Both the position numbers and the translations under genes were made by a program. Below, piece after piece: positions 1 through 64,000 of a stretch of 64,000 bases of DNA. Each line of letters opens with the position of its first letter. The stretch's first letter is position 1. Location: the NCBI GenBank assembly GCA_029248185.1, contig JAQWJV010000033.1, forward strand, positions 53,813 through 117,812, in the 5' to 3' direction. This DNA is from Flavobacteriaceae bacterium. Its GTDB lineage: Bacteria > Bacteroidota > Bacteroidia > Flavobacteriales > Flavobacteriaceae. Under the pieces are notes generated by a model, which saw only the letters and a list, made by a program, of their open reading frames with translations, ran no database searches and was not told the origin of the DNA.

Positions 1-96
1 AGAATCGATCAAACGAAGACATTAGATTTTATTAAAATAATTCCTAAAATGTTTTTTTTTACAGCAAATATGTACTTTAGCAAGTAACCAATCACT

Positions 97-619
97 ATGA
101 AAACTAAGGATAACCTACATTTTAGAAGCTGCGCTATCCCTTTTTTCAACCTTGGGATATTCTGGGACTTCAACCCGTATGATCGCATCCAAAGCTGCAG
201 TCTCAGAAGGCTTAATTTTCCGTCATTTCACCAATAAAAAAGGATTGCTGAATGCCCTTTTGGAAATCGCTAAGGGGGATATTGCTGAGCTTTATGGTAC
301 AGCACTAAAGTTAGAACATCCCAAAGTGTTTTTAAAACAACTCCTTTCGGTACCTTTTCAAATTAAGGAAAACAATAGCGCACTTTGGCGTTTTGTCTAT
401 GGCCATCAGTGGTTTGAACCTAAATTGATGAAATTAATTTCAACTCCGATCCAAGAGCGTGTTGTTGAGTCTTTTAAAAATATAGGTGTCTTAGATCCTC
501 AAACTGAAGCCGATTCTTTTTTGATCTTCTTGGAAGGATTGACCACGCAGATGCTGCTCAAGAAAACCTCAAATTCTTTTTCTATTGCGGAACATATAGC
601 TCGAAAGTTTAACTTGTGA
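97..619 (+). pseudogene. TetR/AcrR family transcriptional regulator, apparent frameshift near the N-terminus
   Basis: ORF 152-619 has a TetR HTH (GYSGTSTRMIASKAAVSEGLIFRHFTNKKGLLNAL). Upstream the same frame reads YILEAALSLFSTLGYS without a start codon, whereas ATG at 97 (MKTKDN) is in another frame; removing one C near 114-115 joins them. Confidence 0.7.
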
Positions 620-774
620 CGATTTTGTAAGTACTCACTTTTACATCATTAATGCCCTTTGATAGAGAAATGTATTTAAAAGTGTAAAACGGATCTATCA
701 CACCTATTAATTAAACCCCACGTAAGCACTATAATTTATATTATGTAAAATAGAATATGATCTTTATAAAATTG

Positions 775-782
775 TATATTTG
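775..782 (+). promoter_or_regulatory. Bacteroidetes-type -7 element TATATTTG
   Basis: TAnnTTTG motif 22 nt upstream of ATG at 804. Confidence 0.45.
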
Positions 783-803
783 AAATCATTAAAACCTCAC
801 ATC

Positions 804-1337
804 ATGAAACTTTTAAAACGTATTTTGTTTGTTCTGCTCTTTCTCGTTGGAATTGCTGGGCTTTATTTTATTTATGGTTTGTATATCAACCCAAAAAGTC
901 CTTTAGATCATGCCGAATATAAAAAGGGTGATACGGAAGTCAGTATTCGATATTATCGTCCCTACAAAAAGGATCGCTTAATTTTTGGTACTAAAGAAGA
1001 CGGTGCACTCGTTCCCTATGGTGAATACTGGCGTTTAGGAGCTAATTTAACCACAAAATTGAAAACAAATACCGACCTGAGTTTTGCAGGGCGTTTGTTA
1101 AAAGCAGGAACCTATGGACTCTACACCTATCCTGAAAAAGAAAATTGGGTGGTAGTCGTTCATACCAAAACGGGTGGATTTAGTTTTGCAGAGCCGGATT
1201 CTTCGGGTATTATCATGAAAATTAATACTGCCACTCAGGTTTTAGATAAGTCCTTAGAACAATTTACCATAGATTTTGTAGATAATTATCTCAGAATGCG
1301 CTGGGACACAACTCAAGTGACCATACCGATTGATTGA
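804..1337 (+). CDS. DUF2911 family membrane-anchored protein
   Basis: N-terminal TM followed by DUF2911-like sequence (SIRYYRPYKKDRLIFG...YGEYWRLGANLTTKL...AGTYGLYTYP); ATG at 804 preferred over TTG 780. Confidence 0.75.
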   Translation: MKLLKRILFVLLFLVGIAGLYFIYGLYINPKSPLDHAEYKKGDTEVSIRYYRPYKKDRLIFGTKEDGALVPYGEYWRLGANLTTKLKTNTDLSFAGRLLKAGTYGLYTYPEKENWVVVVHTKTGGFSFAEPDSSGIIMKINTATQVLDKSLEQFTIDFVDNYLRMRWDTTQVTIPID

Positions 1338-2470
1338 TGCGGAAGTTCTTTCAATCGCTTTATCGCCTTTTAAAGGCTGTTGTTGTCATTCTTTTTCTGG
1401 GAGGAATCACCTACTACTTTATTGATAAAATACAAGAGAAAAATAATTTAATGGATATTGAGGAATACAGTCCAAAGTCAACTTTGGTCTTGCCTGAAAA
1501 CATAATCAAAAGAGCTAAATTTCCTTTTATTGATGTACATAACCATCAATTTGACATGCCAGTCAAAGATCTTTCCAAATTGGTGAATGAAATGGACAGC
1601 CTCAATATGGCATTTATGGTCAATTTGAGTGGCTTTAGAGGACTCTATCTTCGTAAATCTCTCGAAAACATAGAAGAAAATGCCCCTACTCGCTTCGGTT
1701 TGTTTCTCAATATAGATTTTGAAACCATTGACGATGATGATTTTGCTGAAAAGCAAGTTGCCTTGATTGATTCTGCCGTTGCTGCAGGCGTTATAGGACT
1801 TAAAGTATATAAATCTTTAGGCTTGACGGACACCGACAAAGAAGGAAATCGAATACAAGTCAACGATCCCCGTTTGGACCCTATTTGGGAGGCTTGTGGT
1901 GCTCATAATATTCCCGTACTCATTCACACAGGAGAGCCCGCCTCATTTTGGAAACCAAAAGATAAATACAACGAACGTTGGCTTGAGCTTCGTCAAAAGC
2001 CGGGCCGATATCGTGATCCAGCAACCAATCCTTCTTTTGAAGAAGTAATGGCTGAACAACATGCAATCTTTGAAAACCATCCCAATACTACTTTTATTAA
2101 CGCCCATTTGGGTTGGATGGGGAGTGATTTAGACCAGTTGGGGAAACATTTGGATCAATACCCTAACGTAATGACCGAAATTGGAGCTGTATTGGCAGAG
2201 CTTGGACGTCAACCCAAAAGAGCCCATCAATTTTTTGTAGCGTATCAGGATCGGATTTTGTTTGGAAAGGACAGTTATAAAGTCAGTGAATATTACACTT
2301 ATTTTAGGGTTTTAGAAACCGAAGATGAGTATTTTGAATATTACCGAAAGCGCCATGCGCACTGGAGAATGTACGGTTTGGGTCTCCCCGATACCATATT
2401 GCAGAAAGTATATTACAAAAATGCTATTCGGCTTTTTCCAAATATAGATTTAAACCTCTTAAAACATTAA
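1337..2470 (+). CDS. Amidohydrolase-family (TIM-barrel) membrane-anchored metal-dependent hydrolase
   Basis: FIDVHNHQFD, VLIHTGEPASF, FINAHLGWMG, ILFGKDSY motifs. Confidence 0.75.
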   Translation: MRKFFQSLYRLLKAVVVILFLGGITYYFIDKIQEKNNLMDIEEYSPKSTLVLPENIIKRAKFPFIDVHNHQFDMPVKDLSKLVNEMDSLNMAFMVNLSGFRGLYLRKSLENIEENAPTRFGLFLNIDFETIDDDDFAEKQVALIDSAVAAGVIGLKVYKSLGLTDTDKEGNRIQVNDPRLDPIWEACGAHNIPVLIHTGEPASFWKPKDKYNERWLELRQKPGRYRDPATNPSFEEVMAEQHAIFENHPNTTFINAHLGWMGSDLDQLGKHLDQYPNVMTEIGAVLAELGRQPKRAHQFFVAYQDRILFGKDSYKVSEYYTYFRVLETEDEYFEYYRKRHAHWRMYGLGLPDTILQKVYYKNAIRLFPNIDLNLLKH

Positions 2471-2473
2471 ATA

Positions 2474-2788
2474 ATGCTATTAGTCAATACCCCTGTAGTC
2501 CCCAACAAAACCATAATCGAAACCTTTGGAATCGCTCGTGGAAGCACAGTTCGTGCTCGAAATGTAGGTCAAGATATTTTTGCTGGACTTAAGAATATTA
2601 TTGGTGGAGAAATCAGTGAATACACCAAGCTTCAAGCGCAGTCGCGTGAACAAGCCCTTCAGCGAATGATAGAAGATGCCGAAAAAATGGGAGCGAATGC
2701 GATTGTCAATGTTCGCTTGACAACTTCCATGGTCATGCAAGGTTGTTCGGAGATTTTGGCTTATGGAACAGCTGTACTAGTTGAATAG
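2474..2788 (+). CDS. YbjQ/UPF0145 family heavy-metal-binding domain protein
   Basis: GIARGSTVRARNVGQDIFAGLKNIIGGEISEYTKLQAQSREQALQRMIEDAEKMGANAIVNVRL. Confidence 0.85.
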   Translation: MLLVNTPVVPNKTIIETFGIARGSTVRARNVGQDIFAGLKNIIGGEISEYTKLQAQSREQALQRMIEDAEKMGANAIVNVRLTTSMVMQGCSEILAYGTAVLVE

Positions 2789-2893
2789 ATGGAATTATTT
2801 ATTCTTCTTGCAGCAGCTGTACTTCTTGTGTATTTAATTTTTAAACGTATCGAGGATAAAAAGAAAGAAAATTTTGAGGATCGGGAGAATTAA
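2789..2893 (+). CDS. Small single-TM protein (34 aa)
   Basis: ATG starts one nt after the UPF0145 stop; MELFILLAAAVLLVYLIFKRIEDKKKENFEDREN; too short for the ORF track. Confidence 0.55.
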   Translation: MELFILLAAAVLLVYLIFKRIEDKKKENFEDREN

Positions 2894-3465
2894 TTCTTAG
2901 TTCCCATAAATACATTGACTCCCTTGGGTATGGGGTTTCCAGTGGTTCTTCGAAAACTTACTATTTGTCCCGTGTGATAAATCACATCCTCTATCGGACC
3001 ATTTATTAAATTCCATACCGGAAAATGCGACCGCTTCCCTTGGCGTTCAAAAACGACTTCCATTTTGGTAATGTCAGCTGCTGAGGCTTGCAGCAAATTT
3101 TTTGTAGCCTCATCCAGAAGTTTTAAGGTTTCTTTTCTCAATACAGTATAGTCATCGAAGCGCTCGGTTTCGGGTCTGATGTTGCTTTCATTTACTGTGG
3201 TGTTCTTGATAACCAAAGCCAAACTGTAAATGTGTTGTAGCGTTTCTAAAGCGGATTGTGCTTCGGGAGTAGGACGGTATTTTAAATCATCTTCTTTAAG
3301 CTCATAGGTTGCCCAGTGATAACGAAACCCTACCCCTTGAACTATTCGTGCTAATGTTGTACCTGCTGTTACTTGTTCAGGGGCTTTGGGTATGGAGGAA
3401 AAAGGGAGTTGTTCTTGTGCCATAACTTGTATTGAAATAAGAAGTACTAAAAGGAAGTCGCGCAT
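2890..3465 (-). CDS. DinB-like family protein with signal peptide
   Basis: Signal peptide, GFRYHWATYEL...YHTGQIVSFRRTTGNP, DinB-like fold pattern. Confidence 0.65.
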   Translation of the reverse strand: MRDFLLVLLISIQVMAQEQLPFSSIPKAPEQVTAGTTLARIVQGVGFRYHWATYELKEDDLKYRPTPEAQSALETLQHIYSLALVIKNTTVNESNIRPETERFDDYTVLRKETLKLLDEATKNLLQASAADITKMEVVFERQGKRSHFPVWNLINGPIEDVIYHTGQIVSFRRTTGNPIPKGVNVFMGTKN

Positions 3466-3518
3466 CAGTAGGGTTTAAAATTCTAAATTAAGTATTTTTG
3501 AATTCTAAAACATTAATT

Positions 3519-3860
3519 ATGGACAAGAAACTCAACAGTCTTGATGCTCTTGCAAGTATAAAGTTTGACAACTTAGCTCCAGACACAGACCCTCTTCCCG
3601 ATCTCCCTGAGGAGTTTGTCAAACAATATTTAGAAGCCCATTTTAGTAATAAAGGACGGGCTGGAAAAACAGTAACCATAATCAAAGGCTTTGATGGTGA
3701 CCTTAAAGATTTGAAAGCCTTAGCAAAAACATTAAAAAATGCTGTGGGTGTGGGAGGAACGGTCAAGAATGGTGAAATCATCATTCAAGGAAATTATCGT
3801 GACGCATTAATTACCCTTTTAACCGAAATGGGTCATCAAGTCAAACGTGTGGGTGGTTAG
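3519..3860 (+). CDS. SUI1/eIF1-like translation initiation factor (YciH family)
   Basis: GKTVTIIKGFDGDLKDLKALAKTLKNAVGVGGTVKNGEIIIQGNYRD. Confidence 0.85.
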   Translation: MDKKLNSLDALASIKFDNLAPDTDPLPDLPEEFVKQYLEAHFSNKGRAGKTVTIIKGFDGDLKDLKALAKTLKNAVGVGGTVKNGEIIIQGNYRDALITLLTEMGHQVKRVGG

Positions 3861-3862
3861 AC

Positions 3863-4528
3863 CTACCAATCAATAGGCGTCTTTCCATTTGTCTTGAGAT
3901 ATCTATTACATTGACTAAAGTGCTTGTTTCCAAACCAATACCCCCGATTAGCACTTAATGGAGAAGGGTGTCTCGCAGTTAAAATCAAATGCTTTTTGGG
4001 ATCAATAAATTTAGCTTTTTGCTTTGCAAATCCTCCCCAAAGGAGGAAAACCAAGCCTTCTTTATTTTCCGATAGCTTTTGAATTACAGCATCTGTTAAA
4101 GTTTCCCAGCCTTTTTTTTGGTGACTCCCCGCCTCTCCTTCTCGTACACTCAAGCTAGCATTGAGTAATAAAACTCCTTGTTTTGCCCAGCGTTCCAAAT
4201 TCCCACTTGTTGGGTAGGGTATTCCTAAATCATGCTCCACTTCTTTAAAAACATTAACCAAAGAGGGAGGATGTTTTATTCCGTCAGGAACAGAAAAAGA
4301 CAAGCCATGAGCTTGTCCAGCACCGTGGTAGGGATCTTGTCCCAATAAGACGATTTTTACTTGATGGTAATGACAATGCTCAAATGCATTGAAAATAAAA
4401 TTTTCAGCGGGGTAACAGCTGTGATTTTGGTATTCCATTGTAAGAAAAGTTGTCAATTCTCTAAAATAGAAACTTTCAAATTCGGTCTGCAGGGGTTTTT
4501 CCCAGCTGGAATGTATCTGCAACGTCAT
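3863..4528 (-). CDS. ung: Uracil-DNA glycosylase
   Basis: VLLGQDPYHGAGQAHGLSFSVP, LLLNASLSV, LTARHPSPLSA motifs. Confidence 0.95.
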   Translation of the reverse strand: MTLQIHSSWEKPLQTEFESFYFRELTTFLTMEYQNHSCYPAENFIFNAFEHCHYHQVKIVLLGQDPYHGAGQAHGLSFSVPDGIKHPPSLVNVFKEVEHDLGIPYPTSGNLERWAKQGVLLLNASLSVREGEAGSHQKKGWETLTDAVIQKLSENKEGLVFLLWGGFAKQKAKFIDPKKHLILTARHPSPLSANRGYWFGNKHFSQCNRYLKTNGKTPIDW

Positions 4529-4536
4529 GAATTTAT

Positions 4537-4544
4537 TACTTTTG
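4537..4544 (+). promoter_or_regulatory. -7 element TACTTTTG upstream of mutS2-like gene
   Basis: TAnnTTTG 25 nt upstream of ATG 4569. Confidence 0.35.
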
Positions 4545-4568
4545 CAGGGCTAAGTTAAGAAAATTCAA

Positions 4569-6746
4569 ATGGCAAAAATTCCAAAAAAAACACTAGAAGA
4601 TCTAGAGTATTTTGAAGTACTCCGACAATGTTCGGGTTTTGCTATCACTCCCCTAGGTAAAGAAGCTTGTCTTGAAATCCTTCCAATTACTGAAGAAAAA
4701 CAACTACTCAATGATTTAAAAGCCGTTTCCGAATTTAAATCCTCTTTTGAGAATGAAAATCGAATCCCTAACCATGGATTTGAACCTTTACTTTCTATTT
4801 TTTCTCTGTTGAGTATTGAAAATAGCGTATTAGATATATCCGTATTTCGTGTCATTGCTGCCAATACAGAGACCACCAATACCCTACTCCAATTTTTAAG
4901 CAAATTCAAAACCTACTATCCTACCCTCTTTGGTTTTACAGAAGAATTATATGTAGATAAAGAAATTAAAAAGACAATCGATGGAGTAATTGATCGGTTT
5001 GGAGAAGTACGCGATAATGCTTCCGACTCACTTTATCTCATTCGAAAGCAAATTCAACAATTACGTTCTAAGATTAGCAGTAGTTTCAATAAGGCCTTAA
5101 GTCAATATCAAGCCGCTGATTATTTGGATGATATTCGGGAATCGGTCATTGACAACCGTCGTGTATTAGCAGTAAAAGCAATGCATAGGAGAAAAGTAAA
5201 GGGAGCGATTATGGGAAGTTCCAAAACAGGAAGTATCGTTTTTATGGAGCCCGAGACAACCAATGCTCAGAATCGTGAATTACAAAACCTTTTGTTTGAA
5301 GAAGGAGAAGAAATCAAAAAAATATTAAGTCAACTCACAGATTATTTTCGCCCTCATCTCCCCTATTTGAAGCAACAACATGAGTTTTTATTGGCATTAG
5401 ATGTGGTTTATTCTAAAGCCCGCTATGCCCAAGAAATTGATGCCATTCTTCCTGCGATTGATCTAAAGCAAAGAAGTGTTCAATACAAAGCGGCATATCA
5501 TCCTTTGTTGTTGCAATCACATCGACTAGAAAATAAAGTCACGCATCCTCAAGATGTCTATTTGCATCCTGAAAAGCGAATTGTAGTTATTTCTGGACCT
5601 AATGCCGGAGGAAAGAGTATTACTTTGAAAACCGTAGGTCTATTGCAATTGATGTTACAAAGTGGTATGTTGATTCCAGTACACGAGTCCAGTGCCGCTT
5701 GCCTTTTTCAGCAAATTCTAACCGATATTGGTGACAATCAGTCCATAGAAAATCACTTGAGCACCTATTCCTATCGTCTAAAAAATATGAAATATTTTTT
5801 GCGAAAGTGCAATGCCAACACCCTGTTTTTAATTGATGAATTTGGAACAGGCTCCGATCCTGAATTAGGAGGAGCTTTGGCCGAAGTAATTTTAGAAGAT
5901 TTCTACCAACGAGAAGCATTTGGAATTATTACCACGCATTATTCAAATTTAAAAGCTTTGGCCAATGAGCTTCCTTATATGGTGAATGCTAATATGCAAT
6001 TTGACAACAAAACACTGGAACCTATCTATAAATTGATGATGGGTGAAGCCGGGAGTTCGTTTACGTTTGAAGTTGCTCAAAAAAATGGACTTCCCTTCAG
6101 TCTAATCAATCGTGCGAAGAAGAAAATTGAAAGAGGAAAAGTACGTTTTGATGCGACCATCGCAAAATTACAAAAGGAGCGTTCACAAATGATGAAAACC
6201 GGAGCGTCACTAAAAGAAAAAGAAACAAAAGCGGCCGTCGAGAGTGAACGCATGGAAGAAATGAATGCAAAGTTAAAAGCGAAACTAGTGAGTTACCAGG
6301 AGTTGTTTGATCAGAATCAACGCATGATCGTATTGGGAAATAAAATTAACGATATTGCAGAACGCTTTTTTGAAAACAACAAAAAACGCCCCCTAATTGC
6401 CGAGTTATTGCGTACCATTGAAACGGAAAACGCGAAACGAAAACGGAAAACAGCATCGGTTGCCAAAAAAGAACGAGAAACTAAAAAGAAACTCAATGAA
6501 GAAGTAAAGAAAGAGTTAGTGGTAGTTCGTAAAGAAAAAAAGAAACAGAAAAAACAAGCGCCTATTCCAACGAAACCAAAGATCCGTCTGAAGGTGGGAG
6601 ATCGAGTCCGCATGTTTGATGGCCGATCTGTTGGGAGTATTGACTCCATTGAAAAGCAAAAAGCAGTAGTGAACTACGGCATGTTTACCACTCAAGTCAG
6701 TTTGGATTTGCTGGAATTTGTAGAGGGAGAAAAGGGCAAGAAGTGA
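4569..6746 (+). CDS. MutS2-like DNA mismatch repair family ATPase
   Basis: Walker A GPNAGGKSITLKTVGLL, LIDEFGTGSDPELGGALAEVILE, GIITTHYSNLK; basic coiled coil; C-terminal KOW-like segment, no evident Smr domain. Confidence 0.85.
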   Translation: MAKIPKKTLEDLEYFEVLRQCSGFAITPLGKEACLEILPITEEKQLLNDLKAVSEFKSSFENENRIPNHGFEPLLSIFSLLSIENSVLDISVFRVIAANTETTNTLLQFLSKFKTYYPTLFGFTEELYVDKEIKKTIDGVIDRFGEVRDNASDSLYLIRKQIQQLRSKISSSFNKALSQYQAADYLDDIRESVIDNRRVLAVKAMHRRKVKGAIMGSSKTGSIVFMEPETTNAQNRELQNLLFEEGEEIKKILSQLTDYFRPHLPYLKQQHEFLLALDVVYSKARYAQEIDAILPAIDLKQRSVQYKAAYHPLLLQSHRLENKVTHPQDVYLHPEKRIVVISGPNAGGKSITLKTVGLLQLMLQSGMLIPVHESSAACLFQQILTDIGDNQSIENHLSTYSYRLKNMKYFLRKCNANTLFLIDEFGTGSDPELGGALAEVILEDFYQREAFGIITTHYSNLKALANELPYMVNANMQFDNKTLEPIYKLMMGEAGSSFTFEVAQKNGLPFSLINRAKKKIERGKVRFDATIAKLQKERSQMMKTGASLKEKETKAAVESERMEEMNAKLKAKLVSYQELFDQNQRMIVLGNKINDIAERFFENNKKRPLIAELLRTIETENAKRKRKTASVAKKERETKKKLNEEVKKELVVVRKEKKKQKKQAPIPTKPKIRLKVGDRVRMFDGRSVGSIDSIEKQKAVVNYGMFTTQVSLDLLEFVEGEKGKK

Positions 6747-6859
6747 TGTGTTTCTAAATACAACTCCCCAAGAAAATATGTTTTGACTAGAAGCGTTATT
6801 TTATAATTATTAATTTAGAATTAAAATAGAATTAATTATTAACCTCAAATTTTTTTCAA

Positions 6860-7261
6860 ATGAAAGAATTCAAAAAATTCATCAGTCGTGGAAATGTTCT
6901 TGACATGGCAGTCGGACTCATTCTAGCCACTTATTTTGGTGCCATTGTCAAATCCTTAGTCAATGATGTAATTATGCCTCCTGTAGGGATTTTATTGGGT
7001 GGTGTTGATTTTTCTTCTTTAAAACTCATCATTCAAGAAGCACGTGGTGAAACTGCAGAAGTTGCCATTCAGTATGGTGTTTTTATCAACACGGTTATTA
7101 CTTTTTTAATTGTTTCTTTTGCAATTTTTATTGTAATCAAGGGGATTAACAAAGCTCAGGAACGTTTGAAAAAAGAAGAAGAAGAAGCTCTCGCTCCTAC
7201 TCCAACACTTTCAAAAGAAGAGGTTTTGTTAACTGAAATTAGGGATTTATTAAAAAAGTAA
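6860..7261 (+). CDS. mscL: Large-conductance mechanosensitive channel
   Basis: MKEFKKFISRGNVLDMAVGLILATYFGAIVKSLVNDVIMPPVG. Confidence 0.95.
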   Translation: MKEFKKFISRGNVLDMAVGLILATYFGAIVKSLVNDVIMPPVGILLGGVDFSSLKLIIQEARGETAEVAIQYGVFINTVITFLIVSFAIFIVIKGINKAQERLKKEEEEALAPTPTLSKEEVLLTEIRDLLKK

Positions 7262-7303
7262 TTCCACCGTCACTTTTTTTAGAGAATACTCAAGCTTACA
7301 ATC

Positions 7304-7732
7304 ATGTCAAAAACTAAGGTTCCTTCTTGGTTTAAAATCACAGTCATTCTGGCTGTGCTATGGAATTTAGCGGGAATATTCAGTTTTTTTCTACAAATCA
7401 CATTAACTCAAGAATACATTTCAGGTTTACCAGCTGCTGAACAAGCTCTTTTGAATCATACTCCCCTATGGACCAACATCGCCTTTGCTTTGGTGGTTTA
7501 TGGTGGTGCAATTGGTTCTATTGGTTTATTAATTCAAAAAGCTTGAGCTAGATTGCCCCTGTTGATTTCTTTAATCGTTGTTTTTTTACAAATGAGTTAT
7601 TGGTTATTTTTCACCACAGCAGTTGAAGTGTATGGCTCTGGCACTTACATTATGCCAGTAAGCGTAATATTGATCGCCTATTTATTATTCAGCTTATGCA
7701 ATAAAGGAATTAAAAAAGGCTATATCACTTAG
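7304..7732 (+). pseudogene. Small integral membrane protein family (~142 aa), interrupted by in-frame TGA at 7544-7546
   Basis: ORF 7304-7546 ends ...GLLIQKA*; the same frame continues ARLPLLISLIVVFLQMSYWLFFTTAVEVYGSGTYIMPVSVILIAYLLFSLCNKGIKKGYIT to TAG at 7730-7732; TGA sits where a Trp (TGG) would fit. Confidence 0.75.
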
Positions 7733-8994
7733 TCCTTTAACTTTCCGATTGATTTTCCTACAATCATTGAAACGGCTGCATCTCCAGTAACATTAACAAT
7801 AGTACGACACATATCTAGGGGGCGGTCTATGGCAAAAATTAAAGCTAACCCTGCTTCTGGAATTCCAGCTTGAGCCAAAACAATTACTAACATCACAATC
7901 CCTGCACTAGGAACAGCTGCAGTACCAATTGATGCTAAAGTAGCTGTAAAAACAATACCAAGTTGTGCGCTCAAGCTTAGATCCAAACCAAAGGCTTGCG
8001 CAATAAAAACGGCAGCAACACCCTGATAAACAGAAGTTCCGTCCATATTGATTGTCGCTCCTATGGGCAATACAAAACTTGCGACCTCCTCGTCTACACC
8101 CAAATTTTCTTCAACGCATTCCATCGTTACTGGAAGTGTTGCAGCACTAGAACTGGTAGAAAAAGCCAGTAATTGAGCGGGGGCTATTCCTTTCATAAAA
8201 AAGGGGATTTTCTTTTTTGTAAAGACACGGACTAAAACCATGTATACCACAATCATTGAGGCTAGGCCTAACAACAAAGTAATTGCGTAGAGCGCTAATG
8301 CTTGAAAAAGTTCTAAACTAGGAGCTTCGACCACCAAGGCGGCTAAAAGGGCAAAAACACCATACGGAGCGGCAAGCATGATAAGGTCTATAAGTTTCAG
8401 AATAATATCATTAAAAGAATCAAAGAATTTTTTTACTGGTTTCACTTTTTTGCCGGGCAATAAAATCATTCCAATCCCAAAGAATAATGCAAAAAAGATA
8501 ACTTGAAGCATGTTCCGGTTGTTGGACGCTGCAAGAAAAATATTGGACGGTACCATATCCACTAAAGCTTGGAGAGGTCCAGCCTCTTGCTGTTTGGCAG
8601 CGGCTTCCTGTTTGGCTTTAGTATCACTTGAATAGGCTTCTACCAATTCTTGTCTAGTCTCTACACTAATTGATTTTCCAGGCTGTATAATGTTCACTAA
8701 AATTAATCCAATCGTAACGGCAGTAAGTGTTGTGATTAGATAAGTTAGAATGGTCCTCCCTCCCATTTGAGAGAGTTTAGAAATATCTTTTAAATCAGAA
8801 ATTCCTTTAATAAGTGATGCTAAAATTAAAGGAACAGCAATTAATTTTAAGAGGTTGATAAAAATCGTCCCGAAAGGTTTAATGAAATTTCCAATAAAGC
8901 TATCTCCCCCTTCAACAAAGGAGAGGACCACTCCAAAGAGCACTCCTAGCAACATTCCAATTAAAATTTTCCAGTGTAAAGCAAGTTTTTTCAT
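7729..8994 (-). CDS. Dicarboxylate/amino acid:cation symporter (DAACS family)
   Basis: AFSTSSSAATLPVTMECVEENLGVDEEVASFVLPIGATINMDGTSVYQGVAAVFIAQ. Confidence 0.9.
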   Translation of the reverse strand: MKKLALHWKILIGMLLGVLFGVVLSFVEGGDSFIGNFIKPFGTIFINLLKLIAVPLILASLIKGISDLKDISKLSQMGGRTILTYLITTLTAVTIGLILVNIIQPGKSISVETRQELVEAYSSDTKAKQEAAAKQQEAGPLQALVDMVPSNIFLAASNNRNMLQVIFFALFFGIGMILLPGKKVKPVKKFFDSFNDIILKLIDLIMLAAPYGVFALLAALVVEAPSLELFQALALYAITLLLGLASMIVVYMVLVRVFTKKKIPFFMKGIAPAQLLAFSTSSSAATLPVTMECVEENLGVDEEVASFVLPIGATINMDGTSVYQGVAAVFIAQAFGLDLSLSAQLGIVFTATLASIGTAAVPSAGIVMLVIVLAQAGIPEAGLALIFAIDRPLDMCRTIVNVTGDAAVSMIVGKSIGKLKD

Positions 8995-9005
8995 GAGGCA
9001 ATAGT

Positions 9006-10067
9006 TTATTTATTCGTTCTTTTTTGAAGGCTAAAATCAGCTAAAACTAAGGCAGCCATCGCCTCCACTATGGGGACCGCTCTCGGAACCACACAAGGAT
9101 CATGTCTTCCTTTTCCTTGCATTTCCACTTTTTCACCTTTTGAATTAATGGTTTCTTGATTTTGCATGATGGTGGCAACCGGCTTGAAAGCAACATTAAA
9201 ATAAATATCCATTCCATTGGAAATACCTCCTTGAATCCCTCCTGAACGGTTGGTTTGAGTGGTTCCATCTGAATTGAATAGGTCGTTATGTTCACTTCCT
9301 TTCATTTGAGTTCCTGCAAATCCGCTTCCGTATTCAAAGCCTTTAACTGCATTAATAGAAAGCATTGCTTTTCCTAATTCAGCATGAAGCTTGTCAAAAG
9401 CAGGTTCACCCAGACCCACGGGAACATTTTTGATTACACATGTAATGATCCCACCTACCGTGTCGCCTTCTTTTCTAATTTGTTTAATGTAAGCTTCCAT
9501 TTCTGCTGCCATTTTAGGGTCAGGACAACGTACTGGATTTTCTTCAATGGTACTAAAATCTGTATCAGAGGGATGGGTGTCCATTGCTAAAGACCCTACT
9601 CCAGAAACATAGGCTTGAATTTGCATAGGAGCTAAAAATTGTTTGGCAATCGCCCCTGCAACGACTCGACTTGCAGTTTCACGAGCAGAGCTTCTTCCGC
9701 CTCCGCGGTAATCTCGAACTCCGTATTTCTCATCATAGACATAATCAGCATGTGAGGGACGGTAACTGTCTTTTATGTGCGTATAGTCTTTTGATTTTTG
9801 ATTGGTATTATGAATAGCGAAGCCAATGGGTGTTCCTGTCGTTTTTCCTTCAAAAATTCCTGAATAGAACTGAACTTCATCAGGCTCCTTGCGTTGAGTA
9901 ACAATGGCAGACTGACCTGGTTTACGTCGGTTTAAATCTCTTTGAATGGCTTCTAGATTCAATTCAATTCCGGCAGGACAGCCATCAATGACCCCTCCAA
10001 TTGCAGGGCCATGGGATTCTCCATAAGTTGCTAGTCTGAAAAGGGTACCGTAAATATTGCCTGACAT
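9006..10067 (-). CDS. aroC: Chorismate synthase
   Basis: [53 protein letters not shown]. Confidence 0.97.
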
Positions 10068-10115
10068 AGATATCGTTTAAAACACAAAGATAAAGGTAAA
10101 GTTTTGGATTGCCTT

Positions 10116-13025
10116 TTAGCTAGGGATTTTTTTAACAAGTGCTGCTTTTAAAATTGAAATAGGATGCTGACTTTCTCGTTGCACTCCGTCCATAATTTGA
10201 TGACGACAACTCGTTCCATTGGCTGCAATTATAACTGCTTTTTCCGTATTTCGTATGGCAGGAAACAGCCGCTCCTCTCCTACTTTCATGCTGACTTCAT
10301 AATGCTCTTTTTCATATCCAAACGAACCCGCCATCCCACAACATCCTGTATTGAGTAATGTTACAGCGTGATTTTTAGGAAGATTGAGAATGCTGAAGGT
10401 GTCTGAGGGTTTGCCAAGCGCTTTTTGATAACAGTGCGCATGAATTTTTATTTCTTTAACATCACTGTTAAATTGATCTTCGTTTAGATTCCCTTTGATT
10501 AATTCTTTTGCCAAAAATGTTTCAATGGGATGACAGAACTCAGCCAATTCTTTTGCTTTTTGGGGATAAGAACTCAATTTAGGATATTCATCAATAAAGG
10601 TATAGATCGCTGAGGGTTCAATACCTAACAAGGGAGTATGTTCGGAGATAATTCCATGATATAATGCTACATTTCGATCGGCGCATGCTCTGGCTTCATC
10701 CAAAAAACCTTTGGAAATATAACTCCGTCCGCTTTCGGTTGAAGCGAGAAATTTTACATGATATCCAAGACCTTCTAAGAGTGCAAAAGCATCTTTACCT
10801 ATTTGAGTTTCATTGTAATTACTGAACTCATCTAGATATAAATAAACACTTTTGGTATTATGAGTTAACTTATTGTTTATTAAATTTTTATCTAGCGGTT
10901 TTTCTAATTTTGGAAGGGCTCTTTTTTCTGCAATTCTCAAACTTTTTTTCAAAACAAAACTCGACAATGGATTTGCAAATAAGAAGTTTTGAAGTCCTCG
11001 TATGGGTTGAGCCAGAGAATTAACTTTTCCTACATAAGCAAAAAGTTTATCACGAATCGAACGACCATGACTCTTAGCATATTGATGTAAAAATTCAGCT
11101 TTATAGGTAGCAATATCGACACTACTGGGACATTCCGTAGCACAGGCTTTACAACTTAGACATAAATCGAAAACTTCCTTTAATTCCTGACTGTCAAAAG
11201 CATTTGGCGTTTTGTTTTGTGTTAAAACCTCTCGAAGGACATTTGCCCTACCGCGGGTATTGTGTTTTTCATCACGAGTTGCACGATAACTCGGGCACAT
11301 TGTTCCTGAAGGCGCAACAGAACGACATTTTCCAGCCCCATTGCATTTTTCAGCAGCTCTTAATAGACCTTGATCGGAAGAGAAGTCAAAGTGTGTTGTG
11401 TGCAGGGGTGTTTCTTTCTGAACCGTTCTAAGGTTTTGATCCATTGCAAATGAATCAACAATCTTGCCTGGGTTAAAGATTGAATGAGGATCAAAGACTT
11501 CTTTAATTCGCTTAAAAAGAGCATAGTTTTCTTGTCCCACCACAATAGGAATGAATTCAGAGCGTACGATACCGTCTCCGTGCTCACCACTTAACGAGCC
11601 TTTATACTTTTTAACTAAATGCGCAACAGCAAGAGTAAGGGCCTTAAAATCCTTAACCCCTTCAGGAGTCTTAAGGTTCAAAATGGGTCGTAAATGCAAC
11701 TCCCCTGCCCCTGCATGGGCATAATACACCACTTCTTGCCCAAACTGCTTCATGAGCTCTTGAAACTCCTCAATATACAGTGCCAAATCTTTTAAAGGTA
11801 CTGCAGTATCTTCAATACAAGCCACTGCCTTGGAATCTCCTACTATATTCCCCAATAAGCCAAGACCTGCGTGTCTTAATTCATTGGCGAGTTCAATTTC
11901 ATCTCCCCACAACGGAACTGCAGCATAGCTTAAATTAGAATCCAAAACCTTTTTTTCTAAAGCAGAGAGCTCTTTTTTTAGGGTGCTTAAATTGTGGTTT
12001 CGTAATTCTAAGAGTAAAATGGCTTTAGGGTCTCCTTTTAAAAAGAAGCGATTTTTTTGGTATCCACTGTGGTTTCGGGTACAATCCAAGATCGTTTTAT
12101 CCATCAATTCACAGGTGTAGAGATGATGTTCCATTACGGGGTTAACTGCAAGCATTGCTTCTTGTATGCTATTGAAATGTAAGGCCAGCATAACCGAATG
12201 TTTAGGAGGAATCGGAACCAAAGAAAAAGTCATTGCCGTGGTTAAAGCCAATGTTCCTTCACTCCCTGCCAGTAGTTTGGCAATATTAAATGCTTCTCCT
12301 TGCGGATTTAAAGGATGCTGATTTAATAAAACATCGACTGCATAACCTGTGTTTCTCCGATGAACACTTGCATCTGGAAAATCCGTTGTGATTGCCTTTT
12401 GAACTTTTGGGTTACTTAACGCTTCAAATAAAAAATGATAAATTTTCCCTTCTTGTGTATTGTTCTTGAGTTTCGCTTCGAGTTCTTTAGAATCACACGC
12501 TTTAAATGTAGATTCTGATCCATCACTCAACAATGTTTCAACGGCAATTACGACATCTCGGGTTACTCCATAACGTATGGAGGTAGTGCCAGAGGAATTA
12601 TTCCCCAACATTCCTCCGAGTAAACAATACTGGGAAGTGGATGTATTAGGACCAAAAAACAATCCGTGAGGCTCAAGGAATCGATTGAGCGCATCTCGAT
12701 TGACTCCAGGCTGAACAGTAACTGTTCGATTTTCCACATCTAGATTTAAAATTTCAGTAAAATATTTAGAAACGTCTACGACTATACCAGAACCTACACA
12801 TTGCCCTGCGAGGGAGGTTCCAGCGGTTCGAGGAATCAGACTTGTCTTATGCGCTAACGCAAAGGAAATGAGTTGCCGAAGATCATTTTTGTTTTTAGGA
12901 AAGGCAACCGCCAAAGGAGTCATTTTGTATACGGAAGCATCGGTAGCGTATAACTTTTTATGCAGATCATCCCATTCCAGTTCTCCTTCAAGGCTTTTTT
13001 TTAATTTTAGTAATGCTTCTTCCAC
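10116..13025 (-). CDS. FAD-binding and Fe-S-binding oxidoreductase (YdiJ-like; candidate D-2-hydroxyglutarate dehydrogenase)
   Basis: FAD_binding_4 (LIPRTAGTSLAGQCVGSGIVVDVSKY), FAD-oxidase C (GDGIVRSEFIPIVVG), CLSCKACATECPSSVDIATYKAE, C-terminal CGMAGSFGYEKEHYEVSMKVGEERLFP. Confidence 0.85.
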   Translation of the reverse strand: MEEALLKLKKSLEGELEWDDLHKKLYATDASVYKMTPLAVAFPKNKNDLRQLISFALAHKTSLIPRTAGTSLAGQCVGSGIVVDVSKYFTEILNLDVENRTVTVQPGVNRDALNRFLEPHGLFFGPNTSTSQYCLLGGMLGNNSSGTTSIRYGVTRDVVIAVETLLSDGSESTFKACDSKELEAKLKNNTQEGKIYHFLFEALSNPKVQKAITTDFPDASVHRRNTGYAVDVLLNQHPLNPQGEAFNIAKLLAGSEGTLALTTAMTFSLVPIPPKHSVMLALHFNSIQEAMLAVNPVMEHHLYTCELMDKTILDCTRNHSGYQKNRFFLKGDPKAILLLELRNHNLSTLKKELSALEKKVLDSNLSYAAVPLWGDEIELANELRHAGLGLLGNIVGDSKAVACIEDTAVPLKDLALYIEEFQELMKQFGQEVVYYAHAGAGELHLRPILNLKTPEGVKDFKALTLAVAHLVKKYKGSLSGEHGDGIVRSEFIPIVVGQENYALFKRIKEVFDPHSIFNPGKIVDSFAMDQNLRTVQKETPLHTTHFDFSSDQGLLRAAEKCNGAGKCRSVAPSGTMCPSYRATRDEKHNTRGRANVLREVLTQNKTPNAFDSQELKEVFDLCLSCKACATECPSSVDIATYKAEFLHQYAKSHGRSIRDKLFAYVGKVNSLAQPIRGLQNFLFANPLSSFVLKKSLRIAEKRALPKLEKPLDKNLINNKLTHNTKSVYLYLDEFSNYNETQIGKDAFALLEGLGYHVKFLASTESGRSYISKGFLDEARACADRNVALYHGIISEHTPLLGIEPSAIYTFIDEYPKLSSYPQKAKELAEFCHPIETFLAKELIKGNLNEDQFNSDVKEIKIHAHCYQKALGKPSDTFSILNLPKNHAVTLLNTGCCGMAGSFGYEKEHYEVSMKVGEERLFPAIRNTEKAVIIAANGTSCRHQIMDGVQRESQHPISILKAALVKKIPS

Positions 13026-13129
13026 TTATACTTTACGTTTTACCTCCGTTTTAAGAATCTTCAAGCTAAAGTAAGGATTAGTTCTTCAATTCCCATCAAT
13101 TATGTAATTTAGCCAAAAGATTAAAAATT

Positions 13130-14242
13130 ATGTTACAGAAATTCATTGGTTTTATAGCGGTCATTCTTGTGCTTACAGCTTGTCAGGGAACATCAAACGC
13201 ACTTCGTTTGAAAGGAACAGTTGATTTAAGTGATGGGAATTCTGTTCTCCATGTTGTGGCAGACCTGAACAATCAGCCCAAGGTGGTCGATACGCTTGTT
13301 GTACAATCGGGTACTTTTGATTTAGAAATTGAAATAACTGAGCCAAGTATTCATTTTTTACAAATTGAAGGGGATCAAGCGAGTTTTCCTTTTATTGCCG
13401 AACAAGGAACCGTTAATGTTGAGTTATACAAAGATAGTTTAGGTGTCTCAAAAGCTACAGGAACCACTTCTAATGATGATTTCATGCGATACAAAAATGA
13501 GACGCGAGTTTATATCAAATCGTTGAATGGTATTGGTAATGACCTCCAACAAGCCATGATTCTCAAAGATTCTCTACTTTCTCAAGATATACAGGAACAG
13601 TATCAAGATGTGCGTGATCAAATAAAAGACTATGAATTAGATTTTATTAGAGCTGCGCCAGATTCTTTCATATCCATTTTAATTTTAGAACGCTTTGTTT
13701 CAAATAAAGCCATATCCATTCCCGAAGCAAAAGAAATTTTTGATGGTTTTTCGAATCGCATAAAAACCAGCACCTCTGGAAAGGCCATTGAAGCACAATT
13801 GATCCCCTCCGAAAAACCCGAGGTGGGACAACTTGCGCCTACCTTTGAAGGCCCTACTCCTGAGGGAATGGCCTTGTCATTGAAAGATAAATTGGGGAAA
13901 GTGACAATTGTTGACTTTTGGGCAAGCTGGTGTCGGCCTTGTCGTGTTGAAAATCCTAATTTAGTTCGTTTGTATCAAAAACACCGCAATAATGGTCTTA
14001 ACATTTTAAGTGTTTCTTTAGACAAAGGAAAACCACAGTGGGTTCAAGCTATTGCTGATGATGGTTTAGTTTGGGATCACGTTTCCAATTTAAAATTCTG
14101 GAATGATCCCATTGCAAAATTGTATCATATCAATTCCATTCCAGCCATGTTTGTTTTAGATGAAAAAGGTGTCATTATAGCAAAAGATATTCGAGGACCT
14201 CAGTTAGAACGTAAAATTGATGCTCTTCTTGGAGCCTTATAA
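13130..14242 (+). CDS. TlpA-like thiol-disulfide oxidoreductase lipoprotein (DUF4369-like N-terminus)
   Basis: Lipobox LTACQ; VDFWASWCRPCRVENPNLVRLYQKH. Confidence 0.9.
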   Translation: MLQKFIGFIAVILVLTACQGTSNALRLKGTVDLSDGNSVLHVVADLNNQPKVVDTLVVQSGTFDLEIEITEPSIHFLQIEGDQASFPFIAEQGTVNVELYKDSLGVSKATGTTSNDDFMRYKNETRVYIKSLNGIGNDLQQAMILKDSLLSQDIQEQYQDVRDQIKDYELDFIRAAPDSFISILILERFVSNKAISIPEAKEIFDGFSNRIKTSTSGKAIEAQLIPSEKPEVGQLAPTFEGPTPEGMALSLKDKLGKVTIVDFWASWCRPCRVENPNLVRLYQKHRNNGLNILSVSLDKGKPQWVQAIADDGLVWDHVSNLKFWNDPIAKLYHINSIPAMFVLDEKGVIIAKDIRGPQLERKIDALLGAL

Positions 14243-14899
14243 GCCCTTTTTCTGATTGCGATAGATCAATGTCCCTGCAATTAAAGTTGTAATACTCAGA
14301 ATCACTAGCATCAGTTGTGAACTAAACACAACTCGGGGTACAAATAAGATGGTTATGAGAATCCCCCCTATAGCACCTCCAAAATGAGCGGTATGACCGA
14401 TTTGATCATTTTGTGCTTTCATACCATATAAAGTATAAATCATATACCCAATACCAAATAAGTATCCTGGAATCGGGATGGGAATGAAAAACAACATTAA
14501 TTCAATCCCAGGATATAATAATAATGCACTAAACAAAACACCAGTAACCGCTCCACTAGCACCCACAGCGCTGTAATAAGGGTCATTGAAATGAAAAAGG
14601 TATGCGAAAATGTTTCCTCCCAAAAGGCTTCCAAAATACAGCACCAAAAACGGAAAATTCCCTAATCCATCAACGACAATATTGACAAAAAAATAAAAGG
14701 TAACCATATTAAATAAAATATGAGTTATGGAAACATGCAGAAAACCCGAAGTAAGTAATCTGAAATATTCGCCTGCTTTAATCTTATGAATCAAAAAATG
14801 ATACTTTAAAAAAAAGCTATCATTTTTAAAACCATTTAGGCTTACTAGAACAGTAACACCAATCAATAACAGTGCAACAAGAGGAATATTTTGGATCAT
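14237..14899 (-). CDS. Rhomboid-family intramembrane serine protease
   Basis: Multiple TM; GASGAVTGVLFSALLL and HTAHFGGAIGG catalytic motifs. Confidence 0.88.
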   Translation of the reverse strand: MIQNIPLVALLLIGVTVLVSLNGFKNDSFFLKYHFLIHKIKAGEYFRLLTSGFLHVSITHILFNMVTFYFFVNIVVDGLGNFPFLVLYFGSLLGGNIFAYLFHFNDPYYSAVGASGAVTGVLFSALLLYPGIELMLFFIPIPIPGYLFGIGYMIYTLYGMKAQNDQIGHTAHFGGAIGGILITILFVPRVVFSSQLMLVILSITTLIAGTLIYRNQKKGL

Positions 14900-14932
14900 A
14901 GTATGACAAAACTACCTAAAAACAATAACATG

Positions 14933-16465
14933 CTATAGGTCAAAAACGATTCCTTGCGCTAAGGGTAACTCTTTTGAGAAATTCAAAGTATTTGTTTGTC
15001 TTCGCATATAAGCTTTCCAAGCATCAGATCCACTTTCACGTCCACCTCCAGTTTCTTTTTCACCTCCAAAAGCCCCTCCGATTTCTGCACCTGAGGTTCC
15101 GATATTTACATTTGCAATCCCACAATCACTTCCCCAATGGGACAAGAATGTTTCTGTTTCTTGCATATTTAGTGACATAATAGAAGAAGAAAGGCCTTGT
15201 TTTACCTCATTTTGAATGGCAATTGCCTCTTCAATCGTTCCATCATATTGCATAACGTACAATATAGGAGCAAAGGTTTCTTGATGAACAATAGCCGCAT
15301 CATGATCGATAACAGCTACTGCAGGTTTTACATAACAGGCACTACCGTATTCTTTCTCTTCAAGCATCCCTCCTTCAATAAGCCAAGTTGCTCCTTGGGC
15401 GTTTGCTTGTGCAATTGCCTCTTGGTATGTTTCAACTGCATCGGCATCAATCAGCGGCCCCACATGATTGTTTTCATCTAAAGGATTTCCTATGCGAAGC
15501 TGTCCATAGGCTTTTTGCAATACCGTTGTGAAGGATTCAAATATATCTTTGTGAACAATTAATCTCCGCGTAGAGGTACAACGCTGACCACAAGTACCCA
15601 CAGCGCCAAAAACAGCGGCACGCATGGCCGTATCTAAATCAGCATTTGGAGTAACAATGATCGCATTATTTCCTCCTAATTCTAAAAGAGATTTTCCAAG
15701 ACGGGCTCCCACACGTTGCGCAACATCTTTTCCCATACGGGTAGAACCTGTAGCAGACACCAAAGCGATGCGTTGATCTTCTGCCATCCACTTTCCTACT
15801 TCCGCCCCTCCATTAATGAGGCATGAAATCCCTTCCGGCATTTCATTTTCTTTCAAAACTTCACTAATAATTTGCTGACAAGCAATGCCACACAAGGGAG
15901 TTTTTTCACTGGGTTTCCAAATGCATACGTTACCACAAACCCAAGCCAGAGCTACATTCCAACTCCATACAGCAACAGGAAAGTTGAAGGCAGAAATAAT
16001 TCCTACAACCCCTAAAGGATGATATTGTTCATAAAGTCTGTGAGAAGGACGTTCTGATGTCATAGTAACTCCATGCAATTGACGTGAAAGACCGACAGCA
16101 AAATCACAGATATCAATCATTTCTTGAACCTCTCCCAAACCTTCTTGTAACGATTTTCCCATTTCCCAGGACACCAACTGACCGAGGTGAGATTTTTTCT
16201 CTCTCAATTTATTTCCTAATTGACGTACCAACTCCCCTCTTTTTGGAGCGGGCAAGGCTCTGAAAGATAAAAAGGCATGTTCCGCTTTATCTAAAATACG
16301 CTCATAATCTTCAACCGTAGCTCCTTGAACCGTTCCTAATAAAGAACCGTTAACAGGACTATAGGAAGAGAGAGCCTCTCCATCACCATGCCAAATGCCT
16401 CCAGCATTACACCCCTGCTGATTAGGGTTTATATTTAATTCTTGTAATAAGTTATTAATCTCCAT
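14933..16465 (-). CDS. Aldehyde dehydrogenase, ALDH7-like (candidate L-aminoadipate-semialdehyde dehydrogenase)
   Basis: LLELGGNNAIIVTPNADLDTAMRAAVFGAVGTCGQRCTSTRRLIVH; IGTSGAEIGGAFGGEKETGGGRESGSDAWKAYMRRQTNTLNF. Confidence 0.88.
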   Translation of the reverse strand: MEINNLLQELNINPNQQGCNAGGIWHGDGEALSSYSPVNGSLLGTVQGATVEDYERILDKAEHAFLSFRALPAPKRGELVRQLGNKLREKKSHLGQLVSWEMGKSLQEGLGEVQEMIDICDFAVGLSRQLHGVTMTSERPSHRLYEQYHPLGVVGIISAFNFPVAVWSWNVALAWVCGNVCIWKPSEKTPLCGIACQQIISEVLKENEMPEGISCLINGGAEVGKWMAEDQRIALVSATGSTRMGKDVAQRVGARLGKSLLELGGNNAIIVTPNADLDTAMRAAVFGAVGTCGQRCTSTRRLIVHKDIFESFTTVLQKAYGQLRIGNPLDENNHVGPLIDADAVETYQEAIAQANAQGATWLIEGGMLEEKEYGSACYVKPAVAVIDHDAAIVHQETFAPILYVMQYDGTIEEAIAIQNEVKQGLSSSIMSLNMQETETFLSHWGSDCGIANVNIGTSGAEIGGAFGGEKETGGGRESGSDAWKAYMRRQTNTLNFSKELPLAQGIVFDL

Positions 16466-16474
16466 TGTGACTAT

Positions 16475-17383
16475 TTAATTTTTCTTTAGTTGTGTAGTAA
16501 AGGTACTCTCAAAAATGCGATCTGCATTTCCTGTTTCAAAACCTTCTCGACGTTGTTCTCTTTTAATTTCAGATTTAGGTAAATGAGTAAATTGGGGTAA
16601 AATTCCACGCTCTGCAAATTCGACATAACTCCCTGCAATCTCTCTAGTATTGTTACCAGAAAAATGAGCGACAACTTTGTTGGCAACTGAACTGGATTGC
16701 CGCAAGAGTCCATCTTCACTTGTCTTTATTTCTCCTCCCGAAGTATTTAATACAATTCCAATGGCTTTTAAAAATTCATTGAAAGGTTCTAAGGTGCAAA
16801 AGGCCTCCGGAAGATCATGTACACTAATTGTATAATGGTTTAAGTAATACCGATTGTAAATAACCCATGCAGCATATTCACTTTCAGCCAGTAGTGCTTC
16901 ATAATCTTCAATGCTCGGTAATTTCCAAAGTGGATTTTGAAAAAAGTGGGAAACGGCTTCAGCATTGTTTAAATCGAGATGATCTACGGGGTCAGAACTT
17001 ACGCTATCTGTATATTTTCTAATGATTTTCTGTACTTTTTCTGATAGCAAATCAACCTTAAGCTCGCTTATGAAAATTCTTGGTAAATCAGGTGTGGGTG
17101 GCGCATACCAGTGTGCATCAAGTTTTTTTACTTCAAAATGAAAGAAATCACGCTTTTCATAACCATGAGCTAGAAAGATTTTCTCGAAGGAAGCAATACC
17201 GAGATTTTCAACTCCCATTGTTCGGAAAGCCACATGATCATTGATAATTTCATTTTGATTTTTAACCATTCCGTTTTCAACCATTGCTTGAGTGATTTTT
17301 TTAACATCGGGTACACGCTCTGAATAAGTGGCAAAAAGTGCATCCAAAATCTTAGTCATTGTGGTATGGGTACTGAATTTCAT
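16475..17383 (-). CDS. DUF1338 family protein (HglS-like 2-oxoadipate dioxygenase/decarboxylase)
   Basis: NDHVAFRTMGVENLGIASFEKIFLAHGY...HFEVKKLDAHWYAPPTPDLPRIFISEL. Confidence 0.82.
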   Translation of the reverse strand: MKFSTHTTMTKILDALFATYSERVPDVKKITQAMVENGMVKNQNEIINDHVAFRTMGVENLGIASFEKIFLAHGYEKRDFFHFEVKKLDAHWYAPPTPDLPRIFISELKVDLLSEKVQKIIRKYTDSVSSDPVDHLDLNNAEAVSHFFQNPLWKLPSIEDYEALLAESEYAAWVIYNRYYLNHYTISVHDLPEAFCTLEPFNEFLKAIGIVLNTSGGEIKTSEDGLLRQSSSVANKVVAHFSGNNTREIAGSYVEFAERGILPQFTHLPKSEIKREQRREGFETGNADRIFESTFTTQLKKN

Positions 17384-17399
17384 GACGAATAAATTATTT

Positions 17400-18458
17400 T
17401 TATAAAAATAAGCTTCCTGTTTGAGTTTTTATGAATTTATCAAATGGAATTTCCTCTTGTTTTAAAAACCCCTTTTGAATAAGTGTTCCTGCTGCAACCA
17501 TTTCAATAACAGCAACCAAAGAGGCTGCAGTTGTCCATGATATTGCACGCCAGTGTTTTCCTTCAATTTCTATTGGATAAAAGGCTTTGTAGTATTCCCT
17601 TCGTGAAAGTGTTTTATTTTTCCAACCTTCAACAACAGCATAGACATAAACAACATCTTCTTCAACAGGTGGTTTCGCATTACTTAATATTTGTTCTAAT
17701 TGTTCTTTGTCATCTTTTAAAATAAGTTCATACATCAAAAATTTCATTAATTTTCCATGACCTGGATATCGAATGGTTTTATAGTTTAAGGTATCCACTT
17801 TACCCTCAAAAGTTTCACAAAGTGTTCCCAGTCCTCCCGATGTAGTAAAGGCCTCAAATTCTTGTCCTTCAATATTGATATACTCAAATCCTTCCAAAGA
17901 AGGAACGTTTTTTCTCTTGCCATTATGAATGGCTTCTGCATCATTTAGATATTCATTGATCACTCCATGAGGTGACCAAGTAAAGGAGTAGGCTAATTGT
18001 CCGTTTGGATAGCGAGGTAATGCTCCTACACGAAGCTCAATATCTCGTAGTTTATCAAAACTCAAGCTTAAGTCTTTCCCAACAATCCCGATCAGTCCTG
18101 GGGCTAATCCACACTGAGGTGCCATGACCTTTTTTGCTGTTTTACTCAATTCTTGAATAAATTGAGTGGTAGGGACATCTTCAGTTAAATCAAAATAGTG
18201 CAGCTCTAATTCATGAGCCAAAAGAGCAATGTCCTTATTTAAAAAGTAGGGCAATGCGGAAACAACAGCATCATAATTTTGCATCAATTCTCGAAGGAAA
18301 ATAGTATCTGTTACATTTCCTTCAATACATTCGAAGGGTAATGTGTAATCATAATGGGGTTTCTTATGGTCTAAAGCGGTAATTTTAAAATTCTTGCTTA
18401 GTAGAACCCCTACTAAACTCCCAACTTTTCCCATACCAAGTACTAAAATCTTTTCCAT
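17400..18458 (-). CDS. Saccharopine dehydrogenase family protein
   Basis: ILVLGMGKVGSLVGVLL; YFDLTEDVPTTQFIQELSKTAKKVMAPQCGLAPGLIGIVGKDL; TSGGLGTLCETFEGKVDTLNYKTIRYPGHGKLMKFL. Confidence 0.88.
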   Translation of the reverse strand: MEKILVLGMGKVGSLVGVLLSKNFKITALDHKKPHYDYTLPFECIEGNVTDTIFLRELMQNYDAVVSALPYFLNKDIALLAHELELHYFDLTEDVPTTQFIQELSKTAKKVMAPQCGLAPGLIGIVGKDLSLSFDKLRDIELRVGALPRYPNGQLAYSFTWSPHGVINEYLNDAEAIHNGKRKNVPSLEGFEYINIEGQEFEAFTTSGGLGTLCETFEGKVDTLNYKTIRYPGHGKLMKFLMYELILKDDKEQLEQILSNAKPPVEEDVVYVYAVVEGWKNKTLSRREYYKAFYPIEIEGKHWRAISWTTAASLVAVIEMVAAGTLIQKGFLKQEEIPFDKFIKTQTGSLFL

Positions 18459-18479
18459 TTGGCTCTTTTATCTTAATTA

Positions 18480-18527
18480 TTGTTATATATATAACAAAAG
18501 TATGATAAATTGTTATATTTATAATAA
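18480..18527. promoter_or_regulatory. Tandem palindromic operator candidate
   Basis: Perfect 18-bp palindrome TTGTTATATATATAACAA (18480-18497) and near-copy TTGTTATATTTATAATAA (18510-18527), exactly 30 bp apart, in the divergent intergenic region 18459-18611. Confidence 0.6.
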
Positions 18528-18580
18528 AAAGAGATTGCTTCTTTTTAGCGCTTTTATCAACAATTTTAGCTAGAAAAAAG

Positions 18581-18588
18581 TAATTTTG
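18581..18588 (+). promoter_or_regulatory. -7 element TAATTTTG upstream of lysophospholipid acyltransferase gene
   Basis: TAnnTTTG motif 24 nt upstream of 18612. Confidence 0.4.
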
Positions 18589-18611
18589 GCAACTGTAATG
18601 TCAATACATCC

Positions 18612-19487
18612 GTGAACGCAATTGTTTTTTATTTAGCTTATCCCTTTCTTTTTATTGTTTCAAGATTGCCTTTCCCTGTATTCTACAAACTTTCCGATTT
18701 AGTTTGCTTTTTCTTGTACCGGGTATTTGGCTATAGAAAAGCAGCCGTTCGATCCAATCTTAAACTGGCATTTCCTGATTATAGTGATGAGAAATTAAGC
18801 GCAATTGAACGTAAATTTTACTCCCATTTGTGTGATTTATTTTTAGAAATCATCAAGTCAATGGGAATGTCCAAAGAGGAAATGATTAAACGCTTTCATG
18901 TAAAAAATATTGATGTACTAACCCAATTTGAAAAGGAGAATAGGTCCGTATTCTTAATGTGTGGGCATTATGCGAGTTGGGAATGGATGATGTCATTAGG
19001 ATATCACATGAAGCATAAGGGGTATGGAATTTATAAACCAATTAGCAATCCTTATTTTGATAACCTAATCAAAAAAATAAGAAGCAGACACGACGCCTAT
19101 ATGATTTCACAGCGCAAGGCTGCTGAAGAGATTAAGCGTATGGAAGACAACGATGAACGCGGCGTATTCGGTTTTGCTAGTGATCAATCACCACGCCCTA
19201 AACCCTTGACCTATTGGCGTTCCTTTATGGGAATTCAAGTGCCCGTGTTTACCGGGGCAGAACGAATGGCAAGAGAGTTCAATATTCCTGTGGTATATGC
19301 GAAAATGAATAGAATCAAAAGAGGCTATTATGAGGTAGAGTTTAAATTATTGACGGCTACTCCAAATGAATTGCCTCCCAATGGGATTACTGACACTTAT
19401 ACGGAGTGGTTAGAAGCCCAAATCAAGGAAGACCCTTCTCAATACTTCTGGACGCACAAACGTTTTAAACACACTAAAGTTTCTTAA
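18612..19487 (+). CDS. LpxL/HtrB-like lipid A acyltransferase
   Basis: RKAAVRSNLKLAFPDYSDEKL; MCGHYASWEWMMSLG; FASDQSPRPK. Confidence 0.88.
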   Translation: MNAIVFYLAYPFLFIVSRLPFPVFYKLSDLVCFFLYRVFGYRKAAVRSNLKLAFPDYSDEKLSAIERKFYSHLCDLFLEIIKSMGMSKEEMIKRFHVKNIDVLTQFEKENRSVFLMCGHYASWEWMMSLGYHMKHKGYGIYKPISNPYFDNLIKKIRSRHDAYMISQRKAAEEIKRMEDNDERGVFGFASDQSPRPKPLTYWRSFMGIQVPVFTGAERMAREFNIPVVYAKMNRIKRGYYEVEFKLLTATPNELPPNGITDTYTEWLEAQIKEDPSQYFWTHKRFKHTKVS

Positions 19488-20863
19488 AGTAAACTTTTGA
19501 TCTCAGTAACAAAGCGATTTGCTAACGCTTCCGCTTTTAATTCCGATTTCGCTTCTGTGTAAATACGAATAATGGGTTCTGTATTAGATTTACGGAGATG
19601 AACCCAAGACGCTTCAAAATCAATTTTAACTCCATCAACAGTAGAGATACGTTCGTTTGAATAACGATCTCGCATTTGCTCCAAAAGTACATCAACATTC
19701 ATTCCTTCGTCTAAGGTAATTTTATTCTTACTCATGAAATAACTCGGATAGGAAGCACGAAGTTCAGAAACCGTACCTTTTCTTTCGACTAAAAGCGATA
19801 GAAAGAGAACAACACCCACTAAGGCATCCCTTCCATAATGTAAAGGAGGATATATAATCCCGCCATTTCCTTCTCCCCCAATCACGGCATGAACTGCTTT
19901 CATTTCTGTAACCACATTTACTTCGCCAACCGCACTTGCATGATACTTTTGGTCATGTCGGAGACTCACATCCGCTAAGGCACGCGTTGAAGATAAATTT
20001 GAAACAGTCGCTCCAGGATTTTTACTTAAAATATAATCCGCACAAGCCACAAGAGTATATTCCTCTCCAAACAACTCTCCTTTTTCATCCACAAAAACGA
20101 GACGATCAACATCAGGATCGACTGCAATTCCAAAATCCGCTTTATGAGTGACTACGGCAGTACATAAATCTCCTAAATGTTCTTTGAGGGGTTCTGGATT
20201 ATGAGGAAAATGTCCATTAGGCTCACAGTGAATTTTAATCACTTCAATACCTAGGGCTTCTAGTAACTGAGGAATGGCAATACCCCCTGAAGAATTGACT
20301 CCATCCACAACCACCTTATACTTTCCTCGTTTAATTCCGTCCAGATGCACATAATCCATGGCAATAGTCTCTGCAATATGCTTTTGAATATAATCTGTTC
20401 GTTTTTGGAGCGTTCCTAAATCATTTACTTCAGCATAATCAAAAGCTTCTTTTTCAGCATAAGCTAAAACTTTGGCACCTGCAGCTGCATCAATAAACTC
20501 TCCCTGATGATTGAGAAGTTTCAAAGCATTCCATTGCTTTGGATTATGACTCGCCGTTAAAATAATACCCCCACTAGCCTTCTCCCAAGCAACGGCAACC
20601 GCTACAGTGGGTGTGGTTGATAGTCCCAAATCAATCACATGAATCCCCATACCCACAAGGGTTTGATTGACAAGAGCATGCAACATCGGTCCCGAAATAC
20701 GAGCATCTCGCCCTGTGACTACGGTTAATTCCCCCTTGGTATGTTCTGAGAGCCATTGCGCATATGCCGTGGTAAAACGCACTACATCCAATGGAGTTAA
20801 ATTGATTGAAGGAATTCCTCCTATAGTACCTCGGATTCCAGAAATAGATTTGATTAATGTCAT
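19484..20863 (-). CDS. glmM: Phosphoglucosamine mutase / phosphohexomutase
   Basis: SISGIRGTIGG; GGIILTASHNPKQWNALKLL; DPDVDRLVFVDEKGELFGEEYT; GEGNGGIIYP. Confidence 0.9.
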   Translation of the reverse strand: MTLIKSISGIRGTIGGIPSINLTPLDVVRFTTAYAQWLSEHTKGELTVVTGRDARISGPMLHALVNQTLVGMGIHVIDLGLSTTPTVAVAVAWEKASGGIILTASHNPKQWNALKLLNHQGEFIDAAAGAKVLAYAEKEAFDYAEVNDLGTLQKRTDYIQKHIAETIAMDYVHLDGIKRGKYKVVVDGVNSSGGIAIPQLLEALGIEVIKIHCEPNGHFPHNPEPLKEHLGDLCTAVVTHKADFGIAVDPDVDRLVFVDEKGELFGEEYTLVACADYILSKNPGATVSNLSSTRALADVSLRHDQKYHASAVGEVNVVTEMKAVHAVIGGEGNGGIIYPPLHYGRDALVGVVLFLSLLVERKGTVSELRASYPSYFMSKNKITLDEGMNVDVLLEQMRDRYSNERISTVDGVKIDFEASWVHLRKSNTEPIIRIYTEAKSELKAEALANRFVTEIKSLL

Positions 20864-20896
20864 TTTATCAGTAGTGGTCTTTTATAGATTAATTAT

Positions 20897-22066
20897 TTAC
20901 TCAGAAATCAATGAAAATGCTCCTTTCGTCAAAAATAAGGTCTTTTTTTCAAACTGATTGGAATTAAGAATTTCAACATAAGTGGTGTCCACTTGCCCTA
21001 TTTCAATTTGTTTTTTCTCAAAGAAATATCCTGCCTCATTTTTTTCTTTTAAAATTAATACATTATACTTACCCTCTGATTCCACCACAGACGCTATCGG
21101 TAAAGCAACTTTAGTTTCTGTGGAAGTTAAAATCTCTGCTTCAACATACATACCGGGATTGAATTTATTCTTGAGGGATTCATCGATTAAATGACCATGA
21201 ATTCCAACCGTTCTCAATGCTGCATCAACTGTTTTATTGATTAAATAAATTTTTGCAGCGTAGGTGTTTTCAGGATCATCTAATAATTTAAATTTAATTG
21301 ATTGTCCAATTTCAAGTTTAGGTAAGTCTTTTTCAAAAACATTCAATTCAAGGTGTAAATGATCGATGTCAACGATAGTCAGTGCAATTACAGCGGGCTT
21401 TAAAAAATCTCCTTGTACCCCCAAAACTTGGTCAATATATCCATTGATAGGAGATACTATGGAAATTGAAGTTTTAAGATTTTCTGTGGTTAAAGTATTG
21501 GGGTTGATGTGCATCATCTCAAGTTTTTTCTTCAGAGATTTCTCTTTTACCTGCATTACAGTATAATCAGACTTTGTTTTTAAGAAGTTTTTTTCGGAAG
21601 TAATTTTATTTTCATAAAGGGATTGCTGCCTTTTAAAGTTTGATTTTAAATAGTCCAATTGCCCTTGGGCTTCTAAATAATCTTGCTGCATTTGAACAAA
21701 ATCAGGGTTTTCTAGTTTAAAAAGTAAACTCCCTTTTTTTACATACTCCCCTGGGAGGAGTTTTAATTCTTTTATTGCACCCCCATAAAAAGAACTCACG
21801 GAAGCTTTGCTCTCTGGAGGCAAATCAAACTTCCCATTAGCATGAACTTCATTATGGAAGTCATGTAATAAAACAGAGTCCAGTTCCATATTAAAAGACT
21901 GAAATTGTTCTTCTGTTAGAACGATTAATTCTTCTTCAGTCGTTAAAACTTCTTTTTCTGAAGATTTATAGTTGGTACTACATCCGTTCATGAAAATAGA
22001 AAGTATAAGTATGATGCAAGTCCTGAGTGAGTTTGACGGTAACATTGAGATGAATTTAAAAATCAT
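20897..22066 (-). CDS. HME-RND efflux periplasmic adaptor (CusB/CzcB-like)
   Basis: Lipoprotein-like N-terminus NGCS; GGAIKELKLLPGEYVKKGSLLFKLENPDFVQMQQDYLEAQ; downstream of RND pump. Confidence 0.85.
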   Translation of the reverse strand: MIFKFISMLPSNSLRTCIILILSIFMNGCSTNYKSSEKEVLTTEEELIVLTEEQFQSFNMELDSVLLHDFHNEVHANGKFDLPPESKASVSSFYGGAIKELKLLPGEYVKKGSLLFKLENPDFVQMQQDYLEAQGQLDYLKSNFKRQQSLYENKITSEKNFLKTKSDYTVMQVKEKSLKKKLEMMHINPNTLTTENLKTSISIVSPINGYIDQVLGVQGDFLKPAVIALTIVDIDHLHLELNVFEKDLPKLEIGQSIKFKLLDDPENTYAAKIYLINKTVDAALRTVGIHGHLIDESLKNKFNPGMYVEAEILTSTETKVALPIASVVESEGKYNVLILKEKNEAGYFFEKKQIEIGQVDTTYVEILNSNQFEKKTLFLTKGAFSLISE

Positions 22067-25000
22067 TGTATTAAATAATTAGCTTCAAGAATGGTCTTGT
22101 TGTATAAAAATAATGCTGTTAAATAATCAGATGTTATTTTCTTTGCATGTTCTAAAAATTGCATGTATTGAAGAACACTAATTGCTCCATTTTCAAAAGA
22201 CTTTTCTGCGTGAAATATAGTTTCTGCGGCCATTTTTTCTCCTATGGATTCATAGTAATTGAGTTGTGCTTCATAGGTCTTACTATCTGATAGTAAGCGA
22301 AAATATTTAGTCACTAAACTCATCTTTAGATTATCACTTTCCGATTCTAAGATTTGCTTTTCAATTTTGGAGGCTTCAATTTTAGACTTTTGGCTCCCAA
22401 ACCAGAGGGGAAAAGCCAAGCCCACACGAACACCATTAAGGGATTTATTGTCAATTTGATTATTATTTCCCTGAAAAAAAGAAAAATTTAGGTCTGGTAA
22501 TAATTTTTGTTTCTGAAGAGTTGTTTCTTTTTGAGCTAATTTTATCGCATTAGAATAGTAAGTCAAGGAAGGATTGTTGAGGGTATCTATGGGTTGGATT
22601 ACAATTTTATCAAACAAGGTAGTATGGGCTACAACTTCTTGATCAGCTTGAACCCAGTAATTGAGCATTGCATTTGATTTATTGATATTTTCTTTCAATG
22701 CTTTTATTCGAATCTCAGCATCCTTTTTCTTTGAAAGTAATGTGAGTTGGTCCAAATAATTTGATTCCCCTAGCTCAAATTGTATACTGGCCAGCTGGAC
22801 AAAAGAAGCATAAAGACTATCGATAGGAATGAAATTTTCAAGCATTTTATTCCAATATAGGCTCTCATAAAAAGCAGCTATAACCTCTTTTATTAAGCTT
22901 TGTTTGTCAATAATATATTGATCTTTCAGCAGTTGCTCTTTTCCTTTCATTACGTTCTTATTTGCTCCGTAAATACTTGGAAATTCAATGGATTGATTGA
23001 TGCCCCATACCTCCAAAGGGTAACCGTTGGGCGCAATATTATTTTGATCATTATTATAAAACAGTTCCAATTTGTTTAGACCATAAGCACTGCCCAATAA
23101 ACTTTTACCTAATTCCGTTCTTTGAGCTGACGCTTTCAATCCTGAATTATTTTCAGTAGCTAAACGAATGGCTTGTGCTAGACTAACTTCTTTGACCTGA
23201 CTTAGCCCGATGGAGGGCAAAGTGAAAAACAAGAAAAGTACAAGGGTTTTGATTGGAGCTTTAAAATTAATTTTCAGTTGATTACGTTCAAATAGAGTGT
23301 AGAGTATGGGTAATAAAATAAGTGTTAATAGCGTGGCAGAAAAGAGTCCGCCGATGACAACAGTCGCTAAGGGACGTTGAATTTCAGCACCAGCAGAGGT
23401 TGAAACTGCCATAGGTAAAAACCCTAAAGCTGCTGCCGTCGCTGTGAGAAGTACGGGTCGAAGTCTATTTTTTGTGCCTTTTATGATTCGCTCATAGACA
23501 TCTAATACCCCCTTGTTCTTTAATTCCTTAAACTCTTCGATCAAAACAATTCCATTCAGTACCGCAATTCCAAAAAGGGCAATAAAGCCTACTCCAGCAG
23601 ATACACTAAACGGAAGGCCTCTGAAGTACAAGAATAGTATTCCTCCTACAGTTGACATTGGAATGGCACTGTATATGAGTAAAGCTTCTTTTATAGATCC
23701 AAATGCAAAGTAAAGAATGATAAAAATTAATACAAGAGCTATGGGAACCGCTATCATGAGTCTTGAATTGGCTGTCCGAAGGTTTTCAAATTGACCCCCA
23801 TATGCTATAGTATAGCCACTAGGCAGCGAAACCAAACTTTCAATTTTACTTTGCACATCTTTTACTACAGATTCTAAATCACGATTTCGAATATTTACTC
23901 CAATAACAATTCGGCGTTTAGTATTGTCTCTTGATATTTTGGCAGGGCCCTTAGCATAGGTAATCGTGGCAAATTCACTCAGGGGCAATTGAGATTGATT
24001 AGGTAATTGTATAGTGGCATTTTTTAAGTCTCGGATGTCTTGTTTATGGGCTTGATCAAATCGAACAATCAGATCAAACTGCTTCTCACCTTCAAAGACC
24101 ATTCCTGCCTTTTTTCCAGCAAAACCAGTTGCAATAATATTGTTTAATTCCTCAATGTTCAAGCCGTATTTAGCGATTTTTTTACGATTATATTGAACTC
24201 TCATTTGAGGCAAACCCACTATTTTTTCGACCGTAATATCTGCTGCTCCTTCAATATCTTGAATCGCTTTTTCAATATCCAATGCCTTTTGATAGAGTAG
24301 GTCTAAATCTTCTCCAAAAATTTTAATTGCTAAATCAGCCCTAACCCCAGTAATAAGTTCATTGAAGCGCATTTCTATGGGTTGTGTAAATTCAATATCA
24401 ATGCCTGGGATTACAGCCAATGCAGCCTTGAACTTATCGGCCAAGTCATCTTTACTTTTTGTATTTGTCCATTCATTTTTTGGCTTTAATTTGATAATGA
24501 CATCGCTTTCCTCCATCGACATAGGGTCTGTAGGAACTTCCGCAGCTCCTATTCTACTGACCACTTGTTCAACTTCGGGAAAGTTCTTTAAAATATTCTC
24601 AATCTGGGTAGTAATCTCTGTTGTTTTGGTTAAGGTTGTGCCTGTTTTAAGTAAAGGTTGGATAACGAAATCGCCTTCGTCTAGAGTAGGGACAAACTCT
24701 CCCCCCATTCTACTAAAAACCAAGATAGCGCCAGCAAGTAAAACAAAAGCGAAACTTAAAATCATCTTTTGTTGATGCAAAGCCCAAGATAGAATAGATT
24801 CATATTGTTTTTGAAGCACTTCTATAAAACGTGAAGAAAAACCCTTTTTTTCTGATGTATTGGGTTTAATAAATAAAGAAGCCATGACAGGAACATAAGT
24901 AAAGCACAACAGCATAGCTCCCACTAAGGCAAAACAAAACACTAACGCCATCGGGCGAAACATTTTTCCTTCAACCCCAACAAGAGAGAGAATTGGAATA

Positions 25001-26391
25001 AACACAATTACAATAATAATTTGACCAAAGATTGCTGAATGCATCATTTTGCTGGCACTTCGAAAGGTGATTTTATCAATGTATTTTTGTTTTTCTTCTT
25101 GGGGTTGATGGATGAATTGATGTTGCTCGGCTGTGATTTTGAAAGCAATATATTCCACAATAATAACGGCTCCGTCAATAATGATTCCAAAGTCAATGGC
25201 ACCCAGACTCATCAGGTTTGCGTCTACCCCAAAAACGTACATTAAGGTGAGCGCAAATAAAAGACATAAAGGGATGACAGAAGCAACAACAAGACCCGAT
25301 CTCACATTTCCTAAAAGAAAGACTACTACAAAGATGACAATGAGAAATCCTAAAATCAAATTTTCAGAAATTGTTCGGGTGGTTTTGGAAATTAACTCAC
25401 TTCGTTCTAAAAAAGGGTTGATTCGTATTCCTTTTGGGAGAGAGGGGGCTATTTGTTGAATGCGAAGTTTTACAGCATCAATAACTGCTTTAGAATTCGC
25501 CCCTTTCAACATCATTACTTGACCTAAAACCTTCTCTCCTTCTCCATTTCCTGTAATGGCACCAAATCGAGTTGCTTTTCCATAGCCTACTTGAGCAACA
25601 TCTTTGATGAAGATGGGAAATCCCTCTCTATTTTCGATAACAATGTTTTCAATGTCATCTAAGGACGTGATTAGTCCTTCCCCGCGGATAAAAAAAGTTT
25701 GATTTGTTTTTTCAATATAGCCTCCACCAGCGATACTATTGTTCTTTTCAAGGACTGAAAATGTTTGAGAAAGTGTAAGGTTTAAGCTTCTTAATTTTTC
25801 AGGATTTATTGCTATTTCATATTGCTTGAGATGTCCCCCCCATGTATTTACCTCTACTACACCGGGAATACCCGACAGTTGGCGTTTCACCACCCAATCT
25901 TGTATTGTTCTGATATCCATCAAAGAATAAGTGTCTTTAAATTCATCATCCACTTCAATCACGTATTGATAAATTTCTCCCAAACCTGTAGAAATAGGTC
26001 CCATAAATGGCTGTCCAAAACCTGCTGGGATTTTACTTTCTGCTGCTTTTATTTTTTCAGCAATTAATTGACGGGGTAGATAGGTGTTGATTTTATCATT
26101 AAAAACAACTGTAACGACAGACAAACCAAATTTTGAAACTGAACGAATCTCTTTAACCTCTGGAAGATTTGCCATTTCAAGTTCAATGGGATAGGTGATG
26201 AATTTTTCAACATCTTCCGTTGCTAAATTTCTTGAAGTTGTGATGATTTGAACTTGATTGTTTGTGATGTCAGGAACGGCTCCAATAGGGATATTCAGCA
26301 AGGAGTAACTCCCAAACCCTATGATTGCGATGGAAAAAATAACAACAATTAACTTATGATCTAAGCTGTATTGTATGATTTTGTCTAACAT
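22063..26391 (-). CDS. CusA/CzcA-family HME-RND transporter fused to C-terminal TolC-like outer membrane factor
   Basis: Residues ~1-1040 RND (PIGAVPDITNNQVQIITTS; GAIDFGIIIDGAVIIVE; TATAAALGFLPMAVSTSAGAEIQRPLATVVIGG) followed by OMF domain (EVSLAQAIRLATENNSGLKASAQRTELGKSLLGSA...). Confidence 0.92.
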   Translation of the reverse strand: MLDKIIQYSLDHKLIVVIFSIAIIGFGSYSLLNIPIGAVPDITNNQVQIITTSRNLATEDVEKFITYPIELEMANLPEVKEIRSVSKFGLSVVTVVFNDKINTYLPRQLIAEKIKAAESKIPAGFGQPFMGPISTGLGEIYQYVIEVDDEFKDTYSLMDIRTIQDWVVKRQLSGIPGVVEVNTWGGHLKQYEIAINPEKLRSLNLTLSQTFSVLEKNNSIAGGGYIEKTNQTFFIRGEGLITSLDDIENIVIENREGFPIFIKDVAQVGYGKATRFGAITGNGEGEKVLGQVMMLKGANSKAVIDAVKLRIQQIAPSLPKGIRINPFLERSELISKTTRTISENLILGFLIVIFVVVFLLGNVRSGLVVASVIPLCLLFALTLMYVFGVDANLMSLGAIDFGIIIDGAVIIVEYIAFKITAEQHQFIHQPQEEKQKYIDKITFRSASKMMHSAIFGQIIIVIVFIPILSLVGVEGKMFRPMALVFCFALVGAMLLCFTYVPVMASLFIKPNTSEKKGFSSRFIEVLQKQYESILSWALHQQKMILSFAFVLLAGAILVFSRMGGEFVPTLDEGDFVIQPLLKTGTTLTKTTEITTQIENILKNFPEVEQVVSRIGAAEVPTDPMSMEESDVIIKLKPKNEWTNTKSKDDLADKFKAALAVIPGIDIEFTQPIEMRFNELITGVRADLAIKIFGEDLDLLYQKALDIEKAIQDIEGAADITVEKIVGLPQMRVQYNRKKIAKYGLNIEELNNIIATGFAGKKAGMVFEGEKQFDLIVRFDQAHKQDIRDLKNATIQLPNQSQLPLSEFATITYAKGPAKISRDNTKRRIVIGVNIRNRDLESVVKDVQSKIESLVSLPSGYTIAYGGQFENLRTANSRLMIAVPIALVLIFIILYFAFGSIKEALLIYSAIPMSTVGGILFLYFRGLPFSVSAGVGFIALFGIAVLNGIVLIEEFKELKNKGVLDVYERIIKGTKNRLRPVLLTATAAALGFLPMAVSTSAGAEIQRPLATVVIGGLFSATLLTLILLPILYTLFERNQLKINFKAPIKTLVLFLFFTLPSIGLSQVKEVSLAQAIRLATENNSGLKASAQRTELGKSLLGSAYGLNKLELFYNNDQNNIAPNGYPLEVWGINQSIEFPSIYGANKNVMKGKEQLLKDQYIIDKQSLIKEVIAAFYESLYWNKMLENFIPIDSLYASFVQLASIQFELGESNYLDQLTLLSKKKDAEIRIKALKENINKSNAMLNYWVQADQEVVAHTTLFDKIVIQPIDTLNNPSLTYYSNAIKLAQKETTLQKQKLLPDLNFSFFQGNNNQIDNKSLNGVRVGLAFPLWFGSQKSKIEASKIEKQILESESDNLKMSLVTKYFRLLSDSKTYEAQLNYYESIGEKMAAETIFHAEKSFENGAISVLQYMQFLEHAKKITSDYLTALFLYNKTILEANYLIQ

Positions 26392-26474
26392 GTAGTCTTC
26401 AATTTAGCGGATTCTAAAGGTAGCTTTTTTATACAATTTCACTACTAATAATCAGGAGGGTGTAATAAAAAAAT

Positions 26475-26482
26475 TAATTTTG
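26475..26482 (+). promoter_or_regulatory. -7 element TAATTTTG upstream of acpH-like gene
   Basis: TAnnTTTG motif immediately upstream of ATG 26487 (would imply a very short leader). Confidence 0.3.
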
Positions 26483-26486
26483 ACGC

Positions 26487-27071
26487 ATGAATTTTTTGGC
26501 TCATGTTTATCTCTCTGGAAATAATATCCCGCTTGCTATTGGCAACCTAATCGCCGACCGAGTTAATGGGAAAAGCTTTAAGAATTTTTCGCCTGAAATT
26601 CAAAAGGGAATTCTTTTGCATCGAAAGATTGATCATTTCACCGATCATCATCCTGCCTTCAAAGCTTGTGTTACAAAATTATTTCCTACCTATCGCCATT
26701 ATAGCAGGGTTATCGTAGACATGTATTTTGATCATTATTTAGCCGCTTATTGGACACAGTATCATCCGCAATCGTTAAAAGAATTTTCATCACAATTTTA
26801 TAGTGATTTAAGCCTTGAGGCAGAAAAACTTCCTGAAAATATTCAAAAATTTACAGCCGCTTTAATTCGTTATGATTGGTTTAAAGCTTACGCTTCAGTC
26901 TCTGGATTGCATCTTATTTTATCACAAATGGAAATGCGAACACAATACCCTTCTAAATTAGGTGCATCTACTAAGGAATTAAAAGAAAATTATACCTATT
27001 TTCATACTCATTTTTCCCATTTCATGGACGATGTTATTGCGTATTCAAAAAAAGAAATTAAAACATTATGA
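26487..27071 (+). CDS. Acyl carrier protein phosphodiesterase (AcpH-like)
   Basis: MNFLAHVYLSGNNIPLAIGNLIADRVNGKSF...GILLHRKIDHFTDHHPAF. Confidence 0.88.
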   Translation: MNFLAHVYLSGNNIPLAIGNLIADRVNGKSFKNFSPEIQKGILLHRKIDHFTDHHPAFKACVTKLFPTYRHYSRVIVDMYFDHYLAAYWTQYHPQSLKEFSSQFYSDLSLEAEKLPENIQKFTAALIRYDWFKAYASVSGLHLILSQMEMRTQYPSKLGASTKELKENYTYFHTHFSHFMDDVIAYSKKEIKTL

Positions 27072-28753
27072 GATCCTTTTGTATTACAAATTTAGTAAGG
27101 TGTTCCCTCCTTCTTTTTTTACTTTTCAACTCTTGCACTCCTCCAAAAGCAATCCAAGGAGCTGTTGTGAGTGCCCGAGAGGAAGCCTCTGCCATTGGCG
27201 TTGCTGTAATGGCAAAGGGAGGCACTGCATTTGATGCTATGATTGCGACTGATTTGGCATTGACGGTCTGTTATCCTAACGCTGGGAATATTGCAGGAGG
27301 GGGTTTTCTTGTCTATAGAACAGCAGCAGGTGTTAAAGGAAGTTTAGACTATCGTGAAAAAGCACCCTTAGCTGCCAATGCAGACATGTATTTAGATACT
27401 GATGGGAATGTAATTCCCAACAAAAGTTTGGTTGGAGGTTTAGCTGTTGGTGTACCCGGTACAGTAGCCGGTTTATATGAAATCCATCAAAAATTCGGAA
27501 AAATCCCTTGGGCTGAATTAGTGCAACCGGCAATAGATCTTGCTCGCAATGGATATTTGGTTACAGAAAAACAATTTAGAAGCTTCGAAAGTAAAAAAGA
27601 AGATTTTATCGCTGTAAATGGTGAAGAAACCTTTTATGCACAAGGCTTTAAGCCCGGAGATAGGGTCAAAAATGAAGCCTTAGCCGTTACCCTTGAATAT
27701 ATCGCCAAAGAAGGTAAAAAAGGGTTTTATGAAGGTCCCGTAGCCCAGGCGCTTGTGGAACGTGTGCGGGCTACAGGAGGTATTATTACACATGAAGATT
27801 TGTTGAATTATCAACCTGTATGGAGAGACCCAGTTCATTTCAAATACAAGGATTTGAATATCTACACCATGGCTCCTCCATCAAGTGGTGGAATTTGTCT
27901 AGGACAAATAATGAAAATGATTGAGCCCTATGACGTGGGGCAATACGAACAAAATTCAATGAAAGCCATTCAAGTGATCGTTGAAGCTGAAAGACGTTCC
28001 TATGCAGATCGAAGTCTATATCTAGGAGACCCTGATTTTGTAAATATCCCTCAGGACAGCCTCTTGAATGTGCAATATCTAAATGATCGAATGAATTCTT
28101 TTAGTTTTGACAAAGCAACAAAGTCAACAGACATTGCTCCAGGGAGTATCGTATGGGACGAAAGTGAAGAAACAACCCACTACTCCATTGTGGATCCAAT
28201 GGGTAATGCCGTTGCTGTAACGACCACACTCAACGGGAGTTATGGCTCAAAAGTATTTGTAGCAAAGGGAGGTTATTTTTTAAATAACGAAATGGACGAT
28301 TTTAGCAGTAAACCTGGAGTGCCTAATATGTTTGGACTCATTGGAGGAAAAGCCAATGCAATTGCACCCCAAAAGCGGATGCTGAGTGCCATGACTCCTA
28401 CAATCATTGAACGGAATGGTAAGCTTGCCATGGTGTTAGGAACTCCGGGGGGTTCTACCATTATCACCTCTGTATTGCAAACTCTATTGAATGTATTTGA
28501 ATTTAAAATGGATATTCAAACGGCAGTTAATGCTCCCCGTTTTCATCATCAATGGTTGCCAGACCATGTGGTTTTTGAACCCAAACTGTTTAGTCCTGAA
28601 TTGATTGACTCCTTAAAAGAGAAAGGATATGATGTCAAAGAGGAATACTCAAGAATTATTGGACGTGTGGATGCAATTTATATTTCGGAGGACAGCTTAA
28701 TTTCTACAGGTGCAGATCCCAGAGGAGATGATACTGCTGTTCACCTTTATTAA
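27068..28753 (+). CDS. ggt: Gamma-glutamyltransferase
   Basis: GGTAFDAMIATDLALTVCYPNAGNIAGGGFLVYR; TTHYSIVDPMGNAVAVTTTLNGSYGSKV; LGTPGGSTIITSVLQ. Confidence 0.95.
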   Translation: MRSFCITNLVRCSLLLFLLFNSCTPPKAIQGAVVSAREEASAIGVAVMAKGGTAFDAMIATDLALTVCYPNAGNIAGGGFLVYRTAAGVKGSLDYREKAPLAANADMYLDTDGNVIPNKSLVGGLAVGVPGTVAGLYEIHQKFGKIPWAELVQPAIDLARNGYLVTEKQFRSFESKKEDFIAVNGEETFYAQGFKPGDRVKNEALAVTLEYIAKEGKKGFYEGPVAQALVERVRATGGIITHEDLLNYQPVWRDPVHFKYKDLNIYTMAPPSSGGICLGQIMKMIEPYDVGQYEQNSMKAIQVIVEAERRSYADRSLYLGDPDFVNIPQDSLLNVQYLNDRMNSFSFDKATKSTDIAPGSIVWDESEETTHYSIVDPMGNAVAVTTTLNGSYGSKVFVAKGGYFLNNEMDDFSSKPGVPNMFGLIGGKANAIAPQKRMLSAMTPTIIERNGKLAMVLGTPGGSTIITSVLQTLLNVFEFKMDIQTAVNAPRFHHQWLPDHVVFEPKLFSPELIDSLKEKGYDVKEEYSRIIGRVDAIYISEDSLISTGADPRGDDTAVHLY

Positions 28754-28811
28754 ATAATATACAACAAGCGCATAGAGTTCTTTTTTAATCTTATTTTTGT
28801 GCGCTATACTA

Positions 28812-31667
28812 ATGAAAAAAAAAGACAACAACATCCATATTGAAGGAGCTCGGGTTCACAACCTGAAGAATCTAAATGTTTCCATCCCAAGAGATGAATT
28901 AGTCGTGATTACGGGACTCTCAGGGAGCGGTAAATCATCTCTCGCCTTTGACACTATTTATGCCGAAGGACAAAGACGCTACATGGAAACCTTTTCTGCT
29001 TATGTTAGGCAATTTCTTGGAAACATGGAACGCCCAGATGTAGATAAAATTGACGGCTTATCTCCTGTAATTGCTATTGAGCAAAAAACAACCTCCAAGA
29101 GTCCACGATCAACCGTTGGTACCATCACCGAACTCTATGATTATATACGATTGTTGTATGCTAGAATTGGAACCGCATATAGCTATATTTCTCAGGAGAA
29201 AATGGTTAGCTATACCGATGAGCAAATTCAAAATTTAATTCTTGAAGATTACTCAGATAAAAAAATCATGCTACTTGCCCCTATTGTTAAATCAAGAAAA
29301 GGACATTATAGAGAATTATTTGATTCCTTATCACGTCAGGGGTTTTCGCGTGTTCGTGTTGATGGAATCGTTTTAGATCTGAAACCTGGAATGAAAGTGG
29401 ATCGATATAAGACACATGATATCGAGTTGGTCATTGATCGTTTTACGGTGAGAAAGGAAGAGGATTTTATCAAGCGCTTTAATGAATCACTTATAACGGG
29501 GATGCATTATGGAAATGATGTGCTAATGACCCTAGATATGGAATCCAGAGCCACACGTTATTTTAGTCGTAATTTAATGTGTCCTTCTTCGGGGATTTCC
29601 TATCCTAAACCTGAACCCAATTCTTTTTCTTTTAATTCTCCTAAAGGAATGTGCCCAGATTGTAAAGGCTTGGGAGTCCAGCATAAAGTAAATTTAAAAA
29701 AGATTATACCCGATGCCAGTCTATCAATCATTCAAGGAGGAATTAGTCCTTTAGGGACCAATAAAAACAATTGGACCTATCGTCAAATTGAGACGATTGC
29801 TAAATGTTATGATTTTGCATTAACAGATCCAATTGCAGACATTCCCCCCAAGGCCATGGAGATTATTTTAAAGGGAAGTCAAGAGAAATTTGAAATTCCC
29901 TCAACGACTCTTGGTATTACTCGTACTTATAAAATTGACTTTGAAGGATTAGAAAACTACATAGAATCCTCATATGAAGAAGCAGCCACAGCTAGCATAA
30001 AACGATGGGCCTCAAGCTATATGGATAGCTACAATTGTAAAAACTGTAACGGCTCTCGACTAAAAAAAGAAGCACTGCATTTTAAAATAGCAGAGCAAAC
30101 CATTGCAGATCTAGTGCAAATGGATCTTAAAGATCTACATCAATGGATCGCTGTTCTTTCTGAAAGACTTTCTGAAAACGAAAATAAAATTGCCTCTGAA
30201 ATCGTGAAAGAAATTTCATCGCGTTTACAATTCCTTTTAAACGTTGGTTTGGAGTATTTACATTTAAACCGTTCTTCTAAATCCCTCTCTGGAGGTGAGG
30301 CCCAACGCATTCGCTTAGCTACTCAAATAGGCTCTCAATTAGTAGGGGTATTATATATTTTAGACGAGCCCAGCATAGGATTACATCAAAGAGACAATGA
30401 TCGTTTGATCAATTCTTTGACCGCCTTAAGAGATTTAGGGAATTCTGTAATTGTGGTAGAGCATGATAAAGACATGATGCTACGTTCAGACTATTTGATC
30501 GATATGGGTCCTTATGCGGGAAAAAATGGAGGGGAAATTATTTCTCAAGGAACTCCAAAAAACATTTTATCCGAAAATACGCTTACTTCTAATTATCTAA
30601 GTGGTGTACTTGAAATTGAGATTCCTGCCACCAGAAGAAAAGGAAAAGGAACTAAATTAACGCTTTCGGGATGTACAGGAAATAATTTAAAAGACATCAC
30701 TGTTGATTTTCCTTTAGGCGTAATGATTGGTGTCACTGGCGTTTCAGGTAGTGGAAAATCTACTCTAGTAAATGAGACCCTTTACCCTATTTTGAATGCT
30801 CATATTTTTAATGGGGTAAAAGTACCATTGGCACACAAAGGAATTAAGGGGTTAGAATATATTGATAAGGTAGTCGATATCAATCAAAGTCCCATTGGAA
30901 GAACTCCTCGAAGCAATCCAGCTACCTATTGTGGAGTTTTTAGTGAAATCCGAACTTTATTCACCTTGACTCCTGAAGCACAAATCAGAGGGTATAAACC
31001 AGGGCGTTTTAGTTTTAACGTAGTCGGTGGTCGATGTGAAACCTGTCAAGGGGGAGGCATGAAAGTTATTGAGATGAATTTTCTGCCAGATGTATATGTG
31101 GAGTGTGAAACTTGCCAAGGAAAACGTTTTAATCGTGAAACACTTGAAATTCGATATAAAGGGAAATCGATTTCAGATGTCTTAAACATGTCCATCAATG
31201 AGGCCTGTGCTTTTTTTGAAGCCATACCCAAGATTTACAGAAAAATCAAGATGATTCAAGATGTTGGATTGGGTTATATCACACTTGGATAATCCTCTAC
31301 TACCCTTTCGGGTTGAGAAGCACAACGCATTAAACTGGCTAGTGAATTATCTAAAAAAGATACCGGAAACACCTTCTATATATTAGATGAACCAACAACA
31401 GGACTTCATTTTGAGGACATTCGTGTGCTTCTGGAGGTTTTGACAATCTTAGTTGAAAAAGGAAATACCGTACTGATTATAGAACACAATTTAGATGTTG
31501 TTAAACAAGCAGATTATATTATTGACATTGGTCCTGAAGGGGGGCGTTATGGAGGAGAATTGATTGTTCAAGGAACCCCAGAGGAAGTTATCAAGAATGA
31601 GAAAAGTCATACAGCTCGTTTTCTAAAAAAAGAATTTAATGCACAATTAACCCAAGATTTAGCATGA
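28812..31667 (+). pseudogene. uvrA: UvrA excinuclease ABC subunit A, interrupted by two in-frame stop codons (TAA 31290-31292, TGA 31314-31316)
   Basis: 28812-31289 gives a near-complete UvrA ([27 protein letters not shown], zinc fingers CETCQGGGMKVIEMNFLPDVYVECETCQGKRF). The frame continues [49 protein letters not shown] to 31667, matching UvrA signature 2 and Walker B. ORF 31425-31667 is its tail. Confidence 0.9.
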
Positions 31668-32341
31668 AAGCAAACAAAAATTGGAATGAAATAAAAACAA
31701 ATGATTCATGGGCTTTATTCAAAATCATGAGTGAATTTGTGGAGGGATATGAAAAAATGAGTGCTATTGGACCTTGTATCTCAATTTTTGGATCGGCCAG
31801 AACCCCTGAGGACCACCCGACGTATAAACTGACGGTAGCGATTTCAGAAGCAATTGCTAGATCGGGTTATGGAATCATTAGCGGTGGTGGTCCTGGAATT
31901 ATGGAAGCCGCAAACCGAGGAGCACAAAATGCCGGAGGAACATCTGTGGGCTTGAATATCAATCTTCCCTTTGAACAACAAAGCAATCCCTACATTGACC
32001 AAGATAAATTAATTGATTTTCAATACTTCTTTGTTCGCAAGGTTATGTTTGTGAAATATGCACAAGGTTTTGTGGTAATGCCCGGAGGGGTAGGCACTTT
32101 AGATGAGTTTTTTGAAGCCTTTACCCTACTCCAAACTTCTAAAGTAGCAAAATATCCCATAATATTAGTAGGGACTTCATATTGGAATGGTTTAATTGAT
32201 TGGATAAAAAGTACCTTATTAGCAGAGAAAAATATCAGTCCTGAAGATTTGGATTTTTTTGTTGTAGTAGACACTGTTGAAGAAGTGATGGATAACCTAA
32301 ATCAATTTTACAGTAAAGAAAACTTTAAACCCAATTTTTAA
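31664..32341 (+). CDS. LOG family / TIGR00730 Rossmann-fold protein
   Basis: [63 protein letters not shown]. Confidence 0.9.
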
Positions 32342-35214
32342 TGTGCAACTCTTTTGTTTTATCTTTTAAAACACTTGCCTGGATAGCCTTGTTGTTATTT
32401 TCCTCAGGACTGTTAGCACAGAAAACAAAATATAAAATTGAGGCGACTCTAAACCCTGAAACCGAGTTGATCGATGTAAAACAAGAGATCTTATTTACCA
32501 ACCCAGATAATAAAAAGCTTCATATACTGTATCTTCAAGATTGGGTAAATGCCTACAAAAACACCGAAACTCCACTTGCAAAAAGATATGCTGAAGATTT
32601 TAATAGAAGTTTTTATTCTTCTGCCAAAAGTAAAAGAGGGTTTACGTCCATAGACACACTTCATAATCAGACGTATCCGCTGGTTTATCAAAGGCTGCGA
32701 AAACAACCCGATATTATTAAAGTTTTTCTCCCTGAATATCTTGAACCCGGAGCTACTACTACATTAACTTTGAATTACACTTTAAAAATACCCGACAGTA
32801 AATTCACTGGTATGGGGATTGATGATACTGGCGGCATAAACTTGAGACATTGGAATATTGTGGTTGCTCCTTTTCGAAATGATGTTTGGCAGCTTCAGAG
32901 CAATTTAAACCTAGATGATTACAGTGGGTTACCCTCAGATTATGAATTAATATGGCATTACCCAAAAAAATACTACTTGACTAGTAATTTAGTTGAAAAA
33001 CAAACTCAAGAAAACGATACTGTAAAAACTACCACCTTCCAAGATATAGATCGAATTCAGGCTGATTTCATTTTTGACACTTCCAATCGTTTTATTTCTG
33101 TTTTTTTGGAGAACGGAAAACAAGTTGTTACAGACTTACTTCCTCCTAATTCTGGAGAAGTTGATTTAAAATACACTCTCGAACGGGTCATTCAATATGC
33201 AGATAAACTTTACACCCCTTTTCCCAATAAAAAAATATTAATTCTTAAATCCAATTATAATAAAAATCCATTTTACGGAATAAGTCAGTTGCAAACGGAA
33301 GTTAAAATATCCAAGAGAAAGACACTTAATTTAAAGTTTTTTTTAGACACTTTTTTTTATGAAATAAAACTACTGAAGGCCTATTTCGGGAGGTATATTA
33401 ATCAAACTCTCAGCATCGACAAACGAAAAGATCATTGGATTATCGGTGGGCTCCATACCTATGCTATGATAAAGTATGTGGAAGAGTTCTACCCAGATCA
33501 AAAATTCTTAGGCAACTTTACTTCCTTTAAATTTTTAGGGTTAAAACCCTTACAATTATTTAATAACTACAGCATAAACAAGTTAAAATTCAATGATGCA
33601 TATGAATTTATATATGAGTTTGCAGAAAACTCAAATATTCATCAGGCAGACAAACAACCAAAAGACAGACTCTCAAAATTTAATGAAAAAATTGCAGGAC
33701 CAAACCATGTAGGAGTAGGATTGCGTTACATCGAAACCTATCAAAAAAGCAAATGGCTCCCACAATCCCTTAAACGCTATTTGAGTGCTAAAGGCCAATT
33801 AGACTTTGAAGCACTCCTAAGAGACGGAAATAAGGATCTAGATTGGTTTTTTGACTTGTATTTGTCTGAGCGAAAATCATTTGATTTGAAAATTCGAGAA
33901 GTTCAAAAAACAAATGATTCCATACGCTTTAAGATTTCTAGTAGAGACCAAAGGGCATTACCCGTTTTAGTTGGTTTAGTTCAAAAGGATAGCCTTGTAA
34001 AGCAAGAATGGATTCAACTCAAGGACAAAGATACCCTAATCACTTGGAAACGTTCTAAGGCCGATTATATAGCCATTAATCCAAAGGTCAATTTTCCTGA
34101 AGCCAATAAAGGGAATAACTGGAAACCCCTCAAGAGCTTCATTGGTTTGAAACCGTTAAAGTTCACCTTATTTAAAGATGCAGAAAACCTAAAGAAAGAA
34201 CAAATCTTTTATCATCCTGTATTTGATTTTAACGTTTATGATGGAATTACTTCGGGGGTCCGTCTGTACAATAGTCGAATAAAAAATCGCCCTTTTGAGT
34301 TTGACTTTCACCCACAATATAGTTTTCTAGAGAGAAGTATCGTTGGTTTTTTTAAAGCAGACTATAAGCTATTTAAAGCAAATACCAACAATTATTTAAC
34401 TCGCTTTAGAATTTCTGGAAGTAGTTTTCATTATGATACCAATTACCGCTATACAGTCTTGATTCCCTCTATAGGATGGTCATTTAGGCCGGATAATATC
34501 CGTGATAACAAAAGACAAACACTACAACTAATTTGGTATAATGTTTTTAGAGAAAAATCTCCTAACGTGGTCATTACACCGGATTATAGTATTTTAAATT
34601 TGCGACATATTTTTGTTCGCAATAATACAATCGACTATCTAAGTTCCGGAACGAATATTGAATTGTCAGATTCGTTTGGTAAAATCCAATTTACGGGAGA
34701 AGCACGTAAACTATTTCCCAGCGGAAGACAAATTAGCGGTCGTGTTTTCCTTGGAAAGTTTCTTTGGCATAACTCCACAGACACCCAATTTTTTGATTTT
34801 AATTTGAATCGCCCCTCTGATTATCTTTTTAGATACGGTTATTTAGGAAGGTCTGAAACAACGGGAATTTACAGTCAACAATTTATTCCTGCGGAGGGAG
34901 GCTTTAAATCCAAATTTGAAGAATCCTCTGCAAACGACTATATGCTGTCTCTCAATGCATCCATGGGAATATGGAAATGGCTTGAAGTCTACGGAGATTT
35001 GGGGGTGTTGAAAAATCAAGGGAGATCAGCAAAGGCTTATTTTGATTCAGGAATTAAACTAAATTTAAGTCCGGATTACCTTGAAATTTATTTACCCGTT
35101 TTCTCTTCCAATGGATTTGAAGTAAACCAAGCTCGATTTGCAACAAAAATTCGTTTCATTTTAAACCCAGGATTTAAAACACTTACAAGCTTATTTACTC
35201 GTAAGTGGTTTTAA
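32341..35214 (+). CDS. M1 aminopeptidase-like (gluzincin) surface protein with apparently degenerate active site
   Basis: M1-like N-terminal beta domain; expected HExxH / NEG regions read FFYEIKLLKAYF and WIIGGLHTYAMIKYVEEFYP. Confidence 0.6.
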   Translation: MCNSFVLSFKTLAWIALLLFSSGLLAQKTKYKIEATLNPETELIDVKQEILFTNPDNKKLHILYLQDWVNAYKNTETPLAKRYAEDFNRSFYSSAKSKRGFTSIDTLHNQTYPLVYQRLRKQPDIIKVFLPEYLEPGATTTLTLNYTLKIPDSKFTGMGIDDTGGINLRHWNIVVAPFRNDVWQLQSNLNLDDYSGLPSDYELIWHYPKKYYLTSNLVEKQTQENDTVKTTTFQDIDRIQADFIFDTSNRFISVFLENGKQVVTDLLPPNSGEVDLKYTLERVIQYADKLYTPFPNKKILILKSNYNKNPFYGISQLQTEVKISKRKTLNLKFFLDTFFYEIKLLKAYFGRYINQTLSIDKRKDHWIIGGLHTYAMIKYVEEFYPDQKFLGNFTSFKFLGLKPLQLFNNYSINKLKFNDAYEFIYEFAENSNIHQADKQPKDRLSKFNEKIAGPNHVGVGLRYIETYQKSKWLPQSLKRYLSAKGQLDFEALLRDGNKDLDWFFDLYLSERKSFDLKIREVQKTNDSIRFKISSRDQRALPVLVGLVQKDSLVKQEWIQLKDKDTLITWKRSKADYIAINPKVNFPEANKGNNWKPLKSFIGLKPLKFTLFKDAENLKKEQIFYHPVFDFNVYDGITSGVRLYNSRIKNRPFEFDFHPQYSFLERSIVGFFKADYKLFKANTNNYLTRFRISGSSFHYDTNYRYTVLIPSIGWSFRPDNIRDNKRQTLQLIWYNVFREKSPNVVITPDYSILNLRHIFVRNNTIDYLSSGTNIELSDSFGKIQFTGEARKLFPSGRQISGRVFLGKFLWHNSTDTQFFDFNLNRPSDYLFRYGYLGRSETTGIYSQQFIPAEGGFKSKFEESSANDYMLSLNASMGIWKWLEVYGDLGVLKNQGRSAKAYFDSGIKLNLSPDYLEIYLPVFSSNGFEVNQARFATKIRFILNPGFKTLTSLFTRKWF

Positions 35215-35282
35215 ATTAATTACTTAAAGAATGTTGATGAAAACGTCCAAAGCTCCCTACTAATAGACCGTTATATTTTTTG

Positions 35283-35290
35283 TATTTTTG
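35283..35290 (+). promoter_or_regulatory. -7 element TATTTTTG upstream of E1 dehydrogenase gene
   Basis: TAnnTTTG motif 10 nt upstream of ATG 35300. Confidence 0.35.
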
Positions 35291-35299
35291 CAACTCACA

Positions 35300-37711
35300 A
35301 TGAAAATCCAAAACGAAAAAGACGATCTTAAAATCAGCTTTGATGCCTTTAAAAATCAAGTTTTAGAGGACTATAAGCTTGCCGTTTTAAGTAGAGAATG
35401 TAGTTATATGGGAAGACGAGAAGTTTTCTCAGGTAAAGGTAAGTTTGGTATTTTTGGTGATGGTAAAGAATTACCACAACTCGCACTCAATCATTATTTT
35501 AAAAATGGAGATTTTAGATCGGGCTATTACCGTGACCAAACGCTATTATTTGCTCAGGGTTTACTCACAGTAGAAAATGTATTTGCAGCCTTGTATGCAG
35601 ATCTAGATTTAGAACGTGAGCCCATGTCTGGAGGGCGTCAAATGGGAGGACATTTCGTCACATCGAGTAGAGATTCAAGCGGCAACTGGAAAAATCTTTT
35701 AGAACAGAAAAATCACAGTGGAGATATTTCTCCCACAGGGTCTCAAATGCCCCGCTTGTTAGGATTGGCACAGGCCTCAAAGGTGTATCGTAATCAAAAA
35801 ACACATAACGACAACTTGTTTTCCAATAATGGAAATGAAATTGCTTGGGGAACTATAGGAAATGCTTCCACCAGTGAGGGAATGTTTTTTGAAACACTCA
35901 ATGCTGCAGGCGTTATGCAAGTGCCTATGGTAATTAGTATTTGGGATGATGAATATGGAATTTCTGTTTCCAATAAAGACCAAACAGTCAAAGAGAGTAT
36001 TTCTGAAGCCTTAAAAGGATTTCAAAGATCAGAAGAATCTCCGGGTTTTGAAATTATTCAAGTGAAAGGATGGGATTACCTCGCGTTAATTGAGGCCTAT
36101 GCATTTGCTTCTAAAATCGCAAGAGAAAAGCATGTACCCGTTTTGGTTCATGTAATTGAACTAACTCAGCCCCTGGGACATTCCTCATCAGGGTCACATG
36201 AACGTTATAAATCTGAGGAGCGTCTTGCTTGGGAAAAAGAATACGACTGCAATAGTAAAATGCGTTCTTGGATCATTTCAGAAGGGTTTGCAACCGAAGC
36301 TTTTTTAGATCAAATTGAAGAAGAAGCTAAGAAAAAAGTCAAAACTGCTAGAAGATCAGCTTGGGAAAGCTATATTGCTCCGATACAGAAAGAAAAAGAA
36401 AAACTCACAAGTTATTTTGATCTGTTAAAAAAAGTAACCCATAATGACACCAACATCCAGATTATTTTTTCAGAATTAGAAAAGGTTCTGGACTTGGGTT
36501 TTAAAGATATCATTTCTGCAGGTCGTCAAATAAAAAATGTTTTGGCTCAATATCCAAATGAGGACACTCGTGAATTTAACACATGGCTGACTCATTTGAC
36601 TCAACAGATAAGTCAAAAAGTATCCTCTCATTTGTATACAGTTTCCAAAGAAGACCTTCTGGCTTACAAGTCCACACCTCCCAAATACTCAGATGACTCT
36701 TTAACTGTCGATGGTCGTATGATCATTAGAGATAATTTTGAGGCGCTTTTAAAGAAACATGATAATCTTTTGATTTTTGGAGAGGATGTTGGAAAAATTG
36801 GTGATGTAAATCAAGGATTGGAAGGCCTACAAGCTAAGTTTGGAGCACTTCGTGTTGCCGATACTGGAATTCGTGAAACCTCTATCGCGGGTCAAGGAAT
36901 TGGTATGGCGCTTCGCGGATTGCGTCCCATTGCCGAGATACAATATTTAGATTATATATTATACTGTATACAAATCCTTAGTGATGATTTAGCCAGTATG
37001 AATTATCGTACTGTTGGACAACAAATTGCTCCCTTGATCATTCGTACACGTGGGCACCGTTTGGAAGGAATTTGGCATTCTGGATCTCCCATGGGAGGCA
37101 TGATTCATTTATTGAGGGGAATGCACATTTTAGTGCCAAGAAATATGGTGCAAGCTGCTGGTTTTTACAACACCTTAATGCAAATTGAACAACCTGCTGT
37201 TGTTGTTGAATCATTAAATGGATACCGTTTGAAGGAGAAATGTCCTATCAATTTAGGGGAATTTACATTGCAATTAGGGAAAATTGAAATTTTAAAACAA
37301 GGAATTGATATCACTGTAGTTTCCTACGGTTCAACCCTAAGAATTGTAGAAGAAGCATCAAAACGATTGGAACAAGCTGGAATTTCTATAGAAGTAATTG
37401 ATGTACAAAGTTTAATTCCCTTCGATTTAAAGGAGGAAATTAGAGAAAGTATTGCTAAAACAAACCGACTCCTCATAGTAGATGAAGATGTCCCCGGCGG
37501 AGCCTCCTCCTATACTCTCCAACAATTGATTGAAAAACAAGCTGCATTTTCTTTACTCGATAGTGCTCCTAAATTACTTTCTGCTAAAGCACACCGTCCA
37601 GCCTATGGTGGTGATGGGGATTACTTTTCCAAACCTTCTGAAGATGATGTTTTTGAGGCAGCTTATGCCATAATGCATGAGACCAATCCAAAAAAATTTC
37701 CAGTTTACTAA
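35300..37711 (+). CDS. 2-oxoacid dehydrogenase E1 component, alpha and beta subunits fused
   Basis: N-terminal E1-alpha (GDGKELPQLALNHYFKNGDFRSGYYRDQTLLFAQG; GNASTSEGMFFETLNAAGV); C-terminal E1-beta (IFGEDVGKIGDVNQGLEGLQAKFG; DTGIRETSIAGQGIGMALRGLRPIAEIQYLDY). Confidence 0.9.
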   Translation: MKIQNEKDDLKISFDAFKNQVLEDYKLAVLSRECSYMGRREVFSGKGKFGIFGDGKELPQLALNHYFKNGDFRSGYYRDQTLLFAQGLLTVENVFAALYADLDLEREPMSGGRQMGGHFVTSSRDSSGNWKNLLEQKNHSGDISPTGSQMPRLLGLAQASKVYRNQKTHNDNLFSNNGNEIAWGTIGNASTSEGMFFETLNAAGVMQVPMVISIWDDEYGISVSNKDQTVKESISEALKGFQRSEESPGFEIIQVKGWDYLALIEAYAFASKIAREKHVPVLVHVIELTQPLGHSSSGSHERYKSEERLAWEKEYDCNSKMRSWIISEGFATEAFLDQIEEEAKKKVKTARRSAWESYIAPIQKEKEKLTSYFDLLKKVTHNDTNIQIIFSELEKVLDLGFKDIISAGRQIKNVLAQYPNEDTREFNTWLTHLTQQISQKVSSHLYTVSKEDLLAYKSTPPKYSDDSLTVDGRMIIRDNFEALLKKHDNLLIFGEDVGKIGDVNQGLEGLQAKFGALRVADTGIRETSIAGQGIGMALRGLRPIAEIQYLDYILYCIQILSDDLASMNYRTVGQQIAPLIIRTRGHRLEGIWHSGSPMGGMIHLLRGMHILVPRNMVQAAGFYNTLMQIEQPAVVVESLNGYRLKEKCPINLGEFTLQLGKIEILKQGIDITVVSYGSTLRIVEEASKRLEQAGISIEVIDVQSLIPFDLKEEIRESIAKTNRLLIVDEDVPGGASSYTLQQLIEKQAAFSLLDSAPKLLSAKAHRPAYGGDGDYFSKPSEDDVFEAAYAIMHETNPKKFPVY

Positions 37712-38712
37712 AGCGTAAATAACTTTAAAAGTAATTCCTCCATGATTTGTTGTGGAGTTGTGTTAACCCCCTTGATCCCCTTACTTTTTAGGTCAGCATC
37801 CAAAATAGAACGCATTGCTTGAGTAATTTGTTTCATAGAGAAACGGGCTGCAGCACTTTGATACTCTTTTACAAAAAAAGGATTCACACCCAAAACTTTT
37901 GGTGCCTCAGCGGGATTACTCAAACCTTTTAACAATAAAAGCTTTTGAAAATAATTATGTAAGGTTGCTAAAGTCAATACCAGAGGGTGATTTTTAGGAT
38001 TTCTATTCAGGTATTGAATGATTTGGAAGGCCTTTGAAAATTGTCCTAAACCAATGGCTTTTTGTAATTCAAAACTATTAAACTCTTTACTGATTCCCAC
38101 ATGTGTTTCAATATGGTCGGGTGTAATTGTTTCTCCATTTTTTACTACAAGCTGCAATTTAACCAACTCATTGTGCAGCGCACTGAGGTTAGCACCAATA
38201 TACTCAGAGAGCATCGTTGCAGCAGCTGGTGAAAGGTCAATATTTAGACTCTTAGCCTCATCAGAAATCCATTTAGAGATTTGATTGTCATAGAGAGGCT
38301 TCACCGTCAATACTTCCCCTACTCGCTCTGCTGCTTTATAAAGTTTTTTCCTTTTGTCAAAAGCCTTGTGTTTGAAACAAAAAACAACAATAGATTGTGA
38401 GGTTGGATTTTCCACATAGGCCGCCAAATCATCCCAAGAAGAAGGAGGCATGAATTGAGCTTCCTTGACAATCACAACATTATAAGGTGCAATCATAGGA
38501 TAGCGCTTTGCGGTTTCTATGATTTCAGCAGGAATCGCTTCTTTTCCATAAAAAAGAGTGAAATCAAAATCACGCGATTGTTCATTGACCAATTGATCCA
38601 TTAAGGCATTAGTAATTGCATCGATAAAGTAGGACTCTGTTCCCGACAAAAGATAAAATGGCGAAAACTGTTCTTGCTTGATCTTGGAAAGTAGCGTGTT
38701 GAACGCTTGCAT
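37708..38712 (-). CDS. holA: DNA polymerase III subunit delta
   Basis: PFYLLSGTESYFIDAITNALMDQ; VVIVKEAQFMPPSSWDDLAAYVENP; ISKEFNSFELQKAIGLGQFSKAFQIIQYL. Confidence 0.9.
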   Translation of the reverse strand: MQAFNTLLSKIKQEQFSPFYLLSGTESYFIDAITNALMDQLVNEQSRDFDFTLFYGKEAIPAEIIETAKRYPMIAPYNVVIVKEAQFMPPSSWDDLAAYVENPTSQSIVVFCFKHKAFDKRKKLYKAAERVGEVLTVKPLYDNQISKWISDEAKSLNIDLSPAAATMLSEYIGANLSALHNELVKLQLVVKNGETITPDHIETHVGISKEFNSFELQKAIGLGQFSKAFQIIQYLNRNPKNHPLVLTLATLHNYFQKLLLLKGLSNPAEAPKVLGVNPFFVKEYQSAAARFSMKQITQAMRSILDADLKSKGIKGVNTTPQQIMEELLLKLFTL

Positions 38713-38739
38713 CTTAAAAAATTATTGCATTTTTACAGC

Positions 38740-39189
38740 ATGGAAAAACTGAATTTTCCCAACGGTAAAGTGTTGATCAAAAATAAGGAAAATAAACCCT
38801 ATATCTTTGATCGAATCCGTAAAAAATGGCTTCAATACACTCCAGAGGAATGGGTCAGGGTCCATTGTGTGGAATATCTCATTGAAACCAAAGGGTACCC
38901 GGCTTCCTGGATCCTCATTGAAAAAGAGATTAAAGTCTTTGAAACAAAAAAACGTATTGATATTGTCGTAGTGGACCCCAAGGGAGGAAATCGACTTTTA
39001 GTTGAATGCAAAGCACCTTCGGTTTCCATTACACAGACTACTTTCGATCAAATAGCCCGTTACAACTTAAATATTCAAAGTCATTATTTAATGGTTTCAA
39101 ATGGTATAGATCATTATTTTTGTCAAATGGATTATAAACAAAAACGGTATCATTTTATTCAAGAGCTCCCTAATTTTGAAAGCCGATGA
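38740..39189 (+). CDS. Stand-alone HsdR N-terminal-like (HSDR_N) nuclease-fold protein
   Basis: RKKWLQYTPEEWVRVHCVEYLIETKGYP; KRIDIVVVDPKGGNRLLVECKAPSV. Confidence 0.85.
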   Translation: MEKLNFPNGKVLIKNKENKPYIFDRIRKKWLQYTPEEWVRVHCVEYLIETKGYPASWILIEKEIKVFETKKRIDIVVVDPKGGNRLLVECKAPSVSITQTTFDQIARYNLNIQSHYLMVSNGIDHYFCQMDYKQKRYHFIQELPNFESR

Positions 39190-40187
39190 AAACTATTGCA
39201 GTCGTTTTATTGAATTATAATGGAATCGCATTGCTCAAACAATTCCTTCCTAAGGTTGTGGAATATAGTCCAGAGGCAAGTATATACCTCATTGACAACA
39301 AATCCAACGATGCGTCTGTAGCTTGGGTAAAAGAAAATCATCCCTCCATTCAATGCATAGAGCTAAATCAAAACTTAGGCTATGCTGGAGGATATAACGA
39401 AGGGTTAAAACAGATTGAGGCGGAAATTTATTGTTTATTGAACACGGATGTTCTGGTTACTTCCAATTGGCTTCCTCCCTTACTGGATCATTTTAAATCC
39501 CATCCCAAAACAGCAATTTTACAGCCCCATATTTTAGATTTCAAAAAGCCCTCTCATTTTGAATATGCTGGAGCAGCTGGGGGTTTTATTGACAAAAATG
39601 GAGTGCCCTATTGCAGAGGACGCCTCTTTTCAACGCTAGAGGAAGATCTTGGACAGTATGATGCCCCAACACCGATCTTTTGGGCAAGTGGAGCCTGTTT
39701 CTTTATCAGAAGTGAACAGTTTTGGGAACTAAATGGTTTTGACGCTGAATTCTTTGCACATCAGGAAGAGATTGATTTATGTTGGAGAATCCACAATAAG
39801 GGCTATAAGACCATGGCTATTGGAAAAGTGAAAGTTTACCATGTGGGGGGAGCTACTCTGGCCCCTTCACCCAGGAAAACGTTTTTGAATCATCGAAATT
39901 CATTGTGGATGCTGACAAAAAATCTTCCTAAAAACGAATTATACCTTCGCCTTTTTGTTCGCATGTGTTGGGATGGCTTGGCCGGTATATACTATTTTTT
40001 AGGATTTAATTTTTCTTCTACTTGGGCAATAATAAAAGCGCATCTAGCGTTTTATAATGGTTTTAATTCCATGTTGAAAAAACGAAATGCGAAGACACAA
40101 GACGCTGACTATTTTCAAGTTAAAAATGTTGTTTTAAAGTATTTCTTGTACAAAAAATTAAATTTCAAGGATTTGAACAAAGAATAA
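39186..40187 (+). CDS. Glycosyltransferase family 2
   Basis: VVLLNYNGIALLKQFLPKVV...IYLIDNKSNDAS; YCLLNTDVLVTSNW; WASGACFFIRSEQFWELNGFD. Confidence 0.93.
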   Translation: MKTIAVVLLNYNGIALLKQFLPKVVEYSPEASIYLIDNKSNDASVAWVKENHPSIQCIELNQNLGYAGGYNEGLKQIEAEIYCLLNTDVLVTSNWLPPLLDHFKSHPKTAILQPHILDFKKPSHFEYAGAAGGFIDKNGVPYCRGRLFSTLEEDLGQYDAPTPIFWASGACFFIRSEQFWELNGFDAEFFAHQEEIDLCWRIHNKGYKTMAIGKVKVYHVGGATLAPSPRKTFLNHRNSLWMLTKNLPKNELYLRLFVRMCWDGLAGIYYFLGFNFSSTWAIIKAHLAFYNGFNSMLKKRNAKTQDADYFQVKNVVLKYFLYKKLNFKDLNKE

Positions 40188-40235
40188 AATAATTTCTGTT
40201 AATTTGTAAAAATAAAATTTAAAAAAAATCACACT

Positions 40236-41087
40236 ATGAAAAAAGCAATAGCTTTGGTGATCTCTGGAGTACTTTTATCCTCTTGTGTATCACAAAAAAA
40301 ATTCACTGAACTAGAAGAATTACAGCAAAACACAAAAAACCTTTTGGATTCAGCAACAGTAAAATTAAATTCATGTAACGAAGAAAAAGAGGCTGCTTTA
40401 GCTTCCTTGGCGACTCTTACTGAACAAAATCAGTTTTTAAAAGCCAATAATCAAGATTTGATCAACAACATTGGTAATCTTACTACTCTTTCTCAAAAAG
40501 GTGCTGAAAATCTTGAAATGTCTTTAGAAAGCATGAAAGAAAAAGACATTCGTATCCAGCGTATGCAAGATGCAGTAACGAAGAAAGACTCTGTTACTCT
40601 TGCCCTAGTTACTAGTCTTAAAGGTGTGTTAGGAAATATGAGTGACGAGGATATTGAAATCAACGTTGAAAAAGGGGTTGTATATGTTTCTATTTCTGAC
40701 AAATTATTGTTCCGTAGTGGAAGTTATACGGTAACTTCTCGCGCGATAGAAGTTTTAGGAAAAGTAGCTACGGTAGTCAATAATAAACCTGAACTTGAAT
40801 TTATGGTTGAAGGTCACACAGATAATGTGCCAATTAAATCTGAGGGTATTGTTGACAACTGGGATCTTTCTGTAAAAAGAGCGACTGCAGTGGTTCGCAT
40901 TCTTGAAAAAGATTTTGGCGTAGCACCTGCACGTATGACAGCTGCTGGAAGAAGTTTTTACATTCCTGTTGCTGACAACGATACAGCTGCAAACCGTGCT
41001 AAAAACAGACGTACTCGAATTGTAGTATTACCTAAATTAGATCAGTTTTATGACTTGATCGAACAAGGAATGCAAGCTGCTCAATAG
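40236..41087 (+). CDS. OmpA-family lipoprotein
   Basis: Lipobox LLSSC; FMVEGHTDNVPIKSEGIVDNWDLSVKRATAVVRIL...RTRIVVLP. Confidence 0.93.
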   Translation: MKKAIALVISGVLLSSCVSQKKFTELEELQQNTKNLLDSATVKLNSCNEEKEAALASLATLTEQNQFLKANNQDLINNIGNLTTLSQKGAENLEMSLESMKEKDIRIQRMQDAVTKKDSVTLALVTSLKGVLGNMSDEDIEINVEKGVVYVSISDKLLFRSGSYTVTSRAIEVLGKVATVVNNKPELEFMVEGHTDNVPIKSEGIVDNWDLSVKRATAVVRILEKDFGVAPARMTAAGRSFYIPVADNDTAANRAKNRRTRIVVLPKLDQFYDLIEQGMQAAQ

Positions 41088-41111
41088 TAGTTTAATAAAA
41101 TTATTATAAGT

Positions 41112-41142
41112 AAGGCTGCCCAAAGGGGCGGCCTTTTTTTTT
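41112..41142 (+). terminator. Rho-independent terminator
   Basis: AAGGCTGCCC-AAAG-GGGCGGCCTT followed by T-tract, 25 nt after the OmpA-family stop. Confidence 0.9.
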
Positions 41143-41150
41143 AGCTAATA

Positions 41151-41768
41151 TCAAAAAGGAATTGCTCCTAATCCTTCTCTAACCACCTGAAAAGGTTCAT
41201 CGGTTAAATCCAAAACAGTAGAAGGAATATTTTGCCCGTAGCCATCAGAAAGCATGAGGTCGATCCGTGACTCCCATTGTTCAAAGAGTACTTCAGGATC
41301 AGTGGTATAATCTAAAATCTCATCAGCATCATGGAGTGAGGATGTGATTAAAGGGGCATCCAAAAGCGGTAGCAACTGTTGCAAAATAACATGACTAGAA
41401 ATACGCACGCCAATTGTTTTTCGCTTATGAAAGGGCTTGGGCAACTTGGGTGCAGCATTCATAATTAGAGCATAGGGTCCAGGCAATAGTTTTTTAACCA
41501 ATTTAAAAGTAGCTGAATTCATATGTTGAACATACTGTGTCAATTCACGAATATCTTGAAATAAAAAACTGAGAGGAGCCTTTTCAATTTTTATGGCTTT
41601 AATTTTTGCAAATCGGGCAAGCCCTTTTTCATTATTACTCAAGCAACCTAAGCCATAGACCGTATCGGTTGGAAAAATGACCAATCCCCCTTGATTGAGA
41701 ATCCGTGCTGCTTCAGCTAAAAATTTTGGGTTTGGATTATTGGAATAAAACACTCTTAGTTCGGCCAT
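41151..41768 (-). CDS. L-threonylcarbamoyladenylate synthase / Sua5-YciO-YrdC family
   Basis: ILNQGGLVIFPTDTVYGLGC; KIEKAPLSFLFQDI; PGPYALIMNA. Confidence 0.9.
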   Translation of the reverse strand: MAELRVFYSNNPNPKFLAEAARILNQGGLVIFPTDTVYGLGCLSNNEKGLARFAKIKAIKIEKAPLSFLFQDIRELTQYVQHMNSATFKLVKKLLPGPYALIMNAAPKLPKPFHKRKTIGVRISSHVILQQLLPLLDAPLITSSLHDADEILDYTTDPEVLFEQWESRIDLMLSDGYGQNIPSTVLDLTDEPFQVVREGLGAIPF

Positions 41769-41769
41769 G

Positions 41770-44097
41770 CTATTTAATTTTCAATTTGGCAAAGCGAAGC
41801 AGAAGGTTTTTAACTCCAAATCCTTTAAATGCGATGGCAGCTTTTTTATCTGCCCCCTTCCCTTCTATGGTTTGAACAACTCCTTTTCCAAAGCGAGCAT
41901 GCTCTACTTCCATCCCTTCCGTAAGCACTAAAGCATCTTGTTGTTGTGATGCTACAGCCGGTTCGATTTTACGCAATTTTTTTAATTGAGCGGGTGTAGG
42001 TGTGCTGACAAGTTTTTCTTTGGGGGTATTCTTGGCGGGTTTTGTCCACTGTCTCGGAGAGGTCGGTTCGTCAAAAATCGAAGTATTTATAAGTGGCTTA
42101 AATGAATAATCATCTTTGGGTTTCACTTTGTGTAGATACTGTGGATCTATTTCTTCAATAAATCGGCTGGGTTCTGCATCAATTAATTTACCCCAACGAT
42201 AGCGAGAGAGTGTATAGGACAAGAAAGCTCTTTCCTCCGCTCGTGTTAAAGCCACATAAAATAAACGACGTTCTTCTTCAAGTTCGGTACGGGTATTTAA
42301 ACTCATGGCTGAAGGAAATAAATCTTCTTCCAGTCCAACAATAAATACATAGGGAAACTCTAAGCCTTTAGCAAGGTGAATGGTCATCAAGGCCACGCGA
42401 TCGCTATTGGGATCATCATCTTTGTCTAAATCAGTGGCTAAGGCAACATCTTCTAGAAACTCTGACAAGCTTCCTGTAGCATCGGCTAATTCTTCTTGCC
42501 CTTCCGTGAAATCACGAATACCATTTAAGAGTTCTTCTATATTCTCAATTCGGGCGATACCTTCTGGTGTAGCATCCTTTTTTAATTCCTGAACAAGCCC
42601 AATCTTTTTTGTTACTAAATCTGTAATTTCAAAAGCATTTAAGCTTTCATTTTCAATTTGAAATCGCTGCATTAATGTGGCAAATTCATTCAATTTCAAC
42701 AGCGTTCCTGCATTCAAGGGTAATTGAAGTTCTTTAGCCCTCACAATGGTTTCAAAAAGGGGCAAATTATGTTGCTTTGAACCCACCACAAGTTTATCTA
42801 CCGTGGTTTGACCAATTCCACGCGGTGGGTAATTAATCACTCGCTTTAAACTTTCTTCATCCTTAGGATTAACAAGCATCCGTAAATACGCTAGAATATC
42901 TTTAATCTCCTTTCGCTGATAAAAAGACAATCCCCCGTAAATTCGATAAGGAATATCACGTTTCCGTAATGCATCTTCCATGGCTCTAGATTGCGCATTG
43001 GTTCGATATAAAATGGCAAAATCTGCGTTTTTGCGTTGTTCTTGCATTTTAAAATCAAAAATGTTTGACGCCACATGACGTCCTTCTTCTGCATCTGTCG
43101 CTAAACGATTTACTTGTATCGATTCCCCTTGGGTATTCGATGTCCATACCACTTTATCAATTTTAGTTTTATTGTGGCTGATGATGGAATTTGCCGCATT
43201 GACAATGGTTTTAGTGGAACGATAATTTTGTTCCAAACGATATAATGCTACTGCATCATAATCCTTTTGAAAATTCAAGATGTTGTTGATATTTGCTCCA
43301 CGAAAAGCATAAATACTCTGTGCGTCATCTCCCACCACACAAATATTCTGATAGCGGTCAGATAAAGCTCTTACAATCAAATACTGAGAATGATTGGTGT
43401 CTTGATACTCATCGACCAAAATATATCGAAATCGCTCTTGGTATTTGGCCAATACCTCAGGATAACGATTTAATAATTCATTCGTCCGAAGCAATAAATC
43501 ATCAAAATCCATGGCGCCTGCCTTAAAACAGCGTTCAACATATTCTTTATAAATCGCTCCCATTTGAGGTCTCCTGGATAAGGCGTCGGACTCTTGCAAA
43601 TCCGAATCATTGAAATAGGCTTTAACGGTAATTAAACTATTTTTAAAGGCAGAGATGCGGCTCCTTACTTGTTTGTATTTGTAAATATCCTTATCCAATC
43701 CCATTTCTTTGATTATAGAAGAAATCAGGCGATCAGAATCTTGGGTGTCATAGATAGTGAAATTGGAAGGAAATCCTAGTTTGTCTGCTTCTTGTCTTAA
43801 AATACGTGCAAAGACAGAGTGAAAAGTGCCCATCCACAGGTTTTTAGCTTCTCCCGCTCCCACCAATTCACCAATTCGAGCTTTCATTTCGCGTGCCGCT
43901 TTATTGGTAAAGGTTAAGGCTAGAATAGAAAAAGAATCTACCCCAGAAGCCATCAAATGGGCAATTCGATAGGTCAAAACACGGGTTTTTCCAGAACCTG
44001 CCCCTGCAATCACGATCAATGGACCTTCTTTGTGTAATACAGGCGCTCTTTGCGCTTCATTTAAAGTGTCTATATAAGCTTTTTCTGGATCTTCCAT
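41770..44097 (-). CDS. UvrD/PcrA-type 3'-5' DNA helicase
   Basis: VIAGAGSGKTRVLTYRIAHL; ILVDEYQDTNHSQYLIV; VGDDAQSIYAFRGAN; ATTLD-like IHLAKGLEFPYVFIVGLEEDLFP. Confidence 0.95.
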   Translation of the reverse strand: MEDPEKAYIDTLNEAQRAPVLHKEGPLIVIAGAGSGKTRVLTYRIAHLMASGVDSFSILALTFTNKAAREMKARIGELVGAGEAKNLWMGTFHSVFARILRQEADKLGFPSNFTIYDTQDSDRLISSIIKEMGLDKDIYKYKQVRSRISAFKNSLITVKAYFNDSDLQESDALSRRPQMGAIYKEYVERCFKAGAMDFDDLLLRTNELLNRYPEVLAKYQERFRYILVDEYQDTNHSQYLIVRALSDRYQNICVVGDDAQSIYAFRGANINNILNFQKDYDAVALYRLEQNYRSTKTIVNAANSIISHNKTKIDKVVWTSNTQGESIQVNRLATDAEEGRHVASNIFDFKMQEQRKNADFAILYRTNAQSRAMEDALRKRDIPYRIYGGLSFYQRKEIKDILAYLRMLVNPKDEESLKRVINYPPRGIGQTTVDKLVVGSKQHNLPLFETIVRAKELQLPLNAGTLLKLNEFATLMQRFQIENESLNAFEITDLVTKKIGLVQELKKDATPEGIARIENIEELLNGIRDFTEGQEELADATGSLSEFLEDVALATDLDKDDDPNSDRVALMTIHLAKGLEFPYVFIVGLEEDLFPSAMSLNTRTELEEERRLFYVALTRAEERAFLSYTLSRYRWGKLIDAEPSRFIEEIDPQYLHKVKPKDDYSFKPLINTSIFDEPTSPRQWTKPAKNTPKEKLVSTPTPAQLKKLRKIEPAVASQQQDALVLTEGMEVEHARFGKGVVQTIEGKGADKKAAIAFKGFGVKNLLLRFAKLKIK

Positions 44098-44186
44098 ATC
44101 GACTTTAAAAGTAGGGATTTCCTTATTTTTAAATTCTTTTCATCGAATTAATTATAAACATCTATATTTAAAAAAAAATATACATT

Positions 44187-45467
44187 TTGAAACATCCTTT
44201 ATCCTTTTTTACAGTTGGTTTTATTCTCTTTGCAACCCCTGGCTTTGCTCAAATTAACGATAGCCTATTTGATGCATTAGAATCTAAAGTAATGGAATGG
44301 AGGCATCACATTCATCAGAATCCCGAACTATCCAATCGAGAATTTAAAACCGCAGAATATGTAGCGGCTCATTTAAAAAGTTTGGGCATTAAAGTTGAAA
44401 CAGGAGTAGCCCATACAGGAGTGGTAGGGATTTTAAAAGGGAAGCGTAAAGGAAAAGTTGTGGCTCTCCGGGCCGATATGGACGCCTTGCCTGTTCTCGA
44501 ACGCAATGACCTCCCCTATAGATCAAAGGTCACTTCTGTTTTTAACGGACAAGAAACTGGAGTAATGCATGCCTGTGGTCACGATACTCATGTAGCTATT
44601 TTAATGGGAGTAGCCGAAATATTATCTCAAAACAGAGATTTTGCGGGTACTGTTAAATTCATTTTTCAACCCGCCGAAGAGGGTGCGCCTCCGGGAGAAG
44701 AGGGCGGAGCGAAGCTAATGGTAAAAGAAGGTGTCTTAGACAATCCCAAGGTGGATGCAATTTTTGGTTTGCACATTAATTCTGGCACCCATGTAGGAAA
44801 AATTTCTTACAAACCGGGAGGGATGATGGCGGCATCACAGCGTTTTGTGATCCATGTAAAAGGAAAACAAGCTCATGGTTCTACACCCTGGCAAAGCGTC
44901 GATCCAATTGTGGCAAGTGCTCAAATAATTAATGGATTACAAACCCTTATCAGTCGCGAATCCCAACTAACCAAAGAGGGGGCTGTTATTTCTGTAGGAT
45001 CTATCCATTCAGGGATTCGTTTCAACATCATTCCTGAAAGCTTAGAAATGATCGGAACAATTCGGACGCTGGACAAAGACATGAAAGAACTGATCCGCAG
45101 ACGAATGCTCGAAATGGTTCCCGCTATAGCCAAAGCTTACAGAGCTGAAGCTACAGTTCAAATAGAAGATGGAGCAGATATCACATTCAACAACTTGGCC
45201 TTGACCCAACAAATGATTCCAACCTTGCAAAAAGTAGCAGGGGAAGACAAAGTAATTGAAATAGATGCCATTACTGGAGCAGAAGATTTTTCCTATTTCC
45301 AAAATGAAGTCCCTGGTTTCTTTTTCTTTCTTGGAGGCACCCCCTTGGACATGAACGAGGCTGAAGCACCTTCACATCATACTCCCTCTTTTATGGTAGA
45401 CGATGCGGGTATGAAATTAGGGTTAAAAGCGCTAACCCAATTAACACTTGACTTTTTTAAGGAGTAG
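44187..45467 (+). CDS. M20-family amidohydrolase with signal peptide
   Basis: WRHHIHQNPELSNREFKTAEYVA; HACGHDTHVAILMGVAEIL; FIFQPAEEGAPPGEEGGA; AEDFSYFQNEVPGFFFFLG. Confidence 0.93.
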   Translation: MKHPLSFFTVGFILFATPGFAQINDSLFDALESKVMEWRHHIHQNPELSNREFKTAEYVAAHLKSLGIKVETGVAHTGVVGILKGKRKGKVVALRADMDALPVLERNDLPYRSKVTSVFNGQETGVMHACGHDTHVAILMGVAEILSQNRDFAGTVKFIFQPAEEGAPPGEEGGAKLMVKEGVLDNPKVDAIFGLHINSGTHVGKISYKPGGMMAASQRFVIHVKGKQAHGSTPWQSVDPIVASAQIINGLQTLISRESQLTKEGAVISVGSIHSGIRFNIIPESLEMIGTIRTLDKDMKELIRRRMLEMVPAIAKAYRAEATVQIEDGADITFNNLALTQQMIPTLQKVAGEDKVIEIDAITGAEDFSYFQNEVPGFFFFLGGTPLDMNEAEAPSHHTPSFMVDDAGMKLGLKALTQLTLDFFKE

Positions 45468-46344
45468 CAGAAAGCTTCTTCGCATGCTCCCAACCCATTT
45501 GCCACCATTCTTCCATTTTTATTTTATTAAAAATTAGGGAGTTTGTCGTTAAAACTTTTGGAGTATAAAAGACACGAAGTATTGCATTATAATCTTCTGC
45601 GATTAACTTCCCAATATGCATATTTTGAATTTCAATTCGATCTGAAATAAATCCAAAAATACTTCCCAAGGCATCAAATACATTTCTGGCGTGCAAGCGA
45701 TTGGTGTGTTGAAATTGAGTATCCAACAAAATAGCATCTACATGAGTTGCCCCTCTTCGTATAGCTTCTTCTATAGGAATGATACAACCTAAACCACCAT
45801 CAGCATATTCACATCCATTTTTAACCACCAGAGTCATGAAAGGAACAAAATTACAAGAAATCCAAATCCAATCTAAAAACTCTTCATAACAACAATCTTT
45901 CAAACGCTTATATTCCACAGTATTTGCAGTTAGGTTAGAAACACAGACTATAATTTCTTTACTTGTTTCTTTTAAAGAAGTAAAATTTGATTCCGGAAAC
46001 TCTTTGGAAAGTAACTTTCTAAGGTTATTGCTCTCTCCAAAAGTTTTTCTTCCTCGAATAAAGTTTTTAAGGACATTGAAATGATTTATTTTAATGCGCT
46101 CCTCCCCTTCTTTTTTTACGATCAGATAAGGACAGTTATCAAAAATACTTTTCTGATTGACACGTGTAAAAGCGCTTTTTATCTCTTTTATTTTATTCAA
46201 GGCTAAGTGTGAAACCAATAGACTGCCCGTAGAAGTCCCTAAGAAAAAATCATATTTTTGCTTTTCTTCTTCTATTAAATATTGGGATACTCCCCCTGCA
46301 AAAGCCCCCTTGCTTCCACCTCCAGAAATAACTAATGCTCTCAT
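45457..46344 (-). CDS. Patatin-like phospholipase
   Basis: ALVISGGGSKGAFAGGV; FLGTSTGSLL (GxSxG); YADGGLG (Asp of dyad); ATG at 46344 preferred. Confidence 0.88.
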   Translation of the reverse strand: MRALVISGGGSKGAFAGGVSQYLIEEEKQKYDFFLGTSTGSLLVSHLALNKIKEIKSAFTRVNQKSIFDNCPYLIVKKEGEERIKINHFNVLKNFIRGRKTFGESNNLRKLLSKEFPESNFTSLKETSKEIIVCVSNLTANTVEYKRLKDCCYEEFLDWIWISCNFVPFMTLVVKNGCEYADGGLGCIIPIEEAIRRGATHVDAILLDTQFQHTNRLHARNVFDALGSIFGFISDRIEIQNMHIGKLIAEDYNAILRVFYTPKVLTTNSLIFNKIKMEEWWQMGWEHAKKLSATP

Positions 46345-46416
46345 TTGATTATTATTTGGGATTACTATTCTAAATTTACACTCTTTCTTGTTCAAAAGTA
46401 CTTGTTTTAAAGATAA

Positions 46417-48516
46417 ATGGATTCAATGCAAACTGAAATAGCGTATTTAAAGGGGGTAGGTCCTGAACGTGCGCGTTTGCTAAAGGAAGAACTCAATATT
46501 AAAACCTTTCAAGATTTACTCCATTTTTTTCCGAACCGCTATATTGATCGCAGTCGATTTCACCCAATCAACCAGCTTCCCAACACCAATGCGGAAGTCC
46601 AGATCAAAGGAGTGATCACTTCTATTGAGTGTGTTCAACAAAAAAGAGGAAAGCGGATGGTCGCTCATTTTCAAGACGAAACAGGGAGCATGCAATTGGT
46701 TTGGTTTCGTGGCTATCAATGGCTGAGAGATAGTATGCGATTGAATCAACCTTATGTTATTTTTGGTCGGATTAACTGGTTCAAGGGTCAGGCAAGTATG
46801 CCCCACCCTGAAATGGAATTGGAACATGTTTTTCAACAAGGAGTGAAAGCTGCTTTTTATCCGATTTATCCTTCCTCTGAAAAATTAATCAATAAAGGGG
46901 TGTCACAAAGGGTCATTCAAAAATTAGTTGCTAGCCTTCTACAAAATAAAGAGGCTGTGTTTTCTGAAACTTTACCTCAATATTTATTAGACCACTTTAA
47001 GCTGATTTCAAAAAAAGAGGCACTACATCAAGTACATTATCCTTCTACACAAAATTTACTTTCAAGAGCGCAAATGCGTTTGAAATTTGAAGAGTTTTTT
47101 TATATGCAATTGCAATTGATTTTAAAAAATCATCAACGAAAGCAGAAGATAAAAGGACATGTATTTGCAGCAGTAGGATCAGTTTTTAGAAACTTTTTTG
47201 AGAATCACCTCCCTTTTACGCTTACCGAAGCCCAAAAACGAGTTGTGAAAGAAATCCGAACTGATTTGGGAACGGGACGACAAATGAATAGGTTATTACA
47301 AGGCGATGTAGGTTCTGGAAAAACAATTGTTGCTCTATTATCGATGTTAATTGCCATTGACAATGGTTTTCAGGCAACCTTAGTTGCTCCAACGGAAATC
47401 CTAGCACAACAACACTATCAGTCCTTAAAAGCACTTCTGGAAGGGACAGGGGTTCAATGTGATTTGCTTACAGGTAGTAGCTCAAAAAAGGAACGCATTG
47501 TTTTACATCAAGCTTTAGAATCTGGAACGCTTTCCATCTTAGTTGGAACTCATGCTGTTTTTGAAGAAAAAGTACAGTTTCACAATTTAGGTTTAGCCAT
47601 AATTGATGAACAACATCGTTTTGGTGTTGCTCAGCGTGCCAAATTATGGCAAAAAAATGACATTCCTCCCCATGTTTTAGTGATGACTGCAACTCCAATA
47701 CCAAGAACCTTAGCCATGAGCATCTATGGTGATTTAGACATTTCTATTATAGACACCTTACCGCCTGGAAGAAAACCAATTAAAACATTACATCGCTTTG
47801 ACAACAATAGGCTTGCTGTTTTTGGCTTTGTTAAAGATCAAATTGAATTGGGACGTCAGGTGTATATCGTGTATCCATTGATCCAAGAATCTGAAACTTT
47901 AGATTATAAAGATCTAATGGATGGTTATGAAAGTATCTCACGAAGTTTCCCTCCTCCAAAGCATCAAATCAGTATTGTTCATGGAAAAATGAAATCAGAG
48001 GATAAAGCCTATGAAATGGAACGCTTTGTTCAGGGTAAAACACAAATCATGGTAGCAACTACTGTAATCGAAGTGGGAGTAAATGTTCCAAATGCATCGG
48101 TTATGATTATAGAAAGTGCAGAGCGTTTTGGCTTATCTCAACTGCATCAGCTTCGTGGACGCGTAGGAAGAGGTTCGGATCAAAGTTATTGCATCTTAAT
48201 GAGTGGATCAAAACTTTCAGAGGAAGGGAAAACACGCTTACAAACTATGGTTAAAAGTAATGACGGTTTTGAAATTGCAGAAGTTGATTTACGCCTTCGA
48301 GGACCTGGAAACTTAATGGGAACTCAACAAAGCGGGGTGTTACAACTCAAAATTGCTGATGTAATTAAAGATCCCGAATTATTAAAAGCGGCACGCGATA
48401 CGGCGCAGCAAATCATTAAAAAAGATGCAGCATTTAACAACAAGGATCATCAAGTGATTAAGCGTACACTTTCTGCATTGCGATTTGATTCTAATATTTG
48501 GAATTTCATAAGTTAA
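46417..48516 (+). CDS. recG: ATP-dependent DNA helicase RecG
   Basis: YLKGVGPERARLLKEELNIKTFQDLLHFFPNRYIDRS; LLQGDVGSGKTIVALLSMLIAI; IIDEQHRFGVAQR; QLHQLRGRVGRG. Confidence 0.97.
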   Translation: MDSMQTEIAYLKGVGPERARLLKEELNIKTFQDLLHFFPNRYIDRSRFHPINQLPNTNAEVQIKGVITSIECVQQKRGKRMVAHFQDETGSMQLVWFRGYQWLRDSMRLNQPYVIFGRINWFKGQASMPHPEMELEHVFQQGVKAAFYPIYPSSEKLINKGVSQRVIQKLVASLLQNKEAVFSETLPQYLLDHFKLISKKEALHQVHYPSTQNLLSRAQMRLKFEEFFYMQLQLILKNHQRKQKIKGHVFAAVGSVFRNFFENHLPFTLTEAQKRVVKEIRTDLGTGRQMNRLLQGDVGSGKTIVALLSMLIAIDNGFQATLVAPTEILAQQHYQSLKALLEGTGVQCDLLTGSSSKKERIVLHQALESGTLSILVGTHAVFEEKVQFHNLGLAIIDEQHRFGVAQRAKLWQKNDIPPHVLVMTATPIPRTLAMSIYGDLDISIIDTLPPGRKPIKTLHRFDNNRLAVFGFVKDQIELGRQVYIVYPLIQESETLDYKDLMDGYESISRSFPPPKHQISIVHGKMKSEDKAYEMERFVQGKTQIMVATTVIEVGVNVPNASVMIIESAERFGLSQLHQLRGRVGRGSDQSYCILMSGSKLSEEGKTRLQTMVKSNDGFEIAEVDLRLRGPGNLMGTQQSGVLQLKIADVIKDPELLKAARDTAQQIIKKDAAFNNKDHQVIKRTLSALRFDSNIWNFIS

Positions 48517-48535
48517 AAATGGCCAAAGAGATTCT

Positions 48536-48543
48536 TATATTTG
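48536..48543 (+). promoter_or_regulatory. -7 element TATATTTG upstream of pheT
   Basis: TAnnTTTG motif 28 nt upstream of 48571. Confidence 0.45.
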
Positions 48544-48570
48544 CATTTATAAATTGAAAAGACACATTCA

Positions 48571-50979
48571 TTGAAAATATCCTATAACTGGTTACAGCAA
48601 TTTCTTAAAATAGATCTTCCGATTGAGGAAATCTCCGTTCTCCTCACTGATTTAGGTCTCGAGGTAGAAGGAACGCAACATTTTGAAAGCATTAAAGGGG
48701 GGTTAAAAGGAGTAATCGTAGGTGAGGTGATTTCCTGCGAACAGCATCCCAATGCAGATCGGCTTAAAAAAACGGAAGTTCATCTAGGGAATAACGAAAT
48801 TGTTCCCATTGTTTGTGGAGCACCCAATGTAGCAAAAGGTCAAAAAGTACTTGTTGCCACCGTGGGAACTACCCTTTCCATGCAAGATGGAAACTCTTTA
48901 AAAATCAGCAAAAGTAAAATTCGTGGTGAAGTAAGCATGGGAATGATTTGTGCTGAAGATGAATTAGGTTTGGGAGAAAGCCATGCGGGTATTATGGTAC
49001 TAGATGAAACACTCCAACCAGGTACAGCAGCGGCTAGTTTATTTGAATTAGAAGAAGATTATGTATTTGAAATTGGTTTAACCCCTAATCGAGCTGATGC
49101 GATGAGTCATATGGGAGTCGCACGAGATTTAAAAGCGATTTGTATGTTGAAAAACATCCCGTTTGAATGGGCGTTTCCCGAAACTTCTTCTTTTCATGTG
49201 GATAACAATCAAAAAGTCATTAAAGTTGATGTACAAGATAGTGCCAAATGCAGCCAATATTATGGTCTTACTCTTTCAGGTATTAGGGTAGCCCCCTCAC
49301 CTACATGGCTCCAAAACCGACTGAAAGCCATTGGCATCGGGCCAAAAAATAATGTAGTAGACATTACTAATTATGTATTACACGAACTGGGGCAGCCGCT
49401 TCATGCTTTTGATGCCGATAAAATAGAAAAGGAAATCGTTGTCAAAACCTGTTCCAATAAAACCGCTTTTACCACTTTAGACGGAACTGTAAGGGAATTA
49501 GTGGAGGAGGATTTAATGATATGTGATACTGAAAAACCACTTTGTATTGCAGGTATTTTTGGAGGTCTTGATTCTGGTGTTTCTGAGGAAACAACTTCAG
49601 TCTTTTTAGAAAGCGCCTATTTTGATCCAGTAAGTATCCGGAAAACTGCAAAACGTCATGCCTTAAACACAGATGCTTCATTTCGTTTTGAACGTGGTAT
49701 TGATCCGGAAATCGGAATTATCGCCTTGAAACGTGCTGCAATCCTGATTAAAAAAATAGCCGGAGGAGAGATAACCAGTGATCTTCAAGATTTTGCCAAA
49801 CCCTTGGATAAACCCAATCAAATTTTCTTGAGTTTTGACGTGTTAGAGCAAACTATTGGTCAACCTATTGAGCAAAAGGATTTAACCACAATCTTAAATG
49901 CACTTGAAATTAACATAAATAATGTATCAGAAACTGGAATTGGCATGACCATTCCCAGGTATCGTGTCGATGTTACCCGACCCGCAGATATTATTGAAGA
50001 AATACTAAGAGTTTATGGGTATAATAACCTAGAAGACAAACCCTTACGGTACGAAGCAAATCCACCCTACAACTGGAAAGATTCTTATAAATTAGAAGCT
50101 ACAATCGCTCAAAAACTGACAGGACACGGATATATGGAGATCATGAACAACTCCTTAACTTCTCCTGAGTATGGCGCTGATTTTCACGACCCTGTTACTT
50201 TGGTAAATCCACTGGGAAAAGAATTGGCATTACTGCGTCAATCCCTACTATACAATGCACTAGAAGTAGTGTCATTTAATTTGAACAGACAAAATAAAAA
50301 CTTAAAGCTTTTTGAATTTGGATCTATCTATGGTAAAAAGAATGAGGCCTTTGTTGAAGCAAAACGCCTGAGTATTGTCTTGGTGGGAGATGCTTTAGAG
50401 TCAAACTGGGATCTGAACAAAGCTCCTAGTAATTTCTTTTATGGAAAAGGAGTTATTCAAGATATGTTTGCGAGTGTGGGTATTGCTGATATCGAATGGA
50501 CAGAACAGCAGCATCCTCACTTTGATGAAGCTTTCCAAATTACTTATCGCAAAAAGAATTTGGGTATATACGGTTTGGTTTCAAAAGCATTAGGCAATTC
50601 CTTTGGCATCGATCAAGAGGTTTATTTAGCTGAATTGAATTGGGAAGACTTTATGGAAAAGGCTTATAATCAACCCCTACGATATGAAGAAGTTTCAAAA
50701 TTTCCTCATGTCCGAAGAGATTTTGCCCTTTTATTAGAAAATGCAATTCATTTTGATGCGCTCAAAGAAACAGCCTTAAAAACCGATCGTAAAATCCTTA
50801 AAGAGGTTCGTTTGTTTGATGTATATGAAGGTAAAAATCTAGAAAAGGGTAAGAAATCCTATGGTTTAAGCTTTACATTTCAAGATAAAAACAAGACATT
50901 AACCGATAAACAGGTAGATAAAGTAATGGATAAATTGAAACAAAATTTCGAAAAGGAGTACGGTGCACAACTGCGCTAA
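48571..50979 (+). CDS. pheT: Phenylalanine--tRNA ligase subunit beta
   Basis: MKISYNWLQQFLKIDLPIEEIS; HPNADRLKKTEVHLG; DITNYVLHELGQPLHAFDADKI; FRFERGIDP. TTG start. Confidence 0.97.
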   Translation: MKISYNWLQQFLKIDLPIEEISVLLTDLGLEVEGTQHFESIKGGLKGVIVGEVISCEQHPNADRLKKTEVHLGNNEIVPIVCGAPNVAKGQKVLVATVGTTLSMQDGNSLKISKSKIRGEVSMGMICAEDELGLGESHAGIMVLDETLQPGTAAASLFELEEDYVFEIGLTPNRADAMSHMGVARDLKAICMLKNIPFEWAFPETSSFHVDNNQKVIKVDVQDSAKCSQYYGLTLSGIRVAPSPTWLQNRLKAIGIGPKNNVVDITNYVLHELGQPLHAFDADKIEKEIVVKTCSNKTAFTTLDGTVRELVEEDLMICDTEKPLCIAGIFGGLDSGVSEETTSVFLESAYFDPVSIRKTAKRHALNTDASFRFERGIDPEIGIIALKRAAILIKKIAGGEITSDLQDFAKPLDKPNQIFLSFDVLEQTIGQPIEQKDLTTILNALEININNVSETGIGMTIPRYRVDVTRPADIIEEILRVYGYNNLEDKPLRYEANPPYNWKDSYKLEATIAQKLTGHGYMEIMNNSLTSPEYGADFHDPVTLVNPLGKELALLRQSLLYNALEVVSFNLNRQNKNLKLFEFGSIYGKKNEAFVEAKRLSIVLVGDALESNWDLNKAPSNFFYGKGVIQDMFASVGIADIEWTEQQHPHFDEAFQITYRKKNLGIYGLVSKALGNSFGIDQEVYLAELNWEDFMEKAYNQPLRYEEVSKFPHVRRDFALLLENAIHFDALKETALKTDRKILKEVRLFDVYEGKNLEKGKKSYGLSFTFQDKNKTLTDKQVDKVMDKLKQNFEKEYGAQLR

Positions 50980-51022
50980 TAACTTATTTTAGTTGAGGTT
51001 TTAAAAAGCTATATTTTATTAC

Positions 51023-51030
51023 TATTTTTG
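51023..51030 (+). promoter_or_regulatory. -7 element TATTTTTG
   Basis: TAnnTTTG motif 20 nt upstream of ATG 51050. Confidence 0.4.
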
Positions 51031-51049
51031 TGTTAAATGAGAAGGAATT

Positions 51050-51736
51050 ATGAAGTTGAATGTACTACCCAGAACAAATGTTAAACTTGCTCTAGATAAA
51101 GTTAGAGCCAATGAACTCACAGATAAAGAGCAGGAAATTGCTTTAAAGTCTCTGTATCAGTCTTTTGAAATACGAACGACTAACGCCTTTAAGTTCGATT
51201 TATTGGATCATAAGAAAATCTATCACCTTGATCAAATTAAAAAGGTGAGCATCAATTATCGTCTTCGTTTTTTAGACTTGAAGTATTTCAAAAATAAACT
51301 TCCAGATGCTGCACATCAAGATATTCAACATCTAGAGGCAATGCATGAAACCAAATTAAGTGGATTTAAAATCATGGCACCTTCTGCACTTTTTCGACTT
51401 GAAAAAGCGGATGATCCCCTTCTTTTCGCTCCCCTTGGGAATGATTATTATTATTTAATCCACAAATGGGGAAACGACCTCCATCCCTTGCGAAGAATTA
51501 TGATGTGGCCATTTAAAAATATTTGGAATCTACTGGCATTGGTATTAGCCATAAGTTGTATTGCTACGGAAATAATGCCCATGAACTTATTTACCAAATC
51601 TCCCGATGCAACAACCTATTGGATGCTCTTATTCTTTAACTTTAAAGCTATTGCCTCCATTGTTTTGTTTTATGGTTTTGCATCAGGTAAAAACTTTAAT
51701 CCAGCGATTTGGAACAATAAATACAATAAAGCTTAA
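51050..51736 (+). CDS. Hypothetical protein with two C-terminal TM helices
   Basis: Open frame, ATG, hydrophobic segments IWNLLALVLAISCIATEIMP and WMLLFFNFKAIASIVLFYGFA. Confidence 0.75.
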   Translation: MKLNVLPRTNVKLALDKVRANELTDKEQEIALKSLYQSFEIRTTNAFKFDLLDHKKIYHLDQIKKVSINYRLRFLDLKYFKNKLPDAAHQDIQHLEAMHETKLSGFKIMAPSALFRLEKADDPLLFAPLGNDYYYLIHKWGNDLHPLRRIMMWPFKNIWNLLALVLAISCIATEIMPMNLFTKSPDATTYWMLLFFNFKAIASIVLFYGFASGKNFNPAIWNNKYNKA

Positions 51737-51747
51737 AATCTATTTTT

Positions 51748-51966
51748 ATGTCCCTCAAATACATTAAAATCTTTTTAGGTCCTCCCGTACAAGTAATCAA
51801 CCTTTGCAATACGCTGGAAGAAGTCTCCATTGTTCCCGTGATCAAAGATCGTGCAGAATCGGCAAGATTGGCTGGATTTGGATCATTTTCCTCTGACCAA
51901 GAGGTTTGGATTCATCCCGATGAAGAAAAACAAGCTAAGGAAATTTTAGAAAGCCTCCACCTTTAG
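51748..51966 (+). CDS. DUF2007-like putative signal transducing protein
   Basis: Short protein (SLKYIKIFLGPPVQVINLCNTLEEVSIVPVIKDRAESARLAGFGSFSSDQEVWIHPDEEKQAKEIL). Confidence 0.75.
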   Translation: MSLKYIKIFLGPPVQVINLCNTLEEVSIVPVIKDRAESARLAGFGSFSSDQEVWIHPDEEKQAKEILESLHL

Positions 51967-52013
51967 AATAAGTTTTATTACTTTTAGCTCCAAACTAACG
52001 AATTTAACTTATC

Positions 52014-53609
52014 ATGCAATTTATCATCTTTATTGCTTTCACTGTTCTTGTGGGGGTTATTGCTTATCTCGCTACACGAAACACTAACGAAAACACTGAG
52101 GACGGCTATTTTCTTGGTGGAAGAAGCCTCACTGCCCCTGTGATCGCAAGCTCCTTACTATTAACCAATTTATCAACAGAACAACTTGTCGGTCTGAATG
52201 GATCCGCATTCAATGAAGGTATTGTGGTAATGGCATGGGAAACATTGGCAGCTATTGCCATGGTCATCACGGCTGTAGTGTTACTGCCTAGATACCTTAA
52301 GGGAGGTCTAACAACCATTCCGCAGTTTCTGGAAAGACGTTATGACACTGCCACTAAATCAATTACTTCAGGACTCTTTTTATCTGGCTATGTAGTGGTA
52401 TTACTTCCTATCGTTTTGTATTCGGGTGCTATTGCTCTTATTGGAATGTTTGATCTCACAACTCTTTTTGACTTAGGCGAAACGAGTACCTTAATCATAA
52501 CCGTTTGGTCAATTGGAATCATCGGATCGGTTTATGCAATTTTCGGAGGTCTCAAAGCTGTTGCCGTTTCTGATACAGTTAATGCAATTGGCTTACTCAT
52601 TGGGGGAATTATGATCCCTATTTTCGGATTGATCTTTATTGGTGATGGAAGTCTAATGAATGGTATAGAAGCACTTTATGCTCATGAGCCCACTAAATTT
52701 AAAGCAATGGGAGGTTCAGATTCTGCAATCCCCTTTAGCACTCTATTTACCGGTATGGTTTTGGTTCAGTTATTTTATTGGGGAACCAACCAGGCTATTA
52801 TTCAGAGAGCCCTGGGAGCTAAAAATTTAATTGAAGGACAAAAAGGTCTAATCTTAGCTGCTTTTGTAAAGATATTAGGGCCACTAATCGTAGTACTTCC
52901 TGGGATAATTGCCTATTATATTTTTGGTGGACAACTCGATGCGAGCCAAGCAGATTTGTCTTATGGTTTATTGGTGAATAAAGTTTTACCACCTGTCTTA
53001 CTTGGTTTTTTTGCTGCTGTCCTTTTTGGTGCCATATTGAGTTCTTTTAACTCTGCCTTGAATAGCTCTGTCACCCTTTTTGGACTGGATATTTATAAAC
53101 AATATATCAAGAAAAATGCAAATGAAAAGGAAGTTGTGCGTGCAGGAAAAATGTTTGGAATTGGTTTAGCATTACTCTCCATGATTATCGCACCGAGTAT
53201 TGCGAATGCCCCCGATGGTCTATTTGGTTATCTTCAAGAAATCAACGGATGCTATACTATTCCTATTTTGACCATTATTCTTGTGGGCTATTTGACTAAA
53301 TACGTTCCTGCTTTTGCCGCTAAAGTAGCAATGGCTATTGGAGTTGTTATGTATTCAATCAGCCAATTTGTACTCAAGGGATATGTAATTTCAAATGGTG
53401 GAGAATATCCCCATTACCTTCATATTATGGCAATTATTTTCTTGTTTAATATCGGGGTCATGCTTCTCATTGGAAAGTTGAGACCTCGTGAAGTAGCTTA
53501 TGTACAAAACTATACAGAACAAGTAGATATTACTACATGGAAGCCGGTTAGAACGTATGGAATTATCATTACGATCATTGTCATTAGCACTTACTTTATT
53601 TTCACTTAA
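52014..53609 (+). CDS. Solute:sodium symporter (SSS/SLC5 family)
   Basis: YFLGGRSLTAPVIASSLLLTNLSTEQLVGLNGSAF; WGTNQAIIQRALGAKNL; AILSSFNSALNSSVTLF. Confidence 0.92.
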   Translation: MQFIIFIAFTVLVGVIAYLATRNTNENTEDGYFLGGRSLTAPVIASSLLLTNLSTEQLVGLNGSAFNEGIVVMAWETLAAIAMVITAVVLLPRYLKGGLTTIPQFLERRYDTATKSITSGLFLSGYVVVLLPIVLYSGAIALIGMFDLTTLFDLGETSTLIITVWSIGIIGSVYAIFGGLKAVAVSDTVNAIGLLIGGIMIPIFGLIFIGDGSLMNGIEALYAHEPTKFKAMGGSDSAIPFSTLFTGMVLVQLFYWGTNQAIIQRALGAKNLIEGQKGLILAAFVKILGPLIVVLPGIIAYYIFGGQLDASQADLSYGLLVNKVLPPVLLGFFAAVLFGAILSSFNSALNSSVTLFGLDIYKQYIKKNANEKEVVRAGKMFGIGLALLSMIIAPSIANAPDGLFGYLQEINGCYTIPILTIILVGYLTKYVPAFAAKVAMAIGVVMYSISQFVLKGYVISNGGEYPHYLHIMAIIFLFNIGVMLLIGKLRPREVAYVQNYTEQVDITTWKPVRTYGIIITIIVISTYFIFT

Positions 53610-53668
53610 GAAATAATTTATAAAGCCAAACCACCTAACGTTTTTCACGACCCCATTCATTTCAAATC

Positions 53669-53706
53669 AAAAAAACCCGTTGAGGTAAAATGACGCATTT
53701 GGGTTT
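53669..53706 (-). terminator. Possible terminator downstream of ABC-F gene
   Basis: Minus strand AAAACCC...(AAATGCGTCATTT)...GGGTTTTTTT hairpin with T-tract. Confidence 0.4.
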
Positions 53707-53820
53707 TACCCTATACATCAATTTAAAGGGTTTGGAATCAAAAGAATCGCCATCCAGCACCGGAGAGTAGGTTAGAGCGAGTGAGGAAATAAATCCTTGA
53801 AAATCTAACTGATGGGCTTA

Positions 53821-55512
<1,692 letters not shown>

Positions 55513-55551
55513 CTAAGATTTTTTAATCGTTTAAAATGTTATTTTTGACTT

Positions 55552-56940
55552 GTGAATCGAATAACCCTTTTTAGTACTGTCCTTTTCTTGCTCTGCATTG
55601 GGTGTCAATCCGAACCCTATGTGCGGAGTGGCATTTTCTTTGGTGGACAAATTGTCAATCCCTCTTCCCGAGAAGTAACGCTTTATCAGGGAAATAGAGT
55701 TATTGAAACGTTGGAATTAGATAAGAGCCTACGTTTTCAAAAGAAATTCGATTCCCTTACAAGTGGCATTTATAAAGTAGAGCATCTTCCTGAGTTTCAA
55801 ACGGTTTTATTGGAAGAAAAAGACAGTCTTTGGGTACGTATTAATGCATCTGCTTTCGATGAATCTATTGTTTTTTCTGGAGTTGGTGCCTCAAAAAATA
55901 ATTTTTTAATGGAGTTGATTTTAAAACAAAAATCAGAATCCAACTACCTTTCCTCCAAATACGCAAGCAATAGCAACACCTTTAATTCCATTTTAGACTC
56001 TTTGCTTTTAGAAAAGAAGCAATTATGGATTCAAATGGATTCGGTAAACACACTCTCTCCTATTGCTCAAAAAGTTACTCAAGCCGCCTACATCTATCAT
56101 TATGCCAATATTCGCGAGCGCTATGCCTTGCTAAGAGGCTCCAACTGGACAGCCGAAGAAAACAATCTCTTTTTTGACTACCGTACCTTTTTAAATTATG
56201 GGGACAATGATTTAGCTTTTTTCGATCCGTACATCAACTACATTTTAAATTTCATCAGTCAAAAAGCTCTAGACAAAGGCAGTTCTTACCTTAAACAAAA
56301 ACAAACTACACCCTATAATATAGAACGCTTAAAGGTATTGGATCAAGAAGTAAAAGGTTCGCTATTGCGAAATAATTTGGCACGTGCCATCGCCTTTGAA
56401 GAAGTTCTAACCTTCGAAAACCACGGGCAACACGAACGCTTTTTGCAATACTATGCGACGGTAAACAGCTCACCTGTCTATCTTGCCGAAGTTTTGGCGC
56501 TTCACGCCAATATCAGTAATATGGGAGCAAACCAAGCTTTGCCTGAAATAGCATTACAAAACGTAAAGCGGGAAACGATAAGTAGCAATGAGCTCTTAAA
56601 CAACAAAACGACGGTAATTTATTTTTGGTCTCAAACGCAAATGAATCATTATAAAAACACCTTAGAACTTGTAAAAGATTTTCAAAAACGCTTTCCCAAC
56701 ATTCGTTTTGTTGGAATTTGTATTCAGCCCTTTAACAGTATGGTAGATCAAGTTCAAAAAATGATGGAAATCAATATTGATGATCAATTTTCCCTAGTCG
56801 ATTTTGAAAAAGCAGGCGAAGCCTGGGTGCTTACCCTTCTCAATAAGGCTATTATTCTCAATCCCGAAGGACTTATTCTTGAAGGTTTTGGGAATTTCTC
56901 TGATGCTACATTTGAAAAGACCTTGACAGAACTTCAATAA
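55552..56940 (+). CDS. TlpA-like lipoprotein with thioredoxin-like C-terminus lacking CxxC
   Basis: Lipobox LLCIGC; DUF4369-like N-terminus; TVIYFWSQTQMNHYKNTLELVKDFQKRFPNIRFVGICIQ. Confidence 0.75.
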   Translation: MNRITLFSTVLFLLCIGCQSEPYVRSGIFFGGQIVNPSSREVTLYQGNRVIETLELDKSLRFQKKFDSLTSGIYKVEHLPEFQTVLLEEKDSLWVRINASAFDESIVFSGVGASKNNFLMELILKQKSESNYLSSKYASNSNTFNSILDSLLLEKKQLWIQMDSVNTLSPIAQKVTQAAYIYHYANIRERYALLRGSNWTAEENNLFFDYRTFLNYGDNDLAFFDPYINYILNFISQKALDKGSSYLKQKQTTPYNIERLKVLDQEVKGSLLRNNLARAIAFEEVLTFENHGQHERFLQYYATVNSSPVYLAEVLALHANISNMGANQALPEIALQNVKRETISSNELLNNKTTVIYFWSQTQMNHYKNTLELVKDFQKRFPNIRFVGICIQPFNSMVDQVQKMMEINIDDQFSLVDFEKAGEAWVLTLLNKAIILNPEGLILEGFGNFSDATFEKTLTELQ

Positions 56941-56982
56941 CAAATATAGAAGAGGAAAAGAAAACACCATTAATTAAGCAAT

Positions 56983-57014
56983 AAAAAAAGGCACTCTAAA
57001 TAGAATGCCTTTTG
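56983..57014 (-). terminator. Rho-independent terminator of the transaldolase gene
   Basis: Minus strand AAAAGGCATTCT-ATTT-AGAGTGCCTTTTTTT, ~30 nt after the stop codon. Confidence 0.8.
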
Positions 57015-57042
57015 AGGCGATGAAAAGGGATGACTTGTATTA

Positions 57043-57696
57043 TTAGTTTCCTTTTGAATAATCTTCTAAAAACTTGGCCAGTCCAATATCCGTTAAAGGA
57101 TGATTTAAAAGTCCTTTGATCGATGAAAGTGGGCCTGTCATCACATCGGCACCAATTTTGGCACATTCTATCACGTGCATGGTGTGGCGCACGGAAGCAG
57201 CAAGAATTTGAGTTTCAAAACCATAGTTGTCATATATCTCACGAATCTCCTGAATCAGGTTTAATCCATCCGTAGAGATATCGTCCAAGCGGCCGATAAA
57301 CGGAGACATATAAGTGGCGCCCGCCTTGGCAGCTAACAAAGCTTGTCCTGGAGAAAAAATTAAGGTACAATTGGTTTTGATCCCTTCATCAGAAAAATAT
57401 TTTAATGCTTTTACGCCATCCTCAATCATTGGAATTTTCACCACAATTTGAGGGTGTAGGGCAGCAAGGGCTTTCCCTTCTCTTACCATTCCGTCAAAAT
57501 CTACAGAAATCACTTCCGCAGACACATCTCCGTCTACAATATTACAGATGTCCACATAGTGTTGGATGATGTTCTTCTCCCCTGTAATGCCCTCTTTAGC
57601 CATCAGGGAAGGGTTGGTGGTTACGCCGTCTAAAACGCCAAGCGCTTGCGCTTCTCTAATTTGGTCTAAATTGGCAGTATCAATAAAAAATTTCAT
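57043..57696 (-). CDS. Fructose-6-phosphate aldolase / transaldolase family
   Basis: [91 protein letters not shown]. Confidence 0.95.
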
Positions 57697-57705
57697 AGAA
57701 AAGGA

Positions 57706-58512
57706 TTAAAGTTTATAATGATTCATAATTAGTTTTTCAAATATACGACTGGGGAGAATGCTTTTTAAGGTTTTGGATAACTTTTGCATAAAAGGCCCCA
57801 CCTGATAATGCACTTTGGGGTTTCCCTTTTCAATTATGTTTGCAATCGCTATGGCTATTTCTTGTGGAGGATTGCCTTCTTCCACATGTTCATCCATGGT
57901 ATCTAAACTCGCTTGATATATTTTTTGATAGGGAGAGTTTTCCACTACGGGGGCATGATAGCGTCGGGAAGCAATATCCGTTGCGTAATCTCCAGGAGCC
58001 AAAGTACACACCTCAATTCCAAAAGATTTGACTTCCATTCGAAGGCTTTCGGTCATGATCGACAAGGCACTTTTGGAAGCGGAATACACCCCTCTGAAAG
58101 GCAATCCCATAATTCCTGCAATAGAAGTTACATTGATAATCAATCCATCTTTTTGTTGACGCATCTGTGGAATCACCGCCTGTGCCATTTGTAGGGGACC
58201 AAAACAATTGGTTGCAAAATTAGCCGCTACCGCATCGCCACTAATTTCCTCCATGGGTCCTGTAATTCCTACTCCTGCATTATTGACTAAGACATCAAGT
58301 CGGTCGGTTTCTTTTAAAACTTCAGTAACACAGTTTGTGATCGAATTTGAATCTGTAATTTCCAATTGAAGTAGCGGAAAGGGTAAAGGATCGCTATACC
58401 GACTGGGGTTTCTACTGGTTCCAAAAACATGAAATCCTTGCTCATGAAGGTATAAAGCGGTAGCAAGGCCTAAACCTGATGAAGCACCAGTGATCAATAC
58501 TACTTTTTTCAT
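57706..58512 (-). CDS. Short-chain dehydrogenase/reductase (SDR)
   Basis: VLITGASSGLGLATALYLHEQG; LVNNAGVGITGPMEE; YSASKSALSIMTESLRME. Confidence 0.95.
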   Translation of the reverse strand: MKKVVLITGASSGLGLATALYLHEQGFHVFGTSRNPSRYSDPLPFPLLQLEITDSNSITNCVTEVLKETDRLDVLVNNAGVGITGPMEEISGDAVAANFATNCFGPLQMAQAVIPQMRQQKDGLIINVTSIAGIMGLPFRGVYSASKSALSIMTESLRMEVKSFGIEVCTLAPGDYATDIASRRYHAPVVENSPYQKIYQASLDTMDEHVEEGNPPQEIAIAIANIIEKGNPKVHYQVGPFMQKLSKTLKSILPSRIFEKLIMNHYKL

Positions 58513-58565
58513 GTTTCCTATTTTGATATTTGAATGCTGGGTCAGTAAGCAAAAAAATAAAAAAA

Positions 58566-58662
58566 GGGCAAGCGACCCACATCACACCGCTACGACCATC
58601 TACCCTTGCTGCGTTCCCGCCCTGGGGGATTCAACAGGAGCTGGTTGTGTAGGACTTGCCCG
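58566..58662 (-). ncRNA. ffs: Bacterial small signal recognition particle RNA (4.5S)
   Basis: Minus strand GGGCAAGTCCTACACAACCAGCTCCTGTTGAATCCCCCAGGGCGGGAACGCAGCAAGGGTAGATGGTCGTAGCGGTGTGATGTGGGTCGCTTGCCC: canonical apical domain (CAGGGCGGGAACGCAGCAAGGGTA) and closing GGGCAAG/CTTGCCC stem. Confidence 0.93.
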
Positions 58663-58745
58663 GCACAAATATAAGCCCTTCATCTGATTTCAACAATCAT
58701 TTTAATTGCTTAATTTCGTGCTTTGCGATCTTTAATTAAATTCAA

Positions 58746-59774
58746 TTGCTTTATCCCATGAAAATCTTTATTTCTTTACTTTCAGCCCTTGTTTTACTCA
58801 AATGTGGTGGCCCAAGCACATCGAATTTTAAAATCGCCACGGGCATGAAAGCTGATAAAGCAAAATGGGGCGATACCCTTCAGCTAAAAATCAAAAACAA
58901 TACCTCCGAAAAAGTAAGCTACTTTTTAAACAATACCCCCATCACATCCAATCATGTACTCACGAATGAACCTTTGGGAGATCAGCTGCTTAAAGCCGTT
59001 ATTAGCTCAGGGGAAAGCACACATGAAGTAGAAAAGACCTTGAGGATTTTAGCCACTACCCCTCCTCTGCTTTACACTTATGAAATCTTAAACACCTATC
59101 CTCACGACAAAACGGCCTATACCCAAGGCTTGGAGTTTAGTGACGAAACACTCTATGAAAGCACCGGATTGAATGGAAAATCCACTCTTCGTACTGTTAA
59201 TTATAAAACAGGAGCGATCATGGAAAACAAACCCCTTGATGAGGCTTATTTTGGAGAAGGTTTGACCTTGCTCAACGAACAGATCATACAACTTACATGG
59301 AAAGCACAAAAAGGTTTTGTATATGATAAAGCAAGTTTAGCCATGAAAAAATCCTTCCCCTATCAAGAAAGTAAAGAAGGTTGGGGCTTGTGCAATGACG
59401 GGCAATATCTCTTCAAATCAGACGGAACCAACCGCATTTGGGTCTTGGATCCAAATACCTATGAAGAGCTCAAAAGCATTCAAGTCATGACCCATAAATC
59501 GCCTGTAAAAAACATCAATGAGCTGGAATGGGTTGAGGGTAAAATTTATGCCAATACCTACCAGTTTGAAAAAGAAGTAAGTGTCATCATTGATCCGATT
59601 AGTGGCGCAGTGGAAGGCGTAATTGATTTTTCAGGCTTAAAAGAACAAGTGGAACAACATGCTCAACTCAATGTATTGAATGGAATTGCCTATCATAAAA
59701 AAAGAAAGACTTTTTTTATTACGGGAAAAAACTGGAGTAAACTTTTTGAAGTACGTATTCTTCCCAAAAAATGA
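58746..59774 (+). CDS. Glutaminyl-peptide cyclotransferase (beta-propeller type) lipoprotein
   Basis: NTYPHDKTAYTQGLEFSDETLYESTGLNGKSTLRTVN; YFGEGLTLLNEQIIQLTWKAQKGFVYD; GIAYHKKRKTFFITGKNWSKLFEV. Confidence 0.9.
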   Translation: MLYPMKIFISLLSALVLLKCGGPSTSNFKIATGMKADKAKWGDTLQLKIKNNTSEKVSYFLNNTPITSNHVLTNEPLGDQLLKAVISSGESTHEVEKTLRILATTPPLLYTYEILNTYPHDKTAYTQGLEFSDETLYESTGLNGKSTLRTVNYKTGAIMENKPLDEAYFGEGLTLLNEQIIQLTWKAQKGFVYDKASLAMKKSFPYQESKEGWGLCNDGQYLFKSDGTNRIWVLDPNTYEELKSIQVMTHKSPVKNINELEWVEGKIYANTYQFEKEVSVIIDPISGAVEGVIDFSGLKEQVEQHAQLNVLNGIAYHKKRKTFFITGKNWSKLFEVRILPKK

Positions 59775-60163
59775 GTAAAACCTATCAATACGACCTTCAA
59801 GTAAAGAAAGAACACCTCGATGCGTTGGAGCATGTCAACAATGTCCAATACCTCCAGTGGGTGCAAGAAATTGCAGGGGCACATTGGGAAGCATTGACTA
59901 AAAACAAAACCGATTCCTATGGGATTTGGGTAGTGAGAAGCCATAAAATTGACTACAAACGTCCTGCGAAACAAAACGATTGGTTAACCCTCAAAACACA
60001 TGTTGCCCTCACCCAAGGGTTTCTATCCCAAAGGATCGTCAAGATTTATTTTAAAGATACTCCCACTCTCGTTGCACTCTGTACCACCCAATGGTGCTAC
60101 CTGGATACCAGCACCCAAAAACTCCTCCGAATTCCTAATGAAATTCAGCGTTTGTTTTCCTAG
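59771..60163 (+). CDS. Acyl-CoA thioesterase (hotdog fold, 4HBT-like)
   Basis: YQYDLQVKKEHLDALEHVNNVQYLQWVQEIAGAHWEALT. Confidence 0.88.
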   Translation: MSKTYQYDLQVKKEHLDALEHVNNVQYLQWVQEIAGAHWEALTKNKTDSYGIWVVRSHKIDYKRPAKQNDWLTLKTHVALTQGFLSQRIVKIYFKDTPTLVALCTTQWCYLDTSTQKLLRIPNEIQRLFS

Positions 60164-60259
60164 CTGTTTTCTTAACGAATTTTATTTAAGTCCCTCTTTA
60201 GGGATGCTTTTCTTTTTTTTGTAACTTCGAATCACACCCCATTTCTATACCCCAATATC

Positions 60260-60505
60260 ATGACCCAACGGCTCATATCCTCATTTCACTCCTTCCTTAT
60301 TCGTATCACGTATTTTTCGGAAAAGAGTATCAATATCTCTCTTAGGCAGGGGCGATTGGGTCAAGATAGTATTAAAACTAAAGTAATATTTAGTCAGGTC
60401 TCTACACGAGAAATGGGAAAAATAAAAACACCTTGGATGATTTTTTTAAAAAATAGAAGTTTAACAATTCATGCTAATTTGGGAAGTATTGTTGAACAAA
60501 AATGA
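60260..60505 (+). CDS. Hypothetical protein, possibly a remnant
   Basis: 81-aa open frame with ATG at the start of the accessory segment; no recognised family. Confidence 0.3.
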   Translation: MTQRLISSFHSFLIRITYFSEKSINISLRQGRLGQDSIKTKVIFSQVSTREMGKIKTPWMIFLKNRSLTIHANLGSIVEQK

Positions 60506-60532
60506 AAATATAATGGATAAACACACCTAAGG

Positions 60533-60557
60533 TGGATATATACACTAGTTAGCACAC
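60533..60557. repeat. Cassette-boundary-like right half-site
   Basis: GGATATATACACTAGTTAGCACA; its reverse complement TGTGCTAACTAGTGTATATATCC resembles GGCTAACAATGTATATAAGCC at 63971. Confidence 0.5.
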
Positions 60558-60580
60558 ATTTAAGAAAAACAGAACTAAAA

Positions 60581-61126
60581 TTGAAAAAAGACTACATATT
60601 TAAATCTAAAAGACTCGGATTTCGCAATTGGACTAAAAACGATTTGAACGAATTTGCAAAACTCAATGCGGATTTGGAAGTGATGGAACATTTCCCCAAA
60701 ACTTTGACAGAAAAAGAATCAGCGGAATTAATTGAGTGTTTTCAAAAACATTTTAAAAATAACGGATATACTTATTTCGCGACAGAAACTTTGGAAAATA
60801 AAGAATTAATCGGATTTATTGGTTTGGCATTTCAAGAGTATAAAACTGAATTTACACCTGCAGTTGATATGGGTTGGCGACTGAAAAAAAATATTTGGAG
60901 AAATGGATTTGCAACTGAAGGAGCAAAGAAATGTCTGGAGTTTGGATTTAACGAACTGAATTTGGAAAAAGTCATCGCTACATGCACAGAGCAAAATTCC
61001 AAATCTGAAAATGTGATGAAAAAAATCGGAATGGAAAAAATTGGAGAATTTAAGCATCCAGAATTGAAAGAATATCCCTAATACGAAAAATGTATTTGTT
61101 ATGAAATTAATAAAAACGTTTGGTAA
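60581..61126 (+). pseudogene. GNAT family N-acetyltransferase, interrupted near the C-terminus by in-frame TAA (61079-61081)
   Basis: FKSKRLGFRNWTKNDLNEFAKLNADLEVMEHFPKTLT...GWRLKKNIWRNGFATEGAKKCLEFGF...ATCTEQNSKSENVMKKIGMEKIGEFKHPELKEYP then *YEKCICYEINKNVW in frame to TAA 61124-61126. Confidence 0.75.
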
Positions 61127-61199
61127 CAATGGCTCATACGCAATGTTTTTGCCGCAGTTACAACACAAAAAACACTAGGCATAGCCTAATCGTTAACTG
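61117..61199. repeat. Imperfect inverted-repeat cassette-boundary-like element
   Basis: CGTTTGGTAACAATGGCTCATACGC...GGCATAGCCTAATCGTTAACTG; arms share TAACnAT..GGCT.AT in opposite orientation. Confidence 0.55.
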
Positions 61200-61222
61200 T
61201 TATTGAATAGAACCATTCGACC

Positions 61223-61678
61223 ATGCGTAAAATTATCTTATTATTAATCCTTTTTAAAACTTTAACCTCAGTTGCTCAAAACAATCAAATTTGGTATGCA
61301 TTTTGGGACGAGGATGCAACTCATATAGGATTTAAGGATCTAAAGGGTGAAATAAAAATCGAACCCAACCGTATCGGTTTTACGATGGCACGGAAATTTG
61401 ATAAAATAATGGCTGTCATTGAAGATGATAATGGTGTTTATAAGAACTATTATTTGACAAAAAGTGGCAAAAAAGTTGGTGTCGATAGTCTTTATATTCA
61501 GGATAATACGGCTGATTGTGAAAGCGAAGGATTTATAAGATTTAAAGACAACAAAACTGAAATGGTAGGAATGTTTAACCAAAACGGTGAAATTGCTATA
61601 CCTGCTCAATACAACACTTTGGCTCAGTGCAAACTTGAAGGTTTATCGGTTTCTACTGCCCTACTTGCCAAATACTAA
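61223..61678 (+). CDS. WG-repeat-like secreted protein, probably 3'-truncated
   Basis: Signal peptide; DATHIGFKDLKGEIKIEP...MVGMFNQNGEIAIPAQYNTL; ends abruptly with the atypical tail AQCKLEGLSVSTALLAKY. Confidence 0.6.
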   Translation: MRKIILLLILFKTLTSVAQNNQIWYAFWDEDATHIGFKDLKGEIKIEPNRIGFTMARKFDKIMAVIEDDNGVYKNYYLTKSGKKVGVDSLYIQDNTADCESEGFIRFKDNKTEMVGMFNQNGEIAIPAQYNTLAQCKLEGLSVSTALLAKY

Positions 61679-61690
61679 TCGTTGGCTACC
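61672..61690. repeat. Cassette-boundary-like right half-site
   Basis: TACTAATCGTTGGCTACCA; shares CTAATCGTT with the right arm at 61186-61194. Confidence 0.4.
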
Positions 61691-61704
61691 ATAAATGAAC
61701 AGAA

Positions 61705-62574
61705 ATGGGATATCACATAGTAAACATAAAAAAAAATGAGATTGAGCATAAGTATGTTGAAAAAATGCTAGAAATTGCCTATTTAAATAATATTTCTGAC
61801 GATACAATAATTTATCAAGGCGAAAAGCAATGGAATCCAGTACGTGTAGGCAATGAATCTCGTTACAGAAATTACTCAAAAGATTGGTTTCGAGCGGGAA
61901 TAAAAGCACAAGAATTGTTCAAGAAACAGGCCAAGAAAGAAAATTTAGTACTTGAAGAGCTTTTTCAAGATGAAAGTAGCTTTCAACAATATTTAATAAC
62001 AGAGAAGTATATCGCAATTAAGCGTGGGGATTTTTTAGTGCGAAACTATGGAAATATCGAAATTGATGTAAAGTGCAGAGGATTTTATAAAGATAATCAG
62101 AAAAATATAGTTTTCAACTTTAAGTGTGAGGATGTCCAAAGACATTTAAATATGCAAACCCTTACTAAAACACCTATTGTTATCGCTGTTTACAAAAGAA
62201 GTGGAGATAGAGTAATTGAAGAAACTCCACATTTTTTTTCAATAAGTGGGACAGATTTTTCTGAGTTTCATAAAGTATATGTAAAAACTGAGAATACAGG
62301 GTATTGTTATCAAATTCTTCTAAACAAAACAGAGCAAAATTTTGATTTTATTAAAAAGAACCATAAGCTATATAAATCATATTTGGTTGAAGAGATTAGA
62401 AAAAAACATAGGAATGCATATAAAAAGTGGACAAAAGAAGAAGATAATAATTTAGAACTTCATTTTTGTGAAAAGAAACCTATTGATGAACTTTGCTCAA
62501 TATTTGGGAGAAACAAGGGAGCTATCAAATCGAGAATTGAAAAATTGGAATTAAAACTAAAATACGGTAGGTGA
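61705..62574 (+). CDS. Putative PD-(D/E)XK-type nuclease with C-terminal Myb/SANT-like HTH
   Basis: IKRGDFLVRNYGNIEIDVKCRGFY (D...ExDxK) and C-terminal KKWTKEEDNNLELHFCEKKPIDELCSIFGRNKGAIKSRIEKLELK. Confidence 0.6.
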   Translation: MGYHIVNIKKNEIEHKYVEKMLEIAYLNNISDDTIIYQGEKQWNPVRVGNESRYRNYSKDWFRAGIKAQELFKKQAKKENLVLEELFQDESSFQQYLITEKYIAIKRGDFLVRNYGNIEIDVKCRGFYKDNQKNIVFNFKCEDVQRHLNMQTLTKTPIVIAVYKRSGDRVIEETPHFFSISGTDFSEFHKVYVKTENTGYCYQILLNKTEQNFDFIKKNHKLYKSYLVEEIRKKHRNAYKKWTKEEDNNLELHFCEKKPIDELCSIFGRNKGAIKSRIEKLELKLKYGR

Positions 62575-62595
62575 CAGTGTGCATAGTGCATACCC
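62570..62595. repeat. Cassette-boundary-like left half-site
   Basis: GGTGACAGTGTGCATAGTGCATACCC aligns with GGCTAACAATGTATATAAGCCATACCC at 63971 with one gap. Confidence 0.45.
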
Positions 62596-62708
62596 TAGGG
62601 ATAAATACCATATACTGGTCCCTTAGCTTTTATTCTAAAGAGCTAATAACCCCTCTAAATTCTTTGTTTAACTTCTCATTTAGTTATATTTAAAAACAAA
62701 AGAAAATA

Positions 62709-63965
62709 ATGAACTATTATATCTACTTATTTTTTCTTATCGGATCGCTTTTAAGGGTAAATCATCAGGCAATTGCACAAACAACTGAATCCGAAACAGA
62801 ACCGTTTCAAAATCGAATAGTGGATTCCCTATTCTCTAAAACTTTAAATGAAAGCCATGATTTTTGGGTAAGATTACCCGAAAATTTTCAGCCAGATAAT
62901 GATGAAAAATATGCCGTGATTTATCTAATGGATGGATTTTCACTAGAAAGTACTTTGGAGGCTGTTTATGGAAATTATTGGGGGCATTACCTCCCACATA
63001 TGATACTTGTTGGAATTTCTAATCGCAGCAACCGAATAAGAGATTTAACTACTTCACAGATAAAAATGAGACGCGGTAGTGCAATGAACGACGAAACGGG
63101 AGGTGCGGAAGCTTTTACTATATTTATGGAGAAGGAACTCATTCCATATATTGATAGTAAGTATCCAACCCTGCCCTATCGGACCTTAATTGGGCATTCT
63201 TATGCCGGTTTGTTTACTATAAATATGTTGGTAAATCATAAACACCTCTTTCAAAACTATATCGCCATAGATCCAAGTTTGTATTGGGACGACCAAAAAT
63301 TATTGAAGGAGGCAAAAGAAAAGCTGAGTACACAAAGTTATGACGACAAATCCCTTTATGTGTCTTTAGCAGCAGAGCAGCTTCATATGTGGAATGAAGA
63401 AATAACCCTGGAGAATATTATGGATGACTCTACAGAATTTACTTTGTTTGCACGTTCAATCATTGAGTTTTCAAATTATACTAAATCTCAAAAACAAAAT
63501 GGATTACATTTTTCATGGAAGGTTTACAATGAAGATTTACATGGTACAGTTCCGTTACCCTCAATAAGAGATGGGCTAATATTTCTTTTTGAATGGTATC
63601 AGTTTAAATCTCCACAAAAATATAATAATCCAGAAACCCCTTTAGAAGGATTGATTTCGCTATTGAAGGAGCAGGAACAAATCTATACCGAACATTTTGG
63701 TGTTCCCACTGCACCAATGATAGATGAAATGTTAAATGGCTATGGCTACATGAATATGGAAATGGGACAACCTAAGAAGGCGTTCATATTTTTTGAAATG
63801 AATATTAAGTATAATCCAACAAGTGCAAATGCTTATGATTCGATGGCTGAGTATTATGAATCTCAAAACGACAAAGAGAATGCTTTAAAATACTTAAACA
63901 AGGCCTACGAAATTAGTGGTGACGATTACTATAAAGAAAGAATTGAAGCTCTAAATAAAAAATAA
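62709..63965 (+). CDS. Secreted alpha/beta-hydrolase (esterase/Fes-like) with C-terminal TPR-like repeat
   Basis: Signal peptide; YAVIYLMDGFSLESTLEAVYGNYWGHYLPHMILVGISNRSNRIRDLTTSQ; LIGHSYAGLFTINMLV (GxSxG); C-terminal ANAYDSMAEYYESQNDKENALKYLNKAYEIS. Confidence 0.85.
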   Translation: MNYYIYLFFLIGSLLRVNHQAIAQTTESETEPFQNRIVDSLFSKTLNESHDFWVRLPENFQPDNDEKYAVIYLMDGFSLESTLEAVYGNYWGHYLPHMILVGISNRSNRIRDLTTSQIKMRRGSAMNDETGGAEAFTIFMEKELIPYIDSKYPTLPYRTLIGHSYAGLFTINMLVNHKHLFQNYIAIDPSLYWDDQKLLKEAKEKLSTQSYDDKSLYVSLAAEQLHMWNEEITLENIMDDSTEFTLFARSIIEFSNYTKSQKQNGLHFSWKVYNEDLHGTVPLPSIRDGLIFLFEWYQFKSPQKYNNPETPLEGLISLLKEQEQIYTEHFGVPTAPMIDEMLNGYGYMNMEMGQPKKAFIFFEMNIKYNPTSANAYDSMAEYYESQNDKENALKYLNKAYEISGDDYYKERIEALNKK

Positions 63966-64000
63966 CGAAAGGCTAACAATGTATATAAGCCATACCCTTC
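63966..64000. repeat. Cassette-boundary-like left half-site, truncated by window end
   Basis: CGAAAGGCTAACAATGTATATAAGCCATACCCTTC immediately after the esterase stop. Confidence 0.5.

What the first reader, a model, noticed from the sequence alone, without database searches (positions are those of the whole stretch)
60533..64000. Cassette-like array with imperfect-palindrome boundaries in an accessory segment
Seen directly: unrelated single genes (GNAT, WG-repeat-like, nuclease-Myb, esterase-TPR) are each bounded by related half-sites. Left-type sites immediately follow ORF ends at ~61120 (GGTAACAATGGCTCATACGC), 62570 (GGTGACAGTGTGCATAGTGCATACCC) and 63971 (GGCTAACAATGTATATAAGCCATACCC). Right-type sites in opposite orientation precede the next ORF at ~60540 (GGATATATACACTAGTTAGCAC), 61178 (GGCATAGCCTAATCGTTAAC) and 61672 (TACTAATCGTTGGCTACC). 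The 60540 site is close to the reverse complement of the 63971 site. This resembles integron attC-flanked cassettes, but the right-end core reads GTTAGCA/GTTAACT/GTTGGCT rather than the canonical GTTRRRY, and no integrase is visible in the window. Inference: a recombination-mediated cassette system, possibly non-classical, in Bacteroidetes.
Basis: partly seen in the sequence, partly recalled or inferred. Interest (0 to 1): 0.72.

Follow-up and report, generated by a model that had tools for sequence, protein, structure and literature searches.

The report
Unrecognised integron gene-cassette array in Bacteroidota
The end of this window is the worn front part of an array of interchangeable single-gene cassettes, belonging to a widespread gene-capture system of Bacteroidota that works like an integron but lacks the integrase domain and core sequence on which integron surveys rely, so it appears to have been overlooked.

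Summary
The window ends at a contig end, inside a cassette array inserted between a thioesterase gene and glyA. In 20 of 25 congeneric species where both genes lie on one contig they are about 8-57 bp apart. A sister species shares the leader up to the predicted crossover G^TT (60548) and then carries different cassettes. One cassette (esterase-TPR) recurs at about 90% identity at two further places, with homology starting at its predicted boundary.
An intact relative sits elsewhere in the genome, divergent from accessory genes.
Relatives explain the system. In Flavobacterium, Winogradskyella, Algibacter, Rufibacter and others, a tyrosine recombinase is followed by attI and tandem cassettes. 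All 61 cassettes examined start with G^TT plus five or more bases complementary to their own ends. The ~131-nt sites covary strongly. A model of them, built without this genus, finds the window site at 61121-61198 and occurs in 80 of 396 Bacteroidota genomes. Five near-identical 1004-bp cassettes in one array show precise duplication.
Against classical integrons: all 18 array-linked integrases checked lack the ~40-aa IntI domain and fall outside the IntI clade; only 4 of 61 cores fit GTTRRRY. I call it a new integron variant. Recombination itself is inferred, not shown.

The parts
59771..60163 (+). Acyl-ACP thioesterase-like gene, left chromosomal flank; its neighbour in other species of the genus is glyA
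   Evidence: Pfam; adjacency to glyA in relatives
60164..60532 (+). Leader, 86% identical to the leader at the same locus in G025 and 78-81% identical to a second copy on contig C21 of this genome
60308..60436 (+). Degenerate C-terminus of a tyrosine recombinase (catalytic Tyr region reads TKVIFSQV; a shifted frame keeps NTLDDFF)
   Evidence: HMM of 41 Bacteroidota integrases: best of 1296 six-frame stretches in the window, E 9e-4, next 1.8; G025 copy E 3e-8; better preserved truncated copy in G011
60510..60557 (+). attI-like site; predicted crossover G^TT at 60548/60549
   Evidence: Leader homology with G025 ends at 60551; same position relative to integrase remnant in G011
60549..61192 (+). 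Cassette 1: GNAT acetyltransferase (ORF 60581-61081) plus its attC
   Evidence: Pfam PF13302 E 3e-30; closure 8/10
61118..61198 (+). attC-like site of cassette 1
   Evidence: Independent covariance model, best hit in window, E 0.0047
61193..61681 (+). Cassette 2: WG-repeat-like protein whose reading frame (61223-61678) runs into an attC, so probably 3'-truncated
   Evidence: Pfam PF14903 E 3e-4, below cutoff; last codons lie inside attC homology
61605..61687 (+). Inner and right half of a ~200-nt-class attC site
   Evidence: 92% identity over 76 nt to the attC in L032, E about 1e-24
61682..62622 (+). Cassette 3: nuclease/Myb-like protein (ORF 61705-62574, no Pfam match) plus degenerate attC
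   Evidence: closure 7/10, 9/10 with G-T pairs
62566..62628 (+). Degenerate attC-like site of cassette 3 (right core CTTAGC instead of GTTAGC)
   Evidence: sequence; boundary supported by cassette 4 homology starting at 62630
62623..64000 (+). Cassette 4: esterase plus TPR protein (ORF 62709-63965), cut by the contig end
   Evidence: Pfam PF00756; copies at G000:C52 (90%) and G034:C23 (89-90%), absent as a close relative from the other genomes of the genus
63968..64000 (+). Left half of the attC of cassette 4, cut by the contig end
   Evidence: Weak covariance-model hit 63971-64000, E 1.9; complete in the G034 copy

Best explanation
Window 60164-64000 is the front part of a decayed integron-type array: integrase relic, attI-like site, then at least four single-gene cassettes in one orientation, each ending in an attC-like hairpin site. 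It belongs to a Bacteroidota integron lineage. Proposed mechanism: a tyrosine recombinase of the XerA/IntI-like group excises a cassette as a circle by attC x attC recombination at G^TT and inserts it at attI (or another site) by attI x attC recombination; the circle restores a perfect stem because the cassette's start and end are complementary. Shown: anatomy, closure, covariation, site-exact differences between species and exact cassette duplications. Inferred: that the neighbouring recombinase does it, the circular intermediate, single-strand hairpin recognition, and that the window array could still be acted on in trans by the intact integrase on contig C46.
For: Thioesterase and glyA are ~8-57 bp apart in 20 of 25 congeners with both genes on one contig. 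Sister G025 shares the leader to G^TTA and then has other cassettes before glyA, one with perfect closure GTTACCTGC/GCAGGTAAC. Integrase relic in the leader. Intact 280-aa integrase with R138 (GLR box), HMLRH, LLGH and Y262 motifs on G000 C46, divergent from accessory genes. Same-genus locus G018:C55 with divergent integrase, attI, HNH cassette, complete attC and next cassette. Arrays beside the integrase in named genera: 61 cassettes with 8-nt closure in 61/61. Covariation 0/500 shuffles, 95% paired versus 24-40% when slid. CM: window E 0.0047, 15/38 genus, 80/396 phylum at E<=1e-4, 0/28 control genomes. Five copies of a 1004-bp cassette (three essentially identical, the others 2-5 mismatches), diverging 1-3 nt upstream of G^TT except for one 8-nt match. 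Integrase relatives in all 12 site-rich genomes searched, and a conserved CCAATTG^TT attI 40-60 bp after the integrase stop.
Against: No recombination event was observed directly. In the window only one site is recognised convincingly by the model, S3 lacks GTT, and folding energies are not significant. Contigs C8 and C52 are assigned to one locus by synteny, not joined by sequence. Many sites in G284 and G256 lie far from each other on the chromosome, which a pure array model does not explain without insertion at secondary sites. The 12-genome integrase search used a 1e-15 cutoff, and most of its lower hits are probably XerC/D.
Confidence: 0.9

Rival explanations
1. It is an ordinary classical integron or CALIN whose IntI integrase and GTTRRRY attC sites were merely missed because the genome is incomplete (89%).
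For: Same general layout; classical integrons are reported from Bacteroidota (e.g. Salinibacter, PMC9024848).
Against: Array-adjacent integrases score 187-218 bits against the TIGR02249 cutoff of 265, with a hole at 180-238, while four true IntI score 404-472 without it. Lys-motif to HxLRH distance is 58-63 aa against 81-100 in IntI. IntI forms its own clade, 100/100. Only 4 of 61 starts fit GTTRRRY.
Confidence: 0.06
2. The palindromes are a dispersed miniature repeat or MITE that merely tends to sit between genes; the genes are not mobile units.
For: Sites of one family lie at many chromosomal positions in G284 and G256.
Against: Closure links the two ends of each gene unit with cassette-specific bases; copies are gene plus site with exact edges; arrays start at an attI beside a recombinase; in the window cross-pairs do not close.
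Confidence: 0.03
3. The window segment is a chance mixture of unrelated accessory genes in an AT-rich insertion hotspot; the half-sites are coincidence.
For: The locus also holds inserts in G023, G012 and G021 in which no such site was seen; hairpin energies are not significant; Pfam gives no link between the genes.
Against: 92% identity over 76 nt to an integrase-headed attC, CM hit, closure, shared leader with exact breakpoint in G025, same cassette at three places.
Confidence: 0.01

Closest known systems
Classical integrons (IntI, attI, attC gene cassettes)
   Same: Tandem single-gene cassettes in one orientation; imperfect-palindrome sites with paired outer core, unpaired spacer and inner stem; crossover after G of GTT; closure of cassette ends; attI next to a tyrosine recombinase
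   Different: Integrase lacks the IntI additional domain, scores below the IntI cutoff and lies outside the IntI clade; core GTTRRRY in only 4 of 61; closure extends to 8-10 nt with an almost always unpaired A at position 11; attI in several genera is a short hairpin plus CCAATTG^TT
Inverted integrons of Treponema (PMC3607928)
   Same: Integrase transcribed toward attI, in the direction of the cassettes, as in most Bacteroidota arrays here and in the relic in the window
   Different: The Treponema loci are described with intI genes; in the window's genus both co-oriented (G011) and divergent (G018, G000 C46) layouts occur
CALIN (attC clusters without integrase; IntegronFinder, PMC9024848)
   Same: The window array has no functional integrase nearby
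   Different: Sites are of the Bacteroidota type and a relic integrase heads the array
XerA-like recombinases (NCBIfam NF040815; PDB 5hxy, 4a8e)
   Same: Best family for the integrases (own copy 224.6 bits, cutoff 220); PDB best hits are XerC-like 4a8e and XerA 5hxy
   Different: Here linked to cassette arrays; most have an extra N-terminal domain of about 100 aa

Membership tests
Classical IntI integron | Integrase carries the IntI-specific additional domain | tested here: not met
   TIGR02249 matches stop at about 180 and resume at about 238; motif spacing 58-63 aa versus 81-100 in IntI; 2A3V alignment gap 189-246
Classical IntI integron | Integrase passes the curated integron-integrase cutoff | tested here: not met
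   187-218 bits against 265; true IntI 404-472; no genome among 60 relatives passes
Classical IntI integron | attC outer core GTTRRRY / RYYYAAC | tested here: not met
   4 of 61 cassettes
Integron in the wide sense | attC sites: conserved hairpin with R and L stems and unpaired spacer | tested here: met
   Covariation on 16 sites, 0/500 shuffles for all five measures; spacer of 3 versus 6 nt between the stems
Integron in the wide sense | Cassette start and end complementary so that the circle has a perfect core | tested here: met
   8 nt in 61/61 cassettes of relatives (closure was also part of the detection rule, at 9 of 10); decayed but above chance in the window
Integron in the wide sense | Integrase gene adjacent to attI and array | tested here: met
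   Relatives L042, L052, L059, L250-L253; G018 and G011 in the genus; only a relic in the window
Integron in the wide sense | Cassettes gained, lost or moved exactly at the boundary | tested here: met
   G000 versus G025 at one locus; five-copy cassette in G284
Integron in the wide sense | Integrase recombines attI with folded single-stranded attC | not testable with these tools
   Needs a recombination assay
CALIN | At least two attC sites without a nearby integrase | tested here: inconclusive
   Four sites by anatomy, but one convincing model hit and an integrase relic; the IntegronFinder software was not available
Known RNA family mistaken for attC | Match to an Rfam family at the sites | tested here: not met
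   No Rfam match at any site

The most novel reading that the evidence does not exclude
Integrons arose more than once: the Bacteroidota system uses XerA-like recombinases that acquired cassette recombination independently of IntI, reading their own class of hairpin sites without the IntI additional domain.
Probability: 0.3. Interest if true: 0.92.

Novelty: new variant of a known kind. Interest (0 to 1): 0.8.

Why it matters
Open-access surveys report few integrons in Bacteroidota: only integrase-only elements earlier, then a complete one in Salinibacter (PMC9024848, read). An early survey selected integrases by the IntI additional domain (PMC2426708), so it could not have seen these. Yet a model of one site class alone occurs in about a fifth of sampled Bacteroidota genomes, and a Persicobacter plasmid carries a long array. 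If right, a large mobile gene pool in a major environmental phylum has gone unnoticed, and the view that the additional domain is a defining feature of cassette integrases (stated for archaeal IntI in PMC9668308) becomes directly testable. I found no report of this type in the library, which holds neither subscription papers nor preprints.

Tried and rejected
Folding energy of single window sites: not informative. Pattern GYTAACAATGTATA: five hits in four genomes, useful only as seeds. Hairpin-only detection is noisy (many chance sites per locus); requiring closure removed nearly all false positives: outside Bacteroidota only L110, which has a true IntI, gave more than one closed cassette on a strand (L074 and L078 gave one each). 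Rfam: no family at the sites; only SRP RNA, tRNAs and one Flavo-1 RNA. Phage collection: no match. A control in a named class failed because 'of' needs a G handle; 28 other genomes were used instead, but that search has no positive control outside Bacteroidota. The tree does not resolve whether IntI and these integrases share a cassette-recombining ancestor. Structure prediction was not run, since motif spacing already settles the domain question.

Full report
What is there. The window is the right end of contig C8 of a 1.9-Mb, 53-contig, 89%-complete genome; later kinship tables place it in one family with many larger genomes. Between a conserved thioesterase gene (to 60163) and the contig end lie four genes in one orientation: GNAT, WG-repeat-like, nuclease/Myb-like, esterase-TPR.

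Which locus it is. In 25 congeneric genomes the thioesterase and glyA lie convergently on one contig; in 20 the gap is about 8-57 bp, in five it is 201-1590 bp with inserts in which I saw no such site. In this genome glyA sits at the end of contig C52, next to a second, 90% identical copy of the esterase-TPR cassette end. So C8 and C52 are very probably the two sides of one array, broken at a duplicated cassette. This is inferred from synteny, not joined by reads.

Site-exact difference between species. Sister species G025 (thioesterase 97% identical) shares the leader with 86% DNA identity up to window base 60551, three bases beyond the predicted crossover G (60548), and then carries other cassettes (a membrane protein with perfect closure GTTACCTGC/GCAGGTAAC, and a serine-hydrolase-like gene) before glyA. 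The esterase-TPR cassette occurs also in G034, where its homology to the window starts at 62630, within 8 nt of the predicted boundary 62622; there it lies between a ZIP-like gene and, judged from sequence, a 5S rRNA gene, with a complete attC.

Integrase. An HMM of 41 Bacteroidota integrases has its best hit among 1296 six-frame stretches of the window in the leader (E 9e-4, next 1.8); the G025 leader scores 3e-8. G011 has a better preserved truncated copy, 40 nt upstream of its attI. So the leader is a decayed co-oriented integrase gene. Contig C46 of the same genome carries an intact 280-aa relative with the usual catalytic motifs, divergent from accessory genes, and G018 of the same genus shows divergent integrase, attI, HNH cassette, full attC and next cassette.

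The system in relatives. In L031 and in named genomes (Flavobacterium enshiense, F. aciduliphilum, Winogradskyella ursingii, Seonamhaeicola, Algibacter onchidii, Rufibacter, a Sphingobacteriales MAG) arrays follow the integrase. In 61 cassettes the first 8 nt of the cassette (from G of GTT) are complementary to its own end in 61/61, the ninth in 58, the tenth in 39; position 11 is always A and unpaired in 60; only 4 fit GTTRRRY; sites are mostly about 131 nt, with classes near 67, 165 and 195 nt. Because the detector required 9 of 10 complementary bases, the closure percentage is partly built in; the independent facts are that such units tile into arrays beside the integrase, and that they were almost absent from the non-Bacteroidota loci. 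Sixteen 131-nt sites support a hairpin with an outer stem, an asymmetric spacer (3 versus 6 nt) and an inner stem: 95% pairs kept, 10 pairs with changes on both sides, 0/500 shuffles reaching any measure, 24-40% paired when slid.

Movement. In G284 five copies of one cassette (three essentially identical, the others 2-5 mismatches over the compared stretch) occupy different array positions. Upstream sequence differs within 1-3 bases of G^TT (8 for one pair), and the first two copies are identical over 1004-1005 nt from G^TT to the next site. A cassette shared by two loci of that genome is identical over 746 nt with edges within a few bases of the predicted ones.

Distribution. The covariance model built without the window's genus finds 61121-61198 as the best hit in the window (E 0.0047) and, weakly, the cut site 63971-64000. 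It has hits in 15 of 38 genomes of the genus, 80 of 396 of the phylum at E<=1e-4 and 0 of 28 other genomes (no positive control there). Site families are shared across groups. The Persicobacter plasmid pPP2 has 16 matching places and, in a 24-kb stretch, 24 co-oriented annotated genes and 17 closed cassettes. All 12 site-rich genomes searched hold relatives of the integrase, though the weaker hits are probably XerC/D.

Comparison with IntI. The integrases' best family is NF040815 (XerA/integron-like); they stay under the IntI cutoff with a gap where IntI has its additional domain, have 58-63 aa instead of 81-100 aa between the Lys motif and HxLRH, and lie outside a 100/100 IntI clade. Hence it works like an integron but is not a member of the IntI family as currently defined.

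Mechanism proposed. Recombination at G^TT by the tyrosine recombinase, with cassettes excised as circles whose core becomes a perfect stem, and reinsertion at attI. The invariant unpaired A at position 11 may help mark the strand or the end; that is speculation. The window array has lost its own integrase and its sites have drifted, so it is at best mobilised in trans.

Limits. A metagenome assembly, no strain series, no direct recombination data, post hoc choice of anchors in the window closure test, and a literature library without preprints or subscription papers.

Noticed in passing
L007:1-1000 (G000:C21) and L008:6100-6559 (G000:C22): A second leader copy with integrase relic heads an NTF2-like cassette at one contig end, and another NTF2-like copy followed by a complete attC ends contig C22; probably the two sides of a second array.
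   Followed up: partly
L233 and L234 (G284:C1:1106000-1130000): Five copies of one cassette (263-aa protein), three of them essentially identical, in one array of a single-contig genome, suggesting recent cassette duplication.
   Followed up: yes
L250-L253, L052, L042: Conserved attI: a short palindrome 40-60 bp downstream of the integrase stop followed by CCAATTG^TT in most of them (one reads CAACTG^TT).
   Followed up: partly
61 cassettes: Position 11 from the cassette start is always A and its partner is almost never complementary (unpaired in 60 of 61), although position 12 pairs again in 48: a possible strand or end marker.
   Followed up: no
L256 (Persicobacter psychrovividus plasmid pPP2): About 24 kb of co-oriented annotated genes, mostly hypothetical, with 17 closed cassettes on a plasmid; includes GNAT, suppressor-of-fused and TNT-like genes.
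   Followed up: partly
A1 alignment, columns 1-115: Most Bacteroidota cassette integrases carry an extra N-terminal domain of about 100 aa that the copies of the window's genus (L027, L029) lack.
   Followed up: no
G284 and G256 chromosomes: Sites and closed cassettes lie at several distant chromosomal positions on both strands, as if cassettes also insert outside arrays.
   Followed up: partly
thioesterase-glyA gap in G023, G012, G021 (L200, L202, L203): The same gap holds other small inserts (a Crp-like regulator with a DoxX-like gene, a membrane protein, a CPBP-like gene) in which no attC-like site was seen; a general insertion hotspot.
   Followed up: partly
window 58562-58668: Bacteroidales small SRP RNA gene on the minus strand.
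   Followed up: no
L079:9514-9592: A Flavo-1 RNA lies just upstream of the Algibacter cassette integrase gene.
   Followed up: no
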